Source: a virus. Taken from it: a DNA stretch of 46,643 nucleotides. The position numbers were made by a program, and so were the translations under genes. Under the pieces are notes generated by a model, which saw only the letters and a program-made list of their open reading frames with translations, ran no database searches and had not been told where the DNA came from. The stretch spans positions 1 through 46,643 of IMG/VR virus record IMGVR_UViG_3300044946_000123; one strand, given 5' to 3'. Each line of letters begins with the position of its first letter. Position 1 is the stretch's first letter. Positions 1 to 46,643 of the stretch are shown piece after piece.

Positions 1-127
1 GCTGGTTTGGCGGCGGTGTCGCGTCGGTGATGCTGACTTGCGCCGAGGCATCCACAGCGGCAATCGCGGGAACGATGAGCAGGACGTTGTCCTGGATGTA
101 GGTCGCGCTTTTGATGTTGCCGAGCGA
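1..127. repeat. Terminal direct repeat (left copy), circular-assembly overlap
   Basis: These bases are identical to 46517-46643. An exact 127-base end overlap is what a k=127 de Bruijn assembler leaves on a circular contig, and the adaptor gene reads continuously across the join. I therefore take it as an assembly overlap of a circular or circularly permuted genome, not a biological terminal repeat. Confidence 0.9.
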
Positions 128-274
128 TTTGTTGATGCGCCGATAGGCCATCTGCGCAAACGGGAGAAGCAACTGGTCGGTGAAGGTGTTGCCGGCCGCG
201 TCGTTGAGCAGGGCTCGGGCGAGAGTGTTGATCGCAGAAAGATTGGTGTAGGCGCTGCTAGGCCCGACTGGCAT
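1..274 (-). CDS. Head-tail adaptor protein, N-terminal part (gene continues at 46065-46643)
   Basis: This is the 5' part of a gene split by the window edge; joined to 46065-46516 it gives about 241 residues. It starts MPVGPSSAYTNLSAIN and has an alpha-helical N-terminus (LARALLNDAAGNTFTDQLLL, then FAQMAYRRINKSLGN) typical of podoviral connector/adaptor proteins that sit under the portal. The ATG at 274 lies just after the TAA of the upstream fibre gene (278-1672), with a purine-rich leader instead of a clear Shine-Dalgarno. The next gene downstream is the nozzle protein, the usual partner. Assignment to the adaptor role rests on size, fold pattern and position; the virion role is likely, the exact name less so. 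Confidence 0.7.
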   Translation of the reverse strand, partial: MPVGPSSAYTNLSAINTLARALLNDAAGNTFTDQLLLPFAQMAYRRINKSLGNIKSATYIQDNVLLIVPAIAAVDASAQVSITDATPPPNQ

Positions 275-277
275 TTT

Positions 278-1672
278 TTATCCGCCCACGCAGACAAACT
301 GAATGTGGTCCGTTCCGGTTCCGGTGACGGTGACGGTGTTGGCGCTCGCCGGAATGACGGTAGCGGTGTTCGCCGGCGTGGTGATGTCGTTTCCTGTGCA
401 GAAAAAAGTTGTGGCGCTGGTGAAAGCAGGGAGAATCCCCGTAAAGGTAGAAGTGCCGCCGCTGAGGATTGCAATTCCGCCGATGAAGTGCTCTGCGGCT
501 GTCAGGGTGTTAGAGCAGGCAGCGTTCGCCGCCATCGTGCCGCACTGGACGCCTGTGGTCGCCCATTGCCAGAGGTTCGGCGCTCCCGGAAAACCTTCGA
601 GAAACTGTCCTGTTACTGGAGCCGCCGTAGGCAGCGCACTCGGACCGGCTGTGCCCGCGTTCGGGGCTGCTTGAAGCGCCACGGTGCTACTCGCCGACCC
701 GGTAAACGTAAGGATGGAAGAATTTCCGCCAGTTGCGCTCATGGTTACATTGGGAGGCAGCAGGACGCCCGCGCCTCCGGAGCTTCCAGTGCAGTTGAGG
801 ACGATATTCCCCTGCGAATTTGTGCCTGCGTTTAGCGTGCCCTGAACTGTGCACGTCTCCACGGCCGATGCCGACCCATTCCAGTAATTTCCCTGCAGAG
901 TCAAAATGGGCGAGTTTTGATTTGCGATAGCGGTTGCCGCGGTCGTGCTGAAGAGACTGAGCGTTTGTCCGGCCTGGCTCCATAGGAAATTAGGAGAACT
1001 CGCGAGAACCTGAGACCCGCCGCCATACACGACCTGGCCAGTGGCGACCGATCCGGCGAAGGTTCCGACGCAACCTACCGAGGCGCCAGGGACGCAGGCG
1101 ACGCCGGTCGCGTAGACGGAGAGGCCGAAATTCGAGCTGTAGGCCTGGACGCGGTAGTAGCCTGGCACGGCCCACGCCGTATAGTTTCCAAGTCCGTCGG
1201 AAACGAATGGATTGGAGGAGCTGAAATTCCCAGTGTTGTCGGTGGTAAGCGCCGCAAGCGGCGCGCAGGCCTGCGTCCTGTTGCCCGTCTGATAGACTGT
1301 GCCGTTGGATCCCGCCGAGCCGTTCGCATTCACCAGGTTGTAAGAAATCGTTGTCGCGCTGGTCGAGGAAATGATGAAAGCGCCGTTGAAGTAGGTATCG
1401 CCACCAGTGAAACCGAAAACGGTGAGCGCCTGGCCGGTGACAAAACCCTGCGTGATTGGATTTGATGCAAAGGTGAGCGTTGCGACGTTGCTCGTCACCG
1501 ATGCGGCCGTCGTGGTGAGCGTGCTGCAAATGGCGACGTTGACGCCGCCGGCTGGCCTTCCGGTGGAGCTGAAGGTTATGCCTGTGATGGGCCCGTTCTG
1601 CGCACGAGCGGCGCCAGCGGAGGCGAACGCCGCTACGAGTGCACAGATCGCGAGCGAGAGCCAGCGCTTCAC
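278..1672 (-). CDS. Signal-peptide-bearing tail fibre-like protein
   Basis: A protein of 464 residues that opens with a textbook Sec signal peptide (MKRWLSLAICALVAAF, small residues, then ARAQ as probable cleavage site near residue 25). The mature part is rich in Thr, Ser, Gly, Asn and Val with very few charged residues, as in beta-rich receptor-binding fibres. It ends in a compact C-terminal region with Cys pairs (VQCGTMAANAAC and FFCTG...FVCVGG). The start is GTG, overlapping the TGA of the upstream gene (GTGA), which implies translational coupling. It lies between the capsid genes and the adaptor gene. A surface or fibre role is inferred; an export signal on a virion protein is odd because phages assemble in the cytoplasm. 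Confidence 0.6.
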   Translation of the reverse strand: MKRWLSLAICALVAAFASAGAARAQNGPITGITFSSTGRPAGGVNVAICSTLTTTAASVTSNVATLTFASNPITQGFVTGQALTVFGFTGGDTYFNGAFIISSTSATTISYNLVNANGSAGSNGTVYQTGNRTQACAPLAALTTDNTGNFSSSNPFVSDGLGNYTAWAVPGYYRVQAYSSNFGLSVYATGVACVPGASVGCVGTFAGSVATGQVVYGGGSQVLASSPNFLWSQAGQTLSLFSTTAATAIANQNSPILTLQGNYWNGSASAVETCTVQGTLNAGTNSQGNIVLNCTGSSGGAGVLLPPNVTMSATGGNSSILTFTGSASSTVALQAAPNAGTAGPSALPTAAPVTGQFLEGFPGAPNLWQWATTGVQCGTMAANAACSNTLTAAEHFIGGIAILSGGTSTFTGILPAFTSATTFFCTGNDITTPANTATVIPASANTVTVTGTGTDHIQFVCVGG

Positions 1673-2412
1673 GATTTCTTAGGCCTCAGTTTGCCGCCTG
1701 CTTGTTTTGGTGTTTCGCCTGGCGGAATAACGGCCACGCCGCGACCAAGGTCTCCGTCGTCCGCTGTCTGCGCCAGAGGCGCGAAGCGGTCGGGGAAGAA
1801 TTTGCGGGCCTTCTCTTCATCGAGGAGCGCGCCGCAGTGCGAGCATAGTGCCAGGCCGGGCTTGATTCGCCCGCCGCAGGCCGGGCAGTCGAGGTTTGGC
1901 TGGACGTTGGTTTTCCAATCGCGCTCGAGTTTCAGGTACTCGGCCGCGCGCTTAATCCAGTCAGGGATGAGGATGACCGCGCGCGTCTGCTGCCAAATTT
2001 TGTCGCCCTCGGCCACGCCCCACTGGTAAAACTTTTCCAGGCGCGCGTTTGCGGAGCGCAGTTCGGCATCGGTCGGGAGCGAGGCCCTCGGAATGAACAC
2101 GCCGAGGAAAGAGTCAAAGCCCGCGTCGATGTTGATTTCACGGCACAAGTCGGTGGCAACTTCGCCCGGCGTGATCGGAAAATCGAAGACGCGTTTGTCG
2201 CCCATGTCCATGGTGCCCTTGCGGGGAGTGATTTCGATGATGGAGTAGGCTTCGCCCGCGGCCTTCGCGGGAATGTGGTAATTGCCGTAGCTGCGCGAGA
2301 GGTAGTATTCCGTGTCGGTGATGTTGACGATGTAGGCCCGGCTGGCGTTGAATTTTTCAAGGTACTCGGGCGGCATGTTCTGGACTGCGATGACGGGTGT
2401 GCCGGTGCTCAT
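1669..2412 (-). CDS. Virion-module protein with C-terminal zinc ribbon
   Basis: A 247-residue protein starting MSTGTPVIAVQN. The ATG at 2412 is chosen because a strong AGGAGG lies at 2421-2426; a longer reading to 2448 would start upstream of it. The body shows no domain I can name. Near the C-terminus there is a zinc ribbon with two CxxC knuckles (CPACGG, then CSHCGALL) followed by KARKFFPDRFAPL. Gene order (after two small capsid-module genes, before a fibre) suggests a virion or assembly role, but the function is unknown. Confidence 0.7.
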   Translation of the reverse strand: MSTGTPVIAVQNMPPEYLEKFNASRAYIVNITDTEYYLSRSYGNYHIPAKAAGEAYSIIEITPRKGTMDMGDKRVFDFPITPGEVATDLCREINIDAGFDSFLGVFIPRASLPTDAELRSANARLEKFYQWGVAEGDKIWQQTRAVILIPDWIKRAAEYLKLERDWKTNVQPNLDCPACGGRIKPGLALCSHCGALLDEEKARKFFPDRFAPLAQTADDGDLGRGVAVIPPGETPKQAGGKLRPKKS

Positions 2413-2460
2413 TTGAAAATCCTCCTGTAAAATGCCGGCGTGCGACACGGGCGTGCCGTC

Positions 2461-2694
2461 ATGCCGTTCGGAAAGTGGAAAGGAGTCAGAATCCGACTGA
2501 TTCCTGACGCCTATCTCTCCTGGCTCACGACATTCAAGCCGATGTGGAAACCTGAATGGCGCTGGCTCTGCGATAGCCTTATTTCAGAACTGAAATTTCG
2601 AGGCCTGCGCTTCGATCTGGCTGCAACCGAAGACCGCCCCTTACACAAAACCGTCTACGAATTCACGATTACGGATGATGCTAAGGAACGCTGA
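2461..2694 (+). CDS. DUF3820-like small protein (probable moron)
   Basis: A 77-residue protein whose start MPFGKWKGVRIRLIPDAYLS matches the signature of the DUF3820 (QSregVF_b) family: MPFGKYKG, a short spacer, and IPDxYLxWL. The ATG at 2461 begins this motif; an earlier in-frame ATG at 2440 would add seven residues before it. The family's function is unsettled; members occur in bacteria and many phages. It is one of three + strand genes inside the leftward late block, and its 3' end overlaps the end of the convergent gene at 2681-3265, so it looks like an independently expressed accessory gene. Confidence 0.7.
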   Translation: MPFGKWKGVRIRLIPDAYLSWLTTFKPMWKPEWRWLCDSLISELKFRGLRFDLAATEDRPLHKTVYEFTITDDAKER

Positions 2695-3265
2695 CCATGG
2701 GCCCGGTGATCGTCGAACCGGTATTCAAAACGGAATCGGCATAGCTGTCGTACTCGCGGTCTTGCTTGGCGATGGCTTTACTCTTGAATTCCGTGACGGA
2801 CTCGGGTGTTTCCTCGCGACTCGTCTCCAAGCACGCCACAAACGCCCTGGCGATCATGGGAGTGAGCTGGACGAATGCCCCTGTGGATGTTTCGAGGGTG
2901 AACGCCAGCTCGTAATCGCCGCGGGAAGGGTAGGGGCCGAGCGCGGGAACAAACTGGCCGTCAACCGCTTCCATGGTTTGCATGGCCCACAGCGCGGGGC
3001 TGCCATAGGTTTCTGGCGGCATCCAGCGCTCGATGTGCCAGCGATTCTGCGGGTACTTCGGGACGCGGCGCACTTCGATCACTTCGCGCACGAGATTGCC
3101 GTCTTTGTCGTGGTCTTCCCACTTACCGCCAATCCAATCGAGGCGGTTTGCGCCCCACACGGCACGATAGTTTGGCTCGCCGTAGCGGTTGAGGCCGCCG
3201 GCCAGGCGCAGCACAAGCGCAACGTCGGCCGGCGTCTCGTGAGTTTCCCGCGTGACGAAGATCAC
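2681..3265 (-). CDS. Conserved hypothetical phage protein (capsid module)
   Basis: A 194-residue protein starting with GTG (MIFVTRETHETPADVALVLR). It carries a dense mixed alpha/beta sequence with many Trp and aromatic residues (RYGEPNYRAVWGANRLDWIG, HIERWMPPETYGSPALWAMQ) and a charged C-terminal third. I recognise no named domain. It lies between two structural genes and starts three bases after the upstream TAA, so it is co-translated with the capsid cluster. It could be a minor virion protein or assembly factor. Confidence 0.65.
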   Translation of the reverse strand: MIFVTRETHETPADVALVLRLAGGLNRYGEPNYRAVWGANRLDWIGGKWEDHDKDGNLVREVIEVRRVPKYPQNRWHIERWMPPETYGSPALWAMQTMEAVDGQFVPALGPYPSRGDYELAFTLETSTGAFVQLTPMIARAFVACLETSREETPESVTEFKSKAIAKQDREYDSYADSVLNTGSTITGPMVSVP

Positions 3266-3267
3266 AA

Positions 3268-3681
3268 TTACGGCGAGAGCTTTTTGAAAGTAATAACGAC
3301 CGGAACGAATTCAGTCGCGGCGCCGACTTTGATGCTGGCGTAGGTGCCGTTTCCTTGCTCGGTCCCGCCGGCGCTGACGAGGCTCACGGTGTGGAGCTTA
3401 TTGTTCGTCGGATGGCGCATGATGTAGAGATAGCCGAAGGTGGCGCTGAAGCTGAGCGCGCCGCCATTCATTTCGTACGTGATGTTGTCGGGCACGCTAG
3501 GCGTAGGAATCTGCGCGGCGACGGCCGACAGATCGAGCACGTCTCCGCCGACTCCTGTCACATAGCTGCCGCCTGGCGTCCAGGCCAGCAGGCCGTAGAC
3601 GGTCAGTTTGTTGTTTCCGCTGGCGTCCAGGTCTTTCGTGGTCCAGGGGTTCCCATCCATTCCAAGAAGGCTGACTCCCAT
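3268..3681 (-). CDS. Small structural protein downstream of the major capsid gene (possible decoration protein)
   Basis: A 137-residue, low-charge, beta-rich protein (MGVSLLGMDGNPWTTKDLDA...) preceded by a clear AGGAG at the right distance. Its place directly after the major capsid gene is where head decoration or cement proteins are usually found. No family motif is evident, so decoration protein is only an inference from size, composition and position. Confidence 0.6.
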   Translation of the reverse strand: MGVSLLGMDGNPWTTKDLDASGNNKLTVYGLLAWTPGGSYVTGVGGDVLDLSAVAAQIPTPSVPDNITYEMNGGALSFSATFGYLYIMRHPTNNKLHTVSLVSAGGTEQGNGTYASIKVGAATEFVPVVITFKKLSP

Positions 3682-3765
3682 TTGTTTTCTCCTAGAAAAA
3701 CGACAGAGCGCCCTTGAGGAGCGCCCTGGAAAGGTGGTAAGTTGCCTGCGCTAGACTTAATGCAC

Positions 3766-3817
3766 AAGAAACCGCGCGGCCCGGGGGAAGGGCGAGCAGG
3801 CCGCGCGGTATTTTTTT
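3766..3817. terminator. Strong GC hairpin after the major capsid gene, possibly bidirectional
   Basis: An 11-base perfect inverted repeat, ACCGCGCGGCC (3771-3781) and GGCCGCGCGGT (3799-3809), with a 17-base loop. On the + strand it is followed by TTTTTTT (3811-3817), which overlaps the TAA of the capsid gene. On the - strand, the direction of capsid transcription, it is followed by TTTCTT. It probably attenuates or ends capsid transcripts and blocks antisense reading. Confidence 0.65.
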
Positions 3818-5087
3818 AGTACCCGCTGGGACGCGCCAGTGTGGAGATATAGCTGCCACTTCTCGGGGAGTCGTTCCATACCTGGAATCCGGTGTCGAAA
3901 TAGAAGACATACGCCGCTGCGATGCCGCCGGAAGCGCCGTAAATCGGGAAGATGGTCTGCCCGCCGACCTCGTAGTAGTCGATGTCTTTCATCACCGCGC
4001 GGCCCCAGTGCGACATGTCCAGGAAGTCGATGCGCGTCTGGTCCGCGTTGATCGAGCTCTTGAACGGAATGCCGCTCATGGTCTTTTTGCCGGTGAAGAG
4101 CAGGTCCAGATCGCTCGCGCGTCCGCCGCCTGATTCCTTGATGACCGTGGAGATGGCGATGCCAAGATTTTCCCAGGCATGTTCCTGCTCGAGCGCGGTG
4201 TAGGCCAGGAGCTTACCTAGTTGGTCAACACCCAACGCCTTCCGCACCTTGTTAACTGCAAGCCGAACGTATGTGGGAACGAGCGCGGACGACGCGGCGT
4301 TGACGGTCGGCGTCTGCAACTGAACTGCATAGCTCGCGCGGTTCAGGTTGAGCCATGTGCCCGTGGTGGCGTTGTTCTGGTGGTACTTGATGCCGAACAG
4401 CGAAGTCGGCTGCGCGCCGGCCAAGCCGTCATGGACGATGACATCGTTCGCGCCCGCTCCAGCAGGGACGTTGTCGATGGTGATGGTCTGCGCTGCGGAG
4501 ATCGGATCGGCCTGGATGACGTTCGAAACCACGCCGGCCGCGACGTTGCGGTTGGTGGTGAGCGTCGGATCGTAGATTTGGATGGTTTGGCCGACGTAGA
4601 CGCCGGTCGCGCCCATGGGGATCGCCATGGTGAGCACGCCGCCTGCGATTGAAGAAATGGTACCGATTACTCCGTTGCCGTTACCTTGCACTACTTTGTC
4701 CAAAAACGAGCGGAACTGCTTCATTCCGTTGGACACTTCGCGCTTGGCCGCGTTCTCGATGGCCTTTTCTTTTGAGTTGGTGGCGTACTCGACGAGCTTG
4801 GTGATTTCGGTGGCGAAGCGGAAGAAAATCGGGCTGACCTGGGCCACGTCGTACTGCGTTCCACTGCCGCGCCCGAGGTCGCCGCCGTCCGCGTTGTAGC
4901 TTCCGCCCTTGCCGCCGGCCACGAGTTGCAATGGCAAGCGCATGTTGCGGGAGCTGACTTTCTCGATGTCGCCCCTCTGCTGTATGAGCGACATGAGAAC
5001 ATCATCTCTTTCGTATAACAGAGGTATCTTATCTCTAACTTTCTCAAGTTGTAACGCAATTGTAGCAGCGTTGTTCTGTGCTGGCAT
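3816..5087 (-). CDS. Major capsid protein
   Basis: A 423-residue protein preceded by a strong AAGGAG (MPAQNNAATIALQLEKVRDK). It has an early helical segment (KIPLLYERDDVLMSLIQQRG), an extended-loop-like stretch (GGKGGSYNADGGDLGRG), a long helix (ATEITKLVEYATNSKEKA), a beta-rich middle with insertion-domain character and an aromatic C-terminus (YVFYFDTGFQVW). This order fits an HK97-fold coat protein. It directly follows the scaffold-like gene and precedes a possible decoration gene, the standard head cassette order. Confidence that it is the coat protein is high; no fold assignment was computed. Confidence 0.85.
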   Translation of the reverse strand: MPAQNNAATIALQLEKVRDKIPLLYERDDVLMSLIQQRGDIEKVSSRNMRLPLQLVAGGKGGSYNADGGDLGRGSGTQYDVAQVSPIFFRFATEITKLVEYATNSKEKAIENAAKREVSNGMKQFRSFLDKVVQGNGNGVIGTISSIAGGVLTMAIPMGATGVYVGQTIQIYDPTLTTNRNVAAGVVSNVIQADPISAAQTITIDNVPAGAGANDVIVHDGLAGAQPTSLFGIKYHQNNATTGTWLNLNRASYAVQLQTPTVNAASSALVPTYVRLAVNKVRKALGVDQLGKLLAYTALEQEHAWENLGIAISTVIKESGGGRASDLDLLFTGKKTMSGIPFKSSINADQTRIDFLDMSHWGRAVMKDIDYYEVGGQTIFPIYGASGGIAAAYVFYFDTGFQVWNDSPRSGSYISTLARPSGY

Positions 5088-5143
5088 TGAAATTTCTCCT
5101 TAAAGAGTTGCCCGCCAGTGCGCGGGGTTGAGTTTTTGTGCGT

Positions 5144-6523
5144 CTACGCGTTCAAGATGTCGTCGTCACTCATTTTTGAGTAATCGACATCCTTGCGCGT
5201 GAGCGCCCGTTGCCCGCGGGGAGCAGGCGAGGCGCCCGAAACTTCTGTCTTTCCGGCCGCCGCAGCCATGCGCTTTTCGGCGGTTTGGTGCGAGGCCATG
5301 AAATCCGTGGTGTAGGTTTCAACGACCTTCTGCAAAACGTCGTTGAGTGCTGTCTTGGCGAATTCGACGGGGAGCTTGATGGCGAGATCGCTGTTGGCCT
5401 GGCTAAAAATGCCGCGAATCGGCTTGCCGTCGTGGCCTTCGGAGCCGTTCGGCCAGATGGCTTTCCCGATTTGATCGACGATGTCGGTCTTCTGCGCGAG
5501 CAGCTTATTGATTTCGGCGTGCGCGTCGGCGGCGATGCGCGCCTGCGCGCCGGGCGTGAATGCGGTTTTTTCGAGCAGTTTGCCGATGGCAGTCTTAATT
5601 TCGCCTTGCACGCTTTCCGTGATCTTGCTGTTGACGGTGTCGCGGAAAGCGTTGGAGGTCTTGACGAAATTCTGCTCGTCCTTGGTGCGTTCGCCTGCTT
5701 CGCGGGCGTCTAAACCTCTAGCGCGCGCTTCGACTCGCGCCTTCTCGGTCGTGGGGAAGCCGTTGCCATCGGCGAATTCCAGCATTTTCTGGACTTGCGC
5801 CTTGAGCGTCGGCAAACCTTCCTCGCCGGCGTCTAGCGCGTTGCGCAGGACTTCAAATGCCTTGTCGAATTGCCAGCCGTGCAGCGTTTCGGTCGTGAGC
5901 TTGGTGAGCTGGGCCTCGTACGCTTGCGGCTGCGTCGTTTTGAGGAGATTCAGGCCGGCCTCGAACATCGGCGCGAGCGCTTCGGGCTTTTCACCGAGGA
6001 ATTGCCGCAAACCGCCTTCGACGGACGCGGGATCACCGGAGAACATGGCCTCGTCCAGCTTAGCGCCTTCGGCAACCTTCGTTTGCGCCTCCAGGAATTG
6101 AGGCTCAATTGTGGCCAGCTTGTCGGCGTTGGCTTTGGCCGTGAAGTACAGCGTGCGGAATTCGGGATCCGTCTTGGCGAGTTCCTGCCACTTCGCGGGG
6201 ATGGCTTTGTCCTCGGTGGCTTTGGCTGCCTGCTCGGTTGCGAGCTGCTCGGGAGTCTTCGCAGCGTCTGCGGCGACTTTCGCGGCTGCGGCTGCCTTTT
6301 CCTGCTCCGTTTGTTGAACGACGGGGGCTGGTTCGGTGGGTGCGGTCCCAACTGGGTCCATCCCTAAGATTTGCTCGTCGGTCTGCGAGGCTGCTGGGGC
6401 TGCTGGCGCTGCGGGAGTTGGCGAGCCTGCGCCCGTTCCTCCGCCTGCGCCGCCGTCACCACTTCCGCCGCCGGTACCGCCGCCTGCGCCTGCTCCGCCT
6501 ACCGCTACTGGTTCGTCTGCCAT
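5144..6523 (-). CDS. Capsid scaffold protein
   Basis: A 459-residue protein. The start (MADEPVAVGG) is set by GGAGGG at the right distance; a longer reading to 6601 would run back through a terminator hairpin. Residues about 10-60 are a disordered Gly/Ala/Pro linker; the rest is highly charged and helical with coiled-coil character and no cysteine. It ends in a short conserved-looking tail (RKDVDYSKMSDDDILNA). Size, composition and position just before the major capsid gene fit an internal scaffold that directs procapsid assembly and then leaves. Confidence 0.75.
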   Translation of the reverse strand: MADEPVAVGGAGAGGGTGGGSGDGGAGGGTGAGSPTPAAPAAPAASQTDEQILGMDPVGTAPTEPAPVVQQTEQEKAAAAAKVAADAAKTPEQLATEQAAKATEDKAIPAKWQELAKTDPEFRTLYFTAKANADKLATIEPQFLEAQTKVAEGAKLDEAMFSGDPASVEGGLRQFLGEKPEALAPMFEAGLNLLKTTQPQAYEAQLTKLTTETLHGWQFDKAFEVLRNALDAGEEGLPTLKAQVQKMLEFADGNGFPTTEKARVEARARGLDAREAGERTKDEQNFVKTSNAFRDTVNSKITESVQGEIKTAIGKLLEKTAFTPGAQARIAADAHAEINKLLAQKTDIVDQIGKAIWPNGSEGHDGKPIRGIFSQANSDLAIKLPVEFAKTALNDVLQKVVETYTTDFMASHQTAEKRMAAAAGKTEVSGASPAPRGQRALTRKDVDYSKMSDDDILNA

Positions 6524-6540
6524 TTTGTTTCCCTCCAAAT

Positions 6541-6567
6541 GAAAAAGCCCGCTAAAATCGCGGGCTT
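6541..6567 (-). terminator. Intrinsic terminator upstream of the scaffold gene
   Basis: Read on the - strand, AGCCCGC (plus 6560-6566) pairs with GCGGGCT (plus 6546-6552) around a 7-base loop and is followed at once by TTTTT. It sits about 18 bases before the start codon of the scaffold gene. It would end transcripts from the upstream small genes, so scaffold and coat expression must use readthrough, antitermination or a separate promoter. Confidence 0.75.
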
Positions 6568-6601
6568 CGGTGCTGTTTTGCTCGAGAGTGTAAAAACCCA
6601 A

Positions 6602-6865
6602 TTAGGCGCTAATTGATGCCTGACCGGGGGCCGGGCTGTACTTGCGCTCGAAAACGTCCTTCGGATTCAGGTACACGTAGCCGTCGGACTGCAAAACGTA
6701 GTAGTCGCCGACTTTCGGCGTCATTCTCGCCGTCATTTCCGGTGGTACCACTCGCCACAAGTCTAATTCGCCCTCTAGACGTATCTTTTGGCCGTCTGAG
6801 GCGGGCGAGCCAACGGCAACGATCTTCCAGGCTTCGACTTCGACCGGATTCGCGATGTATTTCAT
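6602..6865 (-). CDS. Small phage protein with PGDYxV-like C-terminus
   Basis: An 87-residue protein. The start MKYIANPVEVEAWKIV is chosen because its ATG overlaps the TGA of the upstream HTH gene (ATGA). The layout, an N-terminal MKY..KPVxVEAWK strand and a C-terminal VGDYYVLQSDGYVYLNPKDV, matches a widespread small phage family of unknown role in which PGDYIV.DG.....P..F...Y is conserved. It ends 35 bases before a strong terminator, so it is the last gene of its transcript. Confidence 0.75.
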   Translation of the reverse strand: MKYIANPVEVEAWKIVAVGSPASDGQKIRLEGELDLWRVVPPEMTARMTPKVGDYYVLQSDGYVYLNPKDVFERKYSPAPGQASISA

Positions 6866-7086
6866 CGGGGCACCCACTTCACCGAAATTTCAAACGTCCC
6901 AAACTTTCGCAGCAAGAGCAGCAGCTTGCCGCTGGTGTCGCCTTCGATTCCAGCCTTGCGGTAGATGCTTTTTGCGTGCCACTTCACCGTGCCGACCGAC
7001 AAGTTGAGGTCTCTGGCCATTTCCTTGAAGCTGCGGAACTGGAACAATTCCTCAAGGACTCGCGTTTCGGCCGGTGTGAGTCTCAC
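6862..7086 (-). CDS. Stand-alone LuxR/GerE-type helix-turn-helix regulator
   Basis: A 74-residue protein consisting only of a LuxR-type DNA-binding domain: LTPAETRVLEELFQFRSFKE, then MARDLNLSVGTVKWHAKSIY and RKAGI. This is the four-helix GerE pattern with the recognition helix SVGTVKWH. The GTG at 7086 with AGAGG upstream is preferred because it avoids overlap with the small membrane gene ending at 7094. No sensory domain is present. It lies among head genes between portal and scaffold, so it may tune late transcription or act on host promoters. Its C-terminus overlaps the next gene by ATGA. Confidence 0.75.
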   Translation of the reverse strand: MRLTPAETRVLEELFQFRSFKEMARDLNLSVGTVKWHAKSIYRKAGIEGDTSGKLLLLLRKFGTFEISVKWVPR

Positions 7087-7093
7087 GACACCT

Positions 7094-7249
7094 CTAATGC
7101 AGGCCGCCGCGCAGCAGGTACCAGATGACCAGCACGAGAACAACCAGGCCGAGGCCGCCTCCGAATCCGCCCCCGTAACCGTACCTGTTGAACCCGTAGT
7201 AGCCTCCGCCGCCGAACAGCAAGACGAGCAGAATAATCAGCAGAATCAT
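7094..7249 (-). CDS. Small Gly-rich membrane protein (DUF3309-like)
   Basis: A 51-residue protein with AGGAGG at the right distance: MILLIILLVLLFGGGGYYGF, a Gly/Tyr-rich middle (NRYGYGGGFGGGLG) and a second hydrophobic run (LVVLVLVIWYLL). Two membrane segments joined by a Gly-rich turn recall the DUF3309 type of tiny membrane protein common in bacteria and phages. Role unknown. Confidence 0.7.
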   Translation of the reverse strand: MILLIILLVLLFGGGGYYGFNRYGYGGGFGGGLGLVVLVLVIWYLLRGGLH

Positions 7250-7250
7250 T

Positions 7251-7541
7251 TCAGCCTCCTAGGTACGCTGGCCTCGGTGGAGTTTTTCCCGCGTCCACTG
7301 GTGATTCGTTGAACCTTGCCGCTATGAATTCGAGAACGTGCGCACTCATGGGATGGCGCTCGACGAAAGTGATGTCGTGATCGAGCTTCTCGATTTCTTT
7401 GTCGAGCCAATTAGCTTCCGCGATCATTTCCGCGCGTTTCTTGCGCAAGCGGTCAAGCACGCTCGCCCGTGGCCTCGGCGCTGGCGTTTGCACTTGCTGC
7501 GTTTCCACCGTTTTCGGTTGCTCTTTTTTGTTGAACATCAT
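7251..7541 (-). CDS. Hypothetical small helical protein
   Basis: A 96-residue protein with a basic, Pro-rich N-terminus (MMFNKKEQPKTVETQQVQTP), a charged coiled-coil-like centre (LDRLRKKRAEMIAEANWLDK) and a C-terminal segment around HPMSAHVLEFIAARF. No family recognised. It is transcribed just after the portal gene and its stop overlaps the Shine-Dalgarno region of the next gene. Confidence 0.6.
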   Translation of the reverse strand: MMFNKKEQPKTVETQQVQTPAPRPRASVLDRLRKKRAEMIAEANWLDKEIEKLDHDITFVERHPMSAHVLEFIAARFNESPVDAGKTPPRPAYLGG

Positions 7542-7604
7542 CGGGTGTAAGACACCTTTCGTCTATCGAGCGCGATCAGCTTGCGAATCGTTCTCAGCGT
7601 GATT

Positions 7605-10016
7605 TTATGCCGTCGCGCCACTTGGAGGCCCTTTAGGTGGAGGCGCCGCGCTAGGGGGCGCAGCGCCCGGTAGTGGTCCTGACATCGCGGCCATCATGGC
7701 TTGTTTCGCTGCCTTGCCCTTGATGTGCTCGATGGCATGTTGCCGTAGGTTCTCAAATCCCCCTGGATTTGTCCGCTTAATCTTTTCGCCTTCTTCCGAT
7801 TCGGTCAGCCGTTGAATTTCCTGAATGTGCGCGTCGTGATCGTCGAGCAGGGGATCGACTTTCACCGTGGATTGCGGCTGCGGGCCAGTTGGGCCGGGAA
7901 CTTGCTGCGGAGGCGACTGCAAAAGCGTTTTCGTTTCGACTTTTTGCTGCCGCGCGGCGTCCACGCCAGGGAGCTGCAACTCGTTGAGGCCGTTGACATC
8001 CCGCGCGAATTCCAAATTGGCCGGCAAGTCCATCATTTCGAGGAACGCGGGATCTTTGCCGAAAACGCTGAACATCTGCTGCAACGCAGCCTTTTTCTGG
8101 CTGGTCATGCGCGGGAAATTCTCGTCGCCTTCGGGAGTGACCTTGATGTTGCCTTGGAGGTCGTCGAGGCGAATGTAATCCGGCTCGTCCTTGCCATCGA
8201 CGCCCTCGACGCTGATTTCCACATCCGCAGGGCGATTCTCGGCAAAGCATTTGACACTAAGCATCATCATGCCGGCGTAAAACTCCTTCAGGCGACGCCA
8301 CACCAGGCCAATTCTGCCCATAGCCTGATCGCGCGAAAGTTCATACCCCCCCTTTGTTTCGCCGCCCGCGCCTTTGGCTTCGCCGCCAAAGACGGCAGGG
8401 AATAGGCCGGTCACAAACTGCGCATTCTCGCCCGAGAGTGCCTCGGCATACTGCGGCAGGGATACCGGCACGTCCTGGCTCTGCTGCTCGTAAAACGACG
8501 CACTGAGATTCCCGCCAGGCGTGCGCGGTTTCGCGGGGTACCATGCGCCAGGCTCCACGGTGGTGTTGTGCAGCGCGTCGAAGTTGATGACTTCCGGGTC
8601 GGCGAAGTGCGATCCGAGGCCCATTTCGTACATTTCCATGGCGATATTTGAGAGGGTGTTGTACCTCTCGTTGAGTTCGATGACCGGATCGCCCACGCTT
8701 GGGCGGTTCTGTCCGTCGCCAGGGTAGGCATGCAACACGCGCCACTTATCATCCATCTTTTCAGTGCGCGAAATGCAATAGGTATCCCCGGCAAAGGCCA
8801 CATAGCAGCCTTTGGGGAAGAGTTTCAGAATGTCGGCGCGCAATTTCTTGTCATCGAGGCGGAAAAACGATGACGGCCTGATCCACGTCTGGCTATAGGT
8901 CACTAAATCGTAAAGTGTATCTCCAGGCACCACCGAAGGCAGCCCTTGATTGACGGACAGCCGCGAGGTGCGCGCATACACTTCGTCAGCGCCTTGCGCG
9001 CCGCCCATTTGGATCTTGTCCTCGACGTGGGGAAAAGTGGCTTTCAGTAGCGCACGGTGGGATTCAAATTGCCATTGCAAGTAGGGGAACTGATGCTGCT
9101 CCGAGGCCCACACCGGCGTGTTGAGCTCCAGCCCGTTGACGATGGAGATGACTTCCTGGCCGTTGGGGACTTCTCGCGTGCCCGTTTGCACCGGAACATT
9201 CATTCGCGGCGATTTCTTGAGATTGTTTTCGCCAAGCTGGTTGCCGCATTGCGGGCAGGCCAGCATCCCGGTAGCTGCAACGGCGTCTTCGGGGCTTTGC
9301 GCCTGGCAATTCTGGCAGGAGTACACGTCCGGCCCCATCGGGACGTACTTCTGCCCGATGATTGGCTCCTCAGTCGTTCCGAAGCGCTCGGCGTCGGAGA
9401 CGTAGCGCACGTATCCGCCGATTTTCCCGTCGGTGAACAAATACATCCCGATCTTCTCCAGCATTTCGACGGGTTTGTTGTTCTCCTCGATGACGCCAAT
9501 TACATCTGTCGCTTTTTCCGCGGCGCGTACATCCTCGATCTTGGAAGCCTTCTGCGCGCGGCAACGGACGTTTGGCACGTCCGATGACATTACCGCGATG
9601 AAGGCCAAGGCATAACCGAGATAGAAATTAGTAACGTACATGTACCGAGGCTGTTCTTCCTCGTCCTTGTCATCAAAGCCGCGGGCCGTGAACGGCACGA
9701 CCCACATGTCTTTTTCGTTGTCGAAATACGCGTAGTGAAGCCCCTGGTAGAACATGCGCGCCTGGCGAATGCGGCGAATTTCGTGCCGCCGGGCAACCAA
9801 GCCCTCGGCGCGGTAGTCGGTGACCATTTGCTTGAGCGCTTCGACGATGTCGGGGCGGCCAACGATGCCGAGTTCGGCGTTGCCGGTCTCCAGATAGATA
9901 TTATTGGGACCGTAGCCCGAATCCTTCGCATCATTCGCACCGTCTTGAGGGGCCAGCAGAGGCGACGGCTGCGGCTGTTTGATATCACCTAAGATCGGCG
10001 GTACCGCAGCGCTCAT
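7605..10016 (-). CDS. Portal protein
   Basis: An 803-residue protein with the size and layout of podoviral portals: an N-terminal helical wing (residues 55-105, including RRIRQARMFYQGLHYAYFDN), an aromatic segment near VTNFYLGYALAFIAVMSSD, a core, and a Pro/Gln-rich C-terminal tail. It forms the dodecameric channel through which DNA is packaged. An unusual feature is a zinc-ribbon-like insert with C234, C237, C254 and C257. The start has no close Shine-Dalgarno: the nearest AGGA is at 10046-10049, beyond a perfect hairpin (10029-10043). Gene order (after terminase, before scaffold and coat) supports the call. Confidence 0.85.
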   Translation of the reverse strand: MSAAVPPILGDIKQPQPSPLLAPQDGANDAKDSGYGPNNIYLETGNAELGIVGRPDIVEALKQMVTDYRAEGLVARRHEIRRIRQARMFYQGLHYAYFDNEKDMWVVPFTARGFDDKDEEEQPRYMYVTNFYLGYALAFIAVMSSDVPNVRCRAQKASKIEDVRAAEKATDVIGVIEENNKPVEMLEKIGMYLFTDGKIGGYVRYVSDAERFGTTEEPIIGQKYVPMGPDVYSCQNCQAQSPEDAVAATGMLACPQCGNQLGENNLKKSPRMNVPVQTGTREVPNGQEVISIVNGLELNTPVWASEQHQFPYLQWQFESHRALLKATFPHVEDKIQMGGAQGADEVYARTSRLSVNQGLPSVVPGDTLYDLVTYSQTWIRPSSFFRLDDKKLRADILKLFPKGCYVAFAGDTYCISRTEKMDDKWRVLHAYPGDGQNRPSVGDPVIELNERYNTLSNIAMEMYEMGLGSHFADPEVINFDALHNTTVEPGAWYPAKPRTPGGNLSASFYEQQSQDVPVSLPQYAEALSGENAQFVTGLFPAVFGGEAKGAGGETKGGYELSRDQAMGRIGLVWRRLKEFYAGMMMLSVKCFAENRPADVEISVEGVDGKDEPDYIRLDDLQGNIKVTPEGDENFPRMTSQKKAALQQMFSVFGKDPAFLEMMDLPANLEFARDVNGLNELQLPGVDAARQQKVETKTLLQSPPQQVPGPTGPQPQSTVKVDPLLDDHDAHIQEIQRLTESEEGEKIKRTNPGGFENLRQHAIEHIKGKAAKQAMMAAMSGPLPGAAPPSAAPPPKGPPSGATA

Positions 10017-10028
10017 GTGTTAAAATGC

Positions 10029-10043
10029 GGCTGAACTTCAGCC
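10029..10043. promoter_or_regulatory. Perfect palindrome between portal and HNH gene starts
   Basis: GGCTGAA-C-TTCAGCC is a perfect 7-base dyad with a one-base centre. On the portal mRNA it lies between an AGGA (plus 10046-10049) and the ATG at 10016. If folded, it would loop out the intervening bases and bring the ribosome site within about 14 bases of the start. It could equally be an operator for the divergent genes. Confidence 0.45.
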
Positions 10044-10063
10044 GATCCTTTCACGGAGGACCG

Positions 10064-10591
10064 ATGAAACGCCGCGTGAAACGACACGCAGTTGTTCAGC
10101 CGCTCGACCCATCCTACAAGATCATTCCGCTTACGAAGAATCAGAACGCGCTCGTTGATGCTGCGGATTTTGATTGGCTGAATCAGTGGAACTGGTACGC
10201 GCACTGGCAGCCACATGTGAGAAGCTACTACGCTGAGCGAACGGAAAATGGCCGGATCGTCAGAATGGCGACAGAGATTCTGAAATGTGCTTCGGACGAG
10301 GAAGGCGAGCATGTAAATAACGACACGCTGGACAATCGCCGGGAGAATCTCCGCAAATGTAGTTCTCCTCAAAATACCCGCAACAGGAGACTGTTCTCCA
10401 ACAACACATCTGGATACACAGGCGTGCATTGGGACGCGAATGCTCGAAAGTGGCGAGCCCTCGTTCGGCACAATGGAAGACATGTTTATCTTGGATTTTT
10501 CGGTTCGCCCATAGAGGCAGCTCGCGCGCGCGATGAAGCCGCCAAGCGGTTGCACGGTGAATTCGCTCATCTCAACTTTTCAACAGAATAA
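10064..10591 (+). CDS. HNH endonuclease with C-terminal AP2 DNA-binding domain
   Basis: A 175-residue protein; the ATG at 10064 follows GGAGG at good spacing. Residues about 20-75 form the N-terminal beta region of HNH-AP2 nucleases, residues 83-98 carry the catalytic motif (HVNNDTLDNRRENLR, with H83 and N91), and residues about 114-168 form an AP2/ERF domain (SGYTGVHWDANARKWRALVR, then YLGFFGSPIEAARARDEAA). This is a typical free-standing homing endonuclease. It lies on the strand opposite to the late operon, between two virion-module genes, which fits insertion as a selfish element. Cleavage site and activity are unknown. Confidence 0.85.
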   Translation: MKRRVKRHAVVQPLDPSYKIIPLTKNQNALVDAADFDWLNQWNWYAHWQPHVRSYYAERTENGRIVRMATEILKCASDEEGEHVNNDTLDNRRENLRKCSSPQNTRNRRLFSNNTSGYTGVHWDANARKWRALVRHNGRHVYLGFFGSPIEAARARDEAAKRLHGEFAHLNFSTE

Positions 10592-10621
10592 AAAAGCGTG
10601 TGGATTTGACGGGATGCACGC
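10590..10621 (-). terminator. Probable intrinsic terminator for the leftward transcript
   Basis: On the - strand GCGTG and CACGC (plus 10617-10621 and 10596-10600) can pair around a 16-base loop and are followed by TTTTTT. It lies just after the gene at 10642-11328 and before the HNH/portal pair. The stem is short, so efficiency is uncertain. Confidence 0.45.
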
Positions 10622-10641
10622 CCCCCCGCTCTTAACGAGAT

Positions 10642-11328
10642 CTACGATGTCGGTCCGAGTCCGGCAGGCGCAGCGGGAGCCTTGCCCAGCGTCTTCGCTG
10701 GCTGTGGCGTGGGCTGCTCGACGGCCTTCGGCTTTGCGGCAGACTTGCGCCGCTTGGCAAAATCGTCGTTGGCCTGGATGGCCACGTCATGCGCAGCCTG
10801 CAGGGCGGCGTCGCGCTTCTTCTGGCGCTCATCGCGCGCGCGCTTGTAATCGTCATCGGTGAGGAGTGGGATTCCGCTCGCGAGGCGCTTGGCGTTGTCC
10901 GCGTCGAATGCCGCGTGGTAGCGGTTGTCTTCCTCTTCCTCGATGGTGGGCTGCCCGGCGGAAATGCGCCGCTCGTTCTCGTTGTCGTGCACGCGCTCAG
11001 CTTGGTCGGCTGCTTCGTCCTCGATCGTCGGCAAGCCCGCCTCGACGCGCTTGAAATTCTCTTCCTCGAGCGTCAACTGGCCGGCAGCGACGCGATTCCG
11101 GTTGACGAGTGCGCGGACGGCGCGCGGCCAGACGAGCGGGTCGGCGATGACAAATTCGGCATACAGTTCATCGTTCTTGTGCGCTGGGACAATCTTGATG
11201 TCGCGGCCCTGGCCGATGGCTGCGGCGAGTATTTCGTGATCGAGCTGCGAATCTCCCTGCAAGTCGAGCGAAAACTTGATGGTTCCTAGTTCCTGGTCGA
11301 GCGTAATCACTGCCGTGACTGAGTTCAT
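10642..11328 (-). CDS. Hypothetical protein with four internal AGxPTIE-type repeats
   Basis: A 228-residue, highly charged protein with AGGAG upstream. Residues 1-75 form an alpha/beta N-terminal region (ITLDQELGTIKFSLDLQGDS). Residues about 75-170 contain four diverged copies of a unit with core R(V/I)xAGxPTIExE: RVAAGQLTLEEE, RVEAGLPTIEDE, RISAGQPTIEEE and RLASGIPLLTDD. The C-terminus is Lys/Ala/Pro-rich. The function is unknown; its place among virion genes suggests an assembly or virion role. Confidence 0.65.
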   Translation of the reverse strand: MNSVTAVITLDQELGTIKFSLDLQGDSQLDHEILAAAIGQGRDIKIVPAHKNDELYAEFVIADPLVWPRAVRALVNRNRVAAGQLTLEEENFKRVEAGLPTIEDEAADQAERVHDNENERRISAGQPTIEEEEDNRYHAAFDADNAKRLASGIPLLTDDDYKRARDERQKKRDAALQAAHDVAIQANDDFAKRRKSAAKPKAVEQPTPQPAKTLGKAPAAPAGLGPTS

Positions 11329-11354
11329 TTTCGTTTTCTCCTAGATTTTAATTT

Positions 11355-11474
11355 TCAGTGTGCCAGGTACTTCAAAAGCGCTTCGCCGGCGAGCCAGGCA
11401 AGCCGAATCATTCCCAAGATACCGAGAAATGCGAAGAAACAGGTCGCAATCAACACGGTTTCGTCCCCGTCCAT
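11355..11474 (-). CDS. 39-residue membrane protein
   Basis: MDGDETVLIATCFFAFLGIL followed by GMIRLAWLAGEALLKYLAH: a single membrane-spanning segment with a basic/amphipathic C-terminal tail. Its ATG overlaps the TAA of the Cys-motif gene upstream (TAATG), which supports translation by coupling. Function unknown. Confidence 0.6.
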   Translation of the reverse strand: MDGDETVLIATCFFAFLGILGMIRLAWLAGEALLKYLAH

Positions 11475-11791
11475 TACGTCCCCTGTGGTGATGCTGCGCC
11501 TGCTGGCGGTGCTGCGGCGGCGGCGTCTGCGTTCTGGCCCTGGTCGGTCTGCGGCTGGCCTTCCTCGTAAAGCGAACACCACCCGCCCGCCGAAACAGGC
11601 TCGACTATAACCGCGCAGGGCTGCCCGTCGCCCTGAAAATGCGAGCACGTTGCGCACGTTCCGGCAACGTCCTGGTACTTGGCGTCGGCGGCGCTCACTT
11701 TGCCCGCGGATTGTGTAGCGGATTGCTGTCGATCGGCCGCAGCCTGCGCGCGCTGCGGATTCATCTGATAGCCTCCGCCAAGATCAGGCAT
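11474..11791 (-). CDS. HiPIP-like four-cysteine phage protein
   Basis: A 105-residue protein starting MPDLGGGYQMNPQ. Its central motif CATCSHFQGDGQPCAVIV...GGWCSLYE has four cysteines spaced C-x2-C-x8-C-x12-C, followed by a conserved GWC-x-(L/W)-(Y/F). This resembles the cysteine layout of high-potential iron-sulfur proteins and of the HiPIP-like proteins seen in many phage structural clusters. The rest is Ala/Gln-rich and likely disordered. Whether it binds a 4Fe-4S cluster or zinc cannot be told. The start overlaps the upstream gene by 8 bases. Confidence 0.65.
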   Translation of the reverse strand: MPDLGGGYQMNPQRAQAAADRQQSATQSAGKVSAADAKYQDVAGTCATCSHFQGDGQPCAVIVEPVSAGGWCSLYEEGQPQTDQGQNADAAAAAPPAGAASPQGT

Positions 11792-12020
11792 CCGCCACTT
11801 CCTTTCCGCCGTTCTTATCGAGAAACACTTCAAACTCTGCAACCGCAATCATCAGCGCGTGTGGCTGGTCGGGATTGAATCCAAACGTGAAATCCTTGCC
11901 GTTGCGCTTCTCGAATAGCCACGAGATGTGCGCGCCGGTCGGACACCCGTCGTATCCCAACACTGCGAATGCGCTCGTGCCGGTTTCGTCCTTGAAAATG
12001 AGCATTTCCGCTCTATGCAT
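11784..12020 (-). CDS. Hypothetical small protein
   Basis: A 78-residue protein (MHRAEMLIFKDETGTSAFAV...). The ATG at 12020 overlaps the TAG of the upstream gene; a second ATG five codons later is also possible. The sequence is compact and mixed (HISWLFEKRNGKDFTFGFNP) with no family I recognise. It sits in a tightly overlapping string of small genes. Confidence 0.6.
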   Translation of the reverse strand: MHRAEMLIFKDETGTSAFAVLGYDGCPTGAHISWLFEKRNGKDFTFGFNPDQPHALMIAVAEFEVFLDKNGGKEVADA

Positions 12021-12288
12021 CTGGCGTGGTCTTTCCTGGCGCGGGCTGAACGGGTGCGATGGGATGCGCGGATTGCCGTTCCGCCTTGCGCCGCCAGTCG
12101 ATCCAGTTTGGACGCTTGATGGGCATGAAAGTCTGCGTGGAGCGTATCCCCTCAAGCTGTTGCATCCCGTGCGAAGCGAGCAGGGAATTGACGAGCTGGC
12201 GATTCTCTTCGCGCAGGCGGACAACTTCAGCTTCCAGGTGTCTTAGGTACGCGCTTTTGGTGAATTTCTCGATCCACTCTTGAAGCAA
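12013..12288 (-). CDS. Small coiled-coil protein
   Basis: A 91-residue protein read from a TTG at 12288 with a strong TGGAGGAT 5-12 bases upstream. Residues 10-45 form a leucine-zipper-like helix (LEAEVVRLREENRQLVNSLL); the C-terminus is basic and Pro-rich. No function known. The ribosome site lies inside the upstream 59-codon gene, so the two overlap in different frames. Confidence 0.6.
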   Translation of the reverse strand: MLQEWIEKFTKSAYLRHLEAEVVRLREENRQLVNSLLASHGMQQLEGIRSTQTFMPIKRPNWIDWRRKAERQSAHPIAPVQPAPGKTTPDA

Positions 12289-12406
12289 GTCTATCCTCCA
12301 GCGATTCGCCCGGCAGGGCTTGCCACCATGCCGGGTCGCGTTCGGCCTTGCGGACGTGAGTGATGATTTCCACGTCCAGAAGGGGGCTGTCTTCGACGAT
12401 CAGCAT
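12227..12406 (-). CDS. 59-residue hypothetical protein, coupled to the fibre gene
   Basis: MLIVEDSPLLDVEIITHVRK then AERDPAWWQALPGESLEDRL. The ATG overlaps the TGA of the fibre gene (TGATG), a strong sign of translational coupling. The last 60 bases overlap the next gene in another frame. No family recognised. Confidence 0.5.
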   Translation of the reverse strand: MLIVEDSPLLDVEIITHVRKAERDPAWWQALPGESLEDRLASRVDREIHQKRVPKTPGS

Positions 12407-14154
12407 CAGAAAACTCGGGCGGTGAGCGATTGCAGCGTCAGGGCCGCGCCGTCGGTCCCTGTCGTGTGCACAGAGACCACATTGAGGCGCGCGTCGGCGG
12501 CGAGGTTAAGCGAGCCGACGGTAGCAATCGTCGGGTCGCTTCCTGCGCCCTGGCCGGCTGCGGCCGTGGCGACTCCGGAAGTGTTCAGATAGCCGCCGAT
12601 GGTGTTGATTGATCCGCCGGTAGCGGTAGCTGCGGCAACGGTGGTTTGGAAGTCTTCGCAGAAGGTAAGGACTTTTGTCGTCGAAAACGCCGTGGCTGGA
12701 GTGATCCCCAGATTGCCGATTTGCACGCCTTTGCCAGCCGTGTTCTGTCCCATCGAATCCCATTGGAATTGAATCGAAACGATGGTTGCGGTGGACGCCG
12801 TCGTGGTGGCCTTGCCGCAAACTTCCAGCGTACGGCCTACCGCGTTCATGGCGCCCGGTGCGACGTTGATGGTCCCAAGCACGTCCGGAACGGTGGACGC
12901 CTCTGCCGCTGAGATCACGAACGGCAAGAAAGCGCCCTGAATTCCTGGCAGGCCCATGCGCGAGCCCGGCGAATAAACAACTGTCGTGCGGCCGCCGGCG
13001 TTGGGAGTGTAAATTGTGGTGCTCGAAACGGTGGTAATCGCGGGGACGATTGGCGAAGTGTTTAGAGTTAAAGCAGAAACGATTGCGGCGGAGCCCGTTT
13101 GCCCATACGTTGCGTTGGTCACGGCGCAGGCCGGCGTAACTGTCTCGAGTGTCGTTAGCGTGCAAACGCCATTAGACACAGGCGCGACGCCGACAACGGT
13201 CGGCTGCGTAACGAGGGGAACTTTGTATGCGGAAACGTAGGATCCGCCGTTCAGAGTGATGTAGATGGTATAGCCGACACAGCCGGTCTGCGCGGCTGGC
13301 GCGGTAAATCCGATTTGATCGGTCGTTGCCGCGCCCGAGGTGGCGATCGTGAACGAGGCGGAGCCCGGGCCCTCTTGCCCCATGATGTCAACGCAAGCGA
13401 TAGACGTGATATAGGTATTGCTGCCGGTGTAAAAGCCGCCGGTAAGGTTCGCGCCGGCGACGCTGAATCCGGCCGTGGCTGCGACGAGTGTCGTAGGCGC
13501 CGCGAGTGTCGTTGCGCCGCCGATCGGAGACCAGACGACGGGCGGACCGTTTCTCTTGTCGAGAATGATTACGTTGCTCATCGGAACGACGTTGCCGGTG
13601 GGAGTTGCGCCAGCCACCGAGCCTGCGGCCGTGCCCTGAATCTGCGACGTAGTTCCTGGCCAGGATTTATCCACTACAACCGCGCCGCCTTGCGCTGAAA
13701 TGAGGCCAGCGCCGTTGAATCCGGCCGCGTCGTTGATCGCTTCCTCCAGGCCAAAGGTGCCGCTCGTGATGCTTGCGCCAGAGGCATGTGCGTTGGCAAA
13801 GCTCGCGGTGACGGAGCACGTCCCGTTAGGCGCGTTGCCGGCGCAACCGCTCACGGCGGTCGGTGTCACGGTTTCACTGACGGAGGTTCCCTGGTCAATC
13901 GTGATGGGAGCCGTGACAGCGAACGGATAGATCGTCGAGCCGTCGGGCAGCGTGACCGAAGGCGCGTTCATGATGACCGTGGCCGTGCCAGCCGCGATGG
14001 TGTTGGTGATTTTTACCGCACCGAATCCCCAATTGTAGCGGGAAGCGATGAAGTCGCCATCCACGCGGGCGAATGGCGGTTGCTGCGTTTGAGCGCCTGC
14101 GGGTACAGAGAACAACAGAATAGCCGCCAGGGCGGCCAAGAGAAACTTTTTCAT
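12406..14154 (-). CDS. Signal-peptide-bearing tail fibre-like protein (second copy)
   Basis: A 582-residue protein that begins MKKFLLAALAAILLFSVPAG with an AQ cleavage region, a clear Sec signal peptide. The ATG at 14154 begins this signal; an upstream extension is basic and unlikely. The mature part is Thr/Ser/Gly/Val-rich and nearly free of Lys, Glu and Asp, with repeated beta-strand phrases (ITNTIAAGTATVIMNAPSVT, then TTVSSTTIYTPNAGGRTTVV). It follows the large terminase gene. I infer a fibre, spike or surface-adhesion role. Confidence 0.6.
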   Translation of the reverse strand: MKKFLLAALAAILLFSVPAGAQTQQPPFARVDGDFIASRYNWGFGAVKITNTIAAGTATVIMNAPSVTLPDGSTIYPFAVTAPITIDQGTSVSETVTPTAVSGCAGNAPNGTCSVTASFANAHASGASITSGTFGLEEAINDAAGFNGAGLISAQGGAVVVDKSWPGTTSQIQGTAAGSVAGATPTGNVVPMSNVIILDKRNGPPVVWSPIGGATTLAAPTTLVAATAGFSVAGANLTGGFYTGSNTYITSIACVDIMGQEGPGSASFTIATSGAATTDQIGFTAPAAQTGCVGYTIYITLNGGSYVSAYKVPLVTQPTVVGVAPVSNGVCTLTTLETVTPACAVTNATYGQTGSAAIVSALTLNTSPIVPAITTVSSTTIYTPNAGGRTTVVYSPGSRMGLPGIQGAFLPFVISAAEASTVPDVLGTINVAPGAMNAVGRTLEVCGKATTTASTATIVSIQFQWDSMGQNTAGKGVQIGNLGITPATAFSTTKVLTFCEDFQTTVAAATATGGSINTIGGYLNTSGVATAAAGQGAGSDPTIATVGSLNLAADARLNVVSVHTTGTDGAALTLQSLTARVF

Positions 14155-14195
14155 TGTCGTTTTTTCCTTTTGGATTGAGTTAGGAGCTGAAATTC

Positions 14196-15746
14196 TTATC
14201 GCCACCAACGCGGTCCCTTGCGCCGGCCGCCGATGTAAACCGGCGCGTCTTTCTTCTTCTCTTCCTCGCGAAACTTTTTGGCCCAAATCGCCACGCTGGT
14301 AGGATCCTGCACGTGCGCGGCGACTAATCTTTCCTGGACGCGAATGTCCAGAGGCTTCCGGTGGGGCTTGCCGAACATGGCGTAGAGGCCGTATCCCGAG
14401 GATTGCAGCGCGTCATCCCCCAGGAATTCGGCAATCTGCTCACGATCCTTTTCATCGCGCGGCGCCTTCGGGATAGTGCGAATGATGTTTTCACAGGCCC
14501 TCGAGATCTGCAGCTTGGCAGCCATAATCGGCACGGACCGGCCCAGCTTGTCGTCAAAAAACTCGCCAATTTTGACGCGCTCTTTGAGGTAGTCGTAAAG
14601 AATCTGTTCGCGGCCAATCTTGTCCTTGGTCGAGGGCGATGGCGCTACCAGGCCCGCTTTCTGCAGGACCGCGCCAATGCGCAAGCCGATGGGATTGACA
14701 TCTTGCTTCTCGGCAAATGCGTCGTGAGAGAACGAAAACAATTCATAGTTCTCTAGCCGCTCGGGATGCTTGGGATCATTCGCGCTGGAATTGGCAACGA
14801 TGGCCTGGCCCAGCATCTCGGGGGTGTGCTTGTTAACCACGAGCTCGCGATAGATGCGCACAATGCCCAGGTCGTCCATGTAGAACCAGTGGATGACAGA
14901 ATTATGATCGAAGCCCCAATCCCCGCCCAGCCAGCGACGATGCCAAGGCTCCGGACGAGCTGCGCCCACTTCGTAGACGTTCTCTGCCTCATCCCAGGCG
15001 CCCTCGAAATACCCGCCAGCCACGCCCCAAATGCCCATCTTGAGCGCCAGGCTGACCGCTTCCTGATAGCTGTCGAGGTTCGCGATGTAGCTCGGGTCGT
15101 TGGCGTAAACCGGGTTGGCTAGGTAAGTGGCAGGGAAGTAGGCGAACTGCTTCGGGTCGTACTGCGCCCTCTGCCGCGCGTCCATTTCGGTGCAGGCCCG
15201 ATGCTTGACGAAGAGGTCTTCCACCCACATTGCGCCGATGCCGATGGGATTTGTCGCGCCGTCTCGCGTGCACTTCTTTGAGACTGGACAGCGATTCCAG
15301 GCGGCGATGTTTTGCCACTGCGGGAAAGTGAATTCGGTCAGCTCGTCGTACGCGATCTTGTACCACTGGCCTTGATAACCCCACACGTCGTGCTCGTGCT
15401 GCATCGACCCGAACTTGGTTGAGGAGCCGTTGTGCCAAGTGACTAGGCCCTTGGTTTCGTTGAATTCTTTGTACAGCTCCCGAGGAATTTTCTCGCGAAA
15501 CCTGGTGATGACCGTGTCGTACAGCTTCGGATGCGTGCGCCGCAAGAGAAGCGTATGGACCTGCGGCGCTTCCTCCGCGTTGAACATCGCGCAGGCCATC
15601 ATGTGATCCTCGATGAGCGCCAGCGTCTTGCCCGGACCCGCAGCGCCGCCGAGCAGGCGATGCTTCGCGCTCGACTCGTGGAAAGCCTTCTGGTGCGGAT
15701 AGGCTTTGTAGGCGTAGCGCGCAATTCCGTCGGCAACTTGGATCAT
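14196..15746 (-). CDS. terL: Terminase large subunit
   Basis: A 516-residue packaging motor. The ATPase domain has a Walker A at 33-41 (GGAAGPGKT), an adenine/Q-type motif near YPHQKAFH (16-23), and a Walker B at 131-135 (IAYDE). The RNase H-like nuclease begins near WLGGDWGFDH (272-281; D276 and D280 are candidate metal ligands). Length and motif order match the family. The start overlaps the end of the small subunit gene by ATGA, so the two are translationally coupled. It cuts and threads DNA into the prohead through the portal. Confidence 0.95.
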   Translation of the reverse strand: MIQVADGIARYAYKAYPHQKAFHESSAKHRLLGGAAGPGKTLALIEDHMMACAMFNAEEAPQVHTLLLRRTHPKLYDTVITRFREKIPRELYKEFNETKGLVTWHNGSSTKFGSMQHEHDVWGYQGQWYKIAYDELTEFTFPQWQNIAAWNRCPVSKKCTRDGATNPIGIGAMWVEDLFVKHRACTEMDARQRAQYDPKQFAYFPATYLANPVYANDPSYIANLDSYQEAVSLALKMGIWGVAGGYFEGAWDEAENVYEVGAARPEPWHRRWLGGDWGFDHNSVIHWFYMDDLGIVRIYRELVVNKHTPEMLGQAIVANSSANDPKHPERLENYELFSFSHDAFAEKQDVNPIGLRIGAVLQKAGLVAPSPSTKDKIGREQILYDYLKERVKIGEFFDDKLGRSVPIMAAKLQISRACENIIRTIPKAPRDEKDREQIAEFLGDDALQSSGYGLYAMFGKPHRKPLDIRVQERLVAAHVQDPTSVAIWAKKFREEEKKKDAPVYIGGRRKGPRWWR

Positions 15747-16087
15747 TCATGGGGATCCGGCATGGTGACATTCGTGTTGATCGTGACGCCGTTCAGGCCC
15801 ACAACGCCGTGGTCAATCGGCTGCGTAGCCTTGCCGTCGCGCTTGTCGTACAACCACTTGATGAAATCAAGCTGGATTCGCAGGTCTTTTGCTTCGCTGA
15901 ATCTGCGCATACGCTTCACTTCGCGCGATTCCTTCGCGTGAGGCTTCAGGTTAATCGACTCGATCATGCGCCCAGCCCACTGACGGTCTTCCGAGCTCGG
16001 CCGGCCGCCCTGGGGTTTCGAGAGAGGCGAAGTAAACTTGGACTTTGGTTTGCGTCCTGAACCTGCGCGCTTGCCGCCCTGGGCCAT
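15743..16087 (-). CDS. terS: Terminase small subunit (putative)
   Basis: A 114-residue basic protein. It opens MAQGGKRAGSGRKPKSKF, the GxRxGSGRKP lead-in common in DNA-binding terminase subunits, and has a helical middle (LRIQLDFIKWLYDKRDGKAT) followed by QPIDHGVVGLNG, as in the RxxGKxxQPID segment of many small terminase-like proteins. Direct overlap with the large subunit gene supports the call. It probably recognises the packaging site on the DNA. Confidence 0.7.
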   Translation of the reverse strand: MAQGGKRAGSGRKPKSKFTSPLSKPQGGRPSSEDRQWAGRMIESINLKPHAKESREVKRMRRFSEAKDLRIQLDFIKWLYDKRDGKATQPIDHGVVGLNGVTINTNVTMPDPHE

Positions 16088-16281
16088 TACTCGCCGAACT
16101 TAGCCTCGCCGATCGCGTCGCCAAGGCCTTTCAGGGCTTCCACAACCGCATCCTTCAGCTTGTTGTGCGCGCGGCGCAGACAATTCGGCTCATGGTGCGG
16201 CTCGCCCTGCGCGTCGATCGTAACCGAGCAGGTATCGCAGCCAGGCACAACCGCAGGCGCTTTGTTTTCGTTTTCAGCCAT
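16087..16281 (-). CDS. Small hypothetical protein with Cys/His cluster
   Basis: A 64-residue protein, MAENENKAPAVVPGCDTCSV and EPHHEPNCLRRAHNKLKDAV. Cysteines 15, 18 and 37 with nearby histidines could bind a metal. Its TAA overlaps the ATG of the small terminase gene (TAATG). A hairpin with a short AAACC/GGTTT stem lies just before its ribosome site. Function unknown. Confidence 0.55.
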   Translation of the reverse strand: MAENENKAPAVVPGCDTCSVTIDAQGEPHHEPNCLRRAHNKLKDAVVEALKGLGDAIGEAKFGE

Positions 16282-16315
16282 TTTTGAAACCTCGGGGGTT
16301 TTTTTCAAAGAACAA

Positions 16316-16855
16316 TCAAACCGAGCGCGCACCGAGCGCTCGAGCAACAGCGGCGCCCGCCTGGCCATCGGTGACGCGAAGGTACTCTCCGGTTGATGAA
16401 ATCGATTTGTGCCCGAGCCACTGCCGCGTGTTCTCAATTCCAGCAGATTGAATGCTTTGGGCCGCTATGGTGTGTTTCAGGGAGTGCGGGTGTGCCTTGT
16501 GCGCTGCAATACCTGCGGCTAAGGCGTGACGGCGAACGATGCGCCAAAAGTTCGATCGGTGCACATTGAAAAGCCTTTGATTGCCGTTGAAATCGACAGC
16601 GTAATCAAAGAGTGCTTTCTTCTCGTTTAGGAGCGGATCCCGATGGGAAATAAGCGGCTGCACGGTCTTCAGCGAGCCTTTGAGGCGCTTCACTGTGAGG
16701 TAGCCGTCTTGAATGTCATTCCCTTTGATTTGAACGAGCTCCGAGGCCCGCAACCCGTGCCAGAAGGCGACCAGAATCATCAGCCAGTCGCGTTGTGAAA
16801 CCTTGCGCGCGACGATCAAAAGAGCCCGCAATTCGGTCTTTGAAAAGCCCTCCAT
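16316..16855 (-). CDS. int: Compact tyrosine recombinase (catalytic domain only)
   Basis: A 179-residue protein from ATG 16855; a GTG at 16921 would add 22 basic residues but neither start has a good ribosome site. It is only the catalytic domain: FSKTELRALL at the start, R36 in HGLRASEL, lysine in VKRLKGS (56-62), the H-x-x-K variant HSLKH (124-128), H149 in WLGHKS, and the nucleophile Y158 in STGEYLR. The usual N-terminal arm-binding and core-binding domains are missing, as in Fim-type recombinases. It could integrate the phage or act in site-specific inversion. Its position, downstream of a tail spike and before the terminase in the late block, is unusual. Confidence 0.8.
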   Translation of the reverse strand: MEGFSKTELRALLIVARKVSQRDWLMILVAFWHGLRASELVQIKGNDIQDGYLTVKRLKGSLKTVQPLISHRDPLLNEKKALFDYAVDFNGNQRLFNVHRSNFWRIVRRHALAAGIAAHKAHPHSLKHTIAAQSIQSAGIENTRQWLGHKSISSTGEYLRVTDGQAGAAVARALGARSV

Positions 16856-16895
16856 AATCAAAAAATGCAACGATAAGAGGAACTGTTGCGCCCGC

Positions 16896-19025
16896 TTATG
16901 GCGCAACCTTAAACGCCACACCGCTGATTGCCCAAACTCCCGTTGCTGCCCCCTCCGTCATTGTCGTGCTTGATCCAGCCGCAAGGATGTCCTCTAAAAG
17001 AGATTGGCTTCCGGCTGCCCGCGAGTTCGCTCCGCCGCCCACTGTCATCGCGCCGGCAGAGATGCCGTACGCTATAACCACATCGCCCTGCGTGGTCGGA
17101 ATCGCTCCGGTTGAGAGCAGCGTGCTGTTTCCGCTATTTGAAACCCCCGCGCCGTCCTCTGGCGATATGGGCAGGAGCCCGCTGTACTCAGCGATGACGA
17201 CGTCAATGAACGTGCAGGCGTTCACGGAGCTAGAGAAAGCGACGGTATTGGCGCCACCCACGATTGCAGGTGCATAGAAGATTTGTTCCCACGCGTTTGG
17301 AGTGGAGTTGCCTTTGATGGCGATGGCGGACGTGTAGGTGTTCGATGTGTCTGTAACCGTGAGTGTCGGAGAAGCCCCTTGAAAACACTGAACACCTACA
17401 ACGATCAGATCGCCGGGAATATTCTTAGTCGTGAAGGCGCAATTGACGCTCGAAGCGGAGGCGTTGCACTCTTTTCCTTGGATAAAAGACCACGTTTTCG
17501 TTGTTTGTCCGTACCAATTGCCGTTGATGCGAGTGACATAGGTTCCACCAGCCCCGCCCGATTGGGTGATGTTCCCGCCAGATGTGCAATTCGAGCAGTA
17601 GACTTGCGAACCGTTAGCCGCGTTGGTCGGCAGATTGGCAAAAGCAAGTTGCACATTCTGAAGAATTATTACGTTGCCATTGCTGGTGGTAGTTCCATCG
17701 AAGTACCCACTACCGTCGCCGGTAGTTGTATCTTCCCATTTTACTAAATTACTGTTTGCATCAATATTCTTTAGGCATGAACCCGACCCTGTTGGTGCGC
17801 CAACGTGTACGCACGCTTCGTCACGGAAGGTGACGCTCCAGTTGGTACTCATTGCCCCGGCATTATTTACTACGTAGCCGTAGGCGGTTTCCGTGCCAGA
17901 GAAAGACCCTTGAATGCTGTCTCCCATGAACAGCAGATTTAAGTTGTGCCCGCTGGTCGTTAGGTCACATACGCCGTTATCGACGTTGCCCGAGTTGGTT
18001 GTATCCGTAAGGAGAATTTGATTCACTACAGAGCGATTGCCGATCTGATCGCCTGTAAATTTGAGAGCACAGAGACCTGACGTAGACGCGGCTGGTGTGA
18101 GGTTGATAGTGTTTCCTTCAACTAAGGCGAAGTTTGCACCATTCAGGAAAATAGCGTCACTAGCTGTGCTAGTAACTATATTATAAAAAATTGATCCATA
18201 GTTGCCCGACATGGTGATGGCGTGACCCGTGCTCGTGCTGGACACCACGTTAAACTGAATGTCCCCACTCCCTGCGTTGCTGATTCCAGCTGCCGCTTCG
18301 CCGCTGATGTTGTTAAACTCTACGTACGGCGTATTCGCCGAAATTACGATCCCGTTTCCGGTGAACGATCCTCCCACCCCGACGAGAGTCACGCAGGAAA
18401 CGAATGAGCCGATGCCGCTGGCCGTAATTTGGTCGATGTTTCCCGCCTTCGTGAAGATGGGCGAAACCCCAGCGCATCCATTGATGCCGGAACTGGCATT
18501 GGCTAGGGTGATGGCGGCCGATTGCGAGATCGTTTGCCCAGAAAACGTATAAACCACCGGCTTTGCAGTGGTGACTGCAGTCGAAAGTGTCAGCGCGCCG
18601 GTGAGGTTGTCGCCCTTGCAAATTCCGCCTGCGGCGGGGAGCGCCGTGGCGCAGTTGTTCATCTGCGCGCCGAGATCGGCTCCTGCAATGCCTGCCATGT
18701 CGAGGACAATTGTCCCGCCTGCCGCTGAGTTTGTTGCGTTTGCGTAAAGCGACTGCCCGGCACTTGCCGTCACGCCGCCGCCGGCGGTCGTGACAATCTG
18801 CCAGGAACCTGCGTTGCATGTGTACCCATTCCCGTTGGAATCGTTTGTGTAAATCGTGCCCGCCGCGCATGGATTGCTCGGGGCGCCTGCCCCATGCAAG
18901 TTAGCAGCGCCGCCCGGAATAACCTGATTTTTTTGCTGCGCGATCGCCGCCGACCAAATGAGGAAAATCGTGAGGAGCAGAAGCGCTGCCGGCCAATTGC
19001 GCCGGTCTTTGAATAGGTTTTTCAT
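16896..19025 (-). CDS. Tail-spike-like protein with right-handed beta-helix and signal sequence
   Basis: A 709-residue protein. Residues 1-30 (MKNLFKDRRNWPAALLLLTI...SAAIAQ) form a signal peptide or membrane anchor. Residues about 45-85 contain NPCAAGTIYTNDSNGNGYTC followed by NAGSWQ, a small module common near the start of adhesins and fibres. Residues about 150-420 show the short Gly/Asn/Ser/Ile repeats of a parallel beta-helix (NTPYVEFNNISGEAAAGISN, AIFLNGANFALVEGNTINLT). A beta-sandwich-like C-terminus follows. Such helices often bind or cut host polysaccharide; no catalytic residues can be assigned. The recombinase gene follows directly. Confidence 0.65.
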   Translation of the reverse strand: MKNLFKDRRNWPAALLLLTIFLIWSAAIAQQKNQVIPGGAANLHGAGAPSNPCAAGTIYTNDSNGNGYTCNAGSWQIVTTAGGGVTASAGQSLYANATNSAAGGTIVLDMAGIAGADLGAQMNNCATALPAAGGICKGDNLTGALTLSTAVTTAKPVVYTFSGQTISQSAAITLANASSGINGCAGVSPIFTKAGNIDQITASGIGSFVSCVTLVGVGGSFTGNGIVISANTPYVEFNNISGEAAAGISNAGSGDIQFNVVSSTSTGHAITMSGNYGSIFYNIVTSTASDAIFLNGANFALVEGNTINLTPAASTSGLCALKFTGDQIGNRSVVNQILLTDTTNSGNVDNGVCDLTTSGHNLNLLFMGDSIQGSFSGTETAYGYVVNNAGAMSTNWSVTFRDEACVHVGAPTGSGSCLKNIDANSNLVKWEDTTTGDGSGYFDGTTTSNGNVIILQNVQLAFANLPTNAANGSQVYCSNCTSGGNITQSGGAGGTYVTRINGNWYGQTTKTWSFIQGKECNASASSVNCAFTTKNIPGDLIVVGVQCFQGASPTLTVTDTSNTYTSAIAIKGNSTPNAWEQIFYAPAIVGGANTVAFSSSVNACTFIDVVIAEYSGLLPISPEDGAGVSNSGNSTLLSTGAIPTTQGDVVIAYGISAGAMTVGGGANSRAAGSQSLLEDILAAGSSTTMTEGAATGVWAISGVAFKVAP

Positions 19026-19044
19026 GGGTTCACTGTTGTTGCCA

Positions 19045-19440
19045 CTACTGCATTACTTTTACGGTGGCATTGACGCCCGGAGAGATCACTTCGCGGACGC
19101 AGAGGAAACGGAAATTCGGGCCGCCCGCAGCCGCGCGCTGTAGCGTGACTTGGTCGCCTGTGACGCTCGTCGTCGAACCGATCTTGGTGTAGGACGTGAG
19201 CGGCGAGGTATCGTCCCAGGCCGCATAGATGTCGTACTGCACCGACGCTGGCGCCGAGGCGTAAGTAAAAGTGACCGTGACGGGTCGCGGCGGAAAGCCG
19301 TGCACGTCGGCAATGGCCACGCGCTGCGAGAATGGGCTGCCAGCGCCGAGCTGCTCCGCGTTGACCGGGTTCGACACGCCGGAAGTCTGCTCGCCTGGCG
19401 CAACGGAGTAGGGTGGATTGGTATTTGAATATAAAGGCAT
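19045..19440 (-). CDS. Hypothetical beta-rich virion-type protein
   Basis: A 131-residue protein (MPLYSNTNPPYSVAPGEQTS...). The ATG at 19440 overlaps the TGA of the upstream gene (TGATG) and AGAGGA lies before it. It has a fibronectin-like, low-charge beta pattern (VTFTYASAPASVQYDIYAAW) and one cysteine. It precedes the tail-spike gene in the transcript, so a tail accessory role is plausible. Confidence 0.6.
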   Translation of the reverse strand: MPLYSNTNPPYSVAPGEQTSGVSNPVNAEQLGAGSPFSQRVAIADVHGFPPRPVTVTFTYASAPASVQYDIYAAWDDTSPLTSYTKIGSTTSVTGDQVTLQRAAAGGPNFRFLCVREVISPGVNATVKVMQ

Positions 19441-19643
19441 CAGGATTCCTCTTCGATGGCTCGCATTGCGATCGCTGCCACCATCACGCGGCCCAAATCC
19501 GTCCCGCGGATATAAGCCATGAACTCCCCAAAGCGGCAGGAAAAACCGTGCAAGGCCACGATCCGGCGCAGACGCACGATCGAGTAATCCGGGCGCCAAC
19601 ATTTACAGAGCTTGCAGTCGTTGCCGCATTTCGCGCAGTACAT
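19440..19643 (-). CDS. Small Cys-rich protein, start uncertain
   Basis: Read from ATG 19643 it has 67 residues and opens MYCAKCGNDCKLCKCWRP, a tight cluster of five cysteines (CxxC-x3-CxxCxC) suited to zinc or iron-sulfur binding, then a helical C-terminus ending AIAMRAIEEES. The frame stays open upstream to a TTG at 19799, adding residues such as CDNHSHIHVSTDEKK, but no ribosome site decides the start. It is coupled to the next gene by TGATG. Confidence 0.45.
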   Translation of the reverse strand: MYCAKCGNDCKLCKCWRPDYSIVRLRRIVALHGFSCRFGEFMAYIRGTDLGRVMVAAIAMRAIEEES

Positions 19644-20043
19644 ATCCGCGAGATGGTTATCTATGAGTTGTTTTTTTTCGTCCGTTGAGACGTGGATATG
19701 GCTGTGATTGTCGCAACGGTGCCGCGAGAGTGCTTCGGCGGTCCAGGATGGGAGAACAAGACAATATCTCGACACAGTGTTTTGAACGCACGAGTGCAAG
19801 ATCAGTTGTCACCGGGATCGAGCGCGCCGGGATCGCGCTACACCGAGGAGGAATGGCCGCGCCTGGTGGTAGGCGCAGCCATCAGAATCAGGGGTACAGT
19901 CGGTGTAGTGCGACGAGCATGAGGCCGCGCGCGAGGAGCGCAACGGGAAACGAGCACTTATAATAGCGAGCAGGGCACAATTCGAGGGTTCCTGCGAGAT
20001 TAGGCCATATATGTATCTACTCGCAGGAAAGCAACGGCAGACG
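19644..20043. other. Mostly non-coding 400-bp stretch with a long dyad
   Basis: No gene can be supported with confidence here. A + strand reading at 19698-19922 and the upstream extension of the - strand Cys gene are both open but lack good ribosome sites and typical codon use. Near the right end there is a strong inverted repeat (19989-20029), listed separately. The stretch separates the first small genes of the leftward block from the tail genes, so promoter or attachment-site functions are possible. Confidence 0.4.
19989..20029. promoter_or_regulatory. Perfect 10-bp inverted repeat around a nested palindrome (operator or att candidate)
   Basis: TTCCTGCGAG (19989-19998) and CTCGCAGGAA (20020-20029) are perfect inverted arms with a 21-base spacer. 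The palindrome CATATATG (20006-20013) lies almost exactly at the centre. There is no U-tract, so it is not a terminator. Two inverted arms around a short centre are what a dimeric repressor or a tyrosine recombinase would bind. Confidence 0.5.
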
Positions 20044-20334
20044 CTACCGATTTGCTTGGATGATCTCAAAAGCGACGTGGCTGTCTTTCCGCTCACGCAT
20101 GGACGCCAAACCATCCACTAGTTGTCCGAGGGCCTGAAGGTAGGGAGCGTCCGCCATTGTGAACCACTCGGCATGACAGTACGAGCACTGAAAACGAGTC
20201 AAAAGGCGCTTGGCCCGGTCACGGCTTTGCTCCGAGTCGAGAGCTACGATAGTTTGCACGCGGCACTGAGGACACTCGATTTTCAGGCTTGCGATGTCGG
20301 TTGCGTTGACGAAAGTGCGCGTCTCGCTGGTCAT
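20044..20334 (-). CDS. Small zinc-ribbon protein
   Basis: A 96-residue protein with a zinc ribbon of two knuckles: CPQC (residues 20-23) and CSYC (50-53), separated by a helix rich in Arg (SEQSRDRAKRLLTRF). The C-terminus is helical (LQALGQLVDGLASMRERKDS). It is near the start of the leftward block. It may bind nucleic acid or a protein partner; function unknown. Confidence 0.65.
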   Translation of the reverse strand: MTSETRTFVNATDIASLKIECPQCRVQTIVALDSEQSRDRAKRLLTRFQCSYCHAEWFTMADAPYLQALGQLVDGLASMRERKDSHVAFEIIQANR

Positions 20335-20358
20335 GGGCGGATTCTAGCATCCAGAACT

Positions 20359-20652
20359 TCACCTTCCGTAGCGCATTTGACACTCACGCATTTCTTGTTC
20401 CTTCTGTTTGAGTCCCAATTCCGAGAGCGAGTTAAGAATGAATCCTCTTTTGTTCGTGTTTATGATGATGAAATGATCAAAATTGTGATCGGCATGGTCC
20501 AGGCAAGCCTCCAAGTCCATGCGTTGTTGCTCTGCAGCATAGTCCTTGTACGTTTCTTGTCCGTTCCCCACCTTCACCGTCGGGGCCCGTCTCGAATAGG
20601 CGATGGCCAGCACGCCAAAAACCAAAGCCGCTAGAACGACTAGTCCTTTCAT
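20359..20652 (-). CDS. Small exported or membrane-anchored protein
   Basis: A 97-residue protein with GGAGG at the right distance. Residues 1-20 (MKGLVVLAALVFGVLAIAYS) form a membrane anchor or signal peptide, followed by RRAPTVKVG and a charged domain with two cysteines (LEACLDHADHNF, EMRECQMRYGR). It is the first gene of the leftward block, facing the XRE gene. A lysogeny-time surface or exclusion role is possible but unproven. Confidence 0.6.
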   Translation of the reverse strand: MKGLVVLAALVFGVLAIAYSRRAPTVKVGNGQETYKDYAAEQQRMDLEACLDHADHNFDHFIIINTNKRGFILNSLSELGLKQKEQEMRECQMRYGR

Positions 20653-20772
20653 TTGATCCTCCAATCCACCGACTCTAGGCGTGATTCACCGACCGGTAAA
20701 TGGAACCGAAGTCCCGATTTCGATGGGACTAGAGTACCAGAACCGCGTTTTCCACAGCCGCGAAAATACCTG

Positions 20773-20810
20773 TTGACACACGTTCAGACACTCTGCTATA
20801 CATTCAGACA
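20773..20810 (+). promoter_or_regulatory. Early rightward promoter with two direct operator-like repeats, leaderless start
   Basis: TTGACA (20773-20778) and TATACA (20797-20802) with 18 bases between them form a near-consensus sigma-70 promoter. The expected transcription start falls at about 20809-20810, the A of the XRE start codon, so the mRNA should be leaderless. TTCAGACA occurs at 20783-20790 and again at 20803-20810, exactly 20 bp (two helical turns) apart, within the spacer and next to the -10 box, as expected of a repressor's operators. Confidence 0.7.
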
Positions 20811-21007
20811 TGAAGAACGGACCCAAGAATCTTGCACAGCGAGTTGAAGAGTACCGGCTCTCAAGGGAAATGACCCAACTGCAGGCGGCGTCTCTTTTTC
20901 GTATAAGTCTAGCCACCTACATGCGGCTCCAATCCACGAAGAGTTGCAGCAAAATCACTCGCGCGAAGATTGAAAAAGTGCTGACCCAACAGTCGGTGGC
21001 GGCGTAA
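20810..21007 (+). CDS. XRE/Cro-type transcription regulator
   Basis: A 65-residue protein containing only an HTH domain: LAQRVEEYRLSREMTQLQAA, then SLFRISLATYMRLQSTKSCS and a final helix ITRAKIEKVLTQQ. The pattern R..REMTQ.QAA.LF.IS..TY matches XRE proteins such as Cro. It is the first gene of the rightward early block and is read from a leaderless promoter with direct repeats at its start codon, so self-regulation is likely. It may be the lysis/lysogeny switch or an early control protein. Confidence 0.75.
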   Translation: MKNGPKNLAQRVEEYRLSREMTQLQAASLFRISLATYMRLQSTKSCSKITRAKIEKVLTQQSVAA

Positions 21008-21053
21008 AACTATGCAAAGCCATGCACACACAGCCGATTTGTCTTCAGTTGTA

Positions 21054-21081
21054 AGTAAACATAATATAGCATTTGTTTACT
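21054..21081. promoter_or_regulatory. AT-rich inverted repeat overlapping a promoter-like sequence
   Basis: AGTAAACA (21054-21061) and TGTTTACT (21074-21081) are perfect inverted arms with a 12-base AT-rich spacer. On the + strand TTGTCT (21039-21044) and TAATAT (21062-21067), 17 bases apart, resemble a promoter whose -10 lies inside the dyad. It sits between the convergent XRE gene and the gene at 21077-21418. It could be an operator or an antisense promoter control. Confidence 0.4.
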
Positions 21082-21418
21082 GTACTTTACGTGTACCCAC
21101 CCTACCGCGTCGATCCTCTGAACCCCGCATCCAGACTGGCCTCCGCGCTCTTTTGGGCGGTATAGGAAGCCTGCCTTCCAGAATATCGCCCTCTTTCCTC
21201 TCTGGCCGGGGAGGGGCATACTGCATGAGCATTCCTGCCGCCAAGTCTTCCGCGCGGGTTTCGATCAGCTCGTCGAGTAGTTCCATCAATTTCTTTCGGA
21301 AGTTGGCGATGCGGTTGAGCCGCGTCAGCTTGAATTCCGCGATCCGTCCCTGGTGCACCGTTGTCAGATATTCAATGATCCGGCGTTCCCTCTCGTCGGC
21401 GGTGGCTGGTTTCCGCAT
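21077..21418 (-). CDS. Hypothetical helical protein on the opposite strand of the early region
   Basis: A 113-residue, very basic, helical protein. The ATG at 21418 (MRKPATADERERRIIEYLTT) is preceded by AGGAGAGG. It has a possible DNA-binding-like helical core (RIAEFKLTRLNRIANFRKKL, MELLDELIETRAEDL) and a Pro/Arg-rich tail. It is the only - strand gene between 20.8 and 33.8 kb and is divergent from the RHH-like gene at 21506. That arrangement suggests a regulator with its own promoter. No family recognised. Confidence 0.55.
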   Translation of the reverse strand: MRKPATADERERRIIEYLTTVHQGRIAEFKLTRLNRIANFRKKLMELLDELIETRAEDLAAGMLMQYAPPRPERKEGDILEGRLPIPPKRARRPVWMRGSEDRRGRVGTRKVQ

Positions 21419-21505
21419 GGCGCACCTCTCCTGTGAGCGGCCCATCTGCGGGATGGGTTGCAGTGAATTGCAATTTAGTGACGTATTGCATGCGGAGACG
21501 GTTGC

Positions 21506-21724
21506 ATGACGGGTAAACGTACAGCTTGGTTAGAACTGCCGCGTCATTTGCGGGCGGACCCCGAGCTAACAAAGGCGGTGCGCACCATCGCAGAGTCTAA
21601 CTCTCGCTCAATTTCGACCCAGATAATGCTCTGGATCGTCGAAGCTGTCCAGAAAGAACGCGTGGTGGAACGTGGTATTTCGTGGGGTCCTAAGTTGGTG
21701 AAAAAGAAGGAGGAACCGGCATGA
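21506..21724 (+). CDS. Ribbon-helix-helix-like small protein
   Basis: A 72-residue protein (MTGKRTAWLELPRHLRADPE...). A short strand (AWLELPRHL) is followed by two helices (LTKAVRTIAESNSRSISTQI, MLWIVEAVQKER), which fits an Arc/MetJ-like ribbon-helix-helix domain. Its TGA overlaps the next start (ATGA). It may be an early regulator; confidence in the fold is moderate. Confidence 0.55.
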   Translation: MTGKRTAWLELPRHLRADPELTKAVRTIAESNSRSISTQIMLWIVEAVQKERVVERGISWGPKLVKKKEEPA

Positions 21725-21876
21725 ACAACCTACAGCGCAGACTGAAACCGGAAGACATCCTCGAAATTGGCGACGACTACCGTCGCGCCGAACGGCGCTT
21801 CCTGTTCCGTAAGGTCTTTTGGTCGGTCGTGATTGTGGTGCTCGTGGGCTTAGTGATGTGGCGAATTTTGCAGTAG
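21721..21876 (+). CDS. 51-residue single-pass membrane protein
   Basis: MNNLQRRLKPEDILEIGDDY, then a basic linker (RRAERRFLFRKV) and one membrane segment (FWSVVIVVLVGLVMWRILQ). The ATG overlaps the previous stop by ATGA. It is a tail-anchored type with a cytoplasmic N-terminus. Function unknown. Confidence 0.6.
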   Translation: MNNLQRRLKPEDILEIGDDYRRAERRFLFRKVFWSVVIVVLVGLVMWRILQ

Positions 21877-21895
21877 CGATTTCCCCCACGGGAAG

Positions 21896-21992
21896 CTGGC
21901 TGGCGCGTCCGGGTGGCATCCCGGTGAAATCCTGCCGCAGTCGAGGTCGTCGCCGGAGACGGCTCTAACTGGGATGGAAGCGCGCCAGCCAG
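21896..21992 (+). ncRNA. Candidate structured RNA / cis-regulatory leader
   Basis: A perfect 12-base inverted repeat (CTGGCTGGCGCG at 21896-21907, CGCGCCAGCCAG at 21981-21992) encloses 73 bases that fold further, with CCGGG/CCCGG (21909-21913, 21920-21924) as a tight inner hairpin. It lies between two small membrane-protein genes; the GGAGG of the downstream gene is only 9 bases after the outer stem. The inner GGTGAAATCC and later CTGGGATGGAAG recall pieces of cobalamin and FMN riboswitches, but the full consensus of neither is present. A riboswitch, protein-binding leader or small RNA are all open. Confidence 0.55.
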
Positions 21993-22011
21993 AAATTTTT
22001 GGAGGTGGATC

Positions 22012-22173
22012 GTGTACACACAGGCAACCTGGACCGGAAAAGAGTTGAAAGATGCGGGCGCTACCTTGGCCTGGTGCGTGCTCTCCGTCGTTGTTGTGCT
22101 GCTCATCGTGGGCGTGTGCACAACGCTCGCTCTGGGCTTCGCGAAATTCGCTCTGTGGGCTTGGTCATGGTAA
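22012..22173 (+). CDS. 53-residue membrane protein with GTG start
   Basis: Starts at GTG with GGAGG nine bases upstream. Residues 1-20 are polar (MYTQATWTGKELKDAGATLA) and are followed by a long hydrophobic stretch (CVLSVVVVLLIVGVCTTLAL) and an aromatic end (FALWAWSW). It lies directly after the structured leader at 21896-21992, so its expression may be controlled by it. Confidence 0.6.
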   Translation: MYTQATWTGKELKDAGATLAWCVLSVVVVLLIVGVCTTLALGFAKFALWAWSW

Positions 22174-22418
22174 CTCGGGCCGCGAACTACTCCATCGAGC
22201 ACGACGTGCCCGGACAGCCGCTCATTATCCGGGACGCTGGCCCGTGGAACAAGTTCCTAACCGTCACCAACGCAGCCGAGGAGGTCGTCGAGGATCTCGT
22301 CCGCGCGCAACGATTGCCGAATGGCCGCCGGCTTCTTTACTTCGACAGCTACGGCCAGCTCGACGAGATTGTCGTGCGCGACGGGAAATTTGCCGGTTTC
22401 AAGCGAGGGCCGAAGTGA
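22167..22418 (+). CDS. Hypothetical early protein
   Basis: An 83-residue protein (MVTRAANYSIEHDVPGQPLI...). The ATG overlaps the stop of the preceding gene. The sequence is compact alpha/beta, with a possible immunoglobulin-like or antiparallel sheet end (RRLLYFDSYGQLDEIVVRDG). Phrases such as RDAGPWNKFLTVTNAAEEVV recall small early proteins in other phages. Function unknown. Confidence 0.6.
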   Translation: MVTRAANYSIEHDVPGQPLIIRDAGPWNKFLTVTNAAEEVVEDLVRAQRLPNGRRLLYFDSYGQLDEIVVRDGKFAGFKRGPK

Positions 22419-22452
22419 TCAAAAAGCAGGAAAGTTTTATAGGAGAAACCAA

Positions 22453-23559
22453 ATGGCAATCTTTGGGCTAACAGTCAGCGAGCAAGGCGAGGTAATCCAA
22501 CGCCTCGCTGTCACCACCAAGGTAGCGATCGGTGAAGTCGTCAAGAAGAACGGAAGCACCTACCCGCAAAAGCTGGACCATTTCGTCTTCCTGCGTAAAT
22601 CCGCAAGTTCGCTGGAATGGGAGCCCGATCCCGATCTCATCAAGCATTTCACAGGAACCTGCCGCGAATTCTGGATGATCCTGCTCGACGATCAAATCGA
22701 GAACGTCTTTCGCACGGAGTATGCCTGGTGGACCAAGACGGAGAAAAAATGCTGGGGCGACGGTCGAGTCGCCACACGACGGACGGAGAAGAACCCTAAC
22801 GGCGAAGAGTGGACGCCATGCGGCGAAACCTGTCCCGACCTTGATGCTGGCCGCTGCAAGCCATCGGGTGACCTGTATTTCATTCTGGCCGACTTTCCGC
22901 GCCTGGGAAGCGTTTGCCGGCTGCACACGACCAGTTACCGCTCGATCCGGCAGATTCACTCCGCCCTGGAACAAATCCGCACCGTAACAGGCGGCAGGCT
23001 TGCAGGCATTCGTTGCAAGTTGGTCGTTCGGCCCGAGAAGTCTGCCTACGTCGATCCCAAGGACAGCAAGAAAAAATCCACCACGATTTTTGCGCTCAAC
23101 ATCGAGCTATCCGCCGACGACATGCGATCCCTAATCGGAAAAATGACGGAGCACGCCAAACTCTTCGAGCAGACGCGCCGGCTACTCGGTGACGGTCGCA
23201 AGGTGGAATACGTCGTCGAGGACGAACCGGAAATCGAGCGCGCGCCTGACGTGGCGCAGGAGTTTCATCCGACGGAAGAGACTCGCGAAGTTCAGCAGCC
23301 GGCACGCGCTTCGGCACCTGCAGGAGCTCCGGAGCCGCACACGAACGGCGCTGTCCAGTACGTCACCATGGAGCAGCGCCGCGACCTGTTCAAGATTTGC
23401 GTCGAGGTCGGCTGGAGCAACGAGCAAGTAAAGGACATTCTGCTCTCGTCTTGGAATGTGGACTCCTCGGCAAAAATCCCCGCCGACAAGTACGAAGAGA
23501 TTTGCAGGTTTTTCAAGCGGGAGCAGTACGAGCCGACAGACGCAGATGTGCCCTTCTGA
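22453..23559 (+). CDS. Gp3-like protein (recombination directionality factor-like, zinc-binding)
   Basis: A 368-residue protein preceded by AGGAG. Residues 20-235 match the Gp3-like family named after the phiC31 recombination directionality factor: an N-terminal VAIGEVVKKNGSTYPQKLDH, an acidic WGDGR motif after C100, further cysteines C123, C127 and C135 (PCGETCPDL..GRCKP), and the TTSYRSIRQIHSALEQI...GGRLAGI core. Residues about 305-365 form an extra helical domain after a Pro/Ala linker. In many phages this gene neighbours an exonuclease, as here, so it may act in recombination or as a single-strand DNA-binding protein rather than as an RDF. Confidence 0.7.
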   Translation: MAIFGLTVSEQGEVIQRLAVTTKVAIGEVVKKNGSTYPQKLDHFVFLRKSASSLEWEPDPDLIKHFTGTCREFWMILLDDQIENVFRTEYAWWTKTEKKCWGDGRVATRRTEKNPNGEEWTPCGETCPDLDAGRCKPSGDLYFILADFPRLGSVCRLHTTSYRSIRQIHSALEQIRTVTGGRLAGIRCKLVVRPEKSAYVDPKDSKKKSTTIFALNIELSADDMRSLIGKMTEHAKLFEQTRRLLGDGRKVEYVVEDEPEIERAPDVAQEFHPTEETREVQQPARASAPAGAPEPHTNGAVQYVTMEQRRDLFKICVEVGWSNEQVKDILLSSWNVDSSAKIPADKYEEICRFFKREQYEPTDADVPF

Positions 23560-23562
23560 GCC

Positions 23563-24198
23563 ATGGCGACCACATTCCAATTCGTGCCTGAGACTCACAC
23601 GTACCTGCAGGACGGTCGCGAGGTTCGCTCCGTCACGCAAATTCTCAACGATGTGGGCCTCGTGGACTACTCGCACATTCCCGAGGCAGTGCTGGAACAC
23701 AAGAAGGAAATCGGGACGGCGGCGCACATCGCGGCGCACTACTTCGACGAAGGTGATCTCAATTGGGACACGGTGGACGAGGAAGTTGCGCCCCATGTTC
23801 ACGGCTGGATCAAGTTCAGAGAAGAGACTCGGTTTGCGCCTCGGCTCATCGAGAAGCGGGGGATCGCGACGATTCGCGGCATGTCCTACGGCTACACGCT
23901 TGACCGGGAAGGTGTGTTGAACGGTCGCGACACGCTCATCGAAATCAAATGCACGGCTGGCGTTGAAATCAGTTGGGGGCCGCAGACGGCCGCCTATGAG
24001 CTTCCTCTGCGCAGCCAGGACGGGAAAGCGCGCCAGCGCATCGCCGTCCATCTCGGAAGCGACGGCAGCTACACGCTCGTTCCGTTCAACGACGTTACCG
24101 ATTACAAGGTTTTTGAGTGGGCCTTGGGAATAGAGACTTGGAAACGACTGAAAGGAAAGGTGAGCAAATATGGCTACGGCACTCATATCGCCCGCTGA
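23563..24198 (+). CDS. PD-(D/E)XK exonuclease
   Basis: A 211-residue nuclease with the RecB/Cas4-like order of motifs: GTAAHIAAHYF (51-61), E97 in RLIEKRG, D114 in YTLDREGVLNG, E127-x-K129 in LIEIKC, and the QTAAY motif (141-145). It probably resects double-stranded DNA to start phage recombination. It lies three bases after the Gp3-like gene and overlaps the next gene by 29 bases, forming a recombination module. No C-terminal Cys cluster of true Cas4 is seen. Confidence 0.85.
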   Translation: MATTFQFVPETHTYLQDGREVRSVTQILNDVGLVDYSHIPEAVLEHKKEIGTAAHIAAHYFDEGDLNWDTVDEEVAPHVHGWIKFREETRFAPRLIEKRGIATIRGMSYGYTLDREGVLNGRDTLIEIKCTAGVEISWGPQTAAYELPLRSQDGKARQRIAVHLGSDGSYTLVPFNDVTDYKVFEWALGIETWKRLKGKVSKYGYGTHIAR

Positions 24199-24832
24199 AG
24201 TTGAAAAGTTCGTCCCGCTGGTTGTGTCGCAAGCGGAGCACCTCGCCGTGAAGTCTCCCGACGAGTACGAATACGCTTGCACGTTCCTGCAATTCGTCGC
24301 TACCCGGAAAAAGCAGGTCGATGAAGTTTTCGATCCCATCGTCACCAAGGCCCACGCGGCGCACAAGGAAGCGGTCGCGCAGAAGAAGAAGTTTATGGAC
24401 CCCCTGGTCGCCGCGGAAATCTCGGTCAAGGGCAAGGTGTCCATGTTCCGGATGGAGCAGGAGCGCATCCGGCGCGCCGAGGAGCAACGCATCGCCGACG
24501 AGGCCAAGAAAGAGGCGGACGAGCGGGCGTTAGCAGAAGCGACGGCACTCGAAGCCAGTGGCGACTCCGACCTGGCCGACATGGTTCTGCAGAACGCTGC
24601 GGAAGCTCCCGCGCCAGTGGTGGTGCTGGAAAGTTCCGTGCCCAAGCAGGACGGGATCTCCAAGCGAGTCAATTGGCGCTACGAGGTTGTAGACGAGACG
24701 AAAGTCCCGCGTGAGTTCATGGTCCCGAGCGATTTGAAGATTGGCGCGGTGGTGCGGTCGCAAAAGGGGCTTACGAAGATTCCAGGTGTACGTGTTTGGT
24801 CGGAAGAAACGGTCAGCGTTCGGAGTAGGTAA
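24170..24832 (+). CDS. Conserved recombination-module companion protein
   Basis: A 220-residue protein starting inside the exonuclease gene (ATG at 24170, AGGTGAG upstream). Residues 1-140 are a long charged helix or coiled coil (RKKQVDEVFDPIVTKAHAAH, QERIRRAEEQRIADEAKKEA). Residues 155-215 form a conserved C-terminal domain with ISKRVNWRYEVVDETKVPRE and KGLTKIPGVRVWSEE. This layout is common in phages next to recombinases and single-strand annealing systems, but no activity is established. The gene ends exactly where a structured non-coding stretch begins. Confidence 0.7.
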   Translation: MATALISPAEVEKFVPLVVSQAEHLAVKSPDEYEYACTFLQFVATRKKQVDEVFDPIVTKAHAAHKEAVAQKKKFMDPLVAAEISVKGKVSMFRMEQERIRRAEEQRIADEAKKEADERALAEATALEASGDSDLADMVLQNAAEAPAPVVVLESSVPKQDGISKRVNWRYEVVDETKVPREFMVPSDLKIGAVVRSQKGLTKIPGVRVWSEETVSVRSR

Positions 24833-24973
24833 CAGTTTTCCGCGTTTGGTCCCAAGCCAGGATGACCCCCGCCGAGCCGGCGCGGCGAGCGCGGAAGAAA
24901 GCGCCGGCAAAACTGTGAGGCCTTGCTCTGGATCGTGGATGCAAGCGAGAAGGGGAACGGATCGAGGCCTCAC
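24832..24973 (+). ncRNA. Candidate structured RNA with two adjacent long-range helices
   Basis: Helix 1 pairs ACAGTTTT (24832-24839) with AAAACTGT (24909-24916) and continues inward as CCGCG/CGCGG (24840-24844, 24890-24894), with inner hairpins TTGG/CCAA and CGCCG/CGGCG. Helix 2 pairs GTGAGGCCT (24915-24923) with AGGCCTCAC (24965-24973) and holds a TTGC/GCAA hairpin. The two outer helices abut. It begins at the stop codon of the companion gene and ends 37 bases before the KTSC gene start. No T-tract follows. No known family recognised. Confidence 0.5.
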
Positions 24974-25010
24974 TCAAGAATTGTTTGAGAGGTAAATCGA
25001 AAGGAGCCTT

Positions 25011-25280
25011 ATGGAACGTACACCTGTATCTAGCAGCCAAATTCTGTCTGTGGGATATGCCCCAGAGAGCCGGGTCTTGGAGGTTGAATTCAAGCGGAAG
25101 GGCGAGGCTCCTGGCGGGGTTTACGACTATTTCGACGTGGAGCCCGAGCAGCACAAGGCTTTTATGGAAGCGGAGAGCCTCGGCAAACACTTCGGTACTT
25201 CGATTAGGGGCAAATATCGCTTCGCGAAGGTCGTTCCCGAACCGCCGGCGGAGGAAGCGGCGAAAGGCGACGCCGCATGA
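25011..25280 (+). CDS. KTSC-domain protein
   Basis: An 89-residue protein with AAAGGAG upstream. It matches the KTSC domain: SSSQILSVGYAPESRVLEVE at the start, VYDYFDVEPEQH in the middle, and SLGKHFGTSIRGKYRF at the end, with the S-x-G-x-(Y/H)-F and final aromatic conserved. In the family a terminal KTSC motif gives the name; here the matching segment differs. The domain's function is unknown; it is often found in phage recombination regions and next to lysyl-tRNA synthetase in hosts. Confidence 0.75.
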   Translation: MERTPVSSSQILSVGYAPESRVLEVEFKRKGEAPGGVYDYFDVEPEQHKAFMEAESLGKHFGTSIRGKYRFAKVVPEPPAEEAAKGDAA

Positions 25281-25531
25281 CCGCCTTCGAGGGATTCGCC
25301 GAGGCCATGAACCAGCTCAAGGGCGAGGCGGAAACGGCCTTGCTCGCCATCTACGAGACTCCCGAGGGCTGCGCGCGGGAAGTGACTCGCGTGCTCGCCA
25401 AGATCAAATCGACCTGCGGGAATGAGAGCACCATCGCGGTCTTTCTGGCCTGCGCGCAGATCATCGTGACTATGACGCGGGAGCGGGTTGCCTTAGCGGT
25501 GAAGGCGGAGCAGAAATCAACGGGGGCGTGA
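25277..25531 (+). CDS. Hypothetical small helical protein
   Basis: An 84-residue helical protein (MTAFEGFAEAMNQLKGEAET...). Its ATG overlaps the TGA of the KTSC gene. It contains two cysteines and a hydrophobic helix (AVFLACAQIIVTMTRERVAL). No family recognised. Confidence 0.6.
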   Translation: MTAFEGFAEAMNQLKGEAETALLAIYETPEGCAREVTRVLAKIKSTCGNESTIAVFLACAQIIVTMTRERVALAVKAEQKSTGA

Positions 25532-25535
25532 ACTC

Positions 25536-26396
25536 GTGAGTTTTTGGCATTGGATCATCGACGACCTAAATTTGACGCACTCAGAGAAATTTGTGTCTCT
25601 CATTTTAGTTAGACACCAGAACAAGGAAGGGAAGTGCTGGCCATCGATTGAACGCATCTCGGCGCTTTCAGGTTTTAACGTGCGTCACGTCAGGCGCATC
25701 CTGCGGTCCCTGGAAAAGAAGGGTTATCTGGACTCAATAAGCCGTACCGGGGCAACCACAGTGTACAGGCTTCGCGAGACAGCCTCGCAAATGAAACTCT
25801 TAGACCTCCCAACGAAAACGGTTGTCGGCGACTGCTATCTCTGCCGAGGGCCTATCTACGCTGGAGAGTCAACAGAGATCGATCACGTCATCCCGCGAAG
25901 CGCTGGAGGTGGTAATCATTTTTCAAACAAAAGACGTGTGCACCGTAACTGCAATCAAATCAAAGGACAATACCGTTTAAGGGAGGACATTTCCGACAAG
26001 GATAGATTTCCACAGGGGGCGGACATTTCCGACGGGGGGGGCGGACATTTCGCTTTGGGTGCAGGTACCGGAAATGTCCCCCAGAAGCCGGTCAATGAAG
26101 CCGTAAAAGATAAAACCCCGCGCGATGACCCTGCGCGGCTCTCCCCCCACCTTTCCGAGCAGGAGCAAAGAAAAAAAATCGAAGGCCGCGAGCGCCGAGT
26201 GATGCAGGAAGTCGAGGGCCTGCGGGAGTCTATGGCTGGCATGGGGCCTGGCTGCGAGCCTGGAATTACGCGGGGCGTCCAGCAGATCGCCGCAAAGATG
26301 AAAACCTTAGAGCCGCTCTCCGAGGCCGAATACGAGCGCCGAAAGCAGACGCAGCAAGCCGCCCTTAGAGTGAAATTTCCAGAGGCGTTTCGATGA
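25536..26396 (+). CDS. Replication-initiator-like winged-helix protein with embedded HNH motif
   Basis: A 286-residue protein from a GTG start. Residues 1-80 are a winged-helix domain of the HTH_36 type (CWPSIERISALSGFNVRHVR, then RILRSLEKKGYLDSI), the kind seen in phage replication initiators. Residues 98-145 are an HNH motif: C100 and C103, IDHVIPRSAGG with H117, and HRNCNQIKG with C139. Residues 155-180 are Gly-rich, as in the GGG linkers of O-like proteins. The C-terminus is charged and helical. The gene holds four iteron-like repeats (25985-26079). The HNH may be an inserted homing module; nuclease activity is inferred. Confidence 0.7.
   Translation: MSFWHWIIDDLNLTHSEKFVSLILVRHQNKEGKCWPSIERISALSGFNVRHVRRILRSLEKKGYLDSISRTGATTVYRLRETASQMKLLDLPTKTVVGDCYLCRGPIYAGESTEIDHVIPRSAGGGNHFSNKRRVHRNCNQIKGQYRLREDISDKDRFPQGADISDGGGGHFALGAGTGNVPQKPVNEAVKDKTPRDDPARLSPHLSEQEQRKKIEGRERRVMQEVEGLRESMAGMGPGCEPGITRGVQQIAAKMKTLEPLSEAEYERRKQTQQAALRVKFPEAFR
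25985..26079. repeat. Iteron-like repeats, probable replication origin
   Basis: GGACATTTCCG occurs at 25985-25995 and 26021-26031 (both extended to GGACATTTCCGAC), with a partial GGACATTTCG at 26043-26052 and an inverted CGGAAATGTCC at 26069-26079. Four copies in 95 bases inside the initiator-like gene match the lambda O arrangement, where origin iterons lie within the initiator gene. Direct protein-level repeats could explain part of it, but the inverted copy cannot be explained by coding. Confidence 0.6.
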
Positions 26397-26596
26397 CCGC
26401 GAGCGACGACGAGCGTTACCGGATTCAAAAGTTGAGGGCCATCCTGCGCGAGAACCACGTCACGCCAGAGGACGCGAGGAAGGAAGATCGCAGCGGGCCA
26501 GAGGCGGCACGGCGGGAAGAGTGGGCCCGTCGGCCATGTTGGAAGATCAAGCGCAGCCGCGAGCGCGGAATCTCGGTACAAGGAGAATCGACATGA
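26393..26596 (+). CDS. Hypothetical basic protein
   Basis: A 67-residue protein (MTASDDERYRIQKLRAILRE...), very rich in Arg, Glu and Lys. The ATG overlaps the previous TGA. It overlaps the next gene's start. Helical throughout, with no recognised family; small size makes it the less secure of its neighbours. Confidence 0.5.
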   Translation: MTASDDERYRIQKLRAILRENHVTPEDARKEDRSGPEAARREEWARRPCWKIKRSRERGISVQGEST

Positions 26597-26901
26597 AAAC
26601 GTACAGACAGGGAGATCTACTTTTCAAAGAAGTGAAAGCAATTCCGGCCGGTGATTGGAAGAAGCGCAAAACCGGTCACATCCTCGAAGGCGAGGCGACA
26701 GGTCACATTCATCGCCTCGCCGATCTTGAAGCTGCAGAAGTTCTTGAATGCGGCGAAGGCCTCTGTCTCACCGTCACCGCGGAGGGCGGGGTCGCGATCG
26801 TGCACGAAGATCACGGCACGCTGACGCTGCCAGCGGGCAATTACGAAGTCGTTCGCCAGCGAGAGTACAGCCCTGAAGCCATTCGCAACGTTGCAGACTG
26901 A
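26593..26901 (+). CDS. Conserved protein paired with the DUF6745-like gene
   Basis: A 102-residue beta-rich protein with AGGAG upstream. It has a recognisable layout: MKTYRQGDLLFKEVKAIPAG at the start, GHILEGEATGHIHRLADLEA in the middle and VAIVHEDHGTLTLPAGNYEV with QREYSPEAI at the end. Proteins with MxTYRQGDVLL, GEVTGHxHR, HEEHGxIxLPAGxYxV and QREYxP are widespread in phages and bacterial islands and, from memory, often precede a DUF6745 gene, as here. Function unknown; conserved His residues (GHIHR, VHEDHG) may be catalytic or metal-binding. Confidence 0.7.
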   Translation: MKTYRQGDLLFKEVKAIPAGDWKKRKTGHILEGEATGHIHRLADLEAAEVLECGEGLCLTVTAEGGVAIVHEDHGTLTLPAGNYEVVRQREYSPEAIRNVAD

Positions 26902-26909
26902 GGTCGCTA

Positions 26910-28031
26910 ATGCCGAAACGAATCACAGCTCTGACAAAAGATCAGGAAAGCCGCTTCTCCCAGTACGTCCAAATGTACACAAAGATCGGCCTTTGTTGCG
27001 ATGAGGCGGACTGGGAGAAGTTCGAGGACGGCGTGCGGCGCTGCTACCAATATACCAAGCTCGAGCCGCCGAAAGTTTTTGTGCGCGTGGAATCTCCAAT
27101 CGTTCTCGCATTTGCTGCGTCAATCGCAGCTTATGTGATTGCGGAGCTTCAAGAGTCTGGGAAAAATAAAAAAGCGGCCGTTCGCTCGGCCGTTCGCTCG
27201 GCCGTTCGCTCGGCCGTTGACTCGGCCGTTGGCTCGGCCGTTCGCTCGGCCGTTCGCTCGGCCGTTCGCTCGGCCGTTCGCTCGGCCGTTCGCTCGGCCG
27301 TTCGCTCGGCCGTTGACTCGGCCGTTGACTCGGCCGTTGGCTCGGCCGTTGACTCGGCCGTTTACTCGGCCGTTGGCTCGGCCGTTGGCTCGGCCTGGCC
27401 ATACTACCTGGGCGGCCAGTTTTGGGTCTCCTGGCAAGGTTTCTGCGCATTCCTTCGCGACGTTTGCAAATTGGAATTCGACTCCGATATTTGGGGTCGT
27501 GAAAAAGCCTACGCGGACGCGCAAACTTCCGCCGGCTGGTGGTGGCCGCACAAAGATTTTGTGATGGTCTGCAACCGGCCGGAATTCATCAGGCGTGACG
27601 AGCAGGGGAGACTTCACTCCGACCGCAGCATGTCTATCCGCTTCCGCGACGGCTGGGGGTTGTATCACTGGCACGGCGTCGAAGTGAATAGGGAAATCAT
27701 CCTCGAGCCGTGGAAGCTCACGGCCAAACAAGCCCTCGACGAGAAAAACGCTGAAGTCCGCCGCGTCATGATCGACCGAATCGGCATGAAGCGATTTATT
27801 CAGGAATCCAGCGCGCGCGAAGTGCACAGGCACGACAGAGGCACACTTTTTGAGATTGGGCTTGGCGACGATCCCGAGCGCGTGCTGAAAGTAGTGCAAG
27901 TAGTTTGTCCATCAACGGAGCGCCGCTATTTTCTTCGCGTTCCACCGCAAATCACCCGCGCCGATGATGCAGTTGCGTGGAGCTTTGGATTTGAACTGGC
28001 GAAAGACTACAAGCCGCTGGCGGAGACTTAG
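26910..28031 (+). CDS. DUF6745-like protein with 18 tetrapeptide repeats
   Basis: A 373-residue protein with GAGGTCG upstream. Residues 1-85 are an N-terminal helical region. Residues 90-161 are 18 copies of AVxS (x is R, D, G or Y) encoded by a 12-bp repeat. Residues 165-270 are rich in Trp (WPYYLGGQFWVSWQGFCAFL, WGLYHWHGVEVNREI). Residues 285-373 match the C-terminus of DUF6745 proteins: RVMIDRIGMKRFIQ, a DRGTLFEI strand, and RRYFLRVPPQITRADDAVAW. Related proteins carry VxDQ-type tetrapeptide repeats at the same place. The function is unknown; the repeat may form a helical stalk or solenoid. Confidence 0.65.
   Translation: MPKRITALTKDQESRFSQYVQMYTKIGLCCDEADWEKFEDGVRRCYQYTKLEPPKVFVRVESPIVLAFAASIAAYVIAELQESGKNKKAAVRSAVRSAVRSAVDSAVGSAVRSAVRSAVRSAVRSAVRSAVRSAVDSAVDSAVGSAVDSAVYSAVGSAVGSAWPYYLGGQFWVSWQGFCAFLRDVCKLEFDSDIWGREKAYADAQTSAGWWWPHKDFVMVCNRPEFIRRDEQGRLHSDRSMSIRFRDGWGLYHWHGVEVNREIILEPWKLTAKQALDEKNAEVRRVMIDRIGMKRFIQESSAREVHRHDRGTLFEIGLGDDPERVLKVVQVVCPSTERRYFLRVPPQITRADDAVAWSFGFELAKDYKPLAET
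27177..27392 (+). repeat. 18 tandem 12-bp repeats (GCCGTTNNCTCG)
   Basis: Eighteen in-register units of 12 bases, differing only at two to three positions that change the fourth residue (CGC, GAC, GGC or TAC). The array has no stop codon in any frame on either strand. Near identity at synonymous positions points to recent slippage or unequal recombination and to copy number that may vary between phage individuals. Confidence 0.9.
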
Positions 28032-28054
28032 CCGCTCGGCGCTGAGGGGAAACA

Positions 28055-28264
28055 ATGACAACTGTTTGCGCCGGCTGCGGCTGCACCGACACGCGCCCCT
28101 GCGTCAACCTGGCCGGCCAGACCTGCCGCTGGACGACGCAAGAGTCCGAGGAAGCCGCCGGCACGTTTTTCGGTGGCCGCAAGCGTGCGGGCCTGTGCTC
28201 GTTTTGCGCGGCGAAACCGCTCGATGAGCTACTCGCGCGGCAGGAGGGAGTGATTTCACTATGA
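28055..28264 (+). CDS. Small Cys-rich zinc protein
   Basis: A 69-residue protein with GAGGGG upstream. It has seven cysteines in the pattern CAGCGCTDTRPC, CRW and GLCSFC, which recurs in small phage proteins (CxxCGCT..RPC....G..C.W...GLCS.C). It probably binds one or two zinc ions. Function unknown; its stop overlaps the next start by ATGA. Confidence 0.7.
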   Translation: MTTVCAGCGCTDTRPCVNLAGQTCRWTTQESEEAAGTFFGGRKRAGLCSFCAAKPLDELLARQEGVISL

Positions 28265-28917
28265 TCTCGCGCTACCCGTTGACCTGGCCCGATGGCTGGA
28301 AGCGAGTCGAGGACCGCCAGAGGGCGCGCTTCGGAAAACAAACGACATACTACAGCGAAAGTTTGAAAACGACGATGTCTGGCGGGAAGAAAAATCTCAC
28401 CGTTTCCGAGGCTGTAAAAAGAATTCTCGGCGAGCTTGAGCGCATGAATGTCTCTGATGGGGACGCGATTATCAGCTCGAATGTGCCGACCAGACTCGAC
28501 GGCCTGCCGTACTCGAATGCGGCCGAGCCAAAAGATCCGGGCGCCGCCGTTTACTGGAAGATTGGCGAAAAAAAGCAGTGCATGGCAATCGACATCTACG
28601 ATCGCGTCGCCGACAACCTGGCTGCCATCGCGGCGACGCTTTGGGCGTTGCGGGCAATCGAGCGGCACGGGGGCGCGGCAATCCTAGAAAGGGCATTCCG
28701 CGGCTTTACGGCCCTGCCCGAGCGCGCCAGCGGCAAGTCTTGGCGCGAGGTGCTCCAATTCCCGCGGCTCACGACGCCGACGGCGGAAATGGTCAAGGAC
28801 CACTTTCGCGACATCGCAGCAAAGGTCCACCCGGACAAAGAAGGCGGCTCGCGCGAGGCCTTCGAGGAATTGATGTGGGCGCGCGAGATGGCTTTGATGG
28901 AGTTAAATTCGCGTTGA
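28261..28917 (+). CDS. J-domain-containing phage protein
   Basis: A 218-residue protein of a widespread phage family. Residues 1-165 form the conserved N-terminal part (RYPLTWPDGWKR, AIISSNVPTRLDGLPYSN, PGAAVYWKIGEKKQCMAIDI, DRVADNLAAIAATLWALRAI, FRGFTALP). Residues 176-215 are a J domain with the HPDK motif at 190-193 and GGSREAFEELMWARE after it. J domains stimulate the ATPase of host DnaK, so this protein may recruit the chaperone to phage replication or assembly, as lambda P and T4-type factors do by other means. The partner is not known. Confidence 0.8.
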   Translation: MISRYPLTWPDGWKRVEDRQRARFGKQTTYYSESLKTTMSGGKKNLTVSEAVKRILGELERMNVSDGDAIISSNVPTRLDGLPYSNAAEPKDPGAAVYWKIGEKKQCMAIDIYDRVADNLAAIAATLWALRAIERHGGAAILERAFRGFTALPERASGKSWREVLQFPRLTTPTAEMVKDHFRDIAAKVHPDKEGGSREAFEELMWAREMALMELNSR

Positions 28918-28931
28918 GAAAGGGAAAAACG

Positions 28932-29372
28932 ATGCCCACCGAAGTCGAACGAATCGAAACGCACCACCTGCGGCACGATTTCACCGAGGACGAGCTCAAG
29001 GAATTCTCGCGGACGATGGCTCGCGAAGCCCAAGATCTCGCCGCTGCCGAGGACCAGAAGAAAGTCGCCGTGGCCCAATTTGCGGAGGAAATAGCCCGCC
29101 ACAGGTCGATCGTCGGGCAGATGGCCCGGAACATCAACAACGGCTACGAGATGCGCCTAGTGCCCTGCGCTCTGCTGCTGGATACCCCTGTACGCGGCAC
29201 TGCGAGCCTTTGCCGCAAGGATACGGGCGAAGTCTTTCGCGAGCGGGTCATGAACGAGCAGGAGATGCGCGACCAGGCGCAGACGCGGCTACCCCTTGAG
29301 GAGCCCGCGAAACCGCCAGACAAAGGCCCGGAGAAGCCGCCCAAGGCGAAGGCGGCTAAGGGGGGGAAATGA
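28932..29372 (+). CDS. Conserved hypothetical phage protein
   Basis: A 146-residue protein from ATG 28932. It has a charged helical N-terminal half with a coiled coil (TEDELKEFSRTMAREAQDLA, AEEIARHRSIVGQMARNINN), a short beta region with cysteines (RLVPCALLL...TASLCRKDTGEVFRERVM) and a Pro/Lys-rich tail. This organisation is common in phage early clusters, but the role is unknown. Its TGA overlaps the next ATG. Confidence 0.65.
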   Translation: MPTEVERIETHHLRHDFTEDELKEFSRTMAREAQDLAAAEDQKKVAVAQFAEEIARHRSIVGQMARNINNGYEMRLVPCALLLDTPVRGTASLCRKDTGEVFRERVMNEQEMRDQAQTRLPLEEPAKPPDKGPEKPPKAKAAKGGK

Positions 29373-29632
29373 ACTTCGGGCCGATGGATGATGAGCAAGA
29401 TCAGCAGGCGACAAAAACAATCGCTGAAGTGCTGAATATCGCGGAGAAGAAAGAAGAGGCGAAGGATAGGATGCGACCTTTCTTGGAGTCAAGACTGGCA
29501 ACCGAGACTTGCTACAGTTGCGGCGTCGTATTCGGAATGCCGGAGATTTTTAAAGAAAATCGCCTAAAGGATCATCGGTTGTTTTACTGCCCCAACGGGC
29601 ACGGTCAATATTATCTCGGCAAACAGGCGTAG
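29369..29632 (+). CDS. Zinc-ribbon protein
   Basis: An 87-residue protein with a C-terminal zinc-binding unit CYSCGVVFGMPEIFKENRLK then HRLFYCPNGHGQYYLG. The pattern C-x2-CG...F..P.......R..D...FYCPNGH is well known in small phage proteins and should bind zinc through C-x2-C and C-x3-H. The N-terminus is a charged helix. Function unknown. Confidence 0.7.
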   Translation: MNFGPMDDEQDQQATKTIAEVLNIAEKKEEAKDRMRPFLESRLATETCYSCGVVFGMPEIFKENRLKDHRLFYCPNGHGQYYLGKQA

Positions 29633-29662
29633 ATGGGCACTCAGAGCCGTGAGGGGGCAGCA

Positions 29663-29839
29663 ATGGACGCTAGCACCCTGACATTTGAAGAGTTCAAGTC
29701 AAAGGATATCGACGGAGGCTTTGGAGTCGCAGAAAGGGCTTGGTTCGCCCGCGATGCCGAAGTCGCCCGCTTGCAGGCGAGGATCCGCACCCTCGAAGCC
29801 GAGCGCGACACCGCCGAGGCGGCCAGGGGCGGAAAATGA
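29663..29839 (+). CDS. Small coiled-coil protein
   Basis: A 58-residue protein (MDASTLTFEEFKSKDIDGGF...). The ATG at 29663 is preceded by GAGGGGG; an in-frame ATG at 29633 lacks such a site. The second half is a coiled coil (ARDAEVARLQARIRTLEAER). It overlaps the next gene by ATGA. Confidence 0.55.
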   Translation: MDASTLTFEEFKSKDIDGGFGVAERAWFARDAEVARLQARIRTLEAERDTAEAARGGK

Positions 29840-30042
29840 CCATCCTTGAGGAATTTCTCTCGACCGATTGCCCGGCGTGTGGCGGCGTGAAGGAGAAAAA
29901 CACGGCATTTTGCCGGAAGTGTTTTTTCAGCCTTCCGCGCGGCCTGAAAGCCGATCTCTGGCGGCGCTTCGGGTCGGGCTTCGAGGAAGCGTTTCGTCAA
30001 GGTCTGCGCTTCCTGACGAGGCAGGAGAAATTATTCCAATAA
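29836..30042 (+). CDS. Zinc-ribbon protein
   Basis: A 68-residue protein, MTILEEFLSTDCPACGGVKE, then KNTAFCRKCFFSLPRGLKAD. Two CxxC knuckles (CPAC and CRKC, 14 bases of protein apart) form a short zinc ribbon, followed by a basic amphipathic helix. Coupled to the previous gene by ATGA. Function unknown. Confidence 0.65.
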   Translation: MTILEEFLSTDCPACGGVKEKNTAFCRKCFFSLPRGLKADLWRRFGSGFEEAFRQGLRFLTRQEKLFQ

Positions 30043-30049
30043 AGACGCC

Positions 30050-30295
30050 ATGAGCCTTCGGAAACATTGCGACTGTCCCCGTTGCCGTGGCGTGAAGACT
30101 GCCGATCAGAAATGGGGATTTGATCGCGCGAAGGTTCCCCACGTTCATTGCATGCGCTGCAATCGACCTATCGGGCGGTCCAAGTTCAGGCTCGACACAG
30201 GACTTGCTCGCTTCGGGACGATGCTTTTTTATCACGAGAAATGCTGGAGGGGTGATGCCAGACAAACTGGATCAGCCAATCGGAGTAGTCGCTGA
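30050..30295 (+). CDS. Zinc-binding small protein
   Basis: An 81-residue protein with CDCPRC (residues 7-12), CMRCNRPIG (34-42) and HEKCW (62-66), giving enough Cys/His for two zinc sites. It has a basic composition. Its end overlaps the start of the next gene by 41 bases in another frame. Function unknown. Confidence 0.55.
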   Translation: MSLRKHCDCPRCRGVKTADQKWGFDRAKVPHVHCMRCNRPIGRSKFRLDTGLARFGTMLFYHEKCWRGDARQTGSANRSSR

Positions 30296-30503
30296 CGGCC
30301 TGTGCTGGCTGACTGTGCTCGGCTGCATTCAGCTCGCCTTGCGGCACCCGCAGTACACAGGCCCTTCCAAGCACATCGCCGTGCAGTTTGCCGAGCAGCT
30401 CTATGGGAAATTGCTTGCCGATGGCGTGCTCACCGAGGAAGAGATCGCTCAAATCCTCCGCGACGAAATGCGCGCGAAAAACGCCGCAGGGAAGGGAGGC
30501 TGA
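30255..30503 (+). CDS. Hypothetical early protein
   Basis: An 82-residue protein (MPDKLDQPIGVVADGLCWLT...) with GGAGGGG upstream. It is helical with a hydrophobic first half (LCWLTVLGCIQLALRHP) and an amphipathic second half (AVQFAEQLYGKLLADGVLTE). No family recognised. Confidence 0.55.
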   Translation: MPDKLDQPIGVVADGLCWLTVLGCIQLALRHPQYTGPSKHIAVQFAEQLYGKLLADGVLTEEEIAQILRDEMRAKNAAGKGG

Positions 30504-30504
30504 A

Positions 30505-30996
30505 ATGGAGTTGACGAAGGAAGATGTAGCCCAAGTTCATGCCGAGAATGTTGGAGGGAAACGCATCGGCTTAATTTTTGATCTTCTCGATACCATCGCC
30601 GCCCGCGATGCCGCAATCGAGGCTCTTCGCGCGGAGCGCGACAACTGTCGGACGGCTGCAAATGGATTAGCCGACGAACTCGCCGACCTGCGCGGGAGGA
30701 TGGAGGCGCTGAGGAAACTGGCTGAAAACATGCTTGCCGAGCATGAATCCACAGGACAATTCGCCAAGATGGACATGGATGAAGGTGACAAGGCTTTTAC
30801 TGTGGCAGCTAAACAATTTCTCGCCGTTCTGGACGCTCCCGCCGGGATTGGTTATGACTACGTCTGCCCTACGTGCGCATCTGGAATACGTTCCATTCGC
30901 TACGATGTTCGAGCGCCCGAATCGGAATACAAATCAGAACTATGTGCGAATACTTGGCATGACGCTCCCGCCGGGAAAGGAGATTCAAATGGATAG
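30505..30996 (+). CDS. Hypothetical coiled-coil protein with C-terminal Cys motif
   Basis: A 163-residue protein with GGGAGG upstream. Residues 30-80 form a coiled coil (RDAAIEALRAERDNCRTAAN, ELADLRGRMEALRKLAENML). Residues 120-150 carry YVCPTCASGIRSIR and a third cysteine in SELCANTW, possibly a small zinc site. Similar coiled coils occur in phage ead/Ea22-like early proteins, but I cannot assign a family. Confidence 0.55.
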   Translation: MELTKEDVAQVHAENVGGKRIGLIFDLLDTIAARDAAIEALRAERDNCRTAANGLADELADLRGRMEALRKLAENMLAEHESTGQFAKMDMDEGDKAFTVAAKQFLAVLDAPAGIGYDYVCPTCASGIRSIRYDVRAPESEYKSELCANTWHDAPAGKGDSNG

Positions 30997-31306
30997 CGCG
31001 AGGAATTGGGCGGACCAATTGGCAGAGGATATTCACCACTACGATTATGATCCAGATGCGGAGACGTTCGACATTGAGGCGGCAGCGCGGAGGATTGAAG
31101 CAGCGGTGACGGCGCTCTGGACCAAGGCTCAGGAGCAGATAAGAGAGGCTAGACGATTGGGAAGAGAGGATGCGCTTGCAGTTATTGAAAAATTTCATTG
31201 GATTACTGACAAAGACAAGGGTTATCTAGTTCAGAGAATTCGCGCCTTCCCGCTCGATTCCCTGCCATCCGGGGACACTGCCGACGTGGAGGGCCTCCCC
31301 ACGTAA
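30989..31306 (+). CDS. Hypothetical acidic-helical protein
   Basis: A 105-residue protein (MDSARNWADQLAEDIHHYDY...). The ATG at 30989 has AAAGGAG at good spacing and overlaps the previous gene by 8 bases. It is mostly helical (ARRIEAAVTALWTKAQEQIR, EARRLGREDALAVIEK). Function unknown. Confidence 0.55.
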   Translation: MDSARNWADQLAEDIHHYDYDPDAETFDIEAAARRIEAAVTALWTKAQEQIREARRLGREDALAVIEKFHWITDKDKGYLVQRIRAFPLDSLPSGDTADVEGLPT

Positions 31307-31418
31307 ACCTGTTACGATGATGTGCTCGCCTCAATTTTTGCGTTTGAATCCCAAGGATGCTCGGGGGAAAATGCCTGCGATGCTTCTCGGGTCTTTTGTA
31401 GAAATAAATTTGGAGATC

Positions 31419-31697
31419 ATGACAGCCACTCTCGAAGCATTCTCAAAACGGGGCTTCTGCGGCGATTTGTCTTTCACTATAAAGAATCGCCAGCCGTTTC
31501 GAGTGGTCAGCGAAGTCCATCATCCCGACCCGAAAAATCCAGCCGACTGGCATGCCATCGTTGACGAGACGCGGCCCATCATCAAACAATGGCTCACACT
31601 GCCCGAAACTGTACTGACAGTCCGATTCAACGAGGGCAGAATCAACAAAGTTCAACTCCGCGATCACGCCGCTGGGGGAGTCGAGGCCGTGTCGTGA
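31419..31697 (+). CDS. Hypothetical small protein
   Basis: A 92-residue protein. The start MTATLEAFSKRGFCGD is preferred because GGAG lies five bases before it; ATG at 31317 or 31374 would add up to 34 residues of less typical sequence. The protein is beta-rich (DLSFTIKNRQPFRVVSEVHH, ETVLTVRFNEGRINKVQL). No family recognised. Confidence 0.5.
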   Translation: MTATLEAFSKRGFCGDLSFTIKNRQPFRVVSEVHHPDPKNPADWHAIVDETRPIIKQWLTLPETVLTVRFNEGRINKVQLRDHAAGGVEAVS

Positions 31698-31792
31698 GTG
31701 GAATCTCTCAGGCGCCCGCCATAGCGCCGAGAGTTGTTTTCAGATTTGGTTAGCAGCCCCGCCATAGGTTTGCGGCCACACGGGGGTGCTAT

Positions 31793-31939
31793 GTGCAATG
31801 TGCTGAATGCGGAGGGAAGTTGAAAGTAGTTCACTCAATTCCAGTCGGCAGGATCGTGCGGCGCAGGCGGGTGTGCCGGGATTGCGGCGCACGCGTCACG
31901 AGCTTGGAAAAAGTGGTGCAGCCGAAAGCCGCGCCGTGA
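31793..31939 (+). CDS. NrdR-type zinc-ribbon mini-protein
   Basis: A 48-residue protein from a GTG start (GGGGG upstream): MQCAECGGKLKVVHSIPVGR, then IVRRRRVCRDCGARVTSLEK. The two CxxC knuckles, the VxxSxxxxGxxxRRRRxCxxCxxRxTxxE pattern and the spacing match the N-terminal zinc ribbon of the ribonucleotide reductase repressor NrdR, but the ATP-cone domain is missing. It may bind DNA as a stand-alone ribbon or interfere with the host's NrdR control. It is too short to stand out from length alone. Confidence 0.6.
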   Translation: MQCAECGGKLKVVHSIPVGRIVRRRRVCRDCGARVTSLEKVVQPKAAP

Positions 31940-32016
31940 ATTGGATCCGACGTTTTTACAGTGCCAAGGCCGACCAGGTCAAAGACTGGCAAGACCCGGA
32001 TCGAGAAGAGGTGCCC

Positions 32017-32271
32017 ATGCCGTGCGCAGAAATCACCATCGAGCAAATTCCGCTCGACCTGTACGCGAAACTTCTGAACGAAGCGACCGCGGCGGGAGCA
32101 AAATTCGACGGTACAAAGGCGACCCTCGACGGAATCGAACTGGATTGGAATTACTCTCCCGAAGTGCAAATCTTGAGAGTTTCATGCACCAAAAAACCTT
32201 TCTATGTGAACTGTGGAACAGTAGAATCTCACATTCGCGGCCTGGTCGAAAAAGCGAAGACGGGAGTCTAG
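32017..32271 (+). CDS. Conserved hypothetical phage protein
   Basis: An 84-residue protein with AGAGG upstream (MPCAEITIEQIPLDLYAKLL...). Alpha/beta, with ATLDGIELDWNYSPEVQILR and a C-terminal KKPFYVNCGTVESHIRGLVE. This layout, ending in a strand with a single Cys and an amphipathic helix, occurs in other phages, but no function is known. Confidence 0.6.
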   Translation: MPCAEITIEQIPLDLYAKLLNEATAAGAKFDGTKATLDGIELDWNYSPEVQILRVSCTKKPFYVNCGTVESHIRGLVEKAKTGV

Positions 32272-32273
32272 CC

Positions 32274-32951
32274 ATGCCACGTCCACCAAGATATCCGGAA
32301 CTTGCCGGGATGCGCTTCGGAAGACTCGTAGCTCAGTGGCCAGTGGGCAATAGCGGAAAATATAAAGCGCGCTGGCTCTGTTTGTGTGATTGTGGGCAAT
32401 TAATCACAGTTGCCAAAAATCACCTAGAAGCTGGCCTTATCCGCAGTTGCAAATGCCTGCAAAGAGAAAATATCTCCAAAGGCGCGAACCTAAAGCACGG
32501 CGCGGCGAGGGCCTCTGGGCTAACTCCTGAATACATCGCTTGGACAGGCATGATTGCCAGATGCACGGATCCGAATGTCAAGAACTGGAAGAATTATGGT
32601 GGGCGCGGAATTCAGCTTTGCGAGAGATGGAGAAATTCCTTTGCGGCTTTTCTGTCCGACATGGGAAAGAAACCATCGCCGTCCCTGTCCATCGACAGAA
32701 TCAATAACGACGGGAACTATGAGCCCGGTAATTGCAGGTGGGCAACACCAATCGAGCAGAGCAACAATAAAAGGGCAAGGACAGGAGCCGCTGAGAACTT
32801 GCAACGCATGTGGGAAGCAAGGAAGCGCATGCCAAGAAAGCACGTCGGCCCCCTGACGATAGAGGGACGATTCTTTAGTCGTCATTTGAGGTGCGCTCAG
32901 GTCGAGGAGAAGATTCTGGAGCTCGCTGAGAAGGCCAAAATCGCCCTATGA
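32274..32951 (+). CDS. HNH-family endonuclease of the SIDRI-NCRWAT type
   Basis: A 225-residue protein. Residues 10-65 are an N-terminal DNA-binding-type domain with a Cys cluster (LCLCDCGQLITVAKN, SCKCLQ). Residues 80-165 match a large phage and bacterial HNH-like family: PEYIAWTGMIARCTDP, WKNYGGRGIQLCERW, FLSDMGKKPSPSLSIDRINN, and YEPGNCRWATPIEQSNNKR. The D-R-I and N-C-R-W-A-T residues occupy the catalytic HNH positions. The C-terminal 55 residues are helical and basic. Probably a free-standing homing endonuclease. Confidence 0.75.
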   Translation: MPRPPRYPELAGMRFGRLVAQWPVGNSGKYKARWLCLCDCGQLITVAKNHLEAGLIRSCKCLQRENISKGANLKHGAARASGLTPEYIAWTGMIARCTDPNVKNWKNYGGRGIQLCERWRNSFAAFLSDMGKKPSPSLSIDRINNDGNYEPGNCRWATPIEQSNNKRARTGAAENLQRMWEARKRMPRKHVGPLTIEGRFFSRHLRCAQVEEKILELAEKAKIAL

Positions 32952-33211
32952 AAATCCTAATTCTCGTCGCGACCGTCTTACTGGCCTCGTCACTCGCTAC
33001 CTTTCGCGCCCAGGACGCGCCGCCGTATCGCGATCCCTACACAAACGAGCCGCAGCCTGCTGAATGCAACAACTCGTTCCAGAACGTGCATCCGTGCAAG
33101 TGTAATCACGCGGCGGAAAAATGCGAGCGCCCGCAAGGGACGCCAGACAGTTCCTGCACCACTCGATGTCGCCCGAAGGCTTGTAAGTGCGTGAATAGCT
33201 GCACGTCATGA
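32948..33211 (+). CDS. Secreted cysteine-rich small protein
   Basis: An 87-residue protein with a Sec signal peptide (MKILILVATVLLASSLATFR, cleavage near FRAQ). The mature part of about 65 residues has ten cysteines (ECNNSF, HPCKCNHAAEKCERP, SSCTTRCRPKACKCVNSC), which suggests a disulfide-bonded periplasmic or extracellular protein. Its ATG overlaps the preceding stop by ATGA. No family recognised; roles such as envelope modification or superinfection exclusion are conceivable. Confidence 0.6.
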   Translation: MKILILVATVLLASSLATFRAQDAPPYRDPYTNEPQPAECNNSFQNVHPCKCNHAAEKCERPQGTPDSSCTTRCRPKACKCVNSCTS

Positions 33212-33387
33212 TTCAAGACAGCGAAATTCGCGCGCGGCTGCACGGAGCAATTGACCGCATTGGACTCGAACCTGTCCGCGAACGGATGGCTCGCTATGTA
33301 GTGGGGCTGCTGGTGCCGGAGGTAAAAAAGCTGCTGAAGGAAGAAGAGCGAAGTCTAAAACAAAAGGAGAAAACCTTTGCCGAGTAG
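33208..33387 (+). CDS. 59-residue helical protein
   Basis: MIQDSEIRARLHGAIDRIGL, then EPVRERMARYVVGLLVPEVK and a Lys/Glu-rich tail. The ATG overlaps the previous TGA (ATGA). Amphipathic and fully helical; function unknown. Confidence 0.55.
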   Translation: MIQDSEIRARLHGAIDRIGLEPVRERMARYVVGLLVPEVKKLLKEEERSLKQKEKTFAE

Positions 33388-33441
33388 CGAATTTCTCAGG
33401 ATTTGTTCGGAAGTGACTCAGTTCCAAAAAGGAGGCGTAAA

Positions 33442-33846
33442 TTGACTAACCGTTTCGTTTCGATTATGGAGCAGATCGGGATCGACTGTCTAAAGGCGTT
33501 GAGCTTTGTCGAGAAGTATCTGCCGGAAGTTGCGGTACTCGTGGAAACGCTGTTTCCGGGCCAAACGGCGGTGGCGGACGGCATCGTCAATTCGGTGAGC
33601 TTGATTCAGAAGGCGGTGGTCACGATTGAGCAGAAGATGGCTGCTGGCGGCGCAGCCGCCGGAACGGGCACGCAAAAACTGGCCGATGTCGTCAGCATCG
33701 TGTCACCAACAGTGACGCAGCTCTTGACGGCGGAAGGCTTGAAGGTTGACACAGCTTACATTCAAAAGCTCACAAATGCTGTGGTAGACATTCTCAACGT
33801 GCAGGCCGCTACCGTCCCCGTGGCCCCGGCGCCTGCTACGGCTTAG
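33442..33846 (+). CDS. Conserved small protein, last gene of the early block
   Basis: A 134-residue protein read from a TTG with AAGGAGG upstream (MTNRFVSIMEQIGIDCLKAL...). It is Ala/Val-rich and helical, with VEKYLPEVAVLVETLFPG, GIVNSVSLIQKAVVTIEQKM and a flexible Ala/Gly stretch, ending in Pro/Ala. Proteins with this layout occur in many phages of similar type near the lysis genes. It converges with, and overlaps by four bases, the holin candidate on the other strand. Confidence 0.6.
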   Translation: MTNRFVSIMEQIGIDCLKALSFVEKYLPEVAVLVETLFPGQTAVADGIVNSVSLIQKAVVTIEQKMAAGGAAAGTGTQKLADVVSIVSPTVTQLLTAEGLKVDTAYIQKLTNAVVDILNVQAATVPVAPAPATA

Positions 33847-34274
33847 GCGTTTTTCGTTCCGCCATTCGTTTTCGGGATTACGACTTGGCCCTCCGCGGTG
33901 ACGCGCGCCGGCGACGTGGCCCCGCCTTCTGCGGAAGTCGTCACCGACAGCTTGTTGATCGTCGCTTGGTAGATGATCTCGTGAAACGTGAATTGCTGAA
34001 ACCAGTGCCAAGCACCGATGATCAACGCGGCGGTCGTAGGAATGGCGAGAATGAGGACGTGCGAGCCGTCCGCATTGCGATTCCACGTGTACCCGATGCC
34101 GATGGAGACGAAAAACGCGACCAGCAAGCTGGCGGCGCGGCTGGCGGCCTTCTGTCCATGCTGCAGGAGCGGAAACCAGCTCGAGCTTTTGAGTTTCTGC
34201 ATAATCCAGACGGTCGCGGCTGCCGCGGCCACTTGTGTCGATAGGACGTTGGAGACAGCGTTCGGGTCAGGCAT
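33843..34274 (-). CDS. Putative holin / small membrane protein
   Basis: A 143-residue protein with AAAGGA upstream. Three hydrophobic segments are visible: residues 13-26 (TQVAAAAATVWIMQ), about 48-63 (LLVAFFVSIGIGYTW) and 72-92 (HVLILAIPTTAALIIGAWHW), then a polar C-terminal domain of about 45 residues. Position at the end of the late block, after the transglycosylase cluster, supports a holin or lysis-accessory role. It is longer than typical holins, so a different membrane role is possible. Confidence 0.5.
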   Translation of the reverse strand: MPDPNAVSNVLSTQVAAAAATVWIMQKLKSSSWFPLLQHGQKAASRAASLLVAFFVSIGIGYTWNRNADGSHVLILAIPTTAALIIGAWHWFQQFTFHEIIYQATINKLSVTTSAEGGATSPARVTAEGQVVIPKTNGGTKNA

Positions 34275-34890
34275 TTTCTTTTTCCTTTTTGTCCAGCCGT
34301 ACGATTTCGATTTGCTTTCCGTCTAGATACAGCCCATAAGTGCTTCCGGGCGGGAAATCCTCATCCAAGGCCGGAAGCTTATCCGGGTCGACTTCTTCGT
34401 CTTGCAGAATATGGGGCGCGGCGAGGACTTGATGACCATGGAAAATCGCGGCCAAGTTTTCGCCAGCTTTGCGCCGCTTCAGGATGTCTTTCAGTTCCGG
34501 CCTGAATTGATCGAGCCAATCCTGAAACGGTTCTCCGCCGGGCGGTTTTTCCTCGGGGTATTTGATGTACCGCTTGCGCATCGGAATCGTTTCCGACTCT
34601 TTTTTGCCCGCCATGTCGCCCACGTCCCAGGTTTCCAGCTCCGGAGTGGTTTCGGTTTCCATCTCCCAGGGCATGGCCTTGGCAATGAGGTCCATGGACT
34701 GTTCCGCGCGTGGAAGGTCGGAGGAAATCAGGCTGTGAATATCGTGGTCCTTGAGGATTTTGACGATGCCAGGGAGGAGCGGCTTCGCGGCGTCTTTGTC
34801 AATGCCGACGCGCATCAGGCCACGAGAGATTTTGCGTTCGTTGAGAGTGCTGGCGAAATGACGAATGGCGATCAGGTCTGGACGGCGCAG
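34267..34890 (-). CDS. Histidine phosphatase (phosphoglycerate mutase-like), non-canonical start
   Basis: About 207 residues if begun at the CTG at 34890. The family's catalytic RHxxxT motif is present as IRHFAST (R10, H11, T15), followed by SSDLPRAEQSMDLI (the SxxxRxxQT motif, with Arg and Gln), WDVGDMAGKK and the second catalytic His in IFHGHQ. The first ATG (34815) would cut off the RH motif, and no ATG, GTG or TTG lies upstream in frame before the stop near 34943. The CTG follows directly the stop of the upstream zinc-ribbon gene (TAAGCTG), so reinitiation, a frameshift fusion or a sequencing error must be considered. Substrate unknown. Confidence 0.7.
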   Translation of the reverse strand: MRRPDLIAIRHFASTLNERKISRGLMRVGIDKDAAKPLLPGIVKILKDHDIHSLISSDLPRAEQSMDLIAKAMPWEMETETTPELETWDVGDMAGKKESETIPMRKRYIKYPEEKPPGGEPFQDWLDQFRPELKDILKRRKAGENLAAIFHGHQVLAAPHILQDEEVDPDKLPALDEDFPPGSTYGLYLDGKQIEIVRLDKKEKENA

Positions 34891-34891
34891 C

Positions 34892-35020
34892 TTATCGGTC
34901 GTAGACGATTCTTCTAGGACGAGAGCCTTTGCTGCAGTATTTCACGTGAAACTTAGCCTGCGCCCAGGAGGGAAATTTCTTGCCGCAATGAGGGCATTGC
35001 GGCTCTGGTACGCCCATCAT
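34892..35020 (-). CDS. 42-residue zinc-finger protein
   Basis: MMGVPEPQCPHCGKKFPSWA then QAKFHVKYCSKGSRPRRIVY. One CxxC and a later H...C (CPHC, H25, C29) make a treble-clef or C2HC zinc finger, with a basic tail. It lies directly before the histidine phosphatase (one base between stop and its candidate start). No clear ribosome site is seen, but coupling with the preceding small reading frame (ATGATG) is possible. Confidence 0.5.
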   Translation of the reverse strand: MMGVPEPQCPHCGKKFPSWAQAKFHVKYCSKGSRPRRIVYDR

Positions 35021-35118
35021 GTTTTTGCCGGCTGGAAGCCTCGGCCGTTTTGCCCGAGTCCCTCAAGACCCAATTTCTCGAAATCGCGGCGCCAGCCACG
35101 TCTTTGTGAGAGTTGCAA
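35017..35118 (-). CDS. 33-residue possible peptide
   Basis: MQLSQRRGWRRDFEKLGLEG then LGQNGRGFQPAKT, read from a TTG with GGGAAGG upstream. Its TGA overlaps the next ATG. Arg-rich and consistent with a coding sequence, but too short to be certain. Confidence 0.3.
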   Translation of the reverse strand: MQLSQRRGWRRDFEKLGLEGLGQNGRGFQPAKT

Positions 35119-35153
35119 TTCGTGCCTTCCCTAGACTTCCAGCCGACGGCATT

Positions 35154-35615
35154 CTACAATTTTGTCACGGTCTGTGTCCTGTACTGTATTGAACACATCG
35201 AAACTTCGCCGGCGTAGTTGGGATTCGCGCCGCCGTTGTACATCTCCAGGGCGGCGTCGATGTTCCCGTCAGTCCGTTTCAGGCAGGCGGCCAGCTTGCG
35301 GCATCCCCATTCGATTCCTACCGGCGGATCGCAGAGTTCGGTGAGGTATTTGCCATCAAATCCGAATTCGCGCGCGGTCTGCCCCATGATCTGAAGCGGT
35401 CCCCAGGACATTGCGCGCGTGTAGGTTTCCGTGAGGTCGATTTTGCCCGCTTTGTACTGCGGCATGACGTAGCGCGCGAGGAAGCCGGGCTCGTAGCGCA
35501 CGGCCCAAGGGCTGTCAGTCGATTCCCGGTCGAGCATCCCGCAGAGGATTTCCGGCGGAACCGAGTGCTTCGCGGCAATCGTTCGGGCAAGCTGTTCGAG
35601 GTCGCTTTTAATCAT
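35154..35615 (-). CDS. Lytic transglycosylase / endolysin-like lysozyme
   Basis: A 153-residue single-domain SLT-type muramidase: VPPEILCGMLDRESTDSPWA with the catalytic Glu in DRES, RYEPGFLARYV, the SWGPLQIMGQTAREFGFDGK segment (family motif S-x-G-x-x-Q), and AALEMYNGGANPNYAGEV near the C-terminus. No signal peptide is seen, so release through a holin is expected. It lies in a lysis cluster with overlapping small membrane genes. It cleaves peptidoglycan at the end of infection. Confidence 0.8.
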   Translation of the reverse strand: MIKSDLEQLARTIAAKHSVPPEILCGMLDRESTDSPWAVRYEPGFLARYVMPQYKAGKIDLTETYTRAMSWGPLQIMGQTAREFGFDGKYLTELCDPPVGIEWGCRKLAACLKRTDGNIDAALEMYNGGANPNYAGEVSMCSIQYRTQTVTKL

Positions 35616-35896
35616 CCGTCCCAGGAATCATCTTTCAGCAGCGCACTAATTCGCTCCACGGCCGCCTCGTCTTTCGCGTGGATTTGGAGCATCGCCGCAA
35701 TCATCTGCTGGTTTCGGCGATTTGCCTTCCTGTCGTGCTGCTTCACGATGTTGCCGATAGCGTTGTTGTCCAGTTTGGCCTTCGCGAGCGAGGCTTGGAT
35801 CGTGGTAAATTGCGTGGCCATGACCCAAATTTTGCTGATCCCCACGCCGAGCAGCGTGCACACGAGACTGAGGATCGCGACATCGAGGGGTGTCAC
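35612..35896 (-). CDS. Small membrane protein of the lysis cluster (holin or i-spanin candidate)
   Basis: A 94-residue protein with one N-terminal membrane segment (MTPLDVAILSLVCTLLGVGI) followed by a charged coiled coil (QFTTIQASLAKAKLDNNAIG, KQHDRKANRRNQQMIAAM). This topology fits an inner-membrane spanin or a small holin. Its stop overlaps the transglycosylase start (ATGA), so they are co-translated. Confidence 0.55.
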   Translation of the reverse strand: MTPLDVAILSLVCTLLGVGISKIWVMATQFTTIQASLAKAKLDNNAIGNIVKQHDRKANRRNQQMIAAMLQIHAKDEAAVERISALLKDDSWDG

Positions 35897-36219
35897 GCCG
35901 CCTCAAGCAAGGCAATTTCCGCGTTGATCTTATCGAGTTCTCTTTGCAATTCGAGCTCGCGGCTTTCGAGGTAGAGCACGCGGGCCTTGCGTATGGCCTC
36001 AATGCTGGCGATTTGCCGCGCTTCGTCGCGCAGAGCGGTGAGCAGTTCCCGGCGCATGTACAGCCGGAGTCCTTCCCGATAGTCGGCAATGTCGGCGTGC
36101 ATGGGGAGATTTCCAGGTAACCCGCGAAGGCTGGCAACCTGGCGATTGATCCGAAACACTTGCTCTGCGATGCGGCCCTCGGGTGTCTTTTCGTTCCGGC
36201 CGTGTGGAGCATCGTTCAT
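35893..36219 (-). CDS. Hypothetical coiled-coil protein
   Basis: A 108-residue helical protein (MNDAPHGRNEKTPEGRIAEQ...). The C-terminal half is a strong coiled coil (ARVLYLESRELELQRELDKI, NAEIALLE). It is coupled to the large internal virion gene upstream and to the small membrane gene downstream by overlaps. No family recognised. Confidence 0.55.
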   Translation of the reverse strand: MNDAPHGRNEKTPEGRIAEQVFRINRQVASLRGLPGNLPMHADIADYREGLRLYMRRELLTALRDEARQIASIEAIRKARVLYLESRELELQRELDKINAEIALLEAA

Positions 36220-39200
36220 TTATTTCCTGCTTCGGAAAGTCTCTTCTTCAGGGCGTCCGCGCTGAATTTGTCGAGGTCGATGGACATGGAGCTGCCCTCG
36301 GGCGTGGCCTGAAAGAGCACGCGGTCGGGACTGAGGCCGTAGCCTTTTTGAATGCCGACAAACTTCGCGCCGGCGGATTCGACGATGCTTTGAGGGCTCT
36401 TTCCGCTCGCTTGCGGGCTGAGGCGATCGAGCGTCCTTTTCCAGAAGGCGGCCCGGTCCTTCGCGCTCCTCGGCAGTGTCTCTTCTTGATGCTGGAATGT
36501 CGCGTATTTGTTCGGGCTCACGGTCTCGTGATTCCGGACTTGCTCGCGGTAGTCGTGCGCCTGGCGGTCGTAGTCTGCGGTCGTCAGTTCTTTTGCTGCG
36601 CCGCCCGGCGCAAACATCTCATTCTGTGGACTCGCGCCCGTCCCGCGGAATAGAGGCGATTTCGATTCCATCTCGCCGGCGGCGGATTCGATCGACTTCG
36701 CGGGCTCGTTGATTTTTTCGGTGAGTTTCTTGCCGAGTTCGACGGTCGCCATTTTCTTGTTTTCGGCGACGGCTCCCTCGAGGCCTGGAAGGGTGGACTG
36801 CGGGCCTAGTTCGACGGCTTGCTGATCTGCTTCGCGTGGGTTATCGCTATGTCCAGCACTCTCCTCAGCGCCGCTTGAAAGTTCTTCTGCCGAGAGCTCG
36901 CTGATTGTTTTGTCGAATCCTGCTGCGGCTTCTGCTTCATGGAGTCTCGCCTCGATGAATGACCGCAGGCCGGTCATTCCTGAATATTTTCCGGCTGCCG
37001 CGTCGCGCAACATGCGCGCCAGGTCCGGATCGACGGCTTCGGCGCTCTTGGCCGCGTCCTCGAGTTTTGCAGCGTACTCCTCGAGAATCGGGCCTGCCGA
37101 GGCTTTCGTCGCCTCGATGTGCTTGCCAGCTTCGTTGAGGAGACGTGTATATTCTACGCCCTTACCCGATTCGATGGCAGCGCGAAGTTTTTCCGCAGTG
37201 ATCTTCGGAAGATTCTTGAGCCAGGGATGCGCGGCCTCCATTTGTGGCCGCGCAGATGGAACACCGTAAACGTAGTCCGCGCCTTTAATTGGCGCTTCCC
37301 TGCCGGATTCGGCATTGAGATCAAGGTGGTAACGGTTTGGCCGCTCGAAAGTCTGCCACTTGCCATTTGCTTCCTCGAGCTCAGCCTTCGCGGTTGCGAG
37401 CGTGTCTTCATCGAATTTCTGGAGCTGCTCTTTCGGTTCACGGGTGCGCGGCGTTTTTGCTGCCGCCGGGCGATCTTCCATTTTTGCGAGCTGGACCTGT
37501 TTCGCCGTGAGAGGCTTGGCGGGCTCTGCTGGTGCCGGTTTCCCGACATCGACCGGCTCGGTTGAGGACTTGGCGAAATTCCGACTGCGACGGGCTTCTG
37601 CCCGTTCGGTTTCTACTTCGGCAGGAGACTTTCCGCCGGGACTTTTCGGCGCGCCCGACTTTTCCCCGCTCATGGCTCGATCAATCCGCTGGCGGGCCAT
37701 CTGCGAAGCTGCCTCGGGGTAGTTTTTGGCGTTGCCGATGACCTTGAGGTCGTCGATAGCCTGCTCGTGCGCTTGGATGGAATCCATCCCATTCTTGGTG
37801 AGCGCTTTTTCGTACTCGTAAGAGGTCGGGAGTTGCGACGGCCCGATTTGAATCGCTCCGGTTACCGGATGCCGCGGATTGATCTCCGGAAGAGCCCGCT
37901 CTGGAAGCCCGCTCTTGAGTTCCGGGCGACCTGGCGCTGCTGGCGGCCCGGTCGGTAATTCCGGAAAGCCTGGCAAAACTTCGACGCGAGGCCTCGGCGT
38001 AACCATCGTGCGTCCGGAAGTCGGCAAGACGTTGACGCCTTCGAGGTTTCGCGGCAGGTCGGTGAATTCGCCTTCGGTGGCGGCTGGCGCAGGTCTCTGC
38101 GGCCCCATCTGGATTGCTTCGCCTGGCGGCGCGCCCGGTACGTTTTGTACGGTCCCCATGATCGGCTTGATCGTCGAGGCCATGCGGCGAGCATCGCCTT
38201 CCCGCTCAGGAGTGAGAATTCGCGTCGAGTTGGGCTGCACCTCGATCGGCGGAGTTGCTGTATTCGTTTCGCCGTATGGCCTTCCCTCAAAACTCGGGTC
38301 GCGCACGCCAGGCACGGCGCGCGGGTTTGATGGCTGCGATCCGCCGGCCGGCGGTAGAGTTCTCGAGGGCACGCCGCCAACAGGGGGCGAAGTCGGTTTC
38401 AGTTCTGGAGGTTGCAGGTCGGTGCGTCCGAGCTCGTTGAACGATTTCGGAATAAGTCGATCAGGATTGTTGAAATTGAAAAGCGTGTCGGACCCGCGCA
38501 ACCAAAGTTCTTTGCTCTGAGGGGAGATTGATCCGCGCACGGTGTTCGCGGCCTTCGTCCACCATGGCATTGGAGTCGGCACGCGAGCTCCGCGCACCTG
38601 GTTCTCGATCGAACGCAGTGCGCCCCAATCCTTGCGCGCTTCGCGGAATCCGTCACCGAGCTCCTCACCGCCTGTTTCGCCGATCGCGTCAAACATCGAC
38701 TCGCGAATCCCGTGCAAGGCCGCCACTTTTGCGCGAAGAGAGGGGTCGGCGAGCTCGGCCGCTGCCTGCTCATTGGGGGACATATCGTAAAATCGGGCAA
38801 CGGCCCGATCGTTGTTTAGTTGCGTAGCGAGATTCTTCATTTCGCCGACGGTGATCGGCCTTCCCTCGAAAAATTCTGCGAGCTTGTTGCCGGCGTCGAC
38901 GGCCCCGGACTTAGTTTGTTGGTCAAGAGGCGTGAAACTGTCACGGATGGCGCCCGCGATCGTATCGCCTGGTCGCTGCACATCCTTGTACGTGTCGGCG
39001 ATCGGCTCGACGGTTCGCTGCCAGAGGTTATCGGCGGCGCGGTGCGCGATTCCGGCCGAGCGCATTGAGCCGCCAGAGGATGAGCTGTTAAAAACACCAG
39101 TCTTGATCGGGAAATCGCGCGTTTCGGGCGCGATGTATTTCCCCGCACGCTGGAAATTCTCGCGCATGAGCGCTTGATCCTCGGCCGAGAGTCCGGAAGG

Positions 39201-39755
39201 CACAACGCCGCGCTCGTAGAGTGATTGGGCGCCTTTAAGACTAGGAGTGCGCGAGAGAAGTCTTCCGGCTGCCGGCGCAACGATCTCGATACCCTTGCCG
39301 ATAACCTGGCCGCCCATTTCCGCGCCGGCGCCTTGCGCTGCGCCCATTCCAATGTCGACGGCGCCTTGCGTATTTGTGGGTTGGCTTTTGACGACTCGTT
39401 TAAGAGCGGTACCGGCGGCGCCGCCGAGCGCTGCGCCGGCAATGTTCCCGCCACCTGGTTCCGCGGATCCAAGAAGGCCGCCGGCGACCATGCCCGCGGC
39501 GGGGAGTTGGTCTTCCATCCATCGCGCCGCGTTTCCGACGCGCGTGCCGAGCGTTACGGGCTGTGGGGCATTGGCGTTTTCGATTGGGCCGCCGGGCTTG
39601 GTTTGGTAGGAACCGACCGGAAAATCGAGCTTTGTTTTGTCCGCAGAGGTGTACTGCTCATGGAAAGCGTCGGGATCGAAAGGCGCCGCGCCAGATGTCA
39701 CGAATTGCTGGTGAAAGGCGTCGGGATCGAATTGTTGTGCGTTGCCGCCGGCCAT
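36216..39755 (-). CDS. Large internal virion / DNA ejection protein
   Basis: An 1179-residue protein, the largest in the genome. It begins with a tandem motif (FDPDAFHQQFVTSG, FDPDAFHEQYTS), then a Gly/Ala-rich hydrophobic stretch (residues about 88-115, PAAGMVAGGLLGS...AGAALGGAAGTALKR) able to enter a membrane, a helical middle and long Pro/Lys-rich linkers, and a compact C-terminal domain (LSEAGNK end). Large, modular, membrane-active proteins next to the nozzle genes form the ejectosome of podoviruses. No enzymatic domain is recognised. Confidence 0.65.
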   Translation of the reverse strand: MAGGNAQQFDPDAFHQQFVTSGAAPFDPDAFHEQYTSADKTKLDFPVGSYQTKPGGPIENANAPQPVTLGTRVGNAARWMEDQLPAAGMVAGGLLGSAEPGGGNIAGAALGGAAGTALKRVVKSQPTNTQGAVDIGMGAAQGAGAEMGGQVIGKGIEIVAPAAGRLLSRTPSLKGAQSLYERGVVPSGLSAEDQALMRENFQRAGKYIAPETRDFPIKTGVFNSSSSGGSMRSAGIAHRAADNLWQRTVEPIADTYKDVQRPGDTIAGAIRDSFTPLDQQTKSGAVDAGNKLAEFFEGRPITVGEMKNLATQLNNDRAVARFYDMSPNEQAAAELADPSLRAKVAALHGIRESMFDAIGETGGEELGDGFREARKDWGALRSIENQVRGARVPTPMPWWTKAANTVRGSISPQSKELWLRGSDTLFNFNNPDRLIPKSFNELGRTDLQPPELKPTSPPVGGVPSRTLPPAGGSQPSNPRAVPGVRDPSFEGRPYGETNTATPPIEVQPNSTRILTPEREGDARRMASTIKPIMGTVQNVPGAPPGEAIQMGPQRPAPAATEGEFTDLPRNLEGVNVLPTSGRTMVTPRPRVEVLPGFPELPTGPPAAPGRPELKSGLPERALPEINPRHPVTGAIQIGPSQLPTSYEYEKALTKNGMDSIQAHEQAIDDLKVIGNAKNYPEAASQMARQRIDRAMSGEKSGAPKSPGGKSPAEVETERAEARRSRNFAKSSTEPVDVGKPAPAEPAKPLTAKQVQLAKMEDRPAAAKTPRTREPKEQLQKFDEDTLATAKAELEEANGKWQTFERPNRYHLDLNAESGREAPIKGADYVYGVPSARPQMEAAHPWLKNLPKITAEKLRAAIESGKGVEYTRLLNEAGKHIEATKASAGPILEEYAAKLEDAAKSAEAVDPDLARMLRDAAAGKYSGMTGLRSFIEARLHEAEAAAGFDKTISELSAEELSSGAEESAGHSDNPREADQQAVELGPQSTLPGLEGAVAENKKMATVELGKKLTEKINEPAKSIESAAGEMESKSPLFRGTGASPQNEMFAPGGAAKELTTADYDRQAHDYREQVRNHETVSPNKYATFQHQEETLPRSAKDRAAFWKRTLDRLSPQASGKSPQSIVESAGAKFVGIQKGYGLSPDRVLFQATPEGSSMSIDLDKFSADALKKRLSEAGNK

Positions 39756-41314
39756 TACTGTTTTTTCGTGTACCCTTTCGCTTTGTACGCGTCCTCAATC
39801 TGTTTTGCAGTCATCCCCGGATGCGCCGCGACTGCGGCCTGGACTTCGGCATCGTTGTATGTTTTCGCTCCCCCGCCAGCCGCCGGGCCTTTGCCCATTT
39901 TGTCGAGGCGGTCTTGAGCCATCGTCGCGACGACACTAATCGTGTCCAGCATTTGCTTTCGCTGCACGGGCGTGAGGAGTTGGCCGCTTTCAATCTTCGC
40001 TTGCAAGGCCTGAATGTCGCCGAGTGTTGATCGCGTTTTCTGGAGCGTGTTCCATTCCGTCTGCGTCATGCGGAAGCCGGCTTTTGGCCTGGTCGCTTCG
40101 ACCAGCGCGAGAATGAGGCCCACGTCGCCCGAGCCTGTTTGCTCGGCTGCGAATGCCTGCGCTTCCTTTTGCTTGTCGAGCACAGATTGAAATGGCTCTC
40201 TGGCCTTCGTATCGGCTGCGGTCGCTTTTGCGTTTGTTCCGCTCTTCTGGACTCCTGTGACGGGCCTGGTCGCACCGGTCTTGGTGTTGAATTCGACCGG
40301 CTTTCCGTTGTCATCTTCCTGAATGGTCCAAGTTCCAGAGTCGGCCTTCGGGTCGCGCTTTGCGGCAGATTCCTCGGCCAGAATCGCGGTAGCGGCCGCT
40401 TGCATGTTTTTATAGCCGGCAGCGCCTTCCATGACTCCCCCGGGGTATTTCGCCGGGTCGGACATGATCCGCGCCTTGACATCGGCAACGGGCACGTCCA
40501 TGAATTTCTCGTCCTTCGGTGCTGGCGTCTTCTGCAGGGCTGTGATTGTATCGGCGATCTGTAAAACTTTCGGGTCCGTGCGTGGGTCGCGGCCGTTATC
40601 GACGGCATCCTGAACGGCGTCCGCATAGACCTGCTGCGGGTTTTCCGGCTTTCCTGGCTTCGGATTCGCGTCGGCGCGCAGTTTTGCGGCGTCGGCCTCG
40701 TTCTTGTCGGTTTCGCTCGTGTCCAAGCGGCCCTTAAGAGCGGCGGCGGCGTTTTTCTGTTCTTCCGCGGCGCGTTTCTCAAGGTCTGGCCGTACCCGAC
40801 TCTCGTAGTTTCCGGGCGAGCCGGGAATCAACTCTTCAAGACCAGGCATGTAGTAGTGCCCAACGATGTCGAGCACCTTTTTCGCGCCATGCAGCTCCGG
40901 AGGCTTGGAAGCGGCCAGGGCGTCCGCTGCCGGGGTCGGTGCTGCGCCCGGACCGAGGCTGACCGGTTGAATTGGCGCGTTAGAAGGCGCATTTCCGGGG
41001 CTGAGTGGCTGCGCCGGTGGGGTAGCTGCAGGACCGACCGAAACGGCTGCCGGCGGCGCTCCTGGCGCTGCCGCAGGGGGCGCAGGACCGACGGGCGCGG
41101 CGGTTGGGACAGTAGGCTGCGGCGTGGCTGCGGGAGGCGCAGGCGCAGCGCGAGGAATGCTCGGTTGTGGCTGATTTGCCACAAATGGAGGCGTTCCAGG
41201 TTGCTGCGGCAGTTGCCCAGGTTGGCCGTGCTCTCCGCTCAAGAATCCATAGAGCTTGCGCGCGGCGTCCGGGGCCTGCTGAATATCCTGAAACAGAGCG
41301 TCTAGGAAGGCCAT
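39755..41314 (-). CDS. Internal virion protein, Pro/Ala-rich N-terminus
   Basis: A 519-residue protein. Residues 1-25 (MAFLDALFQDIQQAPDAARK) form an amphipathic helix; residues about 30-165 are a Pro/Ala/Gln-rich disordered stretch; the rest is helical with many charges (LKTPAPKDEKFMDVPVADVK, LQAKIESGQLLTPVQRKQML). The stop codon overlaps the start of the large ejection protein gene. It most likely is an ejection or tail accessory protein. No named domain. Confidence 0.6.
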   Translation of the reverse strand: MAFLDALFQDIQQAPDAARKLYGFLSGEHGQPGQLPQQPGTPPFVANQPQPSIPRAAPAPPAATPQPTVPTAAPVGPAPPAAAPGAPPAAVSVGPAATPPAQPLSPGNAPSNAPIQPVSLGPGAAPTPAADALAASKPPELHGAKKVLDIVGHYYMPGLEELIPGSPGNYESRVRPDLEKRAAEEQKNAAAALKGRLDTSETDKNEADAAKLRADANPKPGKPENPQQVYADAVQDAVDNGRDPRTDPKVLQIADTITALQKTPAPKDEKFMDVPVADVKARIMSDPAKYPGGVMEGAAGYKNMQAAATAILAEESAAKRDPKADSGTWTIQEDDNGKPVEFNTKTGATRPVTGVQKSGTNAKATAADTKAREPFQSVLDKQKEAQAFAAEQTGSGDVGLILALVEATRPKAGFRMTQTEWNTLQKTRSTLGDIQALQAKIESGQLLTPVQRKQMLDTISVVATMAQDRLDKMGKGPAAGGGAKTYNDAEVQAAVAAHPGMTAKQIEDAYKAKGYTKKQ

Positions 41315-41920
41315 TTATGAACTCTTACCGGCCGGGTTGGTAATCATTTTGACGATCTGTGAAGCATCCGTCAGGACCGAAGGCCGTGCTTGCATGTCCT
41401 GAGTCGCCTGCCCGTACATGTTCGTTGCAGCCCCGGTGTTGATTCCGTAAAGCTGCGAGGCGTCCTGAATGGCCTGCTGCTGGCTGTCGAGCTTCTGTTT
41501 GCCGATGGTGACTTCGGCGTTGGTCGCGGCGGTAGCGTCCGCGGCGGCCTTGTCCTGCGCGAGTTTATCGGCCGAGGCGTAGAACATCGCGTCGTTGCCG
41601 GTTGCCCCGGCACGCTGCGCGGCGCTGAATTTGGCGGCGTCGAAGGCACTGTTTGCCGTGTCCATTCCGGAGCGACGAATTGCTGCTGCGGTCGTCGGAT
41701 CGAAGCCGGGATTGGCGAGTTGGCCTTCGATTGCCGTTGTCGCGCCCGCGCCGAGTGGTTTTGCGGCCGCTTGGTAACCTGCCGCTTGCTGGTTTGATAG
41801 TGCCTGCTGTTGCGCTGCGCCTCTCGCGGCGAGCTCCAAGGGTCCATCGTAGGCGTAGGATTCGCGCTCAAGAACCGCCCCGGAGTCCATGTCCATCACA
41901 ATTTTTGTGTTAATTCTCAT
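41315..41920 (-). CDS. Internal virion / tail accessory protein
   Basis: A 201-residue protein whose ATG at 41920 overlaps the previous stop (ATGA). The opening MRINTKIVMDMDSGAVLERE then SYAYDGPLELA is the ExxxIVxDMxTGxVLExxSYxYxGPVxLA signature found in a conserved protein of podovirus tail modules. The remainder is an Ala/Gln-rich helical bundle. Expected in the virion interior or tail hub. Confidence 0.7.
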   Translation of the reverse strand: MRINTKIVMDMDSGAVLERESYAYDGPLELAARGAAQQQALSNQQAAGYQAAAKPLGAGATTAIEGQLANPGFDPTTAAAIRRSGMDTANSAFDAAKFSAAQRAGATGNDAMFYASADKLAQDKAAADATAATNAEVTIGKQKLDSQQQAIQDASQLYGINTGAATNMYGQATQDMQARPSVLTDASQIVKMITNPAGKSS

Positions 41921-42321
41921 CGGCGCCCCAATTCTTTCGCATAGCAAGTCCAAAGCGGGCGTTTCCACCCTAGTTTCATCAGTCGCCGCCCAAAAGATTT
42001 TTCAATCTGCGGCGGAAGCCACGCATGCAGGTCGGATAATCCGCCTGTTCTGTACGCGATTTCGCAGCCAGCCTCATGCAGCGCGAGAAAATTTCTGTAT
42101 CGCTCACTCGGCGTGCCTGCCTTCTGGTCGAAGAATCCATAGACTTCGGCAGTCAGGTGCGCGAATGCCGCGTTGACTATTTTCCCGTCCTGCTCGCCCA
42201 CGAGCTTGATGTGCCACAAAGGATCGCCACTGAAGTCGGGCATCTCGAAAGCGAAGCCCTGTGCCTGGTAGAGACGTTCGATTTGCGACAAATCATCTGG
42301 ACGATAAAAGCGTGTTTGCAT
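41917..42321 (-). CDS. GNAT-like acetyltransferase fold protein
   Basis: A 134-residue protein with the order of a GNAT domain: RPDDLSQIERLYQAQGFAFE, strands HIKLVGEQDGKIVNAAFAHL and LTAEVYGFF, then a C-terminal helix and strand (FGRRLMKLGWKRPLWTCYA). The usual R/Q-x-x-G-x-G/A acetyl-CoA loop is not clear, so activity may be lost. GNAT-like genes are common in the tail modules of related phages. Role unknown. Confidence 0.55.
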   Translation of the reverse strand: MQTRFYRPDDLSQIERLYQAQGFAFEMPDFSGDPLWHIKLVGEQDGKIVNAAFAHLTAEVYGFFDQKAGTPSERYRNFLALHEAGCEIAYRTGGLSDLHAWLPPQIEKSFGRRLMKLGWKRPLWTCYAKELGRR

Positions 42322-42326
42322 ACAAT
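42321..42326 (+). promoter_or_regulatory. Possible -10 box for the Acb2-like gene
   Basis: TACAAT lies 19 bases before the start codon of the + strand Acb2-like gene, preceded by TTTGCA. A good -35 is not evident at 17-18 bases. It lies over the start codon of the GNAT-like gene on the other strand. Confidence 0.35.
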
Positions 42327-42344
42327 TCCGCGCGGAGGTACCAC

Positions 42345-42593
42345 ATGCCCGAACTGAATGAAACCCAGATCGAGAACTGGTTCCAGTACCACGCTCCCAA
42401 CGCCAATCAGAGCGCCAAGTACGAAGCGATCCGCAAAGCGGCCCGCGAGCTGGCGCTGACTATCTTCAAAAACACGCCGGCAGGCGCGGACCAGTCCGAC
42501 GCGATCCGCAGCGTGCGCAATTCCGCGATGACCGCGAACCAAGCCATCGCGGTAGAGCTTGGCGGCTCGGGCGGCGCTAGCGCAGGGCGTTAA
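42345..42593 (+). CDS. acb2: Acb2-like anti-CBASS cyclic-nucleotide sponge (putative)
   Basis: An 82-residue protein with GGAGG six bases before the ATG. Residues 9-69 follow the Acb2/Tad1 helical-hairpin signature: IENWFQYHAPN (with Y15 and H16), QSAKYEAIRKAARELAL (Y26, R30), then PAGADQSDAIRSVRNSAMTA and NQAIAVE, corresponding to the family's FxYHxP..DQ..xYxxIRxxAxxLAxxIxxxxPxSxExSxAIxxxxxAxMxANxxIA. Acb2 proteins form hexamers that bind cyclic di- and trinucleotides and so blunt CBASS signalling. The gene is alone on the + strand within the tail operon, a moron position. Call based on motif memory; binding is inferred. Confidence 0.7.
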   Translation: MPELNETQIENWFQYHAPNANQSAKYEAIRKAARELALTIFKNTPAGADQSDAIRSVRNSAMTANQAIAVELGGSGGASAGR

Positions 42594-42783
42594 GCGGCTT
42601 CACTTTTTTCTGCGTGGTAGCGGTTTGCGCGTTCACCGGCTGAGTCACATTGCCGGCGGCGGGAGTCGTGTTCGCGTTGATGTACGCGACCGTGGCTTCG
42701 AGCGCGTCGGCAATGTGCGTGTCGGTGGCGCGAATTCTTTCGATTTGAGGTATCTGTAGTTTTTTTCCTACCGGAGCACTCAT
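42577..42783 (-). CDS. Hypothetical small protein
   Basis: A 68-residue protein, MSAPVGKKLQIPQIERIRAT then DTHIADALEATVAYINANTT and a Thr/Gln/Lys-rich tail. Its ATG overlaps the TGA of the nozzle gene (TGATG). Its 3' end overlaps the convergent Acb2-like gene by 17 bases. Probably a virion or tail accessory peptide. Confidence 0.6.
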   Translation of the reverse strand: MSAPVGKKLQIPQIERIRATDTHIADALEATVAYINANTTPAAGNVTQPVNAQTATTQKKVKPLNALR

Positions 42784-45700
42784 CAGTAGACGTTCCCTCT
42801 CACTGGCGACCACGGATCGGGCACGATGCTGAACACGATCTTCTCGCACTGCGCCCAGCTTCCCGCCGCATTTCCCGCGTTTGAAAACGTGAAGGAACAG
42901 CGCTCGGCGAGGATGTTGGTTGTGAATTCAAACTCCCGCGAAAGCCGCGTCACCGTTCCCGCCGCGCCAAGAATCAAATCCGGCATGAGGTACTGCGAAA
43001 AAGTGAACTGCATCGGGTTGAGGATCTGCTGAATCGGCACGGTGCCGTTGAAACTTGCGTCGGCGGAGTTTTGAACGATGGCCTGCACGTCGATGCCATT
43101 CGTCAAGCCGTGCCCGGCGGCGCAAGTTACCGTGGTGACGCCGTTCACGCGCGAGATGCCTGTGATCGCGTTCGAGACGTTCGGATCGACGAGCTGGAAG
43201 TTCTGATTCGGGACCGGCGTGATGTTTCCCATCGGCTGCGGCGAAATTCCCATCGCGCCAGAGCCTTTGACGTAGCCGGCGAGGTATACATAGAGCTTGC
43301 GATGCGACTTAATTTGGAGCGCCTGCTCTTCCATGTGCGAGGGCGTGAAATAGGTCGAGTAGCTCCAGGGAATTCCCGCGCCGTCATCGCTCTTGTTTGC
43401 GTCGAGAAGATCGTAAATCTTCCCGGTATTGGATGGCCCAATGCCCGTAAGCGTGGGCGCAGCGCCGTTGCCGATGAAGGTATGCGCCGTGCCGTCGGTT
43501 CGCTCGATGAGCGCGGCCGAATTCGAGGAAATGTTCCAAGCTGGACACCACTTCGGCGCGTTGCCAATCGCCAGAATTTTCCCAGTGTAGGGGCTGTACT
43601 TCACCGACCAGTGATCGGCGACTTCCTGCGCGGTGTCCATGCCCACAAAATCAAAATAGAAAATGATGTTCGGCGAGGTGGCGCCGTTGATGGGCGCACC
43701 GATGAGGGCGCGCTTGTTCACGCGGTCGACGAGCACCCAAATGGTGTAGCCAAAAGCCCAATTAATCGAGTTCCAAGTCGGTTTCCCGGAATTGGACGAG
43801 TCGGACTGTATTTCCTGGCCAACTTTGACCGGCTCCGCGCCCCAGAAGACGTAAGGCCCGGCGCGATTGGCGGCGATGCCCCAATCCTCTCCAACGTCGA
43901 GCGCGTTTATGCCGCAGGCTCCGATGGCGTTCGAGACGCTTGTGATGGTCCAGGATGAGGGCTCGTTTGCGCCGTCATCTTGCGTGACATACCAAGCATT
44001 GTCCTTCAGGATGTATAGCTTTTCGCGCAACACAAACGCGTTGCGAATTGTTCCGCCGTCCTGGAAGAAGGGTTGCAGCACTCCGGTCAACTGATCGAAA
44101 CTTTCCGGCTGGCCGGCGTACGATCCGCGCATGGTGGACGTGAGATAAGGCGTGTTGGTAGGGAAAATTTGAATCGAATCGACGAGAAACACGCCATTGT
44201 TGTTTGGCGTGCCGTCGGCGTAAACCTGCAGGAGCAGGTCTGCGGGAATCACGCCGAGCGCTGAGGTCAGGATCGCACTAAAAACTTGGTATTTGGCCGT
44301 TGTTTGGGCCGCCTGCACGCTCAAGCCGCTCGTCGTGAATGCTCCGGTCGTCGATTGCAGATTGATGTGGAACGTGCCTTGCGTGAGCACGCCAGCAGAG
44401 GCCACGCGTGCGCGCACGGTGTAGGACGTTTTTGTTTTGAGGATGACATTGTTCAAATAGTCTTGAAACGCCGACTGCAAAATCTGTCCGCGCACTGCTG
44501 TCGCACCGTCTCCGGTGATCGAGTAAGCATCGCCGAAAGCCACGGAGAACGCACCCGCGAGAGCGGAGTTGCCGCCGGCCACAAAAGTGCCCGCTGTCCA
44601 GCCAAGCGGAACCGCTCCAGCGCCCGGTTGCGTATAAAAGACTTGGATGCCGATGTAGTCGCAGTTTGCCGTTTGGCCCACGCTGTCCGAGTTCAGAGCC
44701 GATATTTCGGCTCCAAAAGTGGCGCTATTGATGTCTGACGGCGTCCACGTCGTTCCCCAAAGATCGCTAGAGCTTCCGTACGTCTGAGGTGCGACCGCGT
44801 TGGTCCAGGCATTCCCGTTCGCATGGTTCGTGCCCGCCGTAAAACCGCCTTTCACGATTCGCACAAACTGGTCTGTGATTTTGTTGTTTACTGAGGCGCT
44901 CACGTACGCCAGCACCACTATTCCTAAAATTGTAGCGTTCGCGGGAATAGGGAAGCCGTAGCCGTTGCCCTCGATGAAGCCGCTACTTGCGCCGGCTGCT
45001 AAAGAGACCGATGCCAGCGCTCCATCGAGTGCGAAGATGTTATTTGGATTTGCCCACGGGACCGGCGGTTGAGTTATGGATGCCGTCGGGCTGTTTGGCC
45101 CCGCACTCGTCGATGTCGGCGTGCCGCCGAATCCGCCATCGAACGGCAAATTGATGAAATTCGGGACGAGGTTCCTGCCGCCCCAGGTAAACAGCCGCGT
45201 AGCGTAGGAAACGACGCCGGCGCACTCTTCAAGTTCGAGGAGGCTGAGGAGGTATTGCACATTCGAGCCGTTCCCGAGAATTACGTCGGAGAAATCGACG
45301 GTCAACGTGGTGGTCACGTTGTCGTTGATGACCATGTTGCCGCTCGTGAGGATGTTGCTGGCATTGGTCGTAAAGAAAAACACGGCGCCGCCGGCTGTTG
45401 TGAAGCAAACGACGCGGGCAATGACGTTCGGAGGGCCTACCGGAATGTTTGTGAGGCTGACTTTTTTGTTGCCGGCTGCGGTCCAGGTAAAAGGCGGCGC
45501 AGGCTTGGTCCAGAATCCCGCGCGAGTGATGAAAAACACGCTGACCAGGTGCACGCCGGCGGGAATGTTGCCTGCGGCGGCGGAATCGACAGCCGTCGGA
45601 GGCGCGCCGGGACCGACCTGGCTCAGTCGATCGTAAAAAGTTCCGTCAAATTGCGCCGGATCGCTCGTTCCAAACTGTCCGTCCGAAACTGCGATGTACT

Positions 45701-46061
45701 CTTTGCCGTAAGCTGTCGCCGATTTCGCGTACGAGCCTGCGGGAATCGGAATCGAATTGATGCCGAGCGTGAGCGCGCCTTGCGGGAATTCCTGATTGAT
45801 GGACCCGGTAGCATCGAGGAAGAGAAAGCGCTTGTTGCGCGCCTGATCGACGAAAGTTTTCTGGTAGTTGATGGTCGGGTTGCCGGCCAGCGCGGCGAAA
45901 ACGCCGCCGCCGAGGCCTGGGCGCGTCCGCCAACAGCCGAGAGGGAACTGAACATCCTGGCATTTAGGCGAAGCGCCGGCGGGAAGGTCTGACGGCGCGA
46001 TCTCGGACACCATGCCCGAGAAGACCTCGAGCGGGAGATCTATTGTGCCGGCTGTAGACAT
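42783..46061 (-). CDS. Tail nozzle / gp12-like tail tube protein
   Basis: A 1092-residue beta-rich protein. The N-terminus (SGMVSEIAPSDLPAGASPKC, QDVQFPLGCWRTRPGLGGG) is the LPxxASPxxxNVxFxxGxVxxRPG signature of podoviral tail tube B (nozzle) proteins, which follows a beta-propeller region with strands such as SQVGPGAPPTAV and AGVHLVSVFFITRAG. The large middle and C-terminus contain carbohydrate-binding-like and Ig-like segments. Gene order adaptor-then-nozzle is the podoviral norm. It probably closes the tail tube and contacts the spike or fibre proteins. Confidence 0.75.
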   Translation of the reverse strand: MSTAGTIDLPLEVFSGMVSEIAPSDLPAGASPKCQDVQFPLGCWRTRPGLGGGVFAALAGNPTINYQKTFVDQARNKRFLFLDATGSINQEFPQGALTLGINSIPIPAGSYAKSATAYGKEYIAVSDGQFGTSDPAQFDGTFYDRLSQVGPGAPPTAVDSAAAGNIPAGVHLVSVFFITRAGFWTKPAPPFTWTAAGNKKVSLTNIPVGPPNVIARVVCFTTAGGAVFFFTTNASNILTSGNMVINDNVTTTLTVDFSDVILGNGSNVQYLLSLLELEECAGVVSYATRLFTWGGRNLVPNFINLPFDGGFGGTPTSTSAGPNSPTASITQPPVPWANPNNIFALDGALASVSLAAGASSGFIEGNGYGFPIPANATILGIVVLAYVSASVNNKITDQFVRIVKGGFTAGTNHANGNAWTNAVAPQTYGSSSDLWGTTWTPSDINSATFGAEISALNSDSVGQTANCDYIGIQVFYTQPGAGAVPLGWTAGTFVAGGNSALAGAFSVAFGDAYSITGDGATAVRGQILQSAFQDYLNNVILKTKTSYTVRARVASAGVLTQGTFHINLQSTTGAFTTSGLSVQAAQTTAKYQVFSAILTSALGVIPADLLLQVYADGTPNNNGVFLVDSIQIFPTNTPYLTSTMRGSYAGQPESFDQLTGVLQPFFQDGGTIRNAFVLREKLYILKDNAWYVTQDDGANEPSSWTITSVSNAIGACGINALDVGEDWGIAANRAGPYVFWGAEPVKVGQEIQSDSSNSGKPTWNSINWAFGYTIWVLVDRVNKRALIGAPINGATSPNIIFYFDFVGMDTAQEVADHWSVKYSPYTGKILAIGNAPKWCPAWNISSNSAALIERTDGTAHTFIGNGAAPTLTGIGPSNTGKIYDLLDANKSDDGAGIPWSYSTYFTPSHMEEQALQIKSHRKLYVYLAGYVKGSGAMGISPQPMGNITPVPNQNFQLVDPNVSNAITGISRVNGVTTVTCAAGHGLTNGIDVQAIVQNSADASFNGTVPIQQILNPMQFTFSQYLMPDLILGAAGTVTRLSREFEFTTNILAERCSFTFSNAGNAAGSWAQCEKIVFSIVPDPWSPVRGNVY

Positions 46062-46064
46062 AAA

Positions 46065-46643
46065 TCAGAGGAACGGATAGGAGCGATTGCGCGAGCTGTA
46101 CGGTCTCCGCCTTCTCGTTTGGTTCTGCATCTGGTGGATGACAGTGTCTTTCATGGATTCCAGTGCGTCGTCGCCCTGCGTTTTGTAATTGGCGGCGAGC
46201 GGCGAGCCGCGCGATAGGCCAGCCATGGCCGCGGTCAAGAGCGCCATCGTGTTTTGGCCGTCGCGCAAGAGCACGGAAGCCACTGGGCTCGTGACGTCGC
46301 CGAGTGTGGCCTGGTAGCGCAAACGAATTTGTGTGTCCTGAGTTGCGCCGATGAAGTACAGGCCGTCCATACGCCATTCCCAATACATGAGCTGAGTGCT
46401 CTGCGGCTGCGATGGCAGGCCCGCCTCGTCGGTCATGTCGGTCATTTCCTGGAAATCGTCCGTCGAGCCGGATGCGCGTTCCGACACCTTGAGCGGCACG
46501 AGCAAGTCGACGGGAAGCTGGTTTGGCGGCGGTGTCGCGTCGGTGATGCTGACTTGCGCCGAGGCATCCACAGCGGCAATCGCGGGAACGATGAGCAGGA
46601 CGTTGTCCTGGATGTAGGTCGCGCTTTTGATGTTGCCGAGCGA
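46065..46643 (-). CDS. Head-tail adaptor protein, C-terminal part (gene begins at 274-1)
   Basis: Contains the C-terminal part of the adaptor gene, open to the window edge in the same frame as 1-274 (127 bases are shared with the other end). Visible features are the beta-rich middle (PNQLPVDLLVPLKVSERASG), LMYWEWRMDGLYFIGATQDT, IRLRYQATLGDVTSP and a basic tail (QNQTRRRRPYSSRNRS). It overlaps no other gene and ends three bases before the nozzle gene's ATG. The family usually docks on the portal ring and carries the nozzle. Confidence 0.7.
   Translation of the reverse strand, partial: SLGNIKSATYIQDNVLLIVPAIAAVDASAQVSITDATPPPNQLPVDLLVPLKVSERASGSTDDFQEMTDMTDEAGLPSQPQSTQLMYWEWRMDGLYFIGATQDTQIRLRYQATLGDVTSPVASVLLRDGQNTMALLTAAMAGLSRGSPLAANYKTQGDDALESMKDTVIHQMQNQTRRRRPYSSRNRSYPFL
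46517..46643. repeat. Terminal direct repeat (right copy)
   Basis: Exact copy of 1-127, with no mismatch seen. The sequence before it continues the adaptor gene in frame with the start of the window, which shows circular closure. Confidence 0.9.

Follow-up and report, generated by a model that had tools for sequence, protein, structure and literature searches.

A putative Acb2-type sponge gene of a divergent clade in a variable slot of a phage late gene cluster

A small gene on the strand opposite to its neighbors

The window, i.e., the whole stretch of 46,643 nucleotides analyzed here, carries a small plus-strand gene, referred to below as acb2-like, within a late cluster that runs on the minus strand and whose long genes on either side of it are all encoded on that strand. 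The gene, its putative signals and the domain that it encodes are located as follows:

42345..42593, plus strand: acb2-like gene, 82 aa, F-x-Y-H-x-P clade of the Acb2/Tad1 hairpin family (Pfam PF24729, phrog_1454, tblastn relatives in phages)
42387..42551, plus strand: Acb2/Tad1 hairpin domain, residues 15-69 (best Pfam stretch 15-69; predicted helices 20-43 and 48-71)
42334..42339, plus strand: ribosome binding site GGAGGT (from the sequence)
42298..42326, plus strand: weak sigma-70-like site TGGACG-17-TACAAT, possible promoter (consensus match only)

The frame opens at ATG 42345 and ends, after 82 codons, with the stop codon at 42591-42593; the first-pass annotation of this DNA, made from sequence alone, thus described both the length of the product and its strand correctly. 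It had also claimed a strong ribosome site, and GGAGGT is indeed situated 5 nt before the ATG, GGAGG being so spaced at 13 of the 1181 ATGs in the window. The GC content of the frame by codon position (0.60/0.49/0.78) resembles that of the capsid and terminase genes, while its identity by codon position to a relative encoded by the related phage locus L120 (51% identity) is 0.60/0.78/0.40, which indicates selection on the protein. The frame runs opposite to the cluster, and one of the frames antisense to it is likewise open, as would suit a chance antisense ORF; however, the Pfam profile match described below, the ribosome site, the GC content at third positions, a tblastn match to a Tunturiibacter phage protein (E 3e-12) and the codon-position conservation leave this explanation a vanishingly small probability. 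It was rejected, the conservation data already refuting a chance origin, and 42345-42593 is a real, coding gene.

The possible -10 box of the first-pass annotation exists as TACAAT (42321-42326), which is preceded at a distance of 17 nt by TGGACG (42298-42303). The two elements match the consensus at 9 of 12 positions and end 18 bases 5' of the ATG, but chance alone would yield 0.4 sites of this quality in the 1.4 kb scanned, making this a weak candidate promoter. We infer that the gene may possess a promoter of its own. A terminator search directly 3' of the gene returned no convincing candidate.

The gene as cargo in a variable slot

Three minus-strand genes define the slot in which the acb2-like gene is found:

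42577..42783, minus strand: short gene that precedes the slot (68 aa, start codon ATG at 42783), apparently corresponding, in shortened form, to a gene of 180-325 aa located after the tail-like gene in relatives (gene order in loci L119, L120 and L150; N-terminal similarity to the L119 protein)
41917..42321, minus strand: conserved 134-aa gene after the slot, without assigned function (homologues at the matching place in L119, L120 and L150)
42783..46061, minus strand: gene for a 1092-aa virion-type protein, conserved in kin and serving as synteny anchor (homologues in relatives)

Relatives of the phage were identified via paired alignment of the 1092-aa protein; scans of viral contigs with the 134-aa neighbor and with a 1179-aa neighbor returned no relatives, and the capsid and a 626-aa protein had no match among annotated phages. 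In a prophage-like stretch of genome G041 (L150/L151), which encodes a capsid of 61% identity, a homologue of the 1092-aa protein (34-52%) and homologues of the 134-aa and a 217-aa gene, the slot is closed: a 325-aa gene is followed after 4 bp by the 134-aa gene, with no acb2 between them, and no acb2 homologue was found elsewhere in G041. The slot of L120 holds an ORF with weak similarity to HTH_3 (E 1.7e-4, slightly below the cut-off), and that of L119 a 75-aa ORF. L120 has its own acb2 relative, i.e., the 51% homologue mentioned above, about 8.6 kb past the tail-like gene, among a series of small genes that share one strand. Since syntenic relatives have either an empty slot or other small ORFs in it, and since the L120 homologue is located elsewhere, sequence comparison provides good support for the acb2-like gene being a moron, i.e., cargo in a variable slot. 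The end of the 42577..42783 gene overlaps that of the acb2-like gene by 17 bp, and the arrival of the latter may have cut the former short.

The first-pass annotation had placed this moron in a tail operon. Its moron status is borne out by the syntenic relatives, while the word ‘tail’ is based on the order of the genes and the appearance of the 1092-aa protein, as no neighbor of the gene yielded a Pfam or PHROG tail assignment; ‘late virion-gene cluster’ is the safer term. The 134-aa neighbor has no Pfam match, and its designation as an acetyltransferase was dropped for want of Pfam support.

The record as a whole is probably a complete genome, circular or circularly permuted, of about 46.5 kb, since its ends are identical over 127 bp (1-127 and 46517-46643) and the point where they would join lies within a gene (MPVGPSSAY..., running on into the 192-aa ORF at 46065-46643). 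Elsewhere in the window, 25536-26396 (plus strand) encodes a 286-aa protein in which a replication-initiator-like HTH_36 domain is joined to an HNH nuclease motif, and the late cluster includes a histidine-phosphatase family gene (34267-34815, minus strand; PF00300, E 2.6e-13) that is homologous to a gene of the syntenic G041 prophage.

Family membership and predicted fold

A profile search against the Acb2/Tad1 family had been proposed as a check on the first-pass assignment, and the window protein matches PF24729 (Acb2/Tad1 hairpin) with 33.9 bits and an E value of 3.6e-8, above the curated cut-off of 27 bits. The same profile is matched by all twelve proteins of a first clade alignment (the window protein, that of Tunturi_1, and mycobacteriophage, Paenibacillus and Lactococcus phage proteins) as well as by ten of ten classical Acb2 proteins, T4 Vs.4 and PaMx33 gp24 among them. 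In PHROG the protein matches phrog_1454 (E 6e-15), and families 1454 and 31113, both at about 1e-14, are listed there as being of unknown function; PADLOC and NCBIfam searches returned no match. A viral-contig scan with the window protein alone yielded no relatives, and a scan with the clade-alignment profile yielded at least 367 for the F-x-Y-H-x-P clade. The annotated phage homologue with the highest identity is that of Tunturi_1.

Direct comparison with classical Acb2 is less uniform. The profile of the first clade alignment matches that of classical Acb2 along 66 columns (87% probability, E 3.8e-6); counting against the relationship, the match is weak (6.8% probability) for a clade profile that is deeper but narrower, and plain pairwise scores between the window protein and classical Acb2 remain at shuffle level. 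Given these weak pairwise scores, membership rests on profiles and fold rather than on pairwise identity. Of note, several Paenibacillus and Brevibacillus phage records label Acb2/Tad1 hairpin proteins as ‘putative phosphomannomutase’ (e.g., L009 592-807 and L012 592-795), apparently a propagated misannotation.

The AlphaFold2 model, built with 60 sequences, contains helices at residues 6-12, 20-43 and 48-71 and a disordered tail after residue 73 (mean pLDDT 82, rising to 97-98 over residues 31-60). The Acb2 protomer consists of a short helix and two long antiparallel helices (PMC10419184), a layout which the predicted protomer of the window protein matches; the helical hairpin claimed in the first-pass annotation is thus upheld by both the Pfam match and the model. 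Among viral structure models, 14 of the 15 best matches to this model bear the name Acb2/Tad1 hairpin, and the remaining one is unnamed. Against solved structures no match was significant, the top query TM-score being that of 7uq2, T4 Vs.4 with cGAMP (0.57, E 5.1). A single-sequence search of solved structures returned no Acb2 and clade profile A2 nothing relevant in the PDB, while clade profile A1 gave a borderline best match to 9ptq, ‘Acb2 homolog 43’ (E 0.015), an entry with six chains which aligns at the motif Phe and His and along the hairpin but has Thr at the motif Tyr position. Taken together, profiles and predicted fold support the assignment of the window protein to the Acb2/Tad1 hairpin family as a divergent member.

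The candidate ligand pocket

Two residues of the putative pocket have counterparts in classical Acb2:

42387..42389, plus strand: codon of Y15, counterpart of the ligand-stacking Tyr (T4 Y8, PaMx33 Y11) (profile alignments; kept in 63 of 67 relatives)
42432..42434, plus strand: codon of R30, counterpart of T4 K23 and PaMx33 K26, 15 residues past the Tyr (profile alignments; invariant in 67 relatives)

The spacing of 15 residues between the Tyr and the basic residue is identical in the window protein, T4 Vs.4 and PaMx33 gp24, and K26 of the latter is reported to contact the ligand. Other pocket positions have changed: N23, R85 and P90 (PaMx33 numbering), which are invariant in ten classical Acb2 proteins, correspond to E27, Q66 and E71, and T4 F82 corresponds to A69. 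In T4 Acb2, dinucleotide binding is disrupted by Y8A, and F82 forms a stacking contact with the ligand (PMC12657218), while in a T4-like phage a T68-to-Met change reduces binding (PMC12657230); the T68 position is occupied by R55, which is invariant in the clade. The requested comparison of pocket positions therefore gives a divided result, with the stacking Tyr and the basic residue retained and the counterparts of N23, R85, P90 and F82 altered. As F82 is itself not invariant among classical Acb2 proteins, these losses point to a divergent pocket and not to exclusion from the fold family, and they suggest that the ligand may differ from that of classical Acb2.

The clade has invariant residues of its own, namely R30, D49, R55, R58 and A69, all of which lie outside the patterns used to search for relatives. 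Constancy at residues 8-16 and 59-66 was partly imposed by those patterns, and it is within the second of these stretches that the window protein departs from the 67 relatives compared, with N59 (Glu in 66 of 67), A61 (Val in all) and Q66 (Ala in all); it also differs from its nearest relatives by a Gly/Ser/Ala tail.

The inferred host and its defenses

Family- and phylum-level genome searches placed the best matches of the terminase (53%) and of the 1092-aa protein (46-55%, best pieces) in G128 and G041, two genomes taken from the family to which Acidicapsa dinghuensis belongs, Acidobacteriaceae according to NCBI; a terminase scan of genome contigs returned nothing. The host of Tunturi_1 is, judged by its name, a soil isolate of the Acidobacteriota. 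These similarities suggest that the phage probably infects a host in or near the Acidobacteriaceae.

It had been predicted that hosts of this phage carry CBASS or related signaling defenses. Hosts with CBASS exist but form a minority in the inferred host family, where SMODS, a cyclase domain of CBASS, was above cut-off in 5 of 150 genomes, many of them incomplete MAGs, and AGS_C in one, while SMODS was found in one of the twelve genomes carrying an F-x-Y-H-x-P clade homologue. The prediction is thus possible without being specifically supported, and since cargo genes need not match the defenses of one host, the low count neither proves nor refutes the target. A Cas10 search of the same family was discarded as evidence, as its matches (32 of 150) were mostly weak, with three strong ones, and an E. 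coli control was also positive; the weak matches are probably GGDEF domains. A separate observation concerns contig G008:C99 (L121-L123) of an Acidobacteria genome that also has a clade homologue, in which three SMODS-type cyclase frames occur in a row within 2.5 kb.

Proposed function

Proteins of the Acb2/Tad1 family are known to soak up the molecules with which bacteria signal an antiviral alarm. We consider it likely that the acb2-like gene, as an accessory gene, encodes an Acb2-type sponge which binds a cyclic (oligo)nucleotide alarm signal, and sequence and model suggest that this sponge gene is probably functional. According to this proposal, a phage whose closest kin reside as prophages in Acidobacteriaceae-family genomes would carry, inserted on the opposite strand in a variable slot between two late genes, a gene for a small protein that is produced during infection and probably forms a hexamer; this protein would bind the cyclic (oligo)nucleotide signal of a host defense such as CBASS and, without degrading it, keep it from the cell-killing effector. 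Hexamer formation, ligand binding, sequestration and an anti-CBASS effect are all inferred. Of the first-pass description as an Acb2-like anti-CBASS sponge, family and predicted fold hold, while the classical pocket is kept only in part (Y15, R30), and from sequence and model ‘anti-CBASS’ is a best guess.

That label would name the wrong target if the protein were a sponge of Acb2 fold tuned to another signal, such as the gcADPR of Thoeris, the trinucleotides common to CBASS and type III CRISPR, or some as yet undescribed nucleotide. The altered pocket and the clade's own invariant residues would fit this explanation, as would the rarity of SMODS in the inferred host family and among clade-carrying genomes, and the related Tad1 binds both gcADPR and trinucleotides (review PMC12043709). 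However, the retention of Y15 and R30 of the dinucleotide pocket and an Acb2 architecture devoid of the Tad1 beta-sheet part argue against it, and we regard it as unlikely, if still worth reckoning with. A wider version, which we judge slightly more doubtful, is that the F-x-Y-H-x-P clade forms a separate branch of sponges with the Acb2 fold whose pocket has been rebuilt, the classical Arg, Pro and Phe having been lost and constant His16, Arg55, Arg58 and Asn65 gained; such sponges would sequester a signal outside the known Acb2/Tad1 range and would point to a signaling defense that is common among soil Acidobacteria and further hosts that have received little study.

It is improbable that the protein is a hairpin of Acb2 ancestry which is no longer a sponge and plays another role in the phage cycle, such as virion assembly or lysis timing. 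Its gene does sit among virion genes, a clade member in an Acidicapsa prophage (L105) lies between two late-region genes, and we know of no assayed member of the clade. Nevertheless, clade genes occupy unrelated places, i.e., an early-type operon (Tunturi_1, L120), sites beside recombinase or sigma factor genes (Paenibacillus phages) and sites beside tRNA genes (mycobacteriophages); the gene is absent from a syntenic prophage that retains the virion genes; and Y15 and R30 are kept.

An Acb2-type sponge, if confirmed in this role, would extend such counter-defense to a phage lineage of Acidobacteriaceae-type hosts. It would belong to a large and widespread hairpin clade which, in the annotated phage records examined, is filed as hypothetical or ‘phosphomannomutase’, and the activity of one clade member would bear on hundreds of phage genes, indicating whether they encode signal sponges and for which signal.

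Comparison with known systems

The window protein shares 43-50% identity and common motifs with other F-x-Y-H-x-P clade proteins (Tunturi_1 gp101, mycobacteriophage ScoobyDoobyDoo gp210, and Paenibacillus and Lactococcus 1706 proteins; phrog_1454), while its gene differs from theirs in its unusual location, opposite in strand to the late cluster around it. With Acb2 of PaMx33 (gp24) and T4 (Vs.4) it has in common PF24729, its size, a short N-terminal helix followed by a long helical hairpin, and a Tyr with a basic residue at +15; it differs in the shuffle-level pairwise identity and in the changed counterparts of N23/R85/P90 and T4 F82. The acb2 gene of PaMx33 also directly follows a structural gene on the other strand, but is succeeded by further same-strand genes, whereas the window gene stands alone. 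Tad1 (Thoeris anti-defense 1) has, by Pfam definition, a similar C-terminal helical hairpin, preceded by an N-terminal antiparallel beta-sheet domain (PMC12043709). Assignment to Tad1 was rejected, as the 82-aa window protein is modeled as all-helical, with no strand and hence no beta-sheet domain, and it is the layout of Acb2 that its predicted fold resembles.
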